Virus record (IMG/VR): IMGVR_UViG_3300028837_002960
Span: 1-35,542 of that record
DNA from: a virus
Strand: one strand, 5' to 3'
DNA: 35,542 bases
Under the pieces are notes generated by a model that saw only the letters and a list, made by a program, of their open reading frames with translations, was not told where the DNA came from and made no database searches. The stretch's first letter is position 1; the number at the start of each line of letters is the position of its first letter. Made by a program: the position numbers and the translations under genes. Shown here piece after piece: positions 1 to 35,542 of this stretch.

Positions 1-6
1 ATTCCA

Positions 7-840
7 ATGCCAACGGCTATAGAATGGGCAACCGAAACATGGAACCCGATAACGGGCTGCTCGCCGGTCTCCGAGGGCTGCGCGAATTGCTACGCGCGTC
101 GCATGGCGAACCGCTTGCGCGGCAGGTATGGGTATCCGGCGGACGATCCATTTAGGGTGACGCTTCATGAAGATAAATTGGCATTGCCATTACGCTGGAA
201 AAAGCCACGCATCATATTTGTCTGCTCAATGGGTGATTTGTTTCATGAGGATGTGCGTTTTTCGTGGATTGCCAAGATTTTCAAGATTATGCACGACTGT
301 CCGCAACACACGTTTATCTTGTTGACAAAACGGCCCGGAAGGCTTTCTGATTTTGCACATGACAATCCGCAAATCGGCCTATATAATCACCCGAATATCT
401 GGCCGGGCACAACGATAGAAAACGACCGCAGGCTCGATTGGCGTCTTGGAAGATTATTAAACCTCGAAACAGTAGGAAAGCGCGTTATAAGCGTTGAACC
501 GATGCTCGGCTCCGTCAATCTTAATGTTGTCCCATGTTGGCAGTGCAATAGCCCGAATCCGCAAATCCGATGGCCGTGTCCCGCGTGCAAAGGTCGCCGT
601 TTTGCGTGGCCGGACTGGGTAATCTGCGGAGCGGAAACCGGGCCGGGTGCCCGGCTCATGAACCTTGATTGGGCGCGCGATCTACGCGATCAGTGCGTGA
701 CCGCCGGTGTGCCCTTTTTCTTCAAGCGAGACTCGAATGGCAGTCGGTTGCTTGATGGTCGTGAATGGAATGAAATGCCGGGGGGCGTGTCATGGTATAA
801 GAAACAAATCGCGGAACGCGACGATGCTGAAAGGGAATGA
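7..840 (+). CDS. DUF5131 family protein (phage Gp37/Gp68-like)
   Basis: This 277-residue protein opens with the signature of the DUF5131 (phage Gp37/Gp68) family: an IEW..TWNP..GC stretch followed by GCANCYA, giving C18-x6-C25-x2-C28. Such clusters suggest an iron-sulfur, radical-SAM-like enzyme, but the reaction is not established. A second Cys group (PCWQC and PCPAC, around residues 178-194) looks like an inserted zinc knuckle. The family usually ends near the LDGREWNEMP motif seen at about residue 250; here an extra tail of about 19 residues follows, and it matches an internal piece of the portal protein (see the repeat at 784-824). The start is the ATG six bases from the window edge, so its ribosome site cannot be judged fully. 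It leads a plus-strand group convergent with the late operon. Confidence 0.85.
   Translation: MPTAIEWATETWNPITGCSPVSEGCANCYARRMANRLRGRYGYPADDPFRVTLHEDKLALPLRWKKPRIIFVCSMGDLFHEDVRFSWIAKIFKIMHDCPQHTFILLTKRPGRLSDFAHDNPQIGLYNHPNIWPGTTIENDRRLDWRLGRLLNLETVGKRVISVEPMLGSVNLNVVPCWQCNSPNPQIRWPCPACKGRRFAWPDWVICGAETGPGARLMNLDWARDLRDQCVTAGVPFFFKRDSNGSRLLDGREWNEMPGGVSWYKKQIAERDDAERE
784..824 (+). repeat. Inverted repeat copy A (shared with portal gene)
   Basis: This 41-base stretch at the 3' end of the DUF5131 gene matches the reverse complement of 28444-28484 in the portal-MuF gene with one mismatch, and similarity continues for about seven more bases. Both copies are read in the same coding frame and encode GVSWYKKQIAERD. 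The ATG of the next small gene starts at the last base of the repeat. Confidence 0.9.
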
Positions 841-982
841 ATATGTTAAGCGTGTATCACAGTTGTCGCTGCGCGGCAAATATGAAGATGGCTCGGCTGA
901 ATGTAGAAAAGACCTCGATGCTGCTCTTTACGATCTCTGGGAAGCACTTGCCGCGCTCGCCGCGGGGGAGGAACAGGAATGA
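824..982 (+). CDS. Small protein of unknown function
   Basis: A 52-residue ORF starts at ATG 824, inside the end of the DUF5131 gene (17-base overlap), and ends in an ATGA overlap with the ASCH gene, which suggests a translationally coupled three-gene group. A GGAA element lies about seven bases upstream. The protein is charged at the N-terminus (KGNEYVKRVSQLSLRGKYED) and helical, Ala/Leu-rich at the C-terminus (DLWEALAALAAGEEQE). I do not recognise a family. An ORF in another frame (837-1058) overlaps it but lacks the tidy overlaps and looks less protein-like. Confidence 0.6.
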   Translation: MLKGNEYVKRVSQLSLRGKYEDGSAECRKDLDAALYDLWEALAALAAGEEQE

Positions 983-1392
983 AAGCAATAACTCTCTACC
1001 AGCCGTGGGCCTCCCTGATAGCCGAAGGCTACAAGACTATCGAGACGCGCCAACATGACCGCTTCAAAGACCTGAAGGGGCGGCGAATTGCGATTCACGC
1101 GGGGATGCGGTTTGACCGATGGCCGTATGTCGAGAGAGACCAACACCCCAATATGCACAAAATAAAAATGCCGCATGGTGTCATTGTTTGTACGGCACAA
1201 GTGGACAACGCTCGATGGCTTCGCGGAGATTCAATACAAGAATATGATGCCGCCATGTGCATAACCGACGGCTTGTTCGGTCTCTTTCTTTCTGACATCC
1301 AGAAAGTCGAGCCGCCGATTCCGGCACGCGGATGGCAAGGTATCTGGGAAATCGAAAACCGGCTTGTAGTATCTCGAAATGGCGAAGCCTAA
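979..1392 (+). CDS. ASCH domain-containing protein
   Basis: This 137-residue protein begins KAITLYQPWASLIAEGYKTIETR, which is the typical opening of ASCH-domain proteins (a PUA-like beta-barrel thought to bind RNA or nucleotides). The whole protein is about one such domain, including a conserved PARGWQGIWEI segment near the end. It starts with ATG 979, preceded by a strong GGGAGGA ribosome site at 965-971, and overlaps the upstream small gene by ATGA. Small ASCH genes are frequent in phages; the substrate is not known. Its TAA stop (1390-1392) overlaps the TAG stop of the convergent gene on the other strand (1389-1391), leaving no room for a terminator between the two operons. Confidence 0.85.
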   Translation: MKAITLYQPWASLIAEGYKTIETRQHDRFKDLKGRRIAIHAGMRFDRWPYVERDQHPNMHKIKMPHGVIVCTAQVDNARWLRGDSIQEYDAAMCITDGLFGLFLSDIQKVEPPIPARGWQGIWEIENRLVVSRNGEA

Positions 1393-1784
1393 AAAACCTT
1401 CTTCAACCATTTAGACAGCTTGCCCCCGTACTTCGATACCGCACCGCTCGGGTCGACCGACACCCGGTCACCGTCAAACGATACCGTAACCCCGGCTTTC
1501 TTGAAGCTCTTGCCGACAGCAAGCAATTTCACATTCTCAACAAGCGGTTTTATGTCTTCTTGGTCCACGCCCTTGATTTGAGACGCGACTATCTGCGCGG
1601 CGCCTGATGCATTCATGCCCCCATTCATCAGGTCGCGTGCCTGGGTGAGAATGTCTGTCAGGTCGTCGGCAACCTCGGCACCCTGTACCCAGTTAAGCCG
1701 AAGTGCAATCACGCGAAATGCGGCGACTGCAATGAAAAATGTGATTACCCAATCTTCGATTGTGAATCCTTTCAAGAATTCCAT
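1389..1784 (-). CDS. Single-pass membrane protein of the lysis region
   Basis: This is the last gene of the minus-strand operon, 131 residues from ATG 1784. That start has a GGAGGTG ribosome site at a good distance; a longer ORF upstream does not. The N-terminus holds one hydrophobic segment (about residues 8-28, WVITFFIAVAAFRVIALRL), and the remainder is soluble and partly charged, with a basic end (LSKWLKKVF). It lies just downstream of endolysin and holin-like genes, so a lysis or envelope role is plausible, but no family is recognised. Its stop codon overlaps that of the convergent ASCH gene. Confidence 0.7.
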   Translation of the reverse strand: MEFLKGFTIEDWVITFFIAVAAFRVIALRLNWVQGAEVADDLTDILTQARDLMNGGMNASGAAQIVASQIKGVDQEDIKPLVENVKLLAVGKSFKKAGVTVSFDGDRVSVDPSGAVSKYGGKLSKWLKKVF

Positions 1785-1842
1785 TGTGACACCTCCGGTA
1801 TTTGGTTTGCACAATTAGTTGTTTGATGGCTATCCATTCTTT

Positions 1843-2205
1843 CTACTTGTTTCCCGACCAGCGCGCACGGTGTCCGCGCACATCGATGTGTGTGAAGTTC
1901 GAATATCGGCCCACGCCGCCCCGGTCACCGATTAGGTTTGCGGCGTACGCTGCGACTTCAGCCGGGCTAATCCACTTGACTTTCATGTCGGCGGCCTCGC
2001 CGTGTAAATGCCGGCTACCGGGCTTGCCTCCCACATTCGCATTGTGCGTTTCACACCGACAACCCGACGTTATTGTTATCGGCTGACCGAAGTGTTCGCG
2101 AATGGCCTCGAGCGCGAAAAGCAACGCATTGTTGATTTTGCAATAACCGCAGCCGCATTTACAGCAGAATTCAGCGCTACTAAAATTCGGCGAAAGATCA
2201 CCCAT
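1843..2205 (-). CDS. Endolysin, peptidase M15A family
   Basis: A 120-residue zinc peptidase of the M15A (D-Ala-D-Ala carboxypeptidase/L-alanyl-D-glutamate type) family, expected to cut peptidoglycan cross-links during lysis. The family features are visible in order: an N-terminal F.CKCGCG cluster (residues 13-20), the SGCRC..HNANVGG segment (47-60), the zinc motif SRHLHGEAAD (S64, H66, D73) and a second zinc ligand in THIDVRG (H106). No signal peptide is present, so export would need the holin. The start chosen is ATG 2205, which overlaps the TAA of the upstream holin-like gene (TAATG) and has an AAAGGTG site; the longer ORF runs back into that gene out of frame. Confidence 0.9.
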   Translation of the reverse strand: MGDLSPNFSSAEFCCKCGCGYCKINNALLFALEAIREHFGQPITITSGCRCETHNANVGGKPGSRHLHGEAADMKVKWISPAEVAAYAANLIGDRGGVGRYSNFTHIDVRGHRARWSGNK

Positions 2206-2432
2206 TAGATCACACCTTTTGCGAACAGCACGATAATGGTTGTTAGCGCTGGAGCGGCGCCGGCCAATGCGCCGTACAGCGTGCAACGCACTTTGAGCGC
2301 TGACAGGTCTATGTCGATTTTGCTGTGTCGCGCACGACACCCGGTATCGAATGTGTCGAATCGCCCCACAAGCCGTTCAAGTGTTTCCCGTATCCACTCA
2401 ACGTCTTTTTTGATACCGTTTAGCTCGCTCAT
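2205..2432 (-). CDS. Holin-like protein (XhlA-type architecture)
   Basis: A 75-residue protein with an amphipathic, coiled-coil-like N-terminus (NGIKKDVEWIRETLERLVGRF) and one C-terminal membrane segment (about residues 51-72, TLYGALAGAAPALTTIIVLF). This layout matches XhlA/hemolysin-type phage lysis proteins, which sit in the inner membrane next to the endolysin. It starts at ATG 2432 in a TAATG overlap with the preceding gene, with a clear GGAGGTGC ribosome site, and is coupled in the same way to the M15 endolysin downstream. Assignment rests on architecture and position rather than on a diagnostic motif. Confidence 0.7.
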   Translation of the reverse strand: MSELNGIKKDVEWIRETLERLVGRFDTFDTGCRARHSKIDIDLSALKVRCTLYGALAGAAPALTTIIVLFAKGVI

Positions 2433-3583
2433 TATGCACCTCCGGAAAGAATAAACGATAAAATTGTCTGGGATATCTGGTCTACTCTATTTAATACACC
2501 CATCGCCACGGTAACATTCAGGCTTGTGGTGTTCACGTCCTCTGTGCTTAGGGCAGTTGCGGCCCTCACAATCACATAATAAGTGGTTCCCGGATCAAGT
2601 ATGTTCCCAGCCGCATCTCGCGCGGTAACAAAACTTGTGTCGGCGGTTTCACCTAAATAATATGCGGACGTAACTCCGAATGAATCAGGAGCGGCACCAT
2701 CTCGAATATAGATTCTATAGCGCACCGTGTCACCTGTGCCGTGGGTTGCACCGTTCCAGGACGCGGCGAGCGTCTGGTCGCCGTTGTCGGCAAGTGATTG
2801 TATTCCCGTTGTGGTGTCCCAGGCAGGCGCAGCCTGCATGGGGTCGGCGTCGAGGCGGCAGTACATATATCGCGTTAATCCATTTGCATCACTTTTGCCG
2901 AAATTTAATCGCACGTACGAGGAACCGTTCGCATTCCCAACGAGCTTAATTTCGTTGGTTACAAAAAAATCATCCCAGTGAACAGGAACGGCTGATGAAG
3001 CATCATTAATTGCCACATTACAACCAATAAATTCACAGCCATTCAGCGACTCTGGAATTTCTCCACCGCCGCTACTCCCAGGATTATAAAAAAACATCCC
3101 GTTAAGAACGTCATCGAATTGTGTGTTAGTAATGTTGTGAGAAACCCTGCTGTAAATACCATAAAGTCCCTCAAGTTTACTCCACGTAGCGGTTATTTTA
3201 CATTCGCGAATGTTGTAATTTGTTACCTTGTCTGCGGTATTACACGCTATCACCGCGCGGTTGTCAGCGTCCGAACCATTGAGCGTTATTGTGCTCGTCG
3301 AGCCTTCGCCGTCGAGACCTTCGTGGAGCACGGCGGTATGTAGCGTAATGGTCGTAGCGGCATCTTGGACCAAGTGTCCCGTTTTCGTTCCAGCGGTTCC
3401 GGCCACATTGTCGCCAAAATAGAACGACTCAATCGCAAGATTTTGCTCGACCGTGAGCGTGGCTTCATCAAAAAGAAAAACCCAGTCCGTAGTTGCAATC
3501 GCGCCGCCTTTAAGCACAACGAGATCGGCGACATTGCAGTTGGTATCTATCTCAAAGCTTGGATCATTATAGGCATTTGCCAC
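2432..3583 (-). CDS. Tail fibre/spike protein with beta-helix-like region and FN3 domain
   Basis: This 383-residue protein has two parts. Residues 1-245 or so are rich in short repeating beta-strands with Asn/Thr/Gly turns (for example TITLNGSDADNRAVIAC, NITNTQFDDVLNGMFF, NGCEFIGCNVAIND), which suggests a right-handed beta-helix as in phage spikes. Residues about 250-360 resemble a fibronectin type III domain (QSLADNGDQTLAASWNGA ... YRIYIRDG ... TTYYVIVRA). The start is GTG 3583, one base past the upstream TAA, behind GGCGGTGA. Position between small virion genes and the lysis genes fits a receptor-binding or surface-exposed virion protein. The ligand is not deducible. Confidence 0.65.
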   Translation of the reverse strand: MANAYNDPSFEIDTNCNVADLVVLKGGAIATTDWVFLFDEATLTVEQNLAIESFYFGDNVAGTAGTKTGHLVQDAATTITLHTAVLHEGLDGEGSTSTITLNGSDADNRAVIACNTADKVTNYNIRECKITATWSKLEGLYGIYSRVSHNITNTQFDDVLNGMFFYNPGSSGGGEIPESLNGCEFIGCNVAINDASSAVPVHWDDFFVTNEIKLVGNANGSSYVRLNFGKSDANGLTRYMYCRLDADPMQAAPAWDTTTGIQSLADNGDQTLAASWNGATHGTGDTVRYRIYIRDGAAPDSFGVTSAYYLGETADTSFVTARDAAGNILDPGTTYYVIVRAATALSTEDVNTTSLNVTVAMGVLNRVDQISQTILSFILSGGA

Positions 3584-3868
3584 TTAGTTCACCGCCTTCG
3601 GGTTCACGTGAAATGTAGACTGGGCCGCCCGGTCTTTCTCGTTTTTATCCCACCACGCGAAACGCAATTTGGCTACAACATTATCTGCGCCAACTTCTTC
3701 TTCAAATTCTTTCGGCGGCACTTTTGTTTCAACAATGAAACAGCCGTCGTGTTTCCGGCAATAGCGCATGATCCGGAACTCGACATCAACGTCGGGTACG
3801 CGAATCTTGGTCCCGCCCGGATCATCTTCTATCGGAATCCACTTATTTTTCACCTTATAATAAGGCAT
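3584..3868 (-). CDS. Small hypothetical phage protein
   Basis: A 94-residue soluble protein beginning MPYYKVKNKWIP. ATG 3868 is preferred because an AAAGGA element lies eight bases upstream; ATG 3874, two codons earlier, would be too close to it. The sequence has a basic N-terminus, a Cys pair in RYCRKHDGCF, and an acidic segment around KEFEEEVG. I do not recognise a family. It overlaps the end of the preceding repeat-containing small gene only in the untranslated leader and abuts the fibre gene downstream, so it is probably a minor virion or assembly protein. Confidence 0.6.
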   Translation of the reverse strand: MPYYKVKNKWIPIEDDPGGTKIRVPDVDVEFRIMRYCRKHDGCFIVETKVPPKEFEEEVGADNVVAKLRFAWWDKNEKDRAAQSTFHVNPKAVN

Positions 3869-3893
3869 GTGCATTTTCCTTTCGGCACATCGC

Positions 3894-4100
3894 TTACACC
3901 TCACTCCACGCGCTAACGGCAGTCAGTTCGCCAGCGGTCCAGGTGAGCGTTTTTCTATATGTTGTCCCGTCGATCAGTTGGTCGATTTGTGTGAGTTCGC
4001 CAGCGGTCCAGGTAAGAGACAATGACGGGTTGGACTTGCAATAATCGCACGGATCACATTCCTTTATTGTTACATTTTTTGGTATTCCGGTTATACCCAT
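3894..4100 (-). CDS. Small virion-associated protein with two LTWTAGELT repeats
   Basis: A 68-residue protein in TAATG overlap with the preceding gene. The C-terminal half contains two copies of the nonamer LTWTAGELT spaced by 23 residues (ending ...TAVSAWSEV), reflecting a 20-base perfect direct repeat in the DNA. The N-terminal half contains CDPCDYC, a possible metal-binding Cys triplet. Short beta-repeat proteins of this kind occur among small genes near phage fibre genes, but no function is assigned. The ribosome site is weak, so translation may depend on coupling. Confidence 0.55.
   Translation of the reverse strand: MGITGIPKNVTIKECDPCDYCKSNPSLSLTWTAGELTQIDQLIDGTTYRKTLTWTAGELTAVSAWSEV
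3925..4013. repeat. 20-bp direct repeat pair
   Basis: Positions 3925-3944 and 3994-4013 are identical over 20 bases and lie 69 bases (23 codons) apart in phase. They encode the repeated TWTAGEL part of the small virion protein and suggest an internal duplication. Confidence 0.85.
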
Positions 4101-4435
4101 TATGTGATTTCAGCCCCCATCACAGTAAAGTTGAGCGCGCTGGCCGTCCCGCTTTGCACCGCAAGATTACCGGCGGAATTGTTCATCGGGATAAAAGAGT
4201 CAATTATTTCTGTTCCATTTCTGGCAACCGTAACATCATAAAATAGCGTGGTGGTTTCATCGTATGTCGAGCCATCGTCATCGAGAAATATCCGAAATGT
4301 CCTAGCCACGCCGGTTGTGTTTGCAACAAATATTGTCTTGATAATTCCAGTAGTATCAGCGCCTGGGCTATAAATGCTCGCGGCATTAGTGTCAGCGGGT
4401 CGCAGCTGCCCCAGTTGCTTTTCGGTTATTGTCAT
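4100..4435 (-). CDS. Small beta-sandwich-type virion protein
   Basis: A 111-residue protein with alternating strand pattern: IIKTIFVANTTGVARTFRIFLDDDG, then a TLFYDVTVARNGTEII block and a terminal ALNFTVMGAEIT. This resembles small phage structural proteins that decorate capsids or fibres: strands of the type IFVANTT...RIFLDDDG followed by an invariantly placed GAEIT end. It starts at ATG 4435 behind a GGGGGGA ribosome site, three bases after the fibre gene stop, and ends in TAATG overlap with the next gene. No catalytic motif is seen. Role inferred from fold pattern and position only. Confidence 0.55.
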   Translation of the reverse strand: MTITEKQLGQLRPADTNAASIYSPGADTTGIIKTIFVANTTGVARTFRIFLDDDGSTYDETTTLFYDVTVARNGTEIIDSFIPMNNSAGNLAVQSGTASALNFTVMGAEIT

Positions 4436-4438
4436 TGT

Positions 4439-6190
4439 TTATCCCCCCGACACCAGCAATGCATAGCGCCTCGCGCTTTCGAGCAATCCATTTCCGCCCT
4501 CGGATATTATGCCGTCGACATTCAGGTTGCCGTCAAGCTGGACGTTTCCGCTTGCGTCAATATCGCCGATTTCAATGCCGCCGATTTCAAGCCGAATGGT
4601 TTTTCCCCGAAGCACGGTACGCCCATCCGGATCGCCAAATCCTTGTATTCCCTCTTCATCTGAACTGTGACCATCCTCACTTCTATATACCTCAATTTCC
4701 ACTACTGACGGAATCCCCGGACATATTCCAGTAACCCATTGTGCATCTTCACCTGGAAAATTCTCAAGCGTTCCATCATTGTTGCCCTTAGAATCCTCTG
4801 CGTTTGTGCCGGTTGTTTCATCAAAATGCCATACGGAAACCAACCCTGTCTCATTTCCGCTATGCCTGTATCCCTCACCAGAATTGTAAAGAGCGGTAAT
4901 GTCAGCCTGTTCCAATGCTATATTGTAAGCGGCAACTTCATCAAGTCTGCCGGGGAAATATCTGTATCCCCACGCATTCCAAAAAGCATCGGCAAGTCTA
5001 AAATCGCCAGCCGTTGGGCCGGTTGTGGTCAATGTATCAACATCATCTTGCAGGACATTATTAATCCACATCTTAAAACCGCTGGCGGCATCTTTTTCAA
5101 ACGCCACCGCAACATGATACCAAGTATCGTTACTAAGCCCGGCATTAGAATATATTTCAACACTTGTGGCCCCATTTATAATAGAAAATCTTACCTTTTT
5201 ACCGCTGGCAATTCCCAAGCCCAATCTATTGGTATTACCGTCACTTTTAAACAAAAACCAGTCAAGGTCAGCGGTGGAAGAATTGATTTGAAGCCACATT
5301 GAAATGCTGCCTTCTGTCAACGAATTGAAAAACCCGCTTCCACAAGTAACGTATTCATCAACACCGGGGAATTCAAGCGCGTTGCTGGCGCCTGCTGGCT
5401 TGCCTGCCCGATTGTATTGAATCAACGCATTATTTGTGTCGCTTTTTGTCTTTCGCGCATACTCAGAATTTCCAGTATCCGTAAGCCGTGATTCCGGATC
5501 AACCTTTTCAATATTGTGATTTCCATCAATTTCGATTTCATCCCCTGATGTCGCTTGCGAAATAGTTGTGCCTGATCGGGTCCAGATTATCCGTCGCTGG
5601 TCGGCAATCACAATCACCTGAATTGTGCCGGTACCCGATGCCTTTGCCTCCAGCGCAATCGCAAAGACGCCGACGGCATACCAGTCCGCGCCTTTTTTTG
5701 CATATCCCGCTACGGTATGCGAAACAAGCGGATCGCCGATTGAAATTGCGCCCACATCGGCATTAACCAGACAGCTACACTTTCCGCCCACACAGATCAA
5801 CCCGGCGGCATCGTCATCTATTGCGTCAGCAACACCATCAGGCGAGTCGGAATAGACGCAGCCGATAATCGCCTCGTTATTCGCGGCCGAGGTCACGGCA
5901 AACGATTCAGCGTGTGCGGCGTGCTGGATCACCACCTCACCGTTATTTCGTCCGGCGCCGGACTTGTTCGTGAGTCGCGCTAGCGAGGGCGCCGATATGC
6001 CAGCCGTGGTATTTCCCTCGCTATCCGTTTGAGAATTCGCGTCGATCCGCGCGTTGGTTATTTCTTCGCGGATCGCGTTGATCTGACTCTGTAAATCAGT
6101 CAGGCGCAACAACAGCGCGGCGAGGGCCGGGTCTTTTCCCCCGGTCTCCATAATGAGCTGAATCTGTCGATTTAGGCTGGTCGTACCCAT
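4439..6190 (-). CDS. Tail fibre protein with LamG-like (concanavalin-type) domain
   Basis: From ATG 6190 this protein has 583 residues. Residues 5-50 are coiled-coil-like (LAALLLRLTDLQSQINAIREEI), fitting trimerisation of a fibre stalk. Residues 100-200 form a Gly-rich beta region. Residues about 268-435 are a LamG-like jelly-roll domain: LEFPGVDEYVTCG, SISMWLQI, DTWYHVAVAFEKD, MWINNVLQDD and PGRLDEVAAYNIAL are typical landmarks, followed by VSVWHFDE at about 451-458. The C-terminus (IGDIDASGNVQLDGNLNVDGII) resembles fibre ends with short repeated strands. LamG domains bind carbohydrate or protein surfaces, so host recognition is likely. The open frame extends upstream to 6361, but that part is antisense-like in composition and overlaps the previous gene. 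Confidence 0.75.
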   Translation of the reverse strand: MGTTSLNRQIQLIMETGGKDPALAALLLRLTDLQSQINAIREEITNARIDANSQTDSEGNTTAGISAPSLARLTNKSGAGRNNGEVVIQHAAHAESFAVTSAANNEAIIGCVYSDSPDGVADAIDDDAAGLICVGGKCSCLVNADVGAISIGDPLVSHTVAGYAKKGADWYAVGVFAIALEAKASGTGTIQVIVIADQRRIIWTRSGTTISQATSGDEIEIDGNHNIEKVDPESRLTDTGNSEYARKTKSDTNNALIQYNRAGKPAGASNALEFPGVDEYVTCGSGFFNSLTEGSISMWLQINSSTADLDWFLFKSDGNTNRLGLGIASGKKVRFSIINGATSVEIYSNAGLSNDTWYHVAVAFEKDAASGFKMWINNVLQDDVDTLTTTGPTAGDFRLADAFWNAWGYRYFPGRLDEVAAYNIALEQADITALYNSGEGYRHSGNETGLVSVWHFDETTGTNAEDSKGNNDGTLENFPGEDAQWVTGICPGIPSVVEIEVYRSEDGHSSDEEGIQGFGDPDGRTVLRGKTIRLEIGGIEIGDIDASGNVQLDGNLNVDGIISEGGNGLLESARRYALLVSGG

Positions 6191-6215
6191 CTCAATGTTC
6201 TTTCTGTCCCTGTTT

Positions 6216-6737
6216 CTATGGCAGCGTCGTGCCGCGCAATGAGTCGCCGTCTTCGCTGGCATCGCGCGATTCGACAAAAAACGCCACATCATTATTGCCG
6301 AGCGCGCCGGTCTGTATCCGGATTGTCGAGAAAACCGGAATTCCGGGTAACCACGGCGCATGTATATCGATCGCGCTGGTCAGCCGCACAATCTCGTCGA
6401 GTATGAAGCTGGCGTCCGCATCGGCTTTCGTTTCAGTAGACAACATTTCATCGGGCTGTCCCCCGCGGGCGACGTATGTTATGATCCCATATCGATCGAG
6501 CAGGTTGCCGGAATCATAATGTTCGGCGCCAGAATCTTCGTCTTGCAGCCGGGCTTCGCCCATGATTGTCTCGTGCTCGTAACACTGGATTTCCGATATG
6601 CCCATCTGGCTGTCTGTGTGGCCCTCCCAGTCGTATAGCCCTATCCCATGAATCCGAACCTGAATATATCGAAATTCTGTACCCTCATCATAATTGGTTT
6701 TGACGCGCCGGACGGCCGCGCGATAATGATTGTGCAA
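6216..6737 (-). CDS. C-terminal part of the large tail-tip protein, split off by a probable -1 frameshift
   Basis: This frame encodes up to 173 residues but has no convincing start: the 5'-most start is TTG 6737 with a ribosome-like element only one base away, and the internal ATG 6605 has none at proper spacing. Its N-terminal segment (EFRYIQVRIHGIG ... GISEIQCYE) looks like the second half of an F5/8 type C (discoidin-like) domain. The first half of that domain ends the upstream 1223-residue protein in the other frame. Joining both by a -1 shift at AAAA (6698-6701) gives one protein of about 1365 residues. The rest of the frame (DRYGIITYVARGG ... RIQTGALGNNDVAFFVE) is beta-rich and unassigned. 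Confidence 0.6.
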   Translation of the reverse strand: MHNHYRAAVRRVKTNYDEGTEFRYIQVRIHGIGLYDWEGHTDSQMGISEIQCYEHETIMGEARLQDEDSGAEHYDSGNLLDRYGIITYVARGGQPDEMLSTETKADADASFILDEIVRLTSAIDIHAPWLPGIPVFSTIRIQTGALGNNDVAFFVESRDASEDGDSLRGTTLP

Positions 6738-9700
6738 ACCTCGTACTCGGCCTCCATGTCAACCGTCAAACACGGCACGCCCGTTTCGCCAGCAGCGGTT
6801 ATATCATCATTGACCTGGAGAGTACCTTCGCTCCAACGGCCCCAGCCAGACGTAACCCCCGTAACCGGGTCGCCATCAACCACCTTGGTTATATCAGCCC
6901 CGGTGTGCCACGCCCTGGGCCAGCCGTATGCTGTGGCCTCGACTGTCCAGTTATCCGTAACCGGCTTGCCGAGACACAAATCGGGCAGTTCTGACAAACC
7001 GGCCTGACCGAATGAAATCACTCGCGTTGCGAGAGCATTATAGGCTGGATTATACGTTTCGGCATCAACGACAATGTCCTCGCTGTCAATCGCAATGTCT
7101 TCGCTTCCAGCGGCCGCTTGTGTGAAAAAGTCGCATTCGACTTTACCGTCTCGCCCCTCGCGCATGATATAGTTTGGCGCGACCTGTCGCATGACTTCTT
7201 GACAGCAATCATACGAATTTTTCTGTTTTCGTGGATGAAACGAAATCGGCCGCAGCGTGACACCGCTTTTCTGTATTGTGTAGTATGTACAGTCACCGGT
7301 GATTGTCTTTCCGGCCTGTGAGACTGCAAAGGTCACTGTCCCGGATCGGCTATCAAGGTCAGGGTTGGTGTCCCCGTCATTCCAGTTGTAGTCTACAGTC
7401 GGCGTGGCCGGCACGCCATCTATGTAAACGACATTATACCCGTCAGCCCGGATCATGTTTTTTGAAAAAACATAGGTCAGATTGTCTGATGTGGTTAACG
7501 TTTCGCCGCTTATATTCCGCGTGATAAATGTTTCATCAAGACCGCATCCGCCCAACTCATTCGGGTCGGTCAGGATGCACCAGATAATATCTTCGGCTTC
7601 GTTCGACCCGGCATCCCACGCATCGAAAGTTGCCGTAATCGTATTGCCTGATTTGTCGTCACCGAATGTCACTAGACCCGACGAGGTGTTCAGGGCATAG
7701 CCAGTCGTTTTGACCCCATCAATATAAATTATCGGTTCGGGCTTCAGCCGCCAGTCGGTTACAACTCCTGCCCCCGGATCATACGAATAAATGTAGCCGT
7801 CTCCCGAGGCCAGCGTAATGCCGCTATATGATGTCGTGGTCGGTTCATACGTGCCGATGTGTGTAGCGCGCGTCACGAGCAACCCAATGGCCCCGGTGGC
7901 CGTGATGCTCATTTCGGCTATGCCAGACCCAGCGCTAGCCGGACCTTCAACAATATAAAATAGCCCTTCCTGAATCCATTGCCATTGATGCGAAGCGTCA
8001 TATATCCCGCGCTCAAGCACAATCCGCGCACCGTCTTTCAGCGTACCGTCATATAGATTTGGAAAGCTGGCGTTTTGGTTGAAGATCGATTCTACCCACG
8101 GCAAATACGGTTCGCCGCTCACAGTAAAAGAGAATCGGTACGATGTAGAGCCTTTTGATTGTGAGAATTGGGGAGACTGGAAAGAGGCATTTTGACCCAT
8201 TAAATCAATGCTGTCTGCTGTTCCGGCTCCCATTAACACATCGCAGCCAGAGCCGTCCCACCAGACTCGCGGGTCACGGCTCCATTTACCCGAAGTGGTT
8301 TCCGGCGTCAAGTACCAGGCTTCGCCAGAGCCAAGCACCCCATCATCGCCAGTGCAAAATCCAACCATCCCGGTTGTTGAATCAAATATCACGCCGCGAT
8401 TTCCGCCGTATGTATATATAAGCGCGGCATCGAATCGGCCATCGGCATCGGCCATGAAGGTTTCGGTTTCTATCTCAAAAAATTGGACTGAAAGGTTGTC
8501 TTCGTCGGTATCGACGCTGGCAACCTGGACATACTGATCGCCGATATTGTTGACGTCGGTGCCGCACGCATCGTAGACCAAGTTGCTATTTGTTGCCTTG
8601 TGTTTTGCAAGCGATTTGGCGCCACCCCCACAGCTCATGGCCCACAGGCCGAGACCGCCAAGGCTATTGTGTGTCGGCGTACCAGCTTCCGATACAACCG
8701 GAAACACATATTTGTCTAGCGCCGTGCTGTAATAACAATCATAAATTTTTGTGTATGTCGCCGACGCAAAACGCGATGCGACCCTCCATGTTGCGCCGAG
8801 CGCGGAACAAGTCCCCGTAGTTGGTCTGTCCGAATCACCATCCTGAACTATCGGGGCATCGGCTGTGTGTACGCCGAGCAACTCGTTCATGCCGGGTAAG
8901 TGTTCATATATCGCCACGTTTACAATAACCGTGAAATCGTTGTCGTCTTCTACGTCGCCATAACCAATCCCGATTTGTGCCGCGCTTTCCTCGTAACAAA
9001 ACGTTGAAAGGTTCCACGAATCTTGCGTGTCGCCAGAGGCTATATCGCCGCCAGTTTTTGCGGTTCCATTTGTTCCCTGTACGTATAATATGGAACCAGC
9101 TAATAGGTTATCTCCGGCCTTCGATCCGGTATGTGCCTGTGTGCATTTAACTCTACAATAACCCTTAATTGCCGAAAGATCGACACCGCTTGTAATAAAT
9201 GTCCCGGCGTCGATTTTGTATTTTTTGTCTTCATCATCCCAATAAGCAGCCTCGCTCCACTGCATGGTAGCGACCGGTGTCGGTCCTGCATAATTTGCCA
9301 ATAATGTTGCTATATCAATTTTAATAATACATGCCTCAGTACCAAATCCAACCTGATATACCGCCGTTGGCCGCGTTGTCATTATTATCGTACCAGCAGC
9401 GCCGCCATCAACAATAATAATATTGGTTACATTTTCAAACGCCGCGACAGGATCACACACATATAGGTCGCTATCACATGCCGGGTCACTGACAAAATTA
9501 CGGTCGCCACGCGGCATGGTCGGGTATGTGGTGGTTTCGACATAAGGATCGCCCGCAGCATTATTTAGCCCGGAACCGCCTGTTTGTCCCCACGTTTGGA
9601 TTAATGTGTAGCTGCCCTGCTGATTAAAAAAGCCAAGCTGATACCAGTGGTAATCTGTTCCCGGTGCCCACAACTTAGTCCATGTCCACCAACGCGATTG

Positions 9701-10312
9701 ATAGTACCGGACGATTTCGACATTACAGTTCGCCAAGCCGACTATTGTTGCACCACCCGACCAGACCGTACACGCCAAGTAATCGGGATTGTCTTCAAGC
9801 TCATTACATGTGCCGGTTTTTAGACTATCGAGCTGTCTGTCCATGTCGATCATGCACAGTGCCGGAGGATATAGCGTACCGGCGCCGGGCACTGAAATGG
9901 CGAGCGTTTCGGTTTCGACACAATATTCCATGTCGAGCACTGGGCCAACATAGCCGTTCGGCCAGCCGGCCGATGTTGTCGCGTTGATTTTTTCAAGATA
10001 ATCGGCGTGTCCGACATCGAGATTGTGATTGACAATGGTTACTATTTCATCGGTTGCTTCGTCGGCATTTTCGACATGCAATATAAATGTCCGATTGTGC
10101 TTCTCATCATGAATCATTTTCTGGTATCGACCAATCGCGGTTGAAACATCGCCACCGCCACGCGCATCTATTTTCACAATATTAGTGGTGTCTACGCCCG
10201 ACAGTTTTTTGCCTTCGGGCTTGAGTATTTTGGCGCGCCATGCTGTTGCCTTTAGCGAAAGCTTTAGCTCCGCGATTTGTGAAGATGTGAGTCCTACGTC
10301 TGAATAAGTCAT
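6641..10312 (-). CDS. Large tail-tip/hub protein (1223 residues, 3' end probably frameshifted)
   Basis: This long, beta-rich, Gly/Thr/Asp-rich protein follows the tape measure and a smaller tail protein, the place of tail-tip, hub or adhesin proteins. No catalytic motif is evident. Around residues 850-1010 two copies of a small beta-module occur (IYIDGVKTTGY ... GLVTFGDDKSGNTITATF, and VYIDGVPATPTVDYNWNDG ... GTVTFAVSQAGKTIT), resembling the C-terminal strands of DUF2460-type tail proteins and a segment in the neighbouring 201-residue protein. From about residue 1110 the start of an F5/8C domain is visible (DITKVVDGDPVTGVTSGW ... YEVCTIIIARP). It is cut short by the stop at 6641, while the expected continuation lies in the -1 frame. 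Start ATG 10312 lies 15 bases after the upstream stop. Confidence 0.75.
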   Translation of the reverse strand: MTYSDVGLTSSQIAELKLSLKATAWRAKILKPEGKKLSGVDTTNIVKIDARGGGDVSTAIGRYQKMIHDEKHNRTFILHVENADEATDEIVTIVNHNLDVGHADYLEKINATTSAGWPNGYVGPVLDMEYCVETETLAISVPGAGTLYPPALCMIDMDRQLDSLKTGTCNELEDNPDYLACTVWSGGATIVGLANCNVEIVRYYQSRWWTWTKLWAPGTDYHWYQLGFFNQQGSYTLIQTWGQTGGSGLNNAAGDPYVETTTYPTMPRGDRNFVSDPACDSDLYVCDPVAAFENVTNIIIVDGGAAGTIIMTTRPTAVYQVGFGTEACIIKIDIATLLANYAGPTPVATMQWSEAAYWDDEDKKYKIDAGTFITSGVDLSAIKGYCRVKCTQAHTGSKAGDNLLAGSILYVQGTNGTAKTGGDIASGDTQDSWNLSTFCYEESAAQIGIGYGDVEDDNDFTVIVNVAIYEHLPGMNELLGVHTADAPIVQDGDSDRPTTGTCSALGATWRVASRFASATYTKIYDCYYSTALDKYVFPVVSEAGTPTHNSLGGLGLWAMSCGGGAKSLAKHKATNSNLVYDACGTDVNNIGDQYVQVASVDTDEDNLSVQFFEIETETFMADADGRFDAALIYTYGGNRGVIFDSTTGMVGFCTGDDGVLGSGEAWYLTPETTSGKWSRDPRVWWDGSGCDVLMGAGTADSIDLMGQNASFQSPQFSQSKGSTSYRFSFTVSGEPYLPWVESIFNQNASFPNLYDGTLKDGARIVLERGIYDASHQWQWIQEGLFYIVEGPASAGSGIAEMSITATGAIGLLVTRATHIGTYEPTTTSYSGITLASGDGYIYSYDPGAGVVTDWRLKPEPIIYIDGVKTTGYALNTSSGLVTFGDDKSGNTITATFDAWDAGSNEAEDIIWCILTDPNELGGCGLDETFITRNISGETLTTSDNLTYVFSKNMIRADGYNVVYIDGVPATPTVDYNWNDGDTNPDLDSRSGTVTFAVSQAGKTITGDCTYYTIQKSGVTLRPISFHPRKQKNSYDCCQEVMRQVAPNYIMREGRDGKVECDFFTQAAAGSEDIAIDSEDIVVDAETYNPAYNALATRVISFGQAGLSELPDLCLGKPVTDNWTVEATAYGWPRAWHTGADITKVVDGDPVTGVTSGWGRWSEGTLQVNDDITAAGETGVPCLTVDMEAEYEVCTIIIARPSGASKPIMMRVQNFDIFRFGFMG

Positions 10313-10327
10313 AACAATTTGTCCGGT

Positions 10328-10933
10328 TTAGTCTATCTGCTGTGCCAGCAAATCGACGTTCCAGAGCGCCACCATACCGGGAACTGAAACGGCCTTCGGC
10401 CAAGTAAGCAAAAAGAGATTGTCGATTCGGATTACCGGTGACGTGGAAGCCCACTCGACACCGAATGTATAATATTTTTGTTCGGCGAGCAGCCTTATCT
10501 CATCCCAGCTCGCCTGATCTATCCACGCAAATTTGAGCAGAATCGCGTATGCTGCCACCCTTTGATACGATTCGACGGCAAACCTTCGACCGTTTACGTC
10601 GGTTCGGATTTCGGCCAGCATTTCACGGTCTAGTTCGTAGGCTATCGGTTCTTCTCCAAGATATGGGGTCAACTTCCATTCATAGTCAACTGTTATGACC
10701 GCAGATTCAGCCTGAGCCGAATCAAATATAATCGAACAGCGTGTGGTCGCGTCACCGTCAGACCACGTGTAATCTGCAGCAGGTTCCTCGACGCCATCGA
10801 CGCAAACGACCGGTGTAGTATGTGCTTCCTGCCCGTCTATGCCGTGTAGTGTATATGTTGTGTGATCGCCAGAATCTACAGCGATCTCGCCGATGGGATA
10901 AATATAGACAAAGAATTCGGTGTTTGCGGCCAT
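10328..10933 (-). CDS. Tail protein, distal-tail/tip region
   Basis: A 201-residue protein between tape measure and tail-tip genes. The N-terminal half has the beta-module also found twice in the next gene (VVCVDGVEEPAADYTWSDGD ... ITVDYEW), and the C-terminal half is an alpha/beta region (YELDREMLAEIRTDVNGRR ... WDEIRLLAEQKYYTFGVEW). Position and size suit a distal-tail or tail-hub adaptor protein; I cannot assign it to a named family with certainty, though the module resembles DUF2460-type proteins. ATG 10933 has an AGGTGG ribosome site. The 43-base gap upstream contains a short hairpin right after the tape-measure stop. Confidence 0.6.
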   Translation of the reverse strand: MAANTEFFVYIYPIGEIAVDSGDHTTYTLHGIDGQEAHTTPVVCVDGVEEPAADYTWSDGDATTRCSIIFDSAQAESAVITVDYEWKLTPYLGEEPIAYELDREMLAEIRTDVNGRRFAVESYQRVAAYAILLKFAWIDQASWDEIRLLAEQKYYTFGVEWASTSPVIRIDNLFLLTWPKAVSVPGMVALWNVDLLAQQID

Positions 10934-10954
10934 CCGGCCACCTCGGTTTCACCG

Positions 10955-10970
10955 TTCAACAACCGTTGAA
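10955..10970 (-). promoter_or_regulatory. Short hairpin after tape-measure gene
   Basis: A perfect 6-bp inverted repeat (TTCAAC/GTTGAA) with a 4-base loop lies six bases past the tape-measure stop codon. It is not followed by a T tract, so it is not a typical terminator; a role in mRNA stability is possible only as a guess. Confidence 0.3.
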
Positions 10971-10976
10971 GCGGCG

Positions 10977-13900
10977 TTAATGATTAAAATTCGTCCGTCG
11001 CGGCGTACCGCGCATTCTCTCGAGAACCCGCGCCCGGACAAACTTCGTTTCAGTTATCGCATCAAATTCACGTGATGGTAGAATCTTGACCACAAGCTCG
11101 GGCTCCGTGCGCGCCGTCACAGCCTCGCGCAGTATTTCGTTTTGGCGGTTCCGGGCCGAGAATGTGGCCCGCTGAAAAATGTCCGAACCGTATAGCCCCC
11201 CGGTATCCATGCCGCGGTAAGTCGGTCCTGCCCCGCCGATGGGCTGTACCGGTGCTGGTGCCGCCCGTTTGCCGCCTTTTGAAAACATGCCTGCAATTCC
11301 CATCGCGAGCCCAGCCCAGCCGAGGGCCTTGCCGAGTCCGGCCCCCATTCCGCCGCCACCGCCAAATAAGCCACCGAGGGTACCGCCGCCCCCTGCACCA
11401 CCTGCCGCGGCCTCTCCGGTGACCGTGTCCATGCCTGCCAGCCCTTGTGCGAATGCGCCCCCGGCTGTCTGGCCGGCTTTCTCTGCCCCCTGTTTGCCGC
11501 CGAGCAGTCCGAGTAGCCCGGCTTCGCCGCCAGCACCTGTCGGCCCGCCGCCGAGCAGTGAGTCGGCCATCGACTTGTACAGTGCATCGGTAACTTTGTT
11601 TTTGAGATATTCGGCAAAGCCATCGAGGAATCCCTTGCCTTGTTCAAGGCCATCGCGAATCGAGTTTGCTAACGCATCGCGGGTGCCTTTGTAGAGTTGC
11701 TTGTTGCGTTCTAAAAGCGCATCGCGCTCGGCATCGGCCTTGTCTTTTATTTCCTGCGCATGTGTTTCAGCGCGGAGTTGGCGAAGCCATTTTTGAAGCT
11801 TCGGGTCAAAGGTTTTTAGGCCAGCCTCGGCCAGTTCTTTTGCTTCGCCGGTTGCGTCTTCGAGCGCCACTTGCAGCGCGAGCACGGTGCCGGTATAGTG
11901 ATTAACCATCGCGGCAGTTTTGTCATATTCCTTGCCCTGTCGCTTAGTAAGTTTCGCTTGCTTCTCCATGAGGCCAAGCTGCTCTTTTGAGCCATCAATT
12001 ATATCCTGAATGGCCTTTATCGGCTTTTCTTTTTCGGCGGCTATCGCGTCGATGGTCGCCTGTATGTCCTCTTCGACGCCCAGCATTTCCTCGGCCGGCG
12101 TTCCGCCACGTGCTTCTTTTAATGATTCAAGTAACCGCTCCTGGATTTCGAGTATCTTTTCAAGGCGGCCGACGTCGGTTAGTTCAACCTCGCCGCGGGC
12201 GATGGCGAGATCAAGCCGACGCTGTTCTATGTTTGCATTGTCGTGTAGCGCCCGGCGCTGTTCTTCAAGCCGCCGTTTGTATTCAGCCGCTGCCGCCTGG
12301 GCTTCAGCGAGTGCTTTTGCCTGTTCGCGTTCGCGGTCTGCGGCCGCTCGTTCTGCCTCGGCTTTTTCTTCTGCCGCAGCCTGTTCGCGTTCGCGTTCAA
12401 TCTGTGCAACAGCCCTAGATTCTTCTTCGGCACCGCGAATTGCAATGTCGGCCTGCCGTTCGACTAAATCAATTATCCGCTGTCGGATTTCGAGTATAAC
12501 GCCTTCGGCAGCCGGGTAATCTGCCTGCAACATCGCGAGTACATCTTGATAATACTGGAGCTCATGAGCGAGCAAAACCGATTCGTCGCGCAGTCCGCCC
12601 TCGCGAAGTGTGAGAATCCGCTTCTCGTAATCAAGCTGCATTTCGCCCATACGCTTGCGGATAGCCGCTTCGCGTTCGGCCTGGCGCGTGCCTTCGGCAT
12701 CACCTTCGCCAACAAGCCTTTTTCCGGCCTCCCTCATGGCAACGACATCTTCTTTGAACTTCTCTTTTTGAGCCGCTAGTTCCGTCGCATAAAATTCGTC
12801 AAGATATTCGCGAACATATTGTTGGTATTCCGCTCCAGTCGCTCTACTATATCCGGTTTCACTTTTGAACGCCTGTTTTACATATTCCAAGTTAACCTTT
12901 AATCCTTCAGCGACAACAGTAGGTGGAAGTTCGTTTAATTCCTTGCTCCATTCGCGAAGTGATTCTTGGATTTTTTCTCTTGCCGTTGGCGGCACTTCGG
13001 GCTCCGGTATATCGCGCTGTAGGCGAACTCCCTTTTCAATCATTTCTTGACCGCGAATGCGTAGTTCTTCTCCCCACGGAGCCTCAGGAGACGTCGGTGC
13101 CTTCCCCCTCCACCATCTCAGGTATTTTTCGCCCTTTTCACTGGCTTCCTTTATGGTCCCGATTGTGTAAAGGAATCGACCCGACAGAGCAATCAGCGCC
13201 CCGCCTATGTGTTTTAAGACATCGGCAAACCACCCCATGGAGTCTACAAGTTCAGGGGCAAATTCAGTACCCATTTTGAGTTTTAGATCGGCCCATGCCG
13301 ATCCCATCTTGTCTATATCATGTGCCGTAGAACTTGCCATTTCGCCGAAGGCGTCTGAAAACGCCTTGGTGTTTTTCTCGCCCTGGGCTAGCGTGTCATA
13401 AATAAAGGTTTCAAAGCCCGCGAAAATAGCATCAAGCGCGCGCCGCGCCTCCATGCTCGGCATTAATTTGCTCATTATCTTCTGTCGCGAATAGACATCA
13501 ACCTGTGAAAGCTCATCATTTAGCGCAGTAAGCACATCAACGTAGCTTCTAAAATTGCCAGTAGCGTCAACAACCTCAAGCCCCACGTTGCCGGTTTTCA
13601 CCGCTAAATCATGCATTTCTTCTACGAACTTGGTGTCTTTGAACAACGTGAGTGCGGCGTTGAAAGAAGTAGCCGATCGCTCGGCACTTCCCAGCACTTT
13701 TGTTATCGTGGCAAAGCCGCCCATTATCTCGCCATATTCCTGGCCTGCCGCTGCTGCTGTGCCGAGAAACATGCCGCTGGTTTTTGCTATTTCTTCATAG
13801 GAAATTTTCCCCCGCTCAATGGTCATAAACTGAACGTTTAAGATGCGATCAAGGTCAGCCACTTCCATTTTCATTGCATTCATAACGCCGGTAACAGCGG

Positions 13901-14480
13901 CGCCGGCAACACTGACGTCGACGAATCCGGCAACGGAGGCTTTTGCCGATGCCTCCAGCACCTTCATGTTGTCGCCAGTCTCGCCGAGGTTCGAGTAAAT
14001 ATCGTATAGGGATTTTGTTAAGCTAATAGCAGAAACGCCATACGCCTTTGCTAAATCACGCACGCCCTGTGACATGGCGGAAAGTTCGCTGCGGCTCTTT
14101 TTTGCGATGGTGTTTACATAGAGCATCTGCTTTTCAAACGCAGCAAACTCTTTTACGATATTGACCACAGCATAGACAAGCCCGGCAACCGAAGCGGTTA
14201 CCAACCCGATTGTGAGCGCATAGGAATTTAGTAGTTTTTTGGCCCGTTTTAGTCGCGTGTTGAAATGGTCAACTGCTACAAATGCCGTGCCGACCATTGT
14301 TGTAAATCGCTGCGCCGATGCCTGCGCTAGCGCAATCTGATATTGACGCAACGAGACCGTGGTTCCCTTTACTTGCGCACCAAGGCGCTTGGTGGTATTT
14401 TGGGCCTTTTTCATCCCAGACTGAAACTGCCGGGTCACCGCCCGAATAACAATATCTAATTTGCTCTGCTGGACCGCCAT
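10977..14480 (-). CDS. Phage tail tape measure protein
   Basis: The 1167-residue size, position after the tail chaperone gene and domain order identify the tape measure protein, which sets tail length and is threaded through the tube. Residues 1-80 are basic and helical; a hydrophobic segment lies at about 88-108 (ALTIGLVTASVAGLVYAVVNIV). Residues about 110-360 match the TP901-type core (FEKQMLYVNTIAKKSRSELSAMSQ ... LAKAYGVSAISL ... IMGGFATITKVLG). A long Glu/Ala/Arg coiled coil is near 690-745, and a Gly-rich stretch near 1020-1060 precedes the basic C-terminus. ATG 14480 follows GGAGAAAG. By the usual 1.5 angstrom per residue rule an untrimmed ruler would correspond to a tail of roughly 170 nm. 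Confidence 0.9.
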   Translation of the reverse strand: MAVQQSKLDIVIRAVTRQFQSGMKKAQNTTKRLGAQVKGTTVSLRQYQIALAQASAQRFTTMVGTAFVAVDHFNTRLKRAKKLLNSYALTIGLVTASVAGLVYAVVNIVKEFAAFEKQMLYVNTIAKKSRSELSAMSQGVRDLAKAYGVSAISLTKSLYDIYSNLGETGDNMKVLEASAKASVAGFVDVSVAGAAVTGVMNAMKMEVADLDRILNVQFMTIERGKISYEEIAKTSGMFLGTAAAAGQEYGEIMGGFATITKVLGSAERSATSFNAALTLFKDTKFVEEMHDLAVKTGNVGLEVVDATGNFRSYVDVLTALNDELSQVDVYSRQKIMSKLMPSMEARRALDAIFAGFETFIYDTLAQGEKNTKAFSDAFGEMASSTAHDIDKMGSAWADLKLKMGTEFAPELVDSMGWFADVLKHIGGALIALSGRFLYTIGTIKEASEKGEKYLRWWRGKAPTSPEAPWGEELRIRGQEMIEKGVRLQRDIPEPEVPPTAREKIQESLREWSKELNELPPTVVAEGLKVNLEYVKQAFKSETGYSRATGAEYQQYVREYLDEFYATELAAQKEKFKEDVVAMREAGKRLVGEGDAEGTRQAEREAAIRKRMGEMQLDYEKRILTLREGGLRDESVLLAHELQYYQDVLAMLQADYPAAEGVILEIRQRIIDLVERQADIAIRGAEEESRAVAQIEREREQAAAEEKAEAERAAADREREQAKALAEAQAAAAEYKRRLEEQRRALHDNANIEQRRLDLAIARGEVELTDVGRLEKILEIQERLLESLKEARGGTPAEEMLGVEEDIQATIDAIAAEKEKPIKAIQDIIDGSKEQLGLMEKQAKLTKRQGKEYDKTAAMVNHYTGTVLALQVALEDATGEAKELAEAGLKTFDPKLQKWLRQLRAETHAQEIKDKADAERDALLERNKQLYKGTRDALANSIRDGLEQGKGFLDGFAEYLKNKVTDALYKSMADSLLGGGPTGAGGEAGLLGLLGGKQGAEKAGQTAGGAFAQGLAGMDTVTGEAAAGGAGGGGTLGGLFGGGGGMGAGLGKALGWAGLAMGIAGMFSKGGKRAAPAPVQPIGGAGPTYRGMDTGGLYGSDIFQRATFSARNRQNEILREAVTARTEPELVVKILPSREFDAITETKFVRARVLERMRGTPRRTNFNH

Positions 14481-14522
14481 TTACTTTCTCCCATTATTTT
14501 GTATCATTACTCGCACAACTTA

Positions 14523-15188
14523 TTACCGTCTCCCCCGTCCTGCGCCCGCGCCTGTCCCTGCGCTAGCGCGCCACGCTGCAGCCTCGGTCCCCGCATTCGC
14601 TCCAGCCGTCCTTTGCCCTTCTTCCTGAATTACCTCATAAATCGCATTCTGCTGTGGAATAGTCAGCCCCAAAAACTGCTCAGGCAACATTCCATAATGC
14701 ACAAACAGGGTTGCCATCGCATGGCCGATTCCATAGTCCGGCTTCCGCTTATCCGGCTCTTTTTTCTCGGCTTCAAGCCGTTCGGCGATCGCGCGCCGTT
14801 CTTCTGAAAGAAACTGAATCAAGTCCATTTCGAGGTTGGCCCGTAATATCTCACTCACAACCGCTGGCGGCATAGGCCCCGAGCACAATTTCCGGGCGAT
14901 AGTCCACAATGAATAGTCGGGTAACCCCAACGCGCGCCGGAGCCGCACCCTCGGCCCGACATACGGGTACGCGCAGCGCACACACGCCTGAACAAATACC
15001 ACCCACGCAAGCCGGCTCTTTTCCTGCGCGAGCGCGTTTTCCAGACCGCCCAACATCCGCGAGATTTCGCCCAGCGAAAATACACAAATCCCCCAGAGAC
15101 GGCCTCGCGGGTCGATATACTGAACGACCCGCGAGATTTGCTCAGGGGTACGCGGCTTGATTTCAATTTTGGGCGATATGCGTTTCAC
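14523..15188 (-). CDS. Probable tail assembly chaperone
   Basis: A 221-residue protein located between the tail tube and tape-measure genes, where tail assembly chaperones (lambda G/GT type) are found. Its central part is helical, and residues about 160-195 (MATLFVHYGMLPEQFLGLTIPQQNAIYEVI) resemble the C-terminal helix pair of such chaperones. The last 20 residues are a low-complexity Ala/Gly/Arg tail. The start is GTG 15188, preceded by GGAAGGA; no in-frame ATG lies nearby. Unlike lambda G/GT, no second ORF remains for a frameshifted extension before the tape measure gene. Two other minus-strand frames are open here (14851-15087 and 14855-15166) but look like GC-driven shadows. Confidence 0.6.
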   Translation of the reverse strand: MKRISPKIEIKPRTPEQISRVVQYIDPRGRLWGICVFSLGEISRMLGGLENALAQEKSRLAWVVFVQACVRCAYPYVGPRVRLRRALGLPDYSLWTIARKLCSGPMPPAVVSEILRANLEMDLIQFLSEERRAIAERLEAEKKEPDKRKPDYGIGHAMATLFVHYGMLPEQFLGLTIPQQNAIYEVIQEEGQRTAGANAGTEAAAWRASAGTGAGAGRGRR

Positions 15189-15241
15189 GGCTTCGCCATC
15201 CTTCCGGCTCGATCCGCACGGTCAACAGTGTCGTTAACAAT

Positions 15242-15254
15242 GTCGCGAAGCGAC
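15242..15254 (-). promoter_or_regulatory. Hairpin motif GTCGCTTCGCGAC, copy 1
   Basis: A 5-bp perfect stem with a TTC loop lies four bases after the tail-tube stop codon. The same 13-mer recurs at 30746-30758, and a 12-base version lies directly after the portal stop at 27491-27502. No T tract follows. Possibly an mRNA processing or stability element; it may also be chance. Confidence 0.3.
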
Positions 15255-15258
15255 CAAC

Positions 15259-16260
15259 CTATACGTCCGGATAGCTGGACTCGGAATTGGTCAGTTCGAT
15301 CGTGATATCCGAGCCGCCGGCCGTCGGAATCAACGGCTTGATACCGATATTCTGAATGATCCGGCTTTTCGGGTCGCCAGCGCTGAAAGACAGCGTTTCG
15401 TATGTGGCTTCCGGACAGTAAATACGAAGCGTGTAATACGCCCCAGAACTGCCAATTTCCTCAGACGATGTGAACGTAATGTCGAGCGGCACGCGCTCGA
15501 CTGTGCGCGAACAGAACGTCGGGTTTGTCCCGCCCCAGAAACGCTCGACCTGATCCATGTCGTTGAACTCAATGGTAAGCGATGCCGTCGGCGTCCAGCC
15601 GGTCTGCGAGGCCAGCCCCGCGAAAATAGATGCATTGAGCGTCGGGATCAGTTCGCCGCCGCGGTCAATGCCGAACTCGAAGTTCTCGCCCTTCGTGAAT
15701 GACACAGAATTTAGTTCGACAGCCGCGTCGGCCCACGTGAACGGCAGCAATGCCCCGATAGACGGCGTTTGTTTGGCCACAGCATCCATGCGCCGGCCGA
15801 TGGTGGCCCATTCCATTGTGAGTTCTTCGCCGGCGTTCAGCGTCATGCTCAGGGCGCTTACAATGCTTCCCGAAATATTGAACGCCTGGGTCACCAGATC
15901 GTTATAGATTGTGAAAAAATACGGGTCTCCACACCCATCATCGGACGTGTATGTATGTGTATACGCGCCTGCATGTCCCGGAACCGCCGCACTCGACACG
16001 TTCCGGAATAGCCATTTCAACATCCAGCCGGTTATTCCTTCTGGGTCGCCCAGTGTCGGGATCGTCATGTTCGCGCTGTACGGCCCCTTCATTGCGCGGC
16101 TATCGCCTGGCTGGCCCTTGATTGTGACCGGTATAATCAGCGGCGCATCTTGTTCGGGCACGCCCCCGGTCGGTTCGCCCCATGCGGCCACAGTGGTGTT
16201 CGGCGTCTCGAAGTCCACTTGTTCCGCGACTCCCAGCGCCCCACATTCTAAGATACTCAT
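15259..16260 (-). CDS. Major tail (tube) protein
   Basis: A 333-residue beta-rich protein placed directly before the chaperone and tape-measure genes, as expected for the tail tube subunit. Its N-terminus (LGVAEQVDFETPNTTVAAWGEPTGG) followed by a MTIPTLGDPEGITGWMLKWLF segment and a central NISGSIVSALSMTLNAGEELTMEW stretch is typical of large siphovirus tube proteins, and the C-terminal half (SLTIEFNDMDQVERF ... PLDITFTSSEEIG) resembles an added Ig-like or second tube repeat. ATG 16260 has a GGGGGTATG leader. The 82-base gap upstream holds no clear promoter. Assignment is by fold pattern and synteny. Confidence 0.75.
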   Translation of the reverse strand: MSILECGALGVAEQVDFETPNTTVAAWGEPTGGVPEQDAPLIIPVTIKGQPGDSRAMKGPYSANMTIPTLGDPEGITGWMLKWLFRNVSSAAVPGHAGAYTHTYTSDDGCGDPYFFTIYNDLVTQAFNISGSIVSALSMTLNAGEELTMEWATIGRRMDAVAKQTPSIGALLPFTWADAAVELNSVSFTKGENFEFGIDRGGELIPTLNASIFAGLASQTGWTPTASLTIEFNDMDQVERFWGGTNPTFCSRTVERVPLDITFTSSEEIGSSGAYYTLRIYCPEATYETLSFSAGDPKSRIIQNIGIKPLIPTAGGSDITIELTNSESSYPDV

Positions 16261-16342
16261 TTGTCATACCCCCTCGCCGCGTTGCCACGGCAGTTATTGT
16301 ACCTTCGACACGTGCTACTTTTTTTTCTCCATTCTTTTTGCG

Positions 16343-16795
16343 CTATGAATTTTGTCTCGTAATATATAGGTAGCCAGATATATCAACGCGCCCCAGCCAG
16401 ATGGTGCCTTCTTCGTTTTGCGGCTCGGACTCAATGCTTACTATTTCGACCGGTGCCGCGAATACACCGAATCGATTGACCCGAACGGCCAAATGGACTT
16501 TTTCAAGCAGGTCAAGAACCTCATTAAACGCGTTGGTTGAAACCAGATTCTTTGTTCCGACCACGAGCGAAAGCGTGTATGTACGTCGGTCGCGGCCGCC
16601 ACCGGCACCCGCCGGCCCGATAGTTAATGATTCGTTCTCGTATCGAATATTTCCAACACACAGAAACGGAAAGATCGGCTTTGCCCGATCAATATTGCCG
16701 CGGTAAAACGCCTTAATGGTCGGCGAGATCAGCGTCGGATTGGTTGATAGGTTGTTGTAGACAGCATCAAATACCGTTCGGATTGTTTCTGGCAT
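16343..16795 (-). CDS. Tail completion/terminator-like protein
   Basis: A 150-residue alpha/beta protein in the place of the tail terminator (between gpG-like and tube genes). The N-terminus (ETIRTVFDAVYNNLSTN) is a helix as in tail terminator proteins, followed by beta strands (FPFLCVGNIRYENESLTIG ... RRTYTLSLVVG) and a central helix (NEVLDLLEKVHLAVRV). ATG 16795 is chosen because TGAGGT lies eight bases upstream; the longer reading begins with a GTG at 16810 inside a GTGA overlap with the preceding stop. Role inferred from position and predicted topology. Confidence 0.6.
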   Translation of the reverse strand: MPETIRTVFDAVYNNLSTNPTLISPTIKAFYRGNIDRAKPIFPFLCVGNIRYENESLTIGPAGAGGGRDRRTYTLSLVVGTKNLVSTNAFNEVLDLLEKVHLAVRVNRFGVFAAPVEIVSIESEPQNEEGTIWLGRVDISGYLYITRQNS

Positions 16796-16806
16796 GTTGT
16801 GAAACC

Positions 16807-17289
16807 TCACATCCTGCGGGCCAATCGGCCCAGTTCGCGATCCTCGTGCCGCTGGAAAAAGTCAATGACTTTATCGGGGTCATCATCGCCTACGAACATA
16901 AACGCCCGGTTCGGCATAATCCCCTTCGAGGCGTGGCCCGTCATTTCGGGCGGATGATGGAATTTGATAAAATCACGTCCGCGTTTTTTGCTTACCTTTG
17001 TCGGATATATTCTGACCGAATTTTTATCGGCAGAAAACATTATGTCTGGATTCCACAAGCCCGGTATCGATCGACCCGTTTTCTTTTTTGTTGATGGGGA
17101 CAAATCAGCCCATCGTTCACCAAGATTATTCGGACCGCGTCCTTTGAATCGCCTATCAATCCGGCGGGCATAATACATTCCAACCTCCCTCAACGGCTTT
17201 CGCAGATCACTCCCACGGCGCATGAATTGCGCCATTCGCCGGTTCAGCGCATCAACTTGCTTTGTGTCAATCGTAATTCCGTCAGCCAT
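16807..17289 (-). CDS. Phage virion morphogenesis protein (Mu gpG-like)
   Basis: This 160-residue basic protein matches the phage virion morphogenesis family (Mu gpG, PF05069 type): a helical N-terminus with LRKPLREVGMYYARRIDRRF, the WADLSPSTKKKTGR segment and the C-terminal PNRAFMFVGDDDPDKVIDFF motif, which is very characteristic. The family acts at the head-tail joint or in tail completion. It lies between the DUF1320-like and tail-terminator-like genes, the order found in Mu-type head modules. ATG 17289 is about 45 bases after the upstream stop, and the 3' end overlaps the next reading frame by a few bases. Confidence 0.85.
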   Translation of the reverse strand: MADGITIDTKQVDALNRRMAQFMRRGSDLRKPLREVGMYYARRIDRRFKGRGPNNLGERWADLSPSTKKKTGRSIPGLWNPDIMFSADKNSVRIYPTKVSKKRGRDFIKFHHPPEMTGHASKGIMPNRAFMFVGDDDPDKVIDFFQRHEDRELGRLARRM

Positions 17290-17333
17290 GCGATTCTACC
17301 CCAATTACGTCCATTCCTGTCGGCGCAGCCGAC

Positions 17334-17810
17334 CTACCATTTCTCCATCGATTCGTCATAATCACCAGTGATCGGCGTACCTTCGGACGTTCGTTCGAAC
17401 CCAAACACCGGGTCTTCGTCTTCGCGGTTCGATACAACGCCGGTGTCGACCAGCACATTGCCATTTAAATCAGTAAATATCGTCGGGTGTTCGACCAGGT
17501 AGTCTAGGTTTTCCATTGCCCGCTCCCAAAACGATTCAACCCAGTCGGACTCATTTTCGGATTCCTGGGTAAAAATCCTGCGCAGCACATAATAGGTCGC
17601 AATGTCATCCGAAATTGAGTCCACATCTTCGGGCGGGTTGACCAGCGGCAGTTTTGCCACCCCGATCGTCGGCGCCAGCCTTGCGTCAATCTTCGCATCG
17701 GCCTTGGCCCGAAATCGGGCAACCATTGCCTCGGTAATCTGGTTAGCCGTAACTAGCGAATCATAATCAATTATGTTGTCTGATACACCGTCTGTGGTTC
17801 CGTATGCCAT
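17334..17810 (-). CDS. Head completion protein, DUF1320-like (Mu gp36-like)
   Basis: A 158-residue protein: a loop/helix with VTANQITEAMVARFRAKADAKIDARL, then VDSISDDIATYYVLRRIFTQES. This is the pattern of DUF1320/gp36 and related head-tail connector adaptors, which join portal and tail. The order capsid - small protein - gp36-like - gpG-like agrees with this. ATG 17810 is preferred over the longer ORF because a nine-G tract lies just upstream as ribosome site (17819-17827 on the plus strand as C9); the extra 14 residues of the longer ORF are basic and read through that tract. Confidence 0.7.
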   Translation of the reverse strand: MAYGTTDGVSDNIIDYDSLVTANQITEAMVARFRAKADAKIDARLAPTIGVAKLPLVNPPEDVDSISDDIATYYVLRRIFTQESENESDWVESFWERAMENLDYLVEHPTIFTDLNGNVLVDTGVVSNREDEDPVFGFERTSEGTPITGDYDESMEKW

Positions 17811-17838
17811 GAGCTGCGCCCCCCCCCTTCTTCGCTCT

Positions 17839-18183
17839 CTATGCAGTAGCAAACATTAACGTTGCTGTAGCCGTGCCTGTCTGGTCGCCGTTCGATACAA
17901 CCTCGACCACATCATCGACAGCAAAATGCACGCGCCCCACAATCGGGACGTTTTCAGCCCCGTTGGCCCCCACGGTAATGGCGTACGCCGGATCGCCGCC
18001 AATGCGCAGAAAAAAAGCAGCTGGTACGTTGCCGCTCCACGCAATCGCAACGCCGAGTACCATGCCGGCAAACGGGGCGGTAAAACCCCTTACCTGTTCA
18101 CCATCGGCCGGGTCAGTCGCCGTGCCGAATAGCGTTGCATCAACCACCATATTGTCTTTGTTGTAGCCCATTCGTTTGGCCAT
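17839..18183 (-). CDS. Small head/virion protein
   Basis: A 114-residue, mostly beta-strand protein (TLFGTATDPADGEQVRGF, AGMVLGVAIAWSG, PAAFFLRIGGD, VDDVVEVVSNGDQTGTAT). The strands and small size suggest a decoration, spike or head-completion protein, but no named family is recognised. ATG 18183 has an AAGGAG ribosome site nine bases away. It is the first structural gene after the cargo cassette and starts the head-tail joining group. Codon use and composition fit the neighbouring structural genes better than the cassette upstream. Confidence 0.6.
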   Translation of the reverse strand: MAKRMGYNKDNMVVDATLFGTATDPADGEQVRGFTAPFAGMVLGVAIAWSGNVPAAFFLRIGGDPAYAITVGANGAENVPIVGRVHFAVDDVVEVVSNGDQTGTATATLMFATA

Positions 18184-18213
18184 TTGGCTTCACGCTCCTT
18201 GTTGTTTTTACCC

Positions 18214-18846
18214 CTATTCATAAACTAGAAAAGACACCTTGTTTGTTTTTTTTCCGTCTGGCGTTGGTATTTCGTAAGCGTTTTCAATGCGCTGTTTTAA
18301 TTTTTTCTTTTTGAAAAACGAGTCTATTTCTACCCACTCGCGCACTCGGCACGTGCTATGATTCACCAAATAGCTTTTGTCCATTGCCTGTCCGACAATA
18401 AGCAATCCCCGCGTTACGCGCTCCAGTTCGCTGACCGCCGCTGCCAAATTCTCATCGTCTACGATATGCAAAAGGACGTACATGCAAAAAGTTGTGTCAA
18501 AGCAATCTCTAGCAAACTCTCCCATGTCAGACAAGTCCATTTTGCAACACGGAATTTCTGGATAACGAGCCTTGAAAAACTCAACCATGTTCGCCGAAAA
18601 ATCAACGGCGGTTATGTTGGTAAATCCCAATCGCTTAATTATTGGGATGTTTCGCCCGATGCCAGTGCCTGCATCGAGAAGCCGACCCGCTGGATCAAGT
18701 CCCAGCAATTTTAATATGCGAAAAATCCAGTCGCGTTCAAAATCATCATAATCGGCATTTCCCATAATGCCGCAGATCGGATTATCCCACGTCGCAGTAT
18801 CATCGAATAAATCAATGACCGTCTGATTGCTTGTAATATAATTCAT
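18214..18846 (-). CDS. SAM-dependent methyltransferase (class I)
   Basis: A 210-residue class I methyltransferase. Motif I is LLDAGTGIG (residues 56-64), followed by the acidic strand end TAVDFSANM (motif II, about 78-86), a CCKMDLSDMG stretch (motif III region) and TTFCMYVLLHIVDD (motif IV region). This matches small-molecule/sugar-type methyltransferases (Methyltransf_11/25 group) rather than DNA methylases, since no DPPY or Pro-Cys motif is present. It begins at ATG 18846, directly after the TAA of the giant fusion gene, so the two are probably translated together. In this context O-methylation of a glycan is the best inference; small-molecule or protein substrates remain possible. Confidence 0.85.
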   Translation of the reverse strand: MNYITSNQTVIDLFDDTATWDNPICGIMGNADYDDFERDWIFRILKLLGLDPAGRLLDAGTGIGRNIPIIKRLGFTNITAVDFSANMVEFFKARYPEIPCCKMDLSDMGEFARDCFDTTFCMYVLLHIVDDENLAAAVSELERVTRGLLIVGQAMDKSYLVNHSTCRVREWVEIDSFFKKKKLKQRIENAYEIPTPDGKKTNKVSFLVYE

Positions 18847-21800
18847 TTATCCGGCCCTTGCCCCATAGGGCGCCTTGATTGTTTTGTAATACCGAGCCAC
18901 ATTAACAGAATAACCAACAGGATAAACGATGCCACATTCGTCGATATGCTCGTATTCTCCCGATTCTTTCATTCGGGCTGCATCGTCACTCCCGGGCATT
19001 CCGATATATACGTTTTTGCAAACTTTGTCCGGACTAATTTTTTCTAAAATCCTATCTGTTTCCACAAGATCAGATTCGGTCTCACCGGGATAGCCAACAA
19101 TTACTGACGCATAGGTTTTGATTCTGTTTTTATGACACATCTTGAAAAACCGCTCGGTTTGTTCAACCGAAATTCCCTTGCCCATCGCATCGAGAATCCG
19201 CTGGCTTCCAGATTCAACTCCAACATATAGCCCGACAAGCCCCATGCTTGCCATGTGATGAAGTGCGCTGTTGTCAAGCGTATCTACTCGTGATTCGGCA
19301 GCAAATTTTATGTCAAGCCGATTCATAACCGATGAAACATCTATTGCGCGTTGTGCATTCGCGGTAAAATTATCCTCGCGAAAATATATTGTTTTGTACC
19401 CAAGTTTTTTTAATTGTGCCGCGCCCTCACCCACCTTGTCGGGGCTCATAGCCGTATATCTGCGAGTCAGTATTTTGCGGCTTGAACAAAACCCGCACAT
19501 GAATGGACAACCACGCGACGTGTTCATGGTCGCCATGTCTGTCATGCCAAATCCCTCGTTATCTGTGCACGCATACGGCTTATCAACAAACATTTTCCAG
19601 TCCGGCCATGGTAGCAAATCAAGGTCTTCAAGCCTCGAAGCCCCAATAATCCTGTCGTTTATTTTGCCATCAACAAGCTGCCAAAAAGCGCGTTCGCCCT
19701 CGCCACAAACAATATGGTCAATATGTGTTGGTACGGATTCTGGAAACAGCGTTGCGTGGGGCCCGCCAACCACTATCGGGGATTGCGTAAACCCTCGCAG
19801 TCTATTCAAAAATTCAACAGTGCGGTGCCATCCAATAGTAGTAGTATACACTCCCACCCAATCGGGATTAAAGGCCTTTATTTCTGCTTCAAGATCAGGG
19901 TTTTCAACGCGATAATCAATAATTCGTACATTTTGATTTATTGAGCCTAAGAATGCACCAACGAAACCGAGCCCCTGCGGAAACGTAGGCGGCGGCAGGC
20001 CAAACGATATTTCATTCGGCGCAGGGGGCGGCGGGAAAATCAATAAAATGCGAGCGCCACACAATCGCGTCCATCCATTATTCCGTATTACATTTATTCC
20101 GAATTCGCGCCTTATGGTGTCTACCACGTTGCGCACTTCCATGGTGCCACGAGGACAACGCTTTCTATATGCAGTAAAGTTAGGCGCTTCGCGCGGTACG
20201 TGTTCAGCACGCGATTCCTCAACGCCACACATCCTGTATCCAGCTCTTGTAAGATGAAGGCTTATGTACAGGTCTTCAGCGATTCCAATGTCCTGATCGC
20301 CCCATGAATAGGCCCAGTTCAATGCCATTCGCCGCAACAACGATGCCCCTCCAGAAAAATACGGGGTGTCGTCAAGATTCAATAATGCTTCTGTTTCCTG
20401 ATACGGCACAAATTTAACATGATCGCCAGACAATTCAATGCGTGTACTATACGCTCCCTGCTGAAATTTCTTTCCTTCTTGATCGTAGACCGCTGAGGCT
20501 GCCGCTACATTCGGGTCAGTATCAAGCGCTACTATCAATGGTAATAGCCAGCCAGAGGAAACCAGCATATCATTATCTATCCACGCAACATATTCGTTGT
20601 CTATTTCGCGCATCATAAACGCGCGGCCACCAGGACATCCAAGATTGGTCTCGGAATGAAATGAATGTATAAACTCATGATCCGCCGCGCACTTGTCAAA
20701 ATACGCGCCCGTTTCATCGGTGGAACCATTGTTAAAAAGATAAAGTGTATATTCAACGTCTGTGTTTTTTAGAATGTGCTCTACGCAGCGCCTTGTAGTT
20801 TCAAGTCGATCATAAGCAATGACAAGAATACCAACGCGAGGCAACCCCAAGCTTGCTGTTATCCTGTCCGCACAAGCTGTCTGGTCTCCGTGTTGTAGCC
20901 TCGATATGTGGTCGTGGCCAACGCGCCACGAATAAAGCACTTCGGGTATTCCGCCAATCTTCCAACCACTGCGACGAAGATCAACTCCGAGCTTGTAGTC
21001 CTGGGCATATTTGAAGTTTTCATCGTGACCACCGACATCAATAACGGCCTGACGTCTCAACGTTGCGCCACCAACTGCCAACCCCCGCGTTGCCTCAAGT
21101 GGCTGTTCGTTTATATTAGAATCCGGTCGTTTGTATATGCGCGAGTGATTGCCAAAAGATTCAAACCACGATCCGCACATAGCGTGATCGGGGTTTTCTT
21201 CAAGGAAACGGGATTCTTTTTCAAGCCGTGTTGGCTTGCTCACATCATCAGCATCTTGACGCGCCACATATTCGCCGCGACATAGGCGCCAGCCAGCATT
21301 CAGCGACCGGGTAAGCCCTATGTTGTGTTCGTTTTTATAATACTTTATTCGGGAATCCTTAAACGACTTTATGATTTCTGCCGTTCGGTCGGTGCTGCCA
21401 TCGTCAATTATTACAAATTCGTATGCCTCAAACGTCTGGCTTAATATGCTCTCGATGGCTTCGGCAATATGATTTTCCGCATTATAGGCACACATTAAAA
21501 CCGACACGCGCACCGGGTCAACGGTCTTGACGCGCGGCCTTGTCACTACGTTTGATTCATAAATATTTTTATATGCTTCGCGCAGTGGTTCTATCCCACG
21601 CGACCACGGCCATTCCATTGTGACTTTTCGTGCAGCCAGCCCCATGTTTCTGCACGAACCGCGAACAATGCCAAGGCCGTGAATTAATCCATGAATGTCA
21701 TCGGCAATCCACCCGTTTTTACCGGGTGTCACAAGCTCAGGTATCTGGCCGACCGGTGTTCCAACAACCGGTATTCCACACGACATAGCTTCGAGCACTG

Positions 21801-22521
21801 GCATCGGCCCGCTCTCGGCCCACGATGTTGCCAGATAAACATCCATCGCGCTGTAAACTCCCGCCATTTCGCCGTGGGCTTTTTCGCCAAGGGCAATGTG
21901 TTTTACGCCTGCGGATTTTAACATCATGCAAAATTCGTCATTTCTTGAACCAATTATCAAGACAATGGCGCCGGGAATATGGCGGACAACTTCGACAAAT
22001 TTTTCGATAGCCTTGTATTTTTTGCTGCCGCTTGAGTTGGTTGCTCCAACAAACCCAATCACAAACAAATCTTCGGAAATGCCAAGCTCGCCACGACACC
22101 GCACTCTATCTTCCGGCTTGAAAAGATCGGCGTCTACGCCATGACGACATTCAATCACGGTAAATTCCGCATCCCTAAATGAGTCTGCGTCTAATTTGCA
22201 AAATGCAGTTATCGCATCACAGTCACGGGCAATTTTTATCTGGCATTCATTCACTTTCGGCCATTCTATTTTTCTAAGAACGGGCTTTCCGTGATGGTTA
22301 ACAGAATCGTCATAACCAAACTGTGTTAAATAGTGGACTATGTCCGTTTTTTTGCAAAGATCGTCGAATTGTTCTTTTTTGCTTTTGATTTTCGCGGATG
22401 TAAATATTTTGAAATCGAAGTCGCCTTCTAGGCACCGTACTATTTCACGCGCAACTGTTCCAAGCGCCCAATCAAGCGTATCCGGCACCAATAATATTTT
22501 AGGCTTTTTCGCGCTGTTCAT
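18847..22521 (-). CDS. Four-module protein: GT4-like, two GT2-like glycosyltransferases and B12-binding radical SAM
   Basis: This 1224-residue protein holds four enzyme-like modules. Residues 1-325 resemble GT-B family 4, with the E-x7-E signature ESGPMPVLE (E236, E244) and GIPVVGTPVG. Residues about 337-555 are a GT-A family 2 domain: VSVLMCAYNAENHIAEAIES, IDDGSTDRT, and the DXD-type DADD at 423-426. Residues about 563-800 are a second GT2 (ILVIAYDRLETTRRC, NNGSTDETG, and DND at 649-651). Residues about 823-1224 carry a cobalamin-binding-like domain (ILLIFPPPP, VVGGPHATLFPE) and a radical SAM core with C1005-x3-C1009-x2-C1012 in RGCPFMCGFC. No membrane segment is evident. ATG 22521 has an AAGGGA site. 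Probable role: synthesis and modification of a glycan on virion or host; substrate unknown. Confidence 0.85.
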   Translation of the reverse strand: MNSAKKPKILLVPDTLDWALGTVAREIVRCLEGDFDFKIFTSAKIKSKKEQFDDLCKKTDIVHYLTQFGYDDSVNHHGKPVLRKIEWPKVNECQIKIARDCDAITAFCKLDADSFRDAEFTVIECRHGVDADLFKPEDRVRCRGELGISEDLFVIGFVGATNSSGSKKYKAIEKFVEVVRHIPGAIVLIIGSRNDEFCMMLKSAGVKHIALGEKAHGEMAGVYSAMDVYLATSWAESGPMPVLEAMSCGIPVVGTPVGQIPELVTPGKNGWIADDIHGLIHGLGIVRGSCRNMGLAARKVTMEWPWSRGIEPLREAYKNIYESNVVTRPRVKTVDPVRVSVLMCAYNAENHIAEAIESILSQTFEAYEFVIIDDGSTDRTAEIIKSFKDSRIKYYKNEHNIGLTRSLNAGWRLCRGEYVARQDADDVSKPTRLEKESRFLEENPDHAMCGSWFESFGNHSRIYKRPDSNINEQPLEATRGLAVGGATLRRQAVIDVGGHDENFKYAQDYKLGVDLRRSGWKIGGIPEVLYSWRVGHDHISRLQHGDQTACADRITASLGLPRVGILVIAYDRLETTRRCVEHILKNTDVEYTLYLFNNGSTDETGAYFDKCAADHEFIHSFHSETNLGCPGGRAFMMREIDNEYVAWIDNDMLVSSGWLLPLIVALDTDPNVAAASAVYDQEGKKFQQGAYSTRIELSGDHVKFVPYQETEALLNLDDTPYFSGGASLLRRMALNWAYSWGDQDIGIAEDLYISLHLTRAGYRMCGVEESRAEHVPREAPNFTAYRKRCPRGTMEVRNVVDTIRREFGINVIRNNGWTRLCGARILLIFPPPPAPNEISFGLPPPTFPQGLGFVGAFLGSINQNVRIIDYRVENPDLEAEIKAFNPDWVGVYTTTIGWHRTVEFLNRLRGFTQSPIVVGGPHATLFPESVPTHIDHIVCGEGERAFWQLVDGKINDRIIGASRLEDLDLLPWPDWKMFVDKPYACTDNEGFGMTDMATMNTSRGCPFMCGFCSSRKILTRRYTAMSPDKVGEGAAQLKKLGYKTIYFREDNFTANAQRAIDVSSVMNRLDIKFAAESRVDTLDNSALHHMASMGLVGLYVGVESGSQRILDAMGKGISVEQTERFFKMCHKNRIKTYASVIVGYPGETESDLVETDRILEKISPDKVCKNVYIGMPGSDDAARMKESGEYEHIDECGIVYPVGYSVNVARYYKTIKAPYGARAG

Positions 22522-22639
22522 TGATTTCCCTTTTAAGCGAATTCGCCATCATCAACATGAATTTCCAACAAAGTGGATAACTCTGTTCAAGCGAACGCAT
22601 TCTATGAAGATAACCATCAATGATTTTGATCGCGTCCAT
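22499..22639 (-). CDS. Small ORF between glycosyltransferase genes
   Basis: A 46-codon ORF begins at ATG 22639, immediately after the TAG of the GT9 gene (TAGATG), and ends at 22499, overlapping the first 23 bases of the fusion gene in another frame. The peptide is amphipathic and ends in a charged helix (SLKREINEQREKA), with one Cys. It fills an otherwise unexplained 118-base gap and would couple translation of the two large glycosyltransferase genes. No family is recognised, and it could be a leader for the giant gene rather than a functional protein. Confidence 0.45.
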   Translation of the reverse strand: MDAIKIIDGYLHRMRSLEQSYPLCWKFMLMMANSLKREINEQREKA

Positions 22640-24061
22640 CTACACAAGTTCCAGTTCTGCAACCTGCTTGTATCTCGCAATATCCCCCAACATCCCCTGC
22701 GCCTCGCGCACAATCTCTTCCACCCCGATCGCCGCCATGCATTTCACATCCCGATCATACAAACAGCTTCGATATATCCCGCGCTCCGGCTGCGCCAGCT
22801 TTTCGTCACGGCTCCACCGTTCTTGCCAGTCCCAACACGGGCAGCATTCGGCCCCCGGTCGTCCAGCCGGATGAATCCAGTTTACATATCTGTAAGTCGC
22901 ATACCGAGCCGCCGGCGGTATCGAGCCGATCAACGCAAGGGCCGGGACACCCAACGCTTCGCAGGCATGAACCAGCCCGGTATCCGGCGCGATCACCAAA
23001 TCGCACGTTTCGCAGACTGCCGCAGCCTCAAGAAATGAATCCGTTTGACCGCAAAGATTAAGAATATTCGGATGGTCTCCATAAAAATCACCGCCCAGCG
23101 CGACATCACGGTCAATCAGAACAAGTTTCGCGTTCGGCATCGCGCGCGCGAACGCGCGAAAAAGTTCTGGTACCCGCCACAGCGACCATGTTCGGTTCCA
23201 GGCAGCCGCCTGCATCACGTACCCGATGCGGATTTTGTCCTTCGGGCATTTATCACCGATCAGTTTTCTTGCTTTTTGTCTCGCCGCGGGCGAGACGTGC
23301 AATTCAAGCTCCCGGTCTTCAAGCACGCCAAGCCCAACATGCTTTGCGAAGCTATCAATCCGGAGCCCGCGGTTTCGCGGATATTTGTAGCTTTCAAGCG
23401 CCCGGCACCAGTTAATCACAAGGTCCCAATCGCTACCAGTGGTCAGGTCAATAGCGTGGATTGAGACAATTTTATCAATTTCAGATATTCCGGCCAACAG
23501 TCCGGCGAAGGCCGGCTTGGTTGCGTAGACAATCCACGCGTATGGCAGCTTTTCGCGGATCCGCCGAACGGTCGGGATGCTCGCTATCACATCGCCGGCG
23601 CCTTCGTCTCGCATAATTAGCACGTTCGGTGCCGCAGGTAGCCGATCCCCAATCTGAGAATCCCAATCACTTACCGGCACTCGAGATGCATGGGCTACAT
23701 AAACTCCGCGGGTATCACAGAAATCGAGTACCGTGCTCGCGCCATCAAAAAACCGCTTCACGTCCGCCAGCCGGTCTTCTGAAACCACAGACGGAACCAT
23801 GCGGTAAAACAAACCGAATGGCGTGATGCATTCTGTACGCGATCCAGTATAAACAACACGCACAAGCTTCAACCCGGCTGAAATTCCCGCATCCCCGATG
23901 TTCTGCGGTGTGTGCAGTTTCAGAAAACCCTCGCGTTCCAATCCGATAAGCTCGGCATCGACTTCGCGTAATGGAAGAAAATGGCCTTGCGGCACACGCC
24001 ATGTGCCGCCGTTACCATCTGAAATCGCTACGTTTTGCAATGCTTCTGGCCGCACGTTCAT
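22640..24061 (-). CDS. Family 9 glycosyltransferase (heptosyltransferase-like) with extra N-terminal region
   Basis: From ATG 24061 (GGAG ribosome site nine bases upstream) this protein has 473 residues. Residues about 146-455 are GT9-like, the ADP-heptose:LPS heptosyltransferase family with a GT-B fold. Signatures are VLIMRDEGAGDVIASIPTVR (compare the usual LGD segment), the second-domain IRIGYVMQAAAWNRTWSL, the nucleotide-sugar loop APDTGLVHACEALGVP (358-373), and a Cys-bearing tail (ECCPCWDW ... DRDVKCMAAI) that occurs in several GT9 proteins. Residues 1-145 have no recognised domain (RVPQGHFLPLREVDAELIGL ...). It is the first gene after the major capsid terminator, so its expression depends on read-through or on a weak unseen promoter. 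Confidence 0.85.
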   Translation of the reverse strand: MNVRPEALQNVAISDGNGGTWRVPQGHFLPLREVDAELIGLEREGFLKLHTPQNIGDAGISAGLKLVRVVYTGSRTECITPFGLFYRMVPSVVSEDRLADVKRFFDGASTVLDFCDTRGVYVAHASRVPVSDWDSQIGDRLPAAPNVLIMRDEGAGDVIASIPTVRRIREKLPYAWIVYATKPAFAGLLAGISEIDKIVSIHAIDLTTGSDWDLVINWCRALESYKYPRNRGLRIDSFAKHVGLGVLEDRELELHVSPAARQKARKLIGDKCPKDKIRIGYVMQAAAWNRTWSLWRVPELFRAFARAMPNAKLVLIDRDVALGGDFYGDHPNILNLCGQTDSFLEAAAVCETCDLVIAPDTGLVHACEALGVPALALIGSIPPAARYATYRYVNWIHPAGRPGAECCPCWDWQERWSRDEKLAQPERGIYRSCLYDRDVKCMAAIGVEEIVREAQGMLGDIARYKQVAELELV

Positions 24062-24089
24062 TGAGACTCCGCCCAGTTTGTCGATTTGG

Positions 24090-24127
24090 AAAAAAGCGTG
24101 GGGTCGGGACCGAAGCCCCGGCCCCAC
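24090..24127 (-). terminator. Intrinsic terminator after the major capsid gene
   Basis: Read on the minus strand, a GC-rich hairpin (24127 to 24098; 13-position stem with one A-C mismatch and one G-T pair, closed by a cTTCGg tetraloop) is followed one codon-length later by a run of six T (24095-24090). It lies 27 bases after the major capsid stop and 28 bases before the GT9 start, a classic position for ending or reducing transcription after the most highly expressed gene. Confidence 0.8.
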
Positions 24128-24154
24128 TTTATGTAAAAAAGAAAGGAGAAATCG

Positions 24155-25111
24155 CTATCCGATAACATCCTCGATGAAGTAGCCACAGTACTCACAGACC
24201 ACTTTTTCGTCCAGAATTTCGCAGGGCTCAATGAAATCGGCCTTGCGAGCCGCATCGCGCCACTTCGAGGTCTGGAACTTCTGCGACACGAACTGAAGCC
24301 CGAGCGTGAGCGTCCGCGGGGTCAGCGCGTTCGGCGCCACGTAAGCCACCAGCACGTGATTGCCCCACATGTTCGAACCCGAATATGTCTGGCCCTCCTC
24401 TGCCGAATCGTACGCGCTGCCGGGGATCAGGACCTTCATGTTCCAAAGCGTCGCAGGCAAGTCGCCGTTGACCAGCAGGTCAGAATGGGTATGCTTGACG
24501 AGATCGCGTACAGTCGGATCGCGCTTGACCACCTTCGATACCTGCGCGGGAATGACAATGACGTTCGGGTCGTTCCCGGTGTCTTCGCGGACCGCTTCCT
24601 TCGCGGTGTCGATCCGCACCTCGATCGCGTCCTCCGTCGAGTCGGTATCGAACGCAGCGTTATTCCACTGCTCGTCGCCGGCCAGTTGTGTGGTATGCCC
24701 CGAAGTCGCATACGCAGTCGCCACAAAAATCGTGTCGACCACACGCTTTTCCTTGTTCAGCAGAATCATGTTTGTCAGATTCTGCGTCACGTCGAAGTCT
24801 GGCGCCAGCGGCGCGTCTGCATTCTTCCGCATCCGGTCGGTTACGAAGTCTTTCAGCGCATGTTCCCTACAGCGATATGTCGGCGTCGAATCAATCTTCC
24901 AGGAATCGACCTGTTGGGATTCGGCGCCATCGGCGCGGACGTCCTCGGTTATTCGGAAATCCTGGCGTCCGTACACGAAATAGGAATCGCTTTCCTTGAT
25001 TACGGCAACCGGCGGCATGATCTGGTCCGCGATCAGCCCGCCGTTTTTGTACTTTAGCGAAAAATTAGTTAATGCTCGATCGATATGAATCGTTCCGGCT
25101 TTAGTTGCCAC
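24155..25111 (-). CDS. Major capsid protein
   Basis: A 318-residue protein with the features of an HK97-fold phage coat protein. Its N-terminal part (RALTNFSLKYKNGGLIADQIMPPV ... ESDSYFVYGRQDFRI) has the QIMP..V segment common in coat proteins that contact the scaffold. Central helices (KRVVDTIFVATAYA, EAIEVRIDTAKEAV) and the strand VLVAYVAPNALTPRTL fit the family. It follows protease/scaffold and decoration genes. The start is GTG 25111, set by GGAGGTG seven bases upstream. The C-terminal CEILDEKVVCEYCGYFIEDVIG contains three cysteines, unusual for a coat protein. A strong terminator follows. Confidence 0.85.
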   Translation of the reverse strand: MATKAGTIHIDRALTNFSLKYKNGGLIADQIMPPVAVIKESDSYFVYGRQDFRITEDVRADGAESQQVDSWKIDSTPTYRCREHALKDFVTDRMRKNADAPLAPDFDVTQNLTNMILLNKEKRVVDTIFVATAYATSGHTTQLAGDEQWNNAAFDTDSTEDAIEVRIDTAKEAVREDTGNDPNVIVIPAQVSKVVKRDPTVRDLVKHTHSDLLVNGDLPATLWNMKVLIPGSAYDSAEEGQTYSGSNMWGNHVLVAYVAPNALTPRTLTLGLQFVSQKFQTSKWRDAARKADFIEPCEILDEKVVCEYCGYFIEDVIG

Positions 25112-25141
25112 TATGTTTCACCTCCATTATTTTCAGTTTGG

Positions 25142-25549
25142 TTAACTCTGGTATTCGCACGGGATCATAAGCTGGCAAACCACCAGCGAGTTTGCGGTGG
25201 TCGCCGCGCTCAAAGCCTGGCCCACATATCCAGTTCCCGAGTCGTCGACACCTGGTACGAACGGACGGACCCGACCCTGGACATCTGCGATGACCAGCAG
25301 GTCGCCGATGGTCACGGCCGCCGATATCTTGACTTTCGCGGCACCGGCTACTTGGAAATAGCCCGTTCTCTCGGCCGCGAGTTCGTCGTCGCGCAGCACG
25401 CCGGCAATGTTAGCCGCGAGTGCGTCTGCCGGGCGCGTACACTGCCCTTCGGTTGCGGTGTCGAGCACTGCGACACAGTGCTGATTCAGTGTCGTTTCCT
25501 CGGCCTTCATTTTGTAGGTCGCGAGTTGTTTTTCGTCGATTTCCGGCAT
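25142..25549 (-). CDS. Head decoration protein, DUF2190-like
   Basis: A 135-residue small beta-rich protein directly before the major capsid gene, where capsid decoration proteins lie. The sequence shows the DUF2190-like repeated pattern: LAANIAGVLRDDE, GYFQVAGAAKVKISAAVTIGDLLVIADVQGRVRPF, and GYVGQALSAATTANSLVVCQLM. Such proteins sit on the capsid lattice and stabilise it. ATG 25549 has a perfect GGAGGTG ribosome site, as strong as that of the capsid gene, consistent with high expression. The Cys in VVCQLMIPCEY is unexplained. Confidence 0.75.
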   Translation of the reverse strand: MPEIDEKQLATYKMKAEETTLNQHCVAVLDTATEGQCTRPADALAANIAGVLRDDELAAERTGYFQVAGAAKVKISAAVTIGDLLVIADVQGRVRPFVPGVDDSGTGYVGQALSAATTANSLVVCQLMIPCEYQS

Positions 25550-25588
25550 TGGAATTTCACCTCCATTTTCAGATCAATAAATAAATGT

Positions 25589-25602
25589 CGCCCGAATGGG
25601 CG
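25589..25602 (-). promoter_or_regulatory. GC hairpin between scaffold and decoration genes
   Basis: A CGCCC/GGGCG stem with a 4-base loop lies two bases past the protease/scaffold stop codon and is followed on the minus strand by an interrupted T-rich run (ACATTTATTTATT). It resembles a weak terminator or mRNA-end hairpin that could give the decoration and capsid transcripts their own start or protection. No promoter is visible. Confidence 0.35.
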
Positions 25603-25603
25603 G

Positions 25604-26191
25604 CTACTCTTTTTCCTCGACATCGAGCGGCAACGGCCGTGTGTACTTCAGGGTTGCGGTTGCGGCTTTCGCGTAATCGGCCGCATCGCTCAGGTCGAGG
25701 CCGTTTTCTTTGGCATACTTCGCCATTTCCTCGTCCTCTTTCACGATCTTGTCTTCGCCGGTGCCGGGTGCGAGGCCGCCGCCATCCGTGCCGTGTTCCT
25801 TCAGCTCGGGCGCTATGCTCATCTTTTCGTACTTCTCGAAAAGTGATTTCCGCACATCGCCCTCGGCGGCTGCATACTGGCCCTTCACGTCCTCAGCGAT
25901 TGCCGGCTGAATCCGGGTCGCGATTAGTTTGCCAAAACGCTCGACATCGGCTTCGTCAGCCGCTTTCGCGCGCTTTTCATCGGCTGCTACGTACTCAGCG
26001 ATTTTTACATCCTTGTCCGCGACATCCTTTTCGAGTGCGTCAACCTTCGTTGCGAGTTCATCGTGCTGGGTTTTGACAGTTTCCAGGCCCTTGACGTATT
26101 CAGCGGCTTGCTTTTTTTCCGCCGCTTCGTACTCCGAAACTTTCGCCTGAAGCCTTTTGTTTTCGGCTTCGAGTTTCTGTTTCTCATCCAT
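25604..26191 (-). CDS. Nested scaffold protein from an internal start
   Basis: Inside the protease gene, an in-frame ATG at 26191 (residue 350) is preceded by a perfect GGAGGTGA ribosome site seven bases away, as strong as those of the capsid genes. Translation from here gives a 195-residue protein beginning MDEKQKLEAENK and consisting mainly of a long coiled coil, the expected structure of a head scaffold. Lambda C/Nu3 and Mu I/Z use the same arrangement: one gene encodes protease plus scaffold, and a nested start makes scaffold alone in excess. Confidence 0.75.
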   Translation of the reverse strand: MDEKQKLEAENKRLQAKVSEYEAAEKKQAAEYVKGLETVKTQHDELATKVDALEKDVADKDVKIAEYVAADEKRAKAADEADVERFGKLIATRIQPAIAEDVKGQYAAAEGDVRKSLFEKYEKMSIAPELKEHGTDGGGLAPGTGEDKIVKEDEEMAKYAKENGLDLSDAADYAKAATATLKYTRPLPLDVEEKE

Positions 26192-27238
26192 GCTTGTTTC
26201 ACCTCCATCGGTGTGTTTTTGAATTTCTGAGATTATGTTGCCGGAGTCCACCGAATAGCAGTAGACAACCCCATTTTCATGCTGTGAAAAAATATCTTTC
26301 AGAGGAAGCGCCGACTGTGCAGCGCCCAGCAAGGCCACGCCAATTAGTTCGGGGGTCGAGCCATTCCGTATGATTTCAGCCGATCGCTTGCGAAATCCGC
26401 TCTGTTTCATTTCCTTGTAAACGTCAACAGGGATTTTTACAAGATCAGCGAGCAGGGATTTGCCCTTCATGCGCAGATTTTCAACCCAGCCAACCGCGCG
26501 TTCGGCCTGATCCGCCCAATGACCAAGCTTCAGCGGTATGCCATCAGAGCGCGAAACCTTTATCAGTTTTTCGAGGTCTTCTTTTTTATACTCGGTTTCT
26601 ATCCCTGACGAGTCAGTCCATTTGCCAGCCCGGAATATCTCGACCCCCTCGACGGCATACAGGTCATCTAGCTTGGGATCAGGGGGATTATCCGCCGCAG
26701 GCTTGCCCTGCGTCGGTGCCGATACAAAGTGAATGATCCCGTCTCGGACAACCGGATATGCCGCACCTATATTACTCGCGGCCGCAATCTCTCGCGCTTG
26801 CGCGAGGCTATATTTCGACGCATCAAGCTGAAAGCCGGCTGCGTTTTTGCTGTTTTCGGAGTTGCGCTGTTCGCCAATTTCCACAGCGCGCATCTGCTCG
26901 CCACACTCAGAACATTCCTGCGCGTTGCACTTGATACCTTCGGCGACCATCACCGTATATCCGCATTCCGGGCATTCGCATTTATGTTCACCGTGGGGAT
27001 GTGCATGTGCTGCGCTTTCGGACTTCTTTTCTTTTTCCACCCACCTATCCTCTTTTATCTCGTGGCCCTCTTTCCATTGGCCGATCGCTACGGCCCATAC
27101 GTTCTCGGCTTCATCCTCATCAATCGCCTCGGCAATCGCGGCAATCGCGTTTATCTGTGACAGCGTGAGCTTCACATCATCCAGCTTTTCGAGATTCGGC
27201 ATGGCCTCGACAGCATCTTTTATCGTTTTCCACGGCAT
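25604..27238 (-). CDS. Prohead protease with scaffold domain (Mu gpI-like), ChaB-like N-terminus
   Basis: A 544-residue protein from ATG 27238 (GAGGTGAT ribosome site). Residues 1-70 resemble ChaB-like domains (MPWKTIKDAV ... VWAVAIGQWKEGHE). A His-rich stretch and a zinc ribbon follow (C87, C89, C92, C104, C109, C112). Residues about 190-340 match the Mu-type head maturation protease (LKLGHWADQAERAVGWVENL ... LLADLVKIP ... RKRSAEIIRNG). The C-terminal 195 residues are a coiled-coil, Glu/Lys/Ala-rich scaffold domain which can also be made from an internal start (see 25604-26191). The protease would cleave scaffold and itself during head maturation. Zinc-ribbon insertion in such a protease is uncommon. 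Confidence 0.8.
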   Translation of the reverse strand: MPWKTIKDAVEAMPNLEKLDDVKLTLSQINAIAAIAEAIDEDEAENVWAVAIGQWKEGHEIKEDRWVEKEKKSESAAHAHPHGEHKCECPECGYTVMVAEGIKCNAQECSECGEQMRAVEIGEQRNSENSKNAAGFQLDASKYSLAQAREIAAASNIGAAYPVVRDGIIHFVSAPTQGKPAADNPPDPKLDDLYAVEGVEIFRAGKWTDSSGIETEYKKEDLEKLIKVSRSDGIPLKLGHWADQAERAVGWVENLRMKGKSLLADLVKIPVDVYKEMKQSGFRKRSAEIIRNGSTPELIGVALLGAAQSALPLKDIFSQHENGVVYCYSVDSGNIISEIQKHTDGGETSMDEKQKLEAENKRLQAKVSEYEAAEKKQAAEYVKGLETVKTQHDELATKVDALEKDVADKDVKIAEYVAADEKRAKAADEADVERFGKLIATRIQPAIAEDVKGQYAAAEGDVRKSLFEKYEKMSIAPELKEHGTDGGGLAPGTGEDKIVKEDEEMAKYAKENGLDLSDAADYAKAATATLKYTRPLPLDVEEKE

Positions 27239-27300
27239 GGTATCACCTCGTTGTTTCTTGATTCTCCCGATTCCCCCGGAACCGCTATCCACTTTCTATG

Positions 27301-27471
27301 TCAACCTCGACCTTTCAGCGCGTGATATTTCCGGAATTCGATAACGGCTTTTTCGTACCCAACTGCATCGGCCTGTCGTGCTAGCCAGTTTACTTGGCCG
27401 GTTGTTAGATTTACACCACCTACTCGGCGCAGTCTTTCCGGCGCATCAAGCCGTTTCGCGTAAATATCCAT
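27301..27471 (-). CDS. Small phage protein between portal and protease genes
   Basis: This 56-residue ORF starts at ATG 27471, with GGGAGAAACGTGGGAA upstream, and ends at TGA 27301. It fills the gap of about 260 bases between the portal and protease genes. The peptide begins MDIYAKRLDAPERLRR, contains TGQVNWLARQADAVGYEKAV and ends with a basic helix (EFRKYHALKGRG). A helical, positively charged small protein in this place may be a head assembly factor, but no family is recognised. Coding character, ribosome site and exact fit in the gap make it likely real. Confidence 0.7.
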   Translation of the reverse strand: MDIYAKRLDAPERLRRVGGVNLTTGQVNWLARQADAVGYEKAVIEFRKYHALKGRG

Positions 27472-27490
27472 TTCCCACGTTTCTCCCGTT

Positions 27491-27502
27491 GTCGCGAAGC
27501 GA
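27491..27502 (-). promoter_or_regulatory. Hairpin motif copy 2, after portal stop
   Basis: The 12-base version of the hairpin motif GTCGCTTCGCGA(C) lies one base after the portal-MuF stop codon. The core forms a 4-bp stem with a 3-base loop. It is the second of two copies placed just after stop codons; no T tract follows. Confidence 0.3.
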
Positions 27503-27503
27503 T

Positions 27504-30092
27504 TTACTTCAACCCGCCAAATTCCTTTGTGACCAGTCGCATGTCGGGCGGATCGCCGAATCCTTGCTTCTCAAAATCGGGATCATTATACGGCACCGGC
27601 ACCCAGCGGCTTCGACACTCGCAATGCGCCGGAAAATCGTATGGTGTCGGCTCGTTCGCCGGATAAATCTGACCATCCACACTGGCGCAAAAATCCGTTT
27701 GTCGAGAATCGGCAATTCCGCTGGGCATAATCCCTGGGAAATCATCGATCACGGCCGGGTCCTGGTATGCCAGTTTTTGTGCTTGCGCGAGTGCGCGGGT
27801 CGTGTTCGTTCTCACGATGTTTTCGAGCCGCGACGCCTTCAGCAGCCCCGCTTCAACCGCTTCACCGCGCGCAATATAGCTTTCAAATACCTGCCCGACC
27901 TGCCCGACTATTTGGGCCTCGCCCAGCCCGGCTTCCATGCCGCCAAAGATCGCTTTTTTTACCCCGGTCAACAATTCCGTATCAACGACATCCGTTACCC
28001 AGAACTTTGTCCGCCGTGTCTGGCGCGCCACTATTTTCCCCATCAGCGCTCCGCGGGCCTTGCGGATTTTCGCCCAATCACCCGACGCTTTCCATGCACC
28101 CACCTGCGCAAGTGCAGCTTCCGGTGGCTGTGCTTCTAGGCCAATGCTCAGTGCATATTCCCACACCAACGACTCATAATCGATTTCGTATGCCGAATAT
28201 TTCGATTCTGGTATCACCTCAGTCGGCTGGTCCACTTCTTTTAGCCCGACCAGATACCCTTCGGTTGTCACGTTGTTGAAAAAATCAACTGCCTTGTGTC
28301 GCAAACCCGCCATCGGGCCGGCCGGGATTTTCAACTTGTCGATGTCCCCGCCATCGCGAATCAATTTCCGGGTCTGGTTTTTCATCGCATCACGCATGGC
28401 CTCAAAGTCCGGTCGCACGTCGGCAATGAACCCGGCTTCGGCTTCGTCGCGTTCCGCGATTTGTTTCTTATACCACGACACGCCGCCCAGCCGCCGTTCG
28501 CATGAATACATTGACGCGGCATTCAGCTCGCGCACGGGTGTGCGAGCGTAATCCAATTTATTGTTTTGTGCATGTTGCCCCGACCCGTCCGCGGGGGCAG
28601 CCTCCGTGCCGGGCGCGGGCTCCGAGTCTTCGGTCTTCGTATCTGGGGCGCCCTCTAAACCAGCAGTCCCTGCGGCCGCGGGACCGTCCGGTTCCGGCAC
28701 CGGGAGAGCGCCCCCATCAATTTGTCCTGCATCTTCTTCTTCATCCCCGCCGATCGCCTTGCCCACCGAAACAAATGGTTCATTATTGTCGAGTTCCCGT
28801 AACCACGGCAGCCCCATCCGTTCGCGCAGTATATTCGCGTCCGAGTTGGTCAACATCTTGGTCGACACCAGTTTGAACAAATCGTCCATGTTCGCGACCA
28901 TCAAGCGGCCCTTGCGCGGCTGCCACTCAAACCGCGGCACCTCAACACCTTCACCATAATTGTATTTCACCAGTAATCTCAAAATCTGTTCCCGGATCAC
29001 GGTTTCCGCAAGGTCCCGGCGCAGGAAGGTTACGTAATCTTCTTTTGTTTCTGCGTGTATATTGCCGAGCGCATACGAACCGGCCTTGTCACCGGTGCCG
29101 CTGGTCAGCGTCTGGCCGAGTATCCCTTTTACAATCTGTTTGTCATGGTAGGCTATCGCATTTTTGAACCCAACTTCCCCGCGGCCGGCCGCCTCGATAA
29201 ACTCAACAATCAAATCCTCTGGAATAACTGCGGCTGTGTCGCTCACCATGTCTTGTAAGATTTTGAGCAGGTCATTTCGCTTTGCGGCCATCGAAATCGG
29301 ATAACGGCCAATCCGCAGCGGCATCCCGAACCGCTCGAGATAAACATTTTGCATTTTCATTAAAAAATCTTTTGAAAACCAGTGTTTGTACACAGACCTC
29401 AGATCAGACCGGCCATACGGTCGTTCGTACTCCGGCTGGTATGTATAAAGCACAAATTTTTCAACGGGAATTTCAGTTTTCTCCGCCTCCAATGGCTTTA
29501 AAAACAGTTTTTCCATATTCCCGTAATCGTCTAGCCCAAACTCATAATACCGTGGGTCTTTCGATTTCAGCCACTTCAATCCCCACTTGCCGGCATGGTC
29601 GCCGCTTCCAATCGGCTCGAGCGTAAGTTCGGCAATCGCATAGCCGTATGCAAGCGCGTCCATCAGGCCCCAGACCGCCCGAACCACCGACCCTCGCATC
29701 CGTTCGAGCGAATACTGACAAAATGCCGCCACATCCCGGTCGATCTGTTTTTCGGTTACTGGCAATACCGCCCAGTCAGCCGAAATAACACCGAATTTTT
29801 TGCCGTTCACAGCGTTGCGAACCTCGGCGTCTTTTAACATGTCCGAATAAATATTTAATCCTCGGCGCTGGATTAAATCGTCGAAATTCGAGTAATCCGA
29901 TAGCGTCCCGCCCTCACCGCCGCGGGCCATGACCACGCCAACATCTTCGCCGTATTCGCGGTCAAGCTTTCCGGCCATTTTAATCGCACTGGCGGCCGCA
30001 GCACTGGCTGCATACGTTAAAATTGACTCACGCGCACGCGAAAAAAGACCGGAACCGCTCGACCCCGGTCCTACAACTGCTCGCTCTGTCAT
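27504..30092 (-). CDS. Portal protein (DUF935/Mu gp29-like) fused to MuF/SPP1 gp7-like head morphogenesis domain
   Basis: The 862-residue product joins two proteins that are separate in Mu. Residues about 60-465 are the DUF935-type portal (GLNIYSDMLKDAEVRNAV, RVWGLMDALAYGYAIAEL-like helices, DLAETVIREQILRLLVKYNYGEG, LVSTKMLTNSDANILRERMGLP). A disordered Ala/Pro/Glu/Asp linker spans about 470-525. Residues about 535-862 are the MuF domain, ending in the conserved ADSRQTDFCASVDGQIYP ... PAHCECRSRW signature. The portal forms the dodecameric DNA gate; MuF proteins are minor head proteins ejected or placed at the portal. Residues about 537-550 (GVSWYKKQIAERD) recur at the end of the DUF5131 protein. 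Start ATG 30092. Confidence 0.85.
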   Translation of the reverse strand: MTERAVVGPGSSGSGLFSRARESILTYAASAAAASAIKMAGKLDREYGEDVGVVMARGGEGGTLSDYSNFDDLIQRRGLNIYSDMLKDAEVRNAVNGKKFGVISADWAVLPVTEKQIDRDVAAFCQYSLERMRGSVVRAVWGLMDALAYGYAIAELTLEPIGSGDHAGKWGLKWLKSKDPRYYEFGLDDYGNMEKLFLKPLEAEKTEIPVEKFVLYTYQPEYERPYGRSDLRSVYKHWFSKDFLMKMQNVYLERFGMPLRIGRYPISMAAKRNDLLKILQDMVSDTAAVIPEDLIVEFIEAAGRGEVGFKNAIAYHDKQIVKGILGQTLTSGTGDKAGSYALGNIHAETKEDYVTFLRRDLAETVIREQILRLLVKYNYGEGVEVPRFEWQPRKGRLMVANMDDLFKLVSTKMLTNSDANILRERMGLPWLRELDNNEPFVSVGKAIGGDEEEDAGQIDGGALPVPEPDGPAAAGTAGLEGAPDTKTEDSEPAPGTEAAPADGSGQHAQNNKLDYARTPVRELNAASMYSCERRLGGVSWYKKQIAERDEAEAGFIADVRPDFEAMRDAMKNQTRKLIRDGGDIDKLKIPAGPMAGLRHKAVDFFNNVTTEGYLVGLKEVDQPTEVIPESKYSAYEIDYESLVWEYALSIGLEAQPPEAALAQVGAWKASGDWAKIRKARGALMGKIVARQTRRTKFWVTDVVDTELLTGVKKAIFGGMEAGLGEAQIVGQVGQVFESYIARGEAVEAGLLKASRLENIVRTNTTRALAQAQKLAYQDPAVIDDFPGIMPSGIADSRQTDFCASVDGQIYPANEPTPYDFPAHCECRSRWVPVPYNDPDFEKQGFGDPPDMRLVTKEFGGLK
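28444..28484 (-). repeat. Inverted repeat copy B (in portal-MuF gene)
   Basis: Minus-strand sequence from 28484 to 28444 equals 784-824 with one mismatch over 41 bases. It encodes the start of the MuF half of the portal fusion, just after the disordered linker. Confidence 0.9.
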
Positions 30093-30111
30093 GGGAAAAG
30101 TCCTTGCGAAA

Positions 30112-30339
30112 CTATGTTTTTACCGAATTGACCATCCGGTCAATTTTGTCCGGCGCCACGTCAACCTCATGGCCCGCTATCTCACGAAGTCTATGTTTGT
30201 ATCTGTATAAAAAATCGGCGTAGCGCCGACATTCCCGCTGTACATTGCAATCGTGGCACTGTAGGCCGATCAGGTGTCTTTTGCGCTCATTGCCGATTCT
30301 GTTCTTAATTTCCCCGAAACAATCATGTGGGCCTTGCAT
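30112..30339 (-). CDS. Small Cys-motif protein before the portal gene
   Basis: A 75-residue protein from ATG 30339, chosen because GAAGGGAA lies just upstream while the longer frame has no such site. The centre has CHDCNVQREC, a C-x2-C-x5-C knuckle that could bind zinc, followed by a basic region (RRYADFLYRYKHRLRE). It lies between the small HTH-like gene and the portal gene. No family is recognised; DNA or RNA binding or a packaging role is possible from context. Confidence 0.6.
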   Translation of the reverse strand: MQGPHDCFGEIKNRIGNERKRHLIGLQCHDCNVQRECRRYADFLYRYKHRLREIAGHEVDVAPDKIDRMVNSVKT

Positions 30340-30396
30340 AATTTTCCCTTCACCCCTATTAATGCGGCAGGATTTCCGCAAAATATAACCGCGGCT

Positions 30397-30405
30397 AAAA
30401 AAAAA
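30397..30405 (-). other. T9 homopolymer after stop codon
   Basis: Nine T follow directly on the TGA stop (30406-30408) of the upstream gene on the minus strand. The nearest hairpin (CCAGCC/GGCTGG, 14-base loop) lies 11 bases before the T run, too far for a standard terminator, so termination is uncertain. Confidence 0.4.
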
Positions 30406-30681
30406 TCACGCTATTTCCAGCCGCTTCACCACTGCCGGCTGGCTTATGCCCTGAAACCCCGCAATTTCACGCTGCCGGAATTGCCCCCCCGCAGCCAGGT
30501 ACTGCGCTTCGCGCTTCTCGGCCCGCTGGTCACGCCATGCTTCCTCGGCATCGAGCACTTCGACCAGCAGGTCGGTAAAGTCCGTGTTCCAAAAGCTTGC
30601 CCGGCTCTGAATCCAGAAATAAAATGCATCGCCGCGTTCAAACGGTCGAAACGGGTATCCCAATTTCCACCAGTCACGCAT
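30406..30681 (-). CDS. Small protein with C-terminal helix-turn-helix-like segment
   Basis: A 91-residue protein overlapping the upstream gene by eight bases (ATGCGTGA). Its N-terminal part is aromatic (MRDWWKLGYPFRPFERGDAFYFW), the middle helical and charged (LDAEEAWRDQRAEKREAQYLAAGG), and the end (FRQREIAGFQGISQPAVVKRLEI) looks like a helix-turn-helix with sharp turn at GISQPAV. It could be a DNA-binding packaging or regulatory protein. A competing frame at 30444-30677 has poor protein character and is rejected. No family recognised. Confidence 0.6.
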   Translation of the reverse strand: MRDWWKLGYPFRPFERGDAFYFWIQSRASFWNTDFTDLLVEVLDAEEAWRDQRAEKREAQYLAAGGQFRQREIAGFQGISQPAVVKRLEIA

Positions 30682-31159
30682 GGGTTTCTCCCTCGGCGTC
30701 CGTCCTCACAATCCCCACCAGATCACCCCCAGCAACATTCGCGATGTCGCGAAGCGACTCGATGTCCACCTCCCCTTCGCGGATCGCATCGCGCATGGCC
30801 TCGAGCCGCACTCCGACCGTGCCTTGCAGCGCAATCCGGGCCGGGCCAACCATCCGAGAGCCGGCATTGATTGCGCCTCGCCATGAATCGATCGCCTTGT
30901 CCGCCAGGATCAACGCGGCATCACATTCGGTCAGCCGGATTTCGCCGAGTCGGCCGTGCAATTCCACGATCCGACCGAGCAGCGCATCAACTGCCATGCG
31001 CCCAATCTGACACGCCGGACACCGACACGAGTGAGAAACTTCAACCCGCGCTATCATGTCCGGTTGTGTCGTCTCCGGTTCGCAAACCCTTTCTTCTGTC
31101 TTGCCTTCCACCGCTGCGGGCAGTGCCTTGAATCCGAACAAATCGCCAATCCCTTTCAT
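30674..31159 (-). CDS. Hypothetical phage protein
   Basis: A 161-residue protein starting at ATG 31159 in an ATGA overlap with the upstream gene. Residues about 42-56 contain SHSCRCPACQIGRM with three cysteines; the rest is helical (VDALLGRIVELHGRLGEIRL, CDAALILADKAIDSWRGAI, GVRLEAMRDAIREGEVDIESLRDI). The helices and position between the terminase and portal genes would suit a packaging accessory or adaptor, but nothing diagnostic is seen. The hairpin 13-mer GTCGCTTCGCGAC occurs inside this gene (30746-30758), so that motif is not restricted to gene ends. Confidence 0.55.
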   Translation of the reverse strand: MKGIGDLFGFKALPAAVEGKTEERVCEPETTQPDMIARVEVSHSCRCPACQIGRMAVDALLGRIVELHGRLGEIRLTECDAALILADKAIDSWRGAINAGSRMVGPARIALQGTVGVRLEAMRDAIREGEVDIESLRDIANVAGGDLVGIVRTDAEGETHA

Positions 31160-31383
31160 TTTTTCAAGCCCCTTTCACCTAAAAATTCAACTATCATTAA
31201 CAATATTTCAAAACCGATATCATCGGGATCATCCGTGCTCCGTGCCTCGCCACGACGCACACAATCTGCCACAGCACAGGACTGACAATCCATTGAGCGC
31301 TGCCAAAATTCACAAATATACCACGTGCCGACTGACCCGATCGCCGGAAATTCAATCTGTCGGAGATGGTCGATCATATCCAT
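31156..31383 (-). CDS. Small Cys-rich phage protein
   Basis: A 75-residue protein from ATG 31383, which has AGGAGG nine bases upstream; the GTG two codons earlier is too close to that site. Cysteines at CEFWQRSMDCQSCAVADC (about residues 23-40) could bind a metal, and the C-terminus is a hydrophobic helix (GFEILLMIVEFLGERG). It is coupled by ATGA to the next gene. Unknown function; one of three small Cys-motif proteins in the packaging region. Confidence 0.6.
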   Translation of the reverse strand: MDMIDHLRQIEFPAIGSVGTWYICEFWQRSMDCQSCAVADCVRRGEARSTDDPDDIGFEILLMIVEFLGERGLKK

Positions 31384-31413
31384 TTTCACTTTCCTCCTGG
31401 CGGCGCCGGCGCC

Positions 31414-32961
31414 TCACCATTTATCCATCTCGTCCCGATCAATCCCGGCCCCCATATCACTGCCCAGCCCCGGCTCGTCGCCATCGGTCGATTCCCGTTC
31501 CCCTAAACCTCCACCGCCGCGCCCCCCGCTACTGCCGGCATAGCCGGCCAGTATCTCGTCCCACGGTCTTTTATAGTCTTTCATCGCATACCACGCCGCA
31601 ATCGACACCGCTCGAGTCCGATCGCCATGCCCCTCACCGCCGCCGCGCGGATATACAATCTTGAACGTCACTTTGTTTTTATCCCGCGCCACAACTTCCT
31701 CGGCCTCGAGCCCCATCAGCTCCCGTTTGAATGCCTCATCCGGCGGCATCAACAACGCACCAGCAACCACCAGGTCATAAAGATTCTTCGATATCTCCGG
31801 AACCGATTTGCCGGTCGGATCAAATTTCTCCACCCGACCGGGGTATTTCGCGACCAGTTCCTCATACACGCTCAACATTTGCCACGCTTCAAGCGCCACT
31901 TTCGACAGCCCGAAGTTCTTAAAACCCCATTCCGCATATTCTTTTGCCACATTCGTTTTTACCGGCGCCTTGTGAGACCCTTTCCACACTCGCATGTTTA
32001 GCAGTCTCACGGCCCGCCCGTCATTCAGCCCGCCGCCCCCGGCCAGTCGCACCCCCTTCACGATTGCGCCAGCGGTCCAGTCCCGCACGTGCCCGAAGTC
32101 GAGTCCAAGTACACCCCCGCCATCGGGATCACCCCCCACATGTCGCATGTCGGGCACCACACACCGGTCAACCTGCTCGGCGGTAAATAGGTCGCCACCC
32201 TCGCCCCACTTGCACAAATGCAACCGCGCATATACTCCGTACGGCACTTCTTCGGCGCGCCGCGCCAGTAATTCATCGGTAATCCAACTCGGCAATCGCG
32301 GATTATCAGCCCCGGAAAAGAAAAAAACGCGGCCGGCCGCCCCGTCCCGCTCCCACAATTTTCGGAATCGTTCCCGCACGTCCCAGCACAACCCGTCTCT
32401 CCTTGCCCCCGCATTGGTCAGTACCACGATCTTTGTCCGCTTTTTCGTGACCAGCGATTCCCACAAATCTTGTTGCGATTTTTTGTTCCAGCAATGCAAC
32501 TCATCTACGATAGCCCAATTCTGTCCCTTGCCAAACGCACTCAACGCATCGCTCGACTCAATCGACAATTCGCTCCCTTTCGCAAATTTGAATATCCAGG
32601 TCTGAGTATCAACATCATTTTTTAATTCAGGATTCGGCCTCAACAACCGCCCTATAATCGCATCTTTCACAATCGCTGCCTGGTCCCGGTCGGTTGCATA
32701 TACCCGAACCACAAATCCAGGCCGCATAAAACAGATCGCAAAGCCACATGCCGCCGACAACCCCGTTTTATCCCAGTCCCGCGGCATTTCGAGATAAACT
32801 CGATCAACCTGATCCGAAAATATCGGGTCGACCACGACCCGATATTGCCACGGCTCCCCCAGCTCGTCGAAAGACAGCTCCGGCCGATCCAGATCGGGAT
32901 GATAAAATCGCCGCACGAATTCAATCGGCGTCGTCGGCGTCTGTTTTTTACAATTTAACAT
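31414..32961 (-). CDS. Terminase large subunit
   Basis: A 515-residue packaging motor from ATG 32961, overlapping the end of the radical SAM gene by 14 bases. The ATPase half has a degenerate Walker A (EMPRDWDKTGLSA, residues 58-70, with K65-T66 but Asp where Gly is usual), a Walker B (WAIVDELH; D153, E154) and coupling-type VLTNAGARRDG. The nuclease half begins at LGLDFGHVRDWTA (D288), with later acidic residues such as HGDRTRAVSIAAWYA near the end. The C-terminal 50 residues are a Gly/Glu/Asp-rich tail. It would cut concatemeric DNA and pump it into the prohead with the P27-like small subunit located two genes upstream. Length is normal. Confidence 0.88.
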   Translation of the reverse strand: MLNCKKQTPTTPIEFVRRFYHPDLDRPELSFDELGEPWQYRVVVDPIFSDQVDRVYLEMPRDWDKTGLSAACGFAICFMRPGFVVRVYATDRDQAAIVKDAIIGRLLRPNPELKNDVDTQTWIFKFAKGSELSIESSDALSAFGKGQNWAIVDELHCWNKKSQQDLWESLVTKKRTKIVVLTNAGARRDGLCWDVRERFRKLWERDGAAGRVFFFSGADNPRLPSWITDELLARRAEEVPYGVYARLHLCKWGEGGDLFTAEQVDRCVVPDMRHVGGDPDGGGVLGLDFGHVRDWTAGAIVKGVRLAGGGGLNDGRAVRLLNMRVWKGSHKAPVKTNVAKEYAEWGFKNFGLSKVALEAWQMLSVYEELVAKYPGRVEKFDPTGKSVPEISKNLYDLVVAGALLMPPDEAFKRELMGLEAEEVVARDKNKVTFKIVYPRGGGEGHGDRTRAVSIAAWYAMKDYKRPWDEILAGYAGSSGGRGGGGLGERESTDGDEPGLGSDMGAGIDRDEMDKW

Positions 32962-34435
32962 AATCTTTATACCGTTCCCATTTTGGCCAGAATTTACCCT
33001 CATTATCAGCTATGGTAACTTGCTGCCACGGAAAAACAAAATCTTCACCCCTTTCGGCACACAAATCCTTTTCACATATTCCAACGGATCGACAGGCCGA
33101 TATAAGCGATGCAACCGCTGTCCATTTATTCGACATAGAGGCCGCATGAAGCTTTTTGTTGGTGGCTATGTTAAAAATGATTTTCGCAGCTCTTTCGTCT
33201 CCACGTATCGTCAACAACATCATCAAACGGCGATTAGGATATATGGCCCCACCGCGATGGGCTATCACAATGTTTGTGAGCCTTTTTGATATCCTTTCTT
33301 TTCTGTTTGCGCTGCGCCCGAACTCTTTTGCATAATCTCGATAAAGATCATGCGGCGCATATTGCATCGGAGTGTGATAAAATCCCATAAACTGAGATTG
33401 GCTCAGAAATAATTGGATTTTTCTGTCGAGTTTCAAGTCAAGCTCGACCATCATATCCCAGAATTCATCTATGTCATTTTGATTGACGCCCGGAAGCCCT
33501 GCGATCAAATACATTGTCAGACTGTTTATTTTGTCGCCGCTGGGCTTTCGCATGTCATTAACGGCATGGAGAAAAAGCTCTATAAATCTCTCGCGCGTCC
33601 ACGGCTTGCCGATGTGCCTCCGCAGCCGTTCAGAATATCCCTCAAGCCCAAATCTAACCTGTGTTGTTACCGTATGGCGAAACAGCGTGTCAAGCCGGAT
33701 GTCAGACCCCATGTTGTTTTTTCCACTATCAGAAATGGCTCCTTCGATGATCTCAAATCCCGAATGTGCACCACGATCAGGCGCAAATGTCGCTATTGTT
33801 TTTGTCGGCGCGCATCTAATCATTTCAACACAATCGGTTGTCGGCAATTCAACATACTTTTTATAATTGCCAATTACGCAAAACGGACATCGATGTTTAC
33901 AGCCACGCGCAATCTCAATCCGTGTTATCGGTTTTTTTCTGTGTTCAACATGCTGCCACGGCAGAAGCTCGGTGCATTGTTGCAAAACGGCAACCTGGTC
34001 TCCGAAGCTATAAATACCATCAACGTCATCCCATCCGCGTTTCCCGCATAGGGCCTCATAAATCTGGCCTGTCACGTCGTCAACATCGCCCACAAACACA
34101 TGATTGCAAAAACCCGAAAGAACAAGAGGGTTTAGCGCGGCAATGCCCCCACAAACAATCAATGGCTTTTTGTTTTGGGGGTTAATTTTGGCTTTCGTTA
34201 AAAATCGCGGCAGCGCATAAATATCTTTCCACCAATACAACGTTACAAAAAGCACGTCGAAGCTTTTTGCAGAACGCTCATTCGCCGCATGGATTTTGAG
34301 CAGCCCATCGCCATCTAACTTCTTTAGACGTTCACACAGCAACTCAAGTCCAAATGTCGCCACATTGCCAGCAGCACTTTCTACGCCTCTCTCTGGGCAA
34401 TAAAAAGACACTTTGCCTATTCGCTTTTTAGACAT
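32948..34435 (-). CDS. Radical SAM enzyme with B12-binding-like N-terminal region
   Basis: A 495-residue protein with an intact radical SAM cluster in RGCKHRCPFC (C179-x3-C183-x2-C186). The preceding 170 residues resemble the cobalamin-binding domains of B12-radical SAM enzymes (FDVLFVTLYWWKD, LIVCGGIAALNPLVLSGF), but the histidine motif DxHxxG is not seen and the usual GEGE is replaced by GDVDD, so B12 binding is doubtful. Later segments (TTQVRFGLEGYSERLR, SLTMYLIAGLPGVNQNDIDEFWDM) are typical of the TIM-barrel part. The substrate is unknown. ATG 34435 has an AGGGGG site and overlaps the ParB gene. Its location inside the packaging group suggests a role on DNA or on early virion parts. Confidence 0.85.
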   Translation of the reverse strand: MSKKRIGKVSFYCPERGVESAAGNVATFGLELLCERLKKLDGDGLLKIHAANERSAKSFDVLFVTLYWWKDIYALPRFLTKAKINPQNKKPLIVCGGIAALNPLVLSGFCNHVFVGDVDDVTGQIYEALCGKRGWDDVDGIYSFGDQVAVLQQCTELLPWQHVEHRKKPITRIEIARGCKHRCPFCVIGNYKKYVELPTTDCVEMIRCAPTKTIATFAPDRGAHSGFEIIEGAISDSGKNNMGSDIRLDTLFRHTVTTQVRFGLEGYSERLRRHIGKPWTRERFIELFLHAVNDMRKPSGDKINSLTMYLIAGLPGVNQNDIDEFWDMMVELDLKLDRKIQLFLSQSQFMGFYHTPMQYAPHDLYRDYAKEFGRSANRKERISKRLTNIVIAHRGGAIYPNRRLMMLLTIRGDERAAKIIFNIATNKKLHAASMSNKWTAVASLISACRSVGICEKDLCAERGEDFVFPWQQVTIADNEGKFWPKWERYKDYVKL

Positions 34436-34995
34436 TCAACCCCCTTGATTATCCCGCGAGCAGCATGATCGCATAACGCTTCAAAGTCAGCAGCCCGTTT
34501 GCGCGAAACGGTTATCTTGTAAAACAGATCGCCAGCAGCCTCATTGCCAGCATCTTCAAATCCTATGTCTTCAATTTTAATGGGCTGGCTACGATCCCCA
34601 AACATTTCGTTCTCAATTTCCCCATAACACAATTCCGCATAATCCCCTTCTCCCAGCCCTTCCTCTATCTCCCCCAACAACCCCTCCAGCTCAACTGTAA
34701 AATCACCCGTTATCGCCGCATTGTTCAACGTCACGTTCAGTGCCTTCTCCTCGCCCCCCCCCAAATCCACACACACTACCTGCGTCTCGGCATCAATCCC
34801 ATCACGCTCGACCAGCACACGCCAACGCTGGTGCCCGCCGACTATCCGCCCTGTCCGCTCGTTCAAAATAATCGGCTCGACCAGCCCCCACCGCGATATT
34901 GAAGCCGCCAGCCCTACCATGGCCTTTTTGCCAATTTGCCGCGGGTTATAACCAGCCGGCGCCAGATCACCAAGCCGCACTGACTTGATCTTCAT
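34417..34995 (-). CDS. ParB/Srx-like nuclease domain protein
   Basis: This 192-residue protein starts with the ParB/sulfiredoxin-like domain: VRLGDLAPAGYNPRQIGKKAM, then ISRWGLVEPIILNERTGRIVGGHQRWRVL, the motif GHQR being diagnostic, and EEKALNVTLNN. Phage ParB-like proteins of this type are often associated with DNA modification or with terminase genes. The C-terminal 90 residues are acidic (LLGEIEEGLGEGDYAELCYGE) and unassigned. It overlaps the small terminase by ATGA (34992-34995) and the radical SAM gene by 19 bases. A G9 tract lies within the codons for LGGG (34744-34752). Confidence 0.85.
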   Translation of the reverse strand: MKIKSVRLGDLAPAGYNPRQIGKKAMVGLAASISRWGLVEPIILNERTGRIVGGHQRWRVLVERDGIDAETQVVCVDLGGGEEKALNVTLNNAAITGDFTVELEGLLGEIEEGLGEGDYAELCYGEIENEMFGDRSQPIKIEDIGFEDAGNEAAGDLFYKITVSRKRAADFEALCDHAARGIIKGVECLKSE

Positions 34996-35519
34996 TCGGC
35001 ATCCTCCACCGCATCCGGCCCCACATCCACATGATCCACGTCTTCGGCAGAGGCAGCGGTCCCGACCTCAGCCCCGACCCCAGTCCCCACACCCGCCGCA
35101 ATTTCCCTCGCCGCCGCCTCTGCGCGCTCACGCGCTATCCGCCTCATCAGACTCTCCCCCTCGCCCGCTCGCAATCCCAGGTCCATCCGCGCCTTCGGCG
35201 TCAATCCCAACTCTTTACACGCGGCTGCCATGCCCGCCAATGCACGCCCATACATCTGTGCGGCAGGATTCGCCCCCCTTTTTCGCCAAAGGGCCGTCCG
35301 GAAAAACCAGGCCTCACACAACCTGGCCACTATTTCATGTTTCACCAGCACTTTTATCATCGGAAGATCGGTCTCGGTTAACCATTCCAACCCCAGCAGC
35401 TGCTCGATCCGCGCCTCCTCGAAATCGGTCACCAGCGGACACGGCCCTTTGTCCGGCGGGCCCATCACCGCGTTGCCTTTTTCGTCCATCGGCTCTCCCG
35501 CCGCTCGCCATTCCTCCAT
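34992..35519 (-). CDS. Small terminase subunit, P27-like (5' end possibly outside the window)
   Basis: A 175-residue protein whose middle (LEWLTETDLPMIKVLVKHEIVARLCEAWFF ... AAQMYGRALAGMAAACKELGLTPKARMDLGL) fits P27-family phage terminase small subunits, which recognise DNA for packaging. The C-terminus is a long low-complexity Ala/Glu/Val/Asp tail. The ATG at 35519 has a G6 leader, but the frame stays open upstream to the window edge (reading CDYWGDA before it), and P27 proteins usually have a basic N-terminal region, so the true start may lie beyond the window. It heads the late operon in this window and is coupled to the ParB gene. Confidence 0.7.
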   Translation of the reverse strand: MEEWRAAGEPMDEKGNAVMGPPDKGPCPLVTDFEEARIEQLLGLEWLTETDLPMIKVLVKHEIVARLCEAWFFRTALWRKRGANPAAQMYGRALAGMAAACKELGLTPKARMDLGLRAGEGESLMRRIARERAEAAAREIAAGVGTGVGAEVGTAASAEDVDHVDVGPDAVEDAE

Positions 35520-35542
35520 CGCGTCCCCCCAATAATCACATC

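Follow-up and report, generated by a model that had tools for sequence, protein, structure and literature searches.

Several described systems resemble parts of the locus considered here. AprD4, a radical SAM diol dehydratase of apramycin biosynthesis, deoxygenates an aminosugar together with a reductase partner, and GenK and GenD1 are B12-dependent radical SAM methylases of sugars (PMC5461906). Among phages, PMC11256854 reports that the mycobacteriophages Che8 and Rita, with phage-encoded glycosyltransferases (GTs), bear covalent glycans on their major capsid proteins, and that GT genes lie near the 3' end of the genome in mycobacteriophage Maravista; it mentions neither a B12-binding radical SAM enzyme nor a single-chain multi-GT fusion. 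The GT/radical SAM cassettes of pelagimyophages have been read as serving host-surface modification (PMC7029224). The joining of GT and B12-radical SAM modules in one recurring system is apparently undescribed so far, and a search of a collection of open-access full texts found no account of such fusions.

The gene of interest lies in the window, by which we mean the whole 35.5-kb stretch of the IMG/VR virus record IMGVR_UViG_3300028837_002960. It combines a GT4-type module, two GT2 modules (GT2a and GT2b) and a B12-binding radical SAM module, and is set among the following features.

24155..25111, minus strand: major head protein (phrog_1005, 1.4e-59)
22640..24127, minus strand: GT9 (heptosyltransferase-type) gene with an N-terminal extension of about 150 aa (PF01075, 2.6e-7; TIGR02193, 9e-9)
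22499..22639, minus strand: putative 46-aa ORF between the GT9 gene and the fusion gene (from the sequence)
18847..22521, minus strand: GT4-GT2a-GT2b-B12-binding-radical SAM fusion gene, 1224 aa, ATG start, free of internal stops
21523..22521, minus strand: GT4-type (GT-B) module, aa 1-333 (Pfam; model and fold match to MshA/BshA)
21790-21816, minus strand: E-x7-E of the GT4 module, aa 236-244
20842..21516, minus strand: GT2a module, aa 336-560 (Pfam)
21244-21255, minus strand: DADD of GT2a, aa 423-426
20062..20841, minus strand: GT2b module, aa 561-820 (Pfam)
20569-20577, minus strand: DND of GT2b, aa 649-651
19672..20049, minus strand: B12-binding-type Rossmann module, aa 825-950, with GGPHAT at aa 919-924 (PF02310)
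19054..19527, minus strand: radical SAM core, aa 999-1156, with FREDNF at aa 1047-1052 (PF04055, 8e-25)
19486-19509, minus strand: C1005/C1009/C1012 of the radical SAM core
18214..18846, minus strand: class I SAM-dependent methyltransferase (Methyltransf_11, 4e-14)
17334..17852, minus strand: Mu Gp36-like connector, downstream of the cassette (PF07030, 7e-7)

The sequence-only reading had recognised four enzyme signatures in one uninterrupted frame and had suggested a profile search of each module. Pfam analysis of the 1224-aa product bears the reading out, with GT4, both GT2, B12-binding and Radical_SAM families all matched above their curated cut-offs, and the residues that had been named (E236/E244, DADD 423-426, DND 649-651 and C1005/C1009/C1012, with GGPHAT from 919) are exact. 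The first module is matched by Glycos_transf_1 (aa 146-274, 8e-18) and Glyco_trans_1_4 (1e-17), which cover the GT-B C-lobe, and its predicted fold is GT-B, matching MshA and BshA (mean pLDDT 74). With the E-x7-E motif, these features place it among the retaining GT4 enzymes, although its N-lobe, at some 140 aa, is below the usual length and is modelled in part with low confidence. Glycos_transf_2 is matched in two stretches (4e-57, the better at aa 340-467), each with a DxD-type motif, DADD in GT2a and DND in GT2b. The B12-binding domain (PF02310, aa 847-948, 9e-14) scores 51.8 bits against a cut-off of 32.1 and precedes a core with both the CxxxCxxC motif and the fold of the radical SAM superfamily, an arrangement that is the hallmark of the class B (cobalamin-dependent) architecture. 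In an alignment of 57 relatives, the three cysteines are invariant, as are both glycines and the histidine of GGPHAT, and the AlphaFold model of the B12/radical SAM part has a mean pLDDT of 93.5. Sequence prediction over the full protein identified no transmembrane segment. The modules are connected by tight linkers; an AAGGGA lies upstream of the annotated start, and no internal start with a convincing ribosome-binding site was found at the module boundaries.

Single-sequence scans with the whole fusion protein or with the head protein found no relatives, and tblastn against plasmids and phages returned only generic GT2/GT4 or B12-radical SAM matches, none spanning 80% of the query. Alignment-based scans succeeded. 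In IMG/VR they yielded more than 450 B12-radical SAM relatives, the closest of which are GT-linked, and a refined alignment then brought up 19 loci in viruses and, in GTDB genomes, 123 matches, of which 80 were kept. The window radical SAM module falls in a family of 61 rows, supported at 100/99 in the tree, whose members number about 45 in bacteria and 14 in viruses. Each genome checked has one copy scoring above 500 bits against less than 290 bits for its other radical SAM proteins, so the family is well separated. It also appears rare, since a first look, in which at most nine candidates per genome were scored, placed it in at least 2 of 198 Nitrospirota genomes. Within the family tree, the window module forms a long, deep, separate branch and departs from family-typical residues at C256 (Ala), W254 (Phe), V195 (Ser) and W199 (Leu; module numbering). 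Because of this long branch and the missing residues, its activity may have drifted. In one viral family member (L013:7998-10187), the radical SAM domain is interrupted by an intein that contains a LAGLIDADG endonuclease domain; L099 and L100 carry the same radical SAM protein.

The radical SAM family has a steady partner. A GT2 domain lies within 600 bp after the radical SAM domain at 45 of 59 loci, and the 32 best matches of the window GT2a among the approximately 266 GT2 domains of the family loci all follow a radical SAM domain directly, in the same ORF or the next gene, with 33-44% identity. The GT2 tree groups the window GT2a with 35 of these 'after-rSAM' domains and with L093_2804, which lies one gene further on from its radical SAM domain, in a supported clade of 37 members. 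If a GT2a/B12-radical SAM pair is defined by a radical SAM module in the tight clade and a GT2 in the 'after-rSAM' clade, the window carries both halves, in one chain and in an order changed from that found elsewhere. Judged by the best matches and the clade, the two have been inherited together as partners in phages and in many bacterial phyla. GT2b clusters with GT2 domains that come later in the bacterial megaproteins and with phage L093, a kinship that is tentative because the branches are long. The best phmmer match in the PDB (2z86/2z87) had raised a chondroitin-synthase-like tandem polymerase as a candidate for the two GT2 modules; any GT2 would be expected to match in a similar manner, and GT2a and GT2b fall in different clades, so this candidate was rejected.

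It had been suggested that the combination of GT and B12-radical SAM modules was without known precedent and that the same kind of architecture should be sought elsewhere. The search was fruitful and removes the first suggestion, as GT2/B12-radical SAM fusions occur both in phages and in many bacterial genomes, in differing module orders. Fusion to GT2 domains is seen in 19 of the 46 family ORFs from bacteria and in 4 of the 14 from viruses, in proteins of up to 3706 aa. The bacterial megaproteins, exemplified by L106 (Planctomycetota, 3706 aa), L110 (1377 aa) and L128 (Nitrospirota), hold in one chain an orthologous radical SAM module (37-40% identity), its partner GT2 (40-45%) and further GT2/GT4 modules. 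Their usual order is radical SAM then GT2a, whereas the window has GT4-GT2a-GT2b-radical SAM and lies in a phage head operon. The 3706-aa ORF of L106 comprises, by one count, six GT2 modules, one GT4 module and the radical SAM module and, by another, at least eight GT domains with the B12-radical SAM module, and is directly upstream of fliD; at this locus (L106:2271-20011), two consecutive giant ORFs of 2201 and 3706 aa precede fliD. The phage fusions, in L086 (945 aa), L090/L007 (1276 aa), L095/L010 (908 aa, cut at the 5' end) and L103, resemble the window in that a B12-radical SAM module is joined to GT2 modules and the gene lies within or close to a block of virion or packaging genes. Their orders differ from that of the window, being B12-radical SAM, GT2, GT2 in L086 and L095/L010, and GT2, GT9, GT2, B12, radical SAM in L090/L007, and they apparently represent separate fusion events. 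As the GT2 fusions are scattered over several separate parts of the radical SAM tree, fusion would have arisen repeatedly or been lost often. The window fusion is thus neither an artefact nor unique, but a permuted phage variant of a recurring GT/B12-radical SAM system.

The placement of the gene in a phage structural operon, noted earlier, is confirmed. Upstream of the cassette lie the head protein gene (24155-25111), a protease/head gene (25604), the portal gene (27504) and TerL (31414); downstream are the Gp36-like connector, a tail completion protein and the tape measure gene. Between the head and connector genes come first the GT9 gene, immediately after that for the major head protein, then the 46-aa ORF and the fusion gene, and last the methyltransferase, whose ATG directly follows the fusion-gene stop codon. 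The putative 46-aa ORF fills exactly the space from the GT9 stop codon to the fusion gene and overlaps the start of the latter; it could serve translational coupling or encode a small protein. The GC content of the cassette is 0.465-0.494 against mostly 0.52-0.57 around it, a dip which suggests that the cassette was imported. The idea that the methyltransferase is orthologous to those of related phage cassettes was rejected, no specific kinship being found. Host prediction from the terminase and head protein was dropped, as both are too distant from those of cultured phages.

Comparison of gene neighbourhoods bears on the target of the enzyme. Flagellar genes (FliD, FlgK, FlgL, flagellin or FlhB) are present at 7 of 45 bacterial family loci and at none of 35 outgroup radical SAM loci, and the FliD, FlgK, flagellin and FlhB identities were confirmed by Pfam. 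Six of the 19 fused family loci have them alongside, against none of the 26 unfused ones (L108, a near-duplicate of L107/L112, was left out); this gives p=0.003, a value that is optimistic because some contigs are near relatives. The bacterial versions beside fliD, flgK/flgL or flagellin look like islands of the flagellin-glycosylation type. The rest of the 45 loci lie in general GT or sugar clusters; with only seven flagellar loci, many short contigs and three that are near-identical, a protein target is not proven even in bacteria. In phages, GT cassettes adjoining major-head or connector genes recur in unrelated genomes. Phage L086 has the order major capsid protein, GT9-like gene, connectors, cassette with a B12-radical SAM-GT2-GT2 fusion, and then putative tail genes, assigned from order and length only; its GT9 gene, directly after that for the capsid protein, is 26% identical to that of the window (6e-21). 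The GT/radical SAM cassette of L017 is followed by a head-tail adaptor, a tail chaperone and the tape measure gene, and those of L010 and L006 by a terminase. L188 and L190 have head proteins of other families, yet multi-GT genes are again close behind the major head protein gene, and a capsid-adjacent GT hotspot is likely to be wider among phages. The GT9/multi-GT fusion genes of L188, L190 and L196 encode 800-900 aa.

Overall, we favour, with a probability of about one half, a soluble multi-GT enzyme with a radical sugar-tailoring step, acting on a protein glycan that most likely belongs to the virion. One cytoplasmic protein would offer three GT sites, one of the retaining GT4 type and two GT2, together with a B12-binding radical SAM site. 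GT2a and the radical SAM module would act as a conserved functional pair, the radical enzyme altering the carbon skeleton of a sugar, by C-methylation or by AprD4-like dehydration/deoxygenation, and GT2a handling the same sugar or its acceptor. The GT4 and GT2b modules, with the separate GT9 and methyltransferase of the operon, could then extend and cap a short glycan. Expression with the head and connector genes would lead to glycosylation of a virion protein, with the major head protein as first candidate, and the related bacterial megaproteins probably glycosylate flagellin in like manner. The capsid glycans of Che8 and Rita offer a precedent for such a target. The catalytic activities, the order of steps, the radical chemistry and the target are all inferred; the modules, their fusion, the GT2-radical SAM co-inheritance and the operon positions are directly observed. 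More speculatively, phages and bacterial flagella may share a soluble, single-chain mode of glycan assembly in which a B12-radical SAM enzyme rebuilds the sugar skeleton and a dedicated GT2 places the sugar; capsids would then bear radical-tailored sugars, and the window would represent a permuted, reduced form. We offer this wider proposal tentatively, as a doubtful one. If true, radical SAM chemistry is built into the protein-glycosylation assembly lines of bacteria and phage particles, which would open a way into the glycan shields of capsids and, for uncultured phyla, into the glycans of flagellin, and would supply single-chain enzymes making carbon-modified sugars. The co-inherited GT2a-radical SAM pair makes the role directly testable.

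Between virion protein and host surface, the two targets named in the sequence-only reading, a protein is favoured over a lipid glycan of the host surface, because several phages have such genes next to those for the capsid and bacterial relatives lie in flagellar clusters. A tailored sugar side chain on LPS, capsule or another envelope glycan, blocking competing phages (superinfection exclusion), is the usual reading of phage GTs. It draws on PHROG, where the GT2 and GT4 modules match 'GtrB-like O-antigen conversion' and glycosyltransferase morons, on the interpretation given to the pelagimyophage cassettes (PMC7029224) and on unfused bacterial family members in general polysaccharide clusters (for example L132, the unfused pair of Desulfoferrobacter suflitae DRH4). 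We consider it the less likely reading here, though a serious rival. Serotype conversion of the Gtr type involves a membrane flippase, GtrA, and membrane GTs, whereas the fusion protein lacks a transmembrane segment and the cassette shows no recognisable flippase, GtrA-like or other membrane protein; among the scanned window genes, which exclude the smallest ORFs, there was no GtrA-like match. Moreover, unrelated phages repeat the late position in the structural operon, just behind the gene for the head protein, and the bacterial versions beside flagellar genes are the fused ones. Two cautions apply to the virion target: no sugar-nucleotide synthesis gene was recognised within the window, and operon position can reflect tolerance of insertion rather than function. 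Hypermodification of nucleotides or DNA bases with a glycan seems very improbable: phages are known to glycosylate DNA bases and the fold relative OxsB acts on a nucleotide, but the relatives lie in glycan, flagellar and virion operons rather than in nucleotide-metabolism modules, and several GT sites per chain suit an oligosaccharide. An assembly chimera, or a pseudogene-like join of separate genes, must be considered for any metagenomic contig. We give it scarcely any credence, because 1224 codons are open with all motifs intact and tight linkers, fusions of the same kinds exist in other contigs, and the GT2 and radical SAM partners in this one frame are co-inherited.

The virion-protein reading can accommodate more than one radical chemistry. 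C-methylation, as first proposed, is a possibility and not a finding, and an AprD4-like dehydratase or another non-methylating enzyme (deoxygenation, epimerisation) acting on a glycan sugar is a substantial possibility, at somewhat less than even odds. AprD4 is the nearest solved structure by both profile (4.8e-34; 3.1e-35, followed by B12 C-methylases) and fold (6fd2, with paromamine; E 4.7e-20, TM 0.79), ahead of MgmA, TsrM, OxsB, CysS and TokK, and it acts on an aminosugar. The family has the FR...F...R and W.CETR motifs in common with AprD4, although in the second of these motifs the window has Ala where 53 of 57 relatives have Cys. Identity to AprD4 is nevertheless 17%, and to NF033070 (AprD4 family radical SAM diol dehydratase) the window module scores 66.2 bits against a cut-off of 500; it is below every NCBIfam equivalog cut-off. 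The N-terminal domain of AprD4 has no family-profile match and nothing in the profile alignment to correspond to GGPH, whereas the window B12-binding domain passes its Pfam cut-off and belongs to a family with invariant GGPH. OxsB and MgmA align through the B12 domain, AprD4 only in the radical SAM core. The cobalamin-dependent C-methylases MgmA (9ccb), TokK, TsrM, GenK and GenD1, of which the last two act on sugars, share the B12-binding and radical SAM architecture and the fold of the window module at 15-19% identity.

Two further genes of the window are related to this chemistry. One is a further radical SAM gene (32948-34435, minus strand, 495 aa) of the packaging module, flanked by a ParB-like gene and TerL; it is matched by Radical_SAM (3e-9) and Radical_SAM_N2 (3e-8) and weakly by TIGR03960 and TIGR04013, which are B12-binding radical SAM families. 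At the contig end, a DUF5131 protein (3e-73) is encoded on the opposite strand (7-840, plus strand) and weakly matches TIGR04471, 'radical SAM mobile pair protein A' (5e-16); it may be the third protein of radical SAM type in this small contig.
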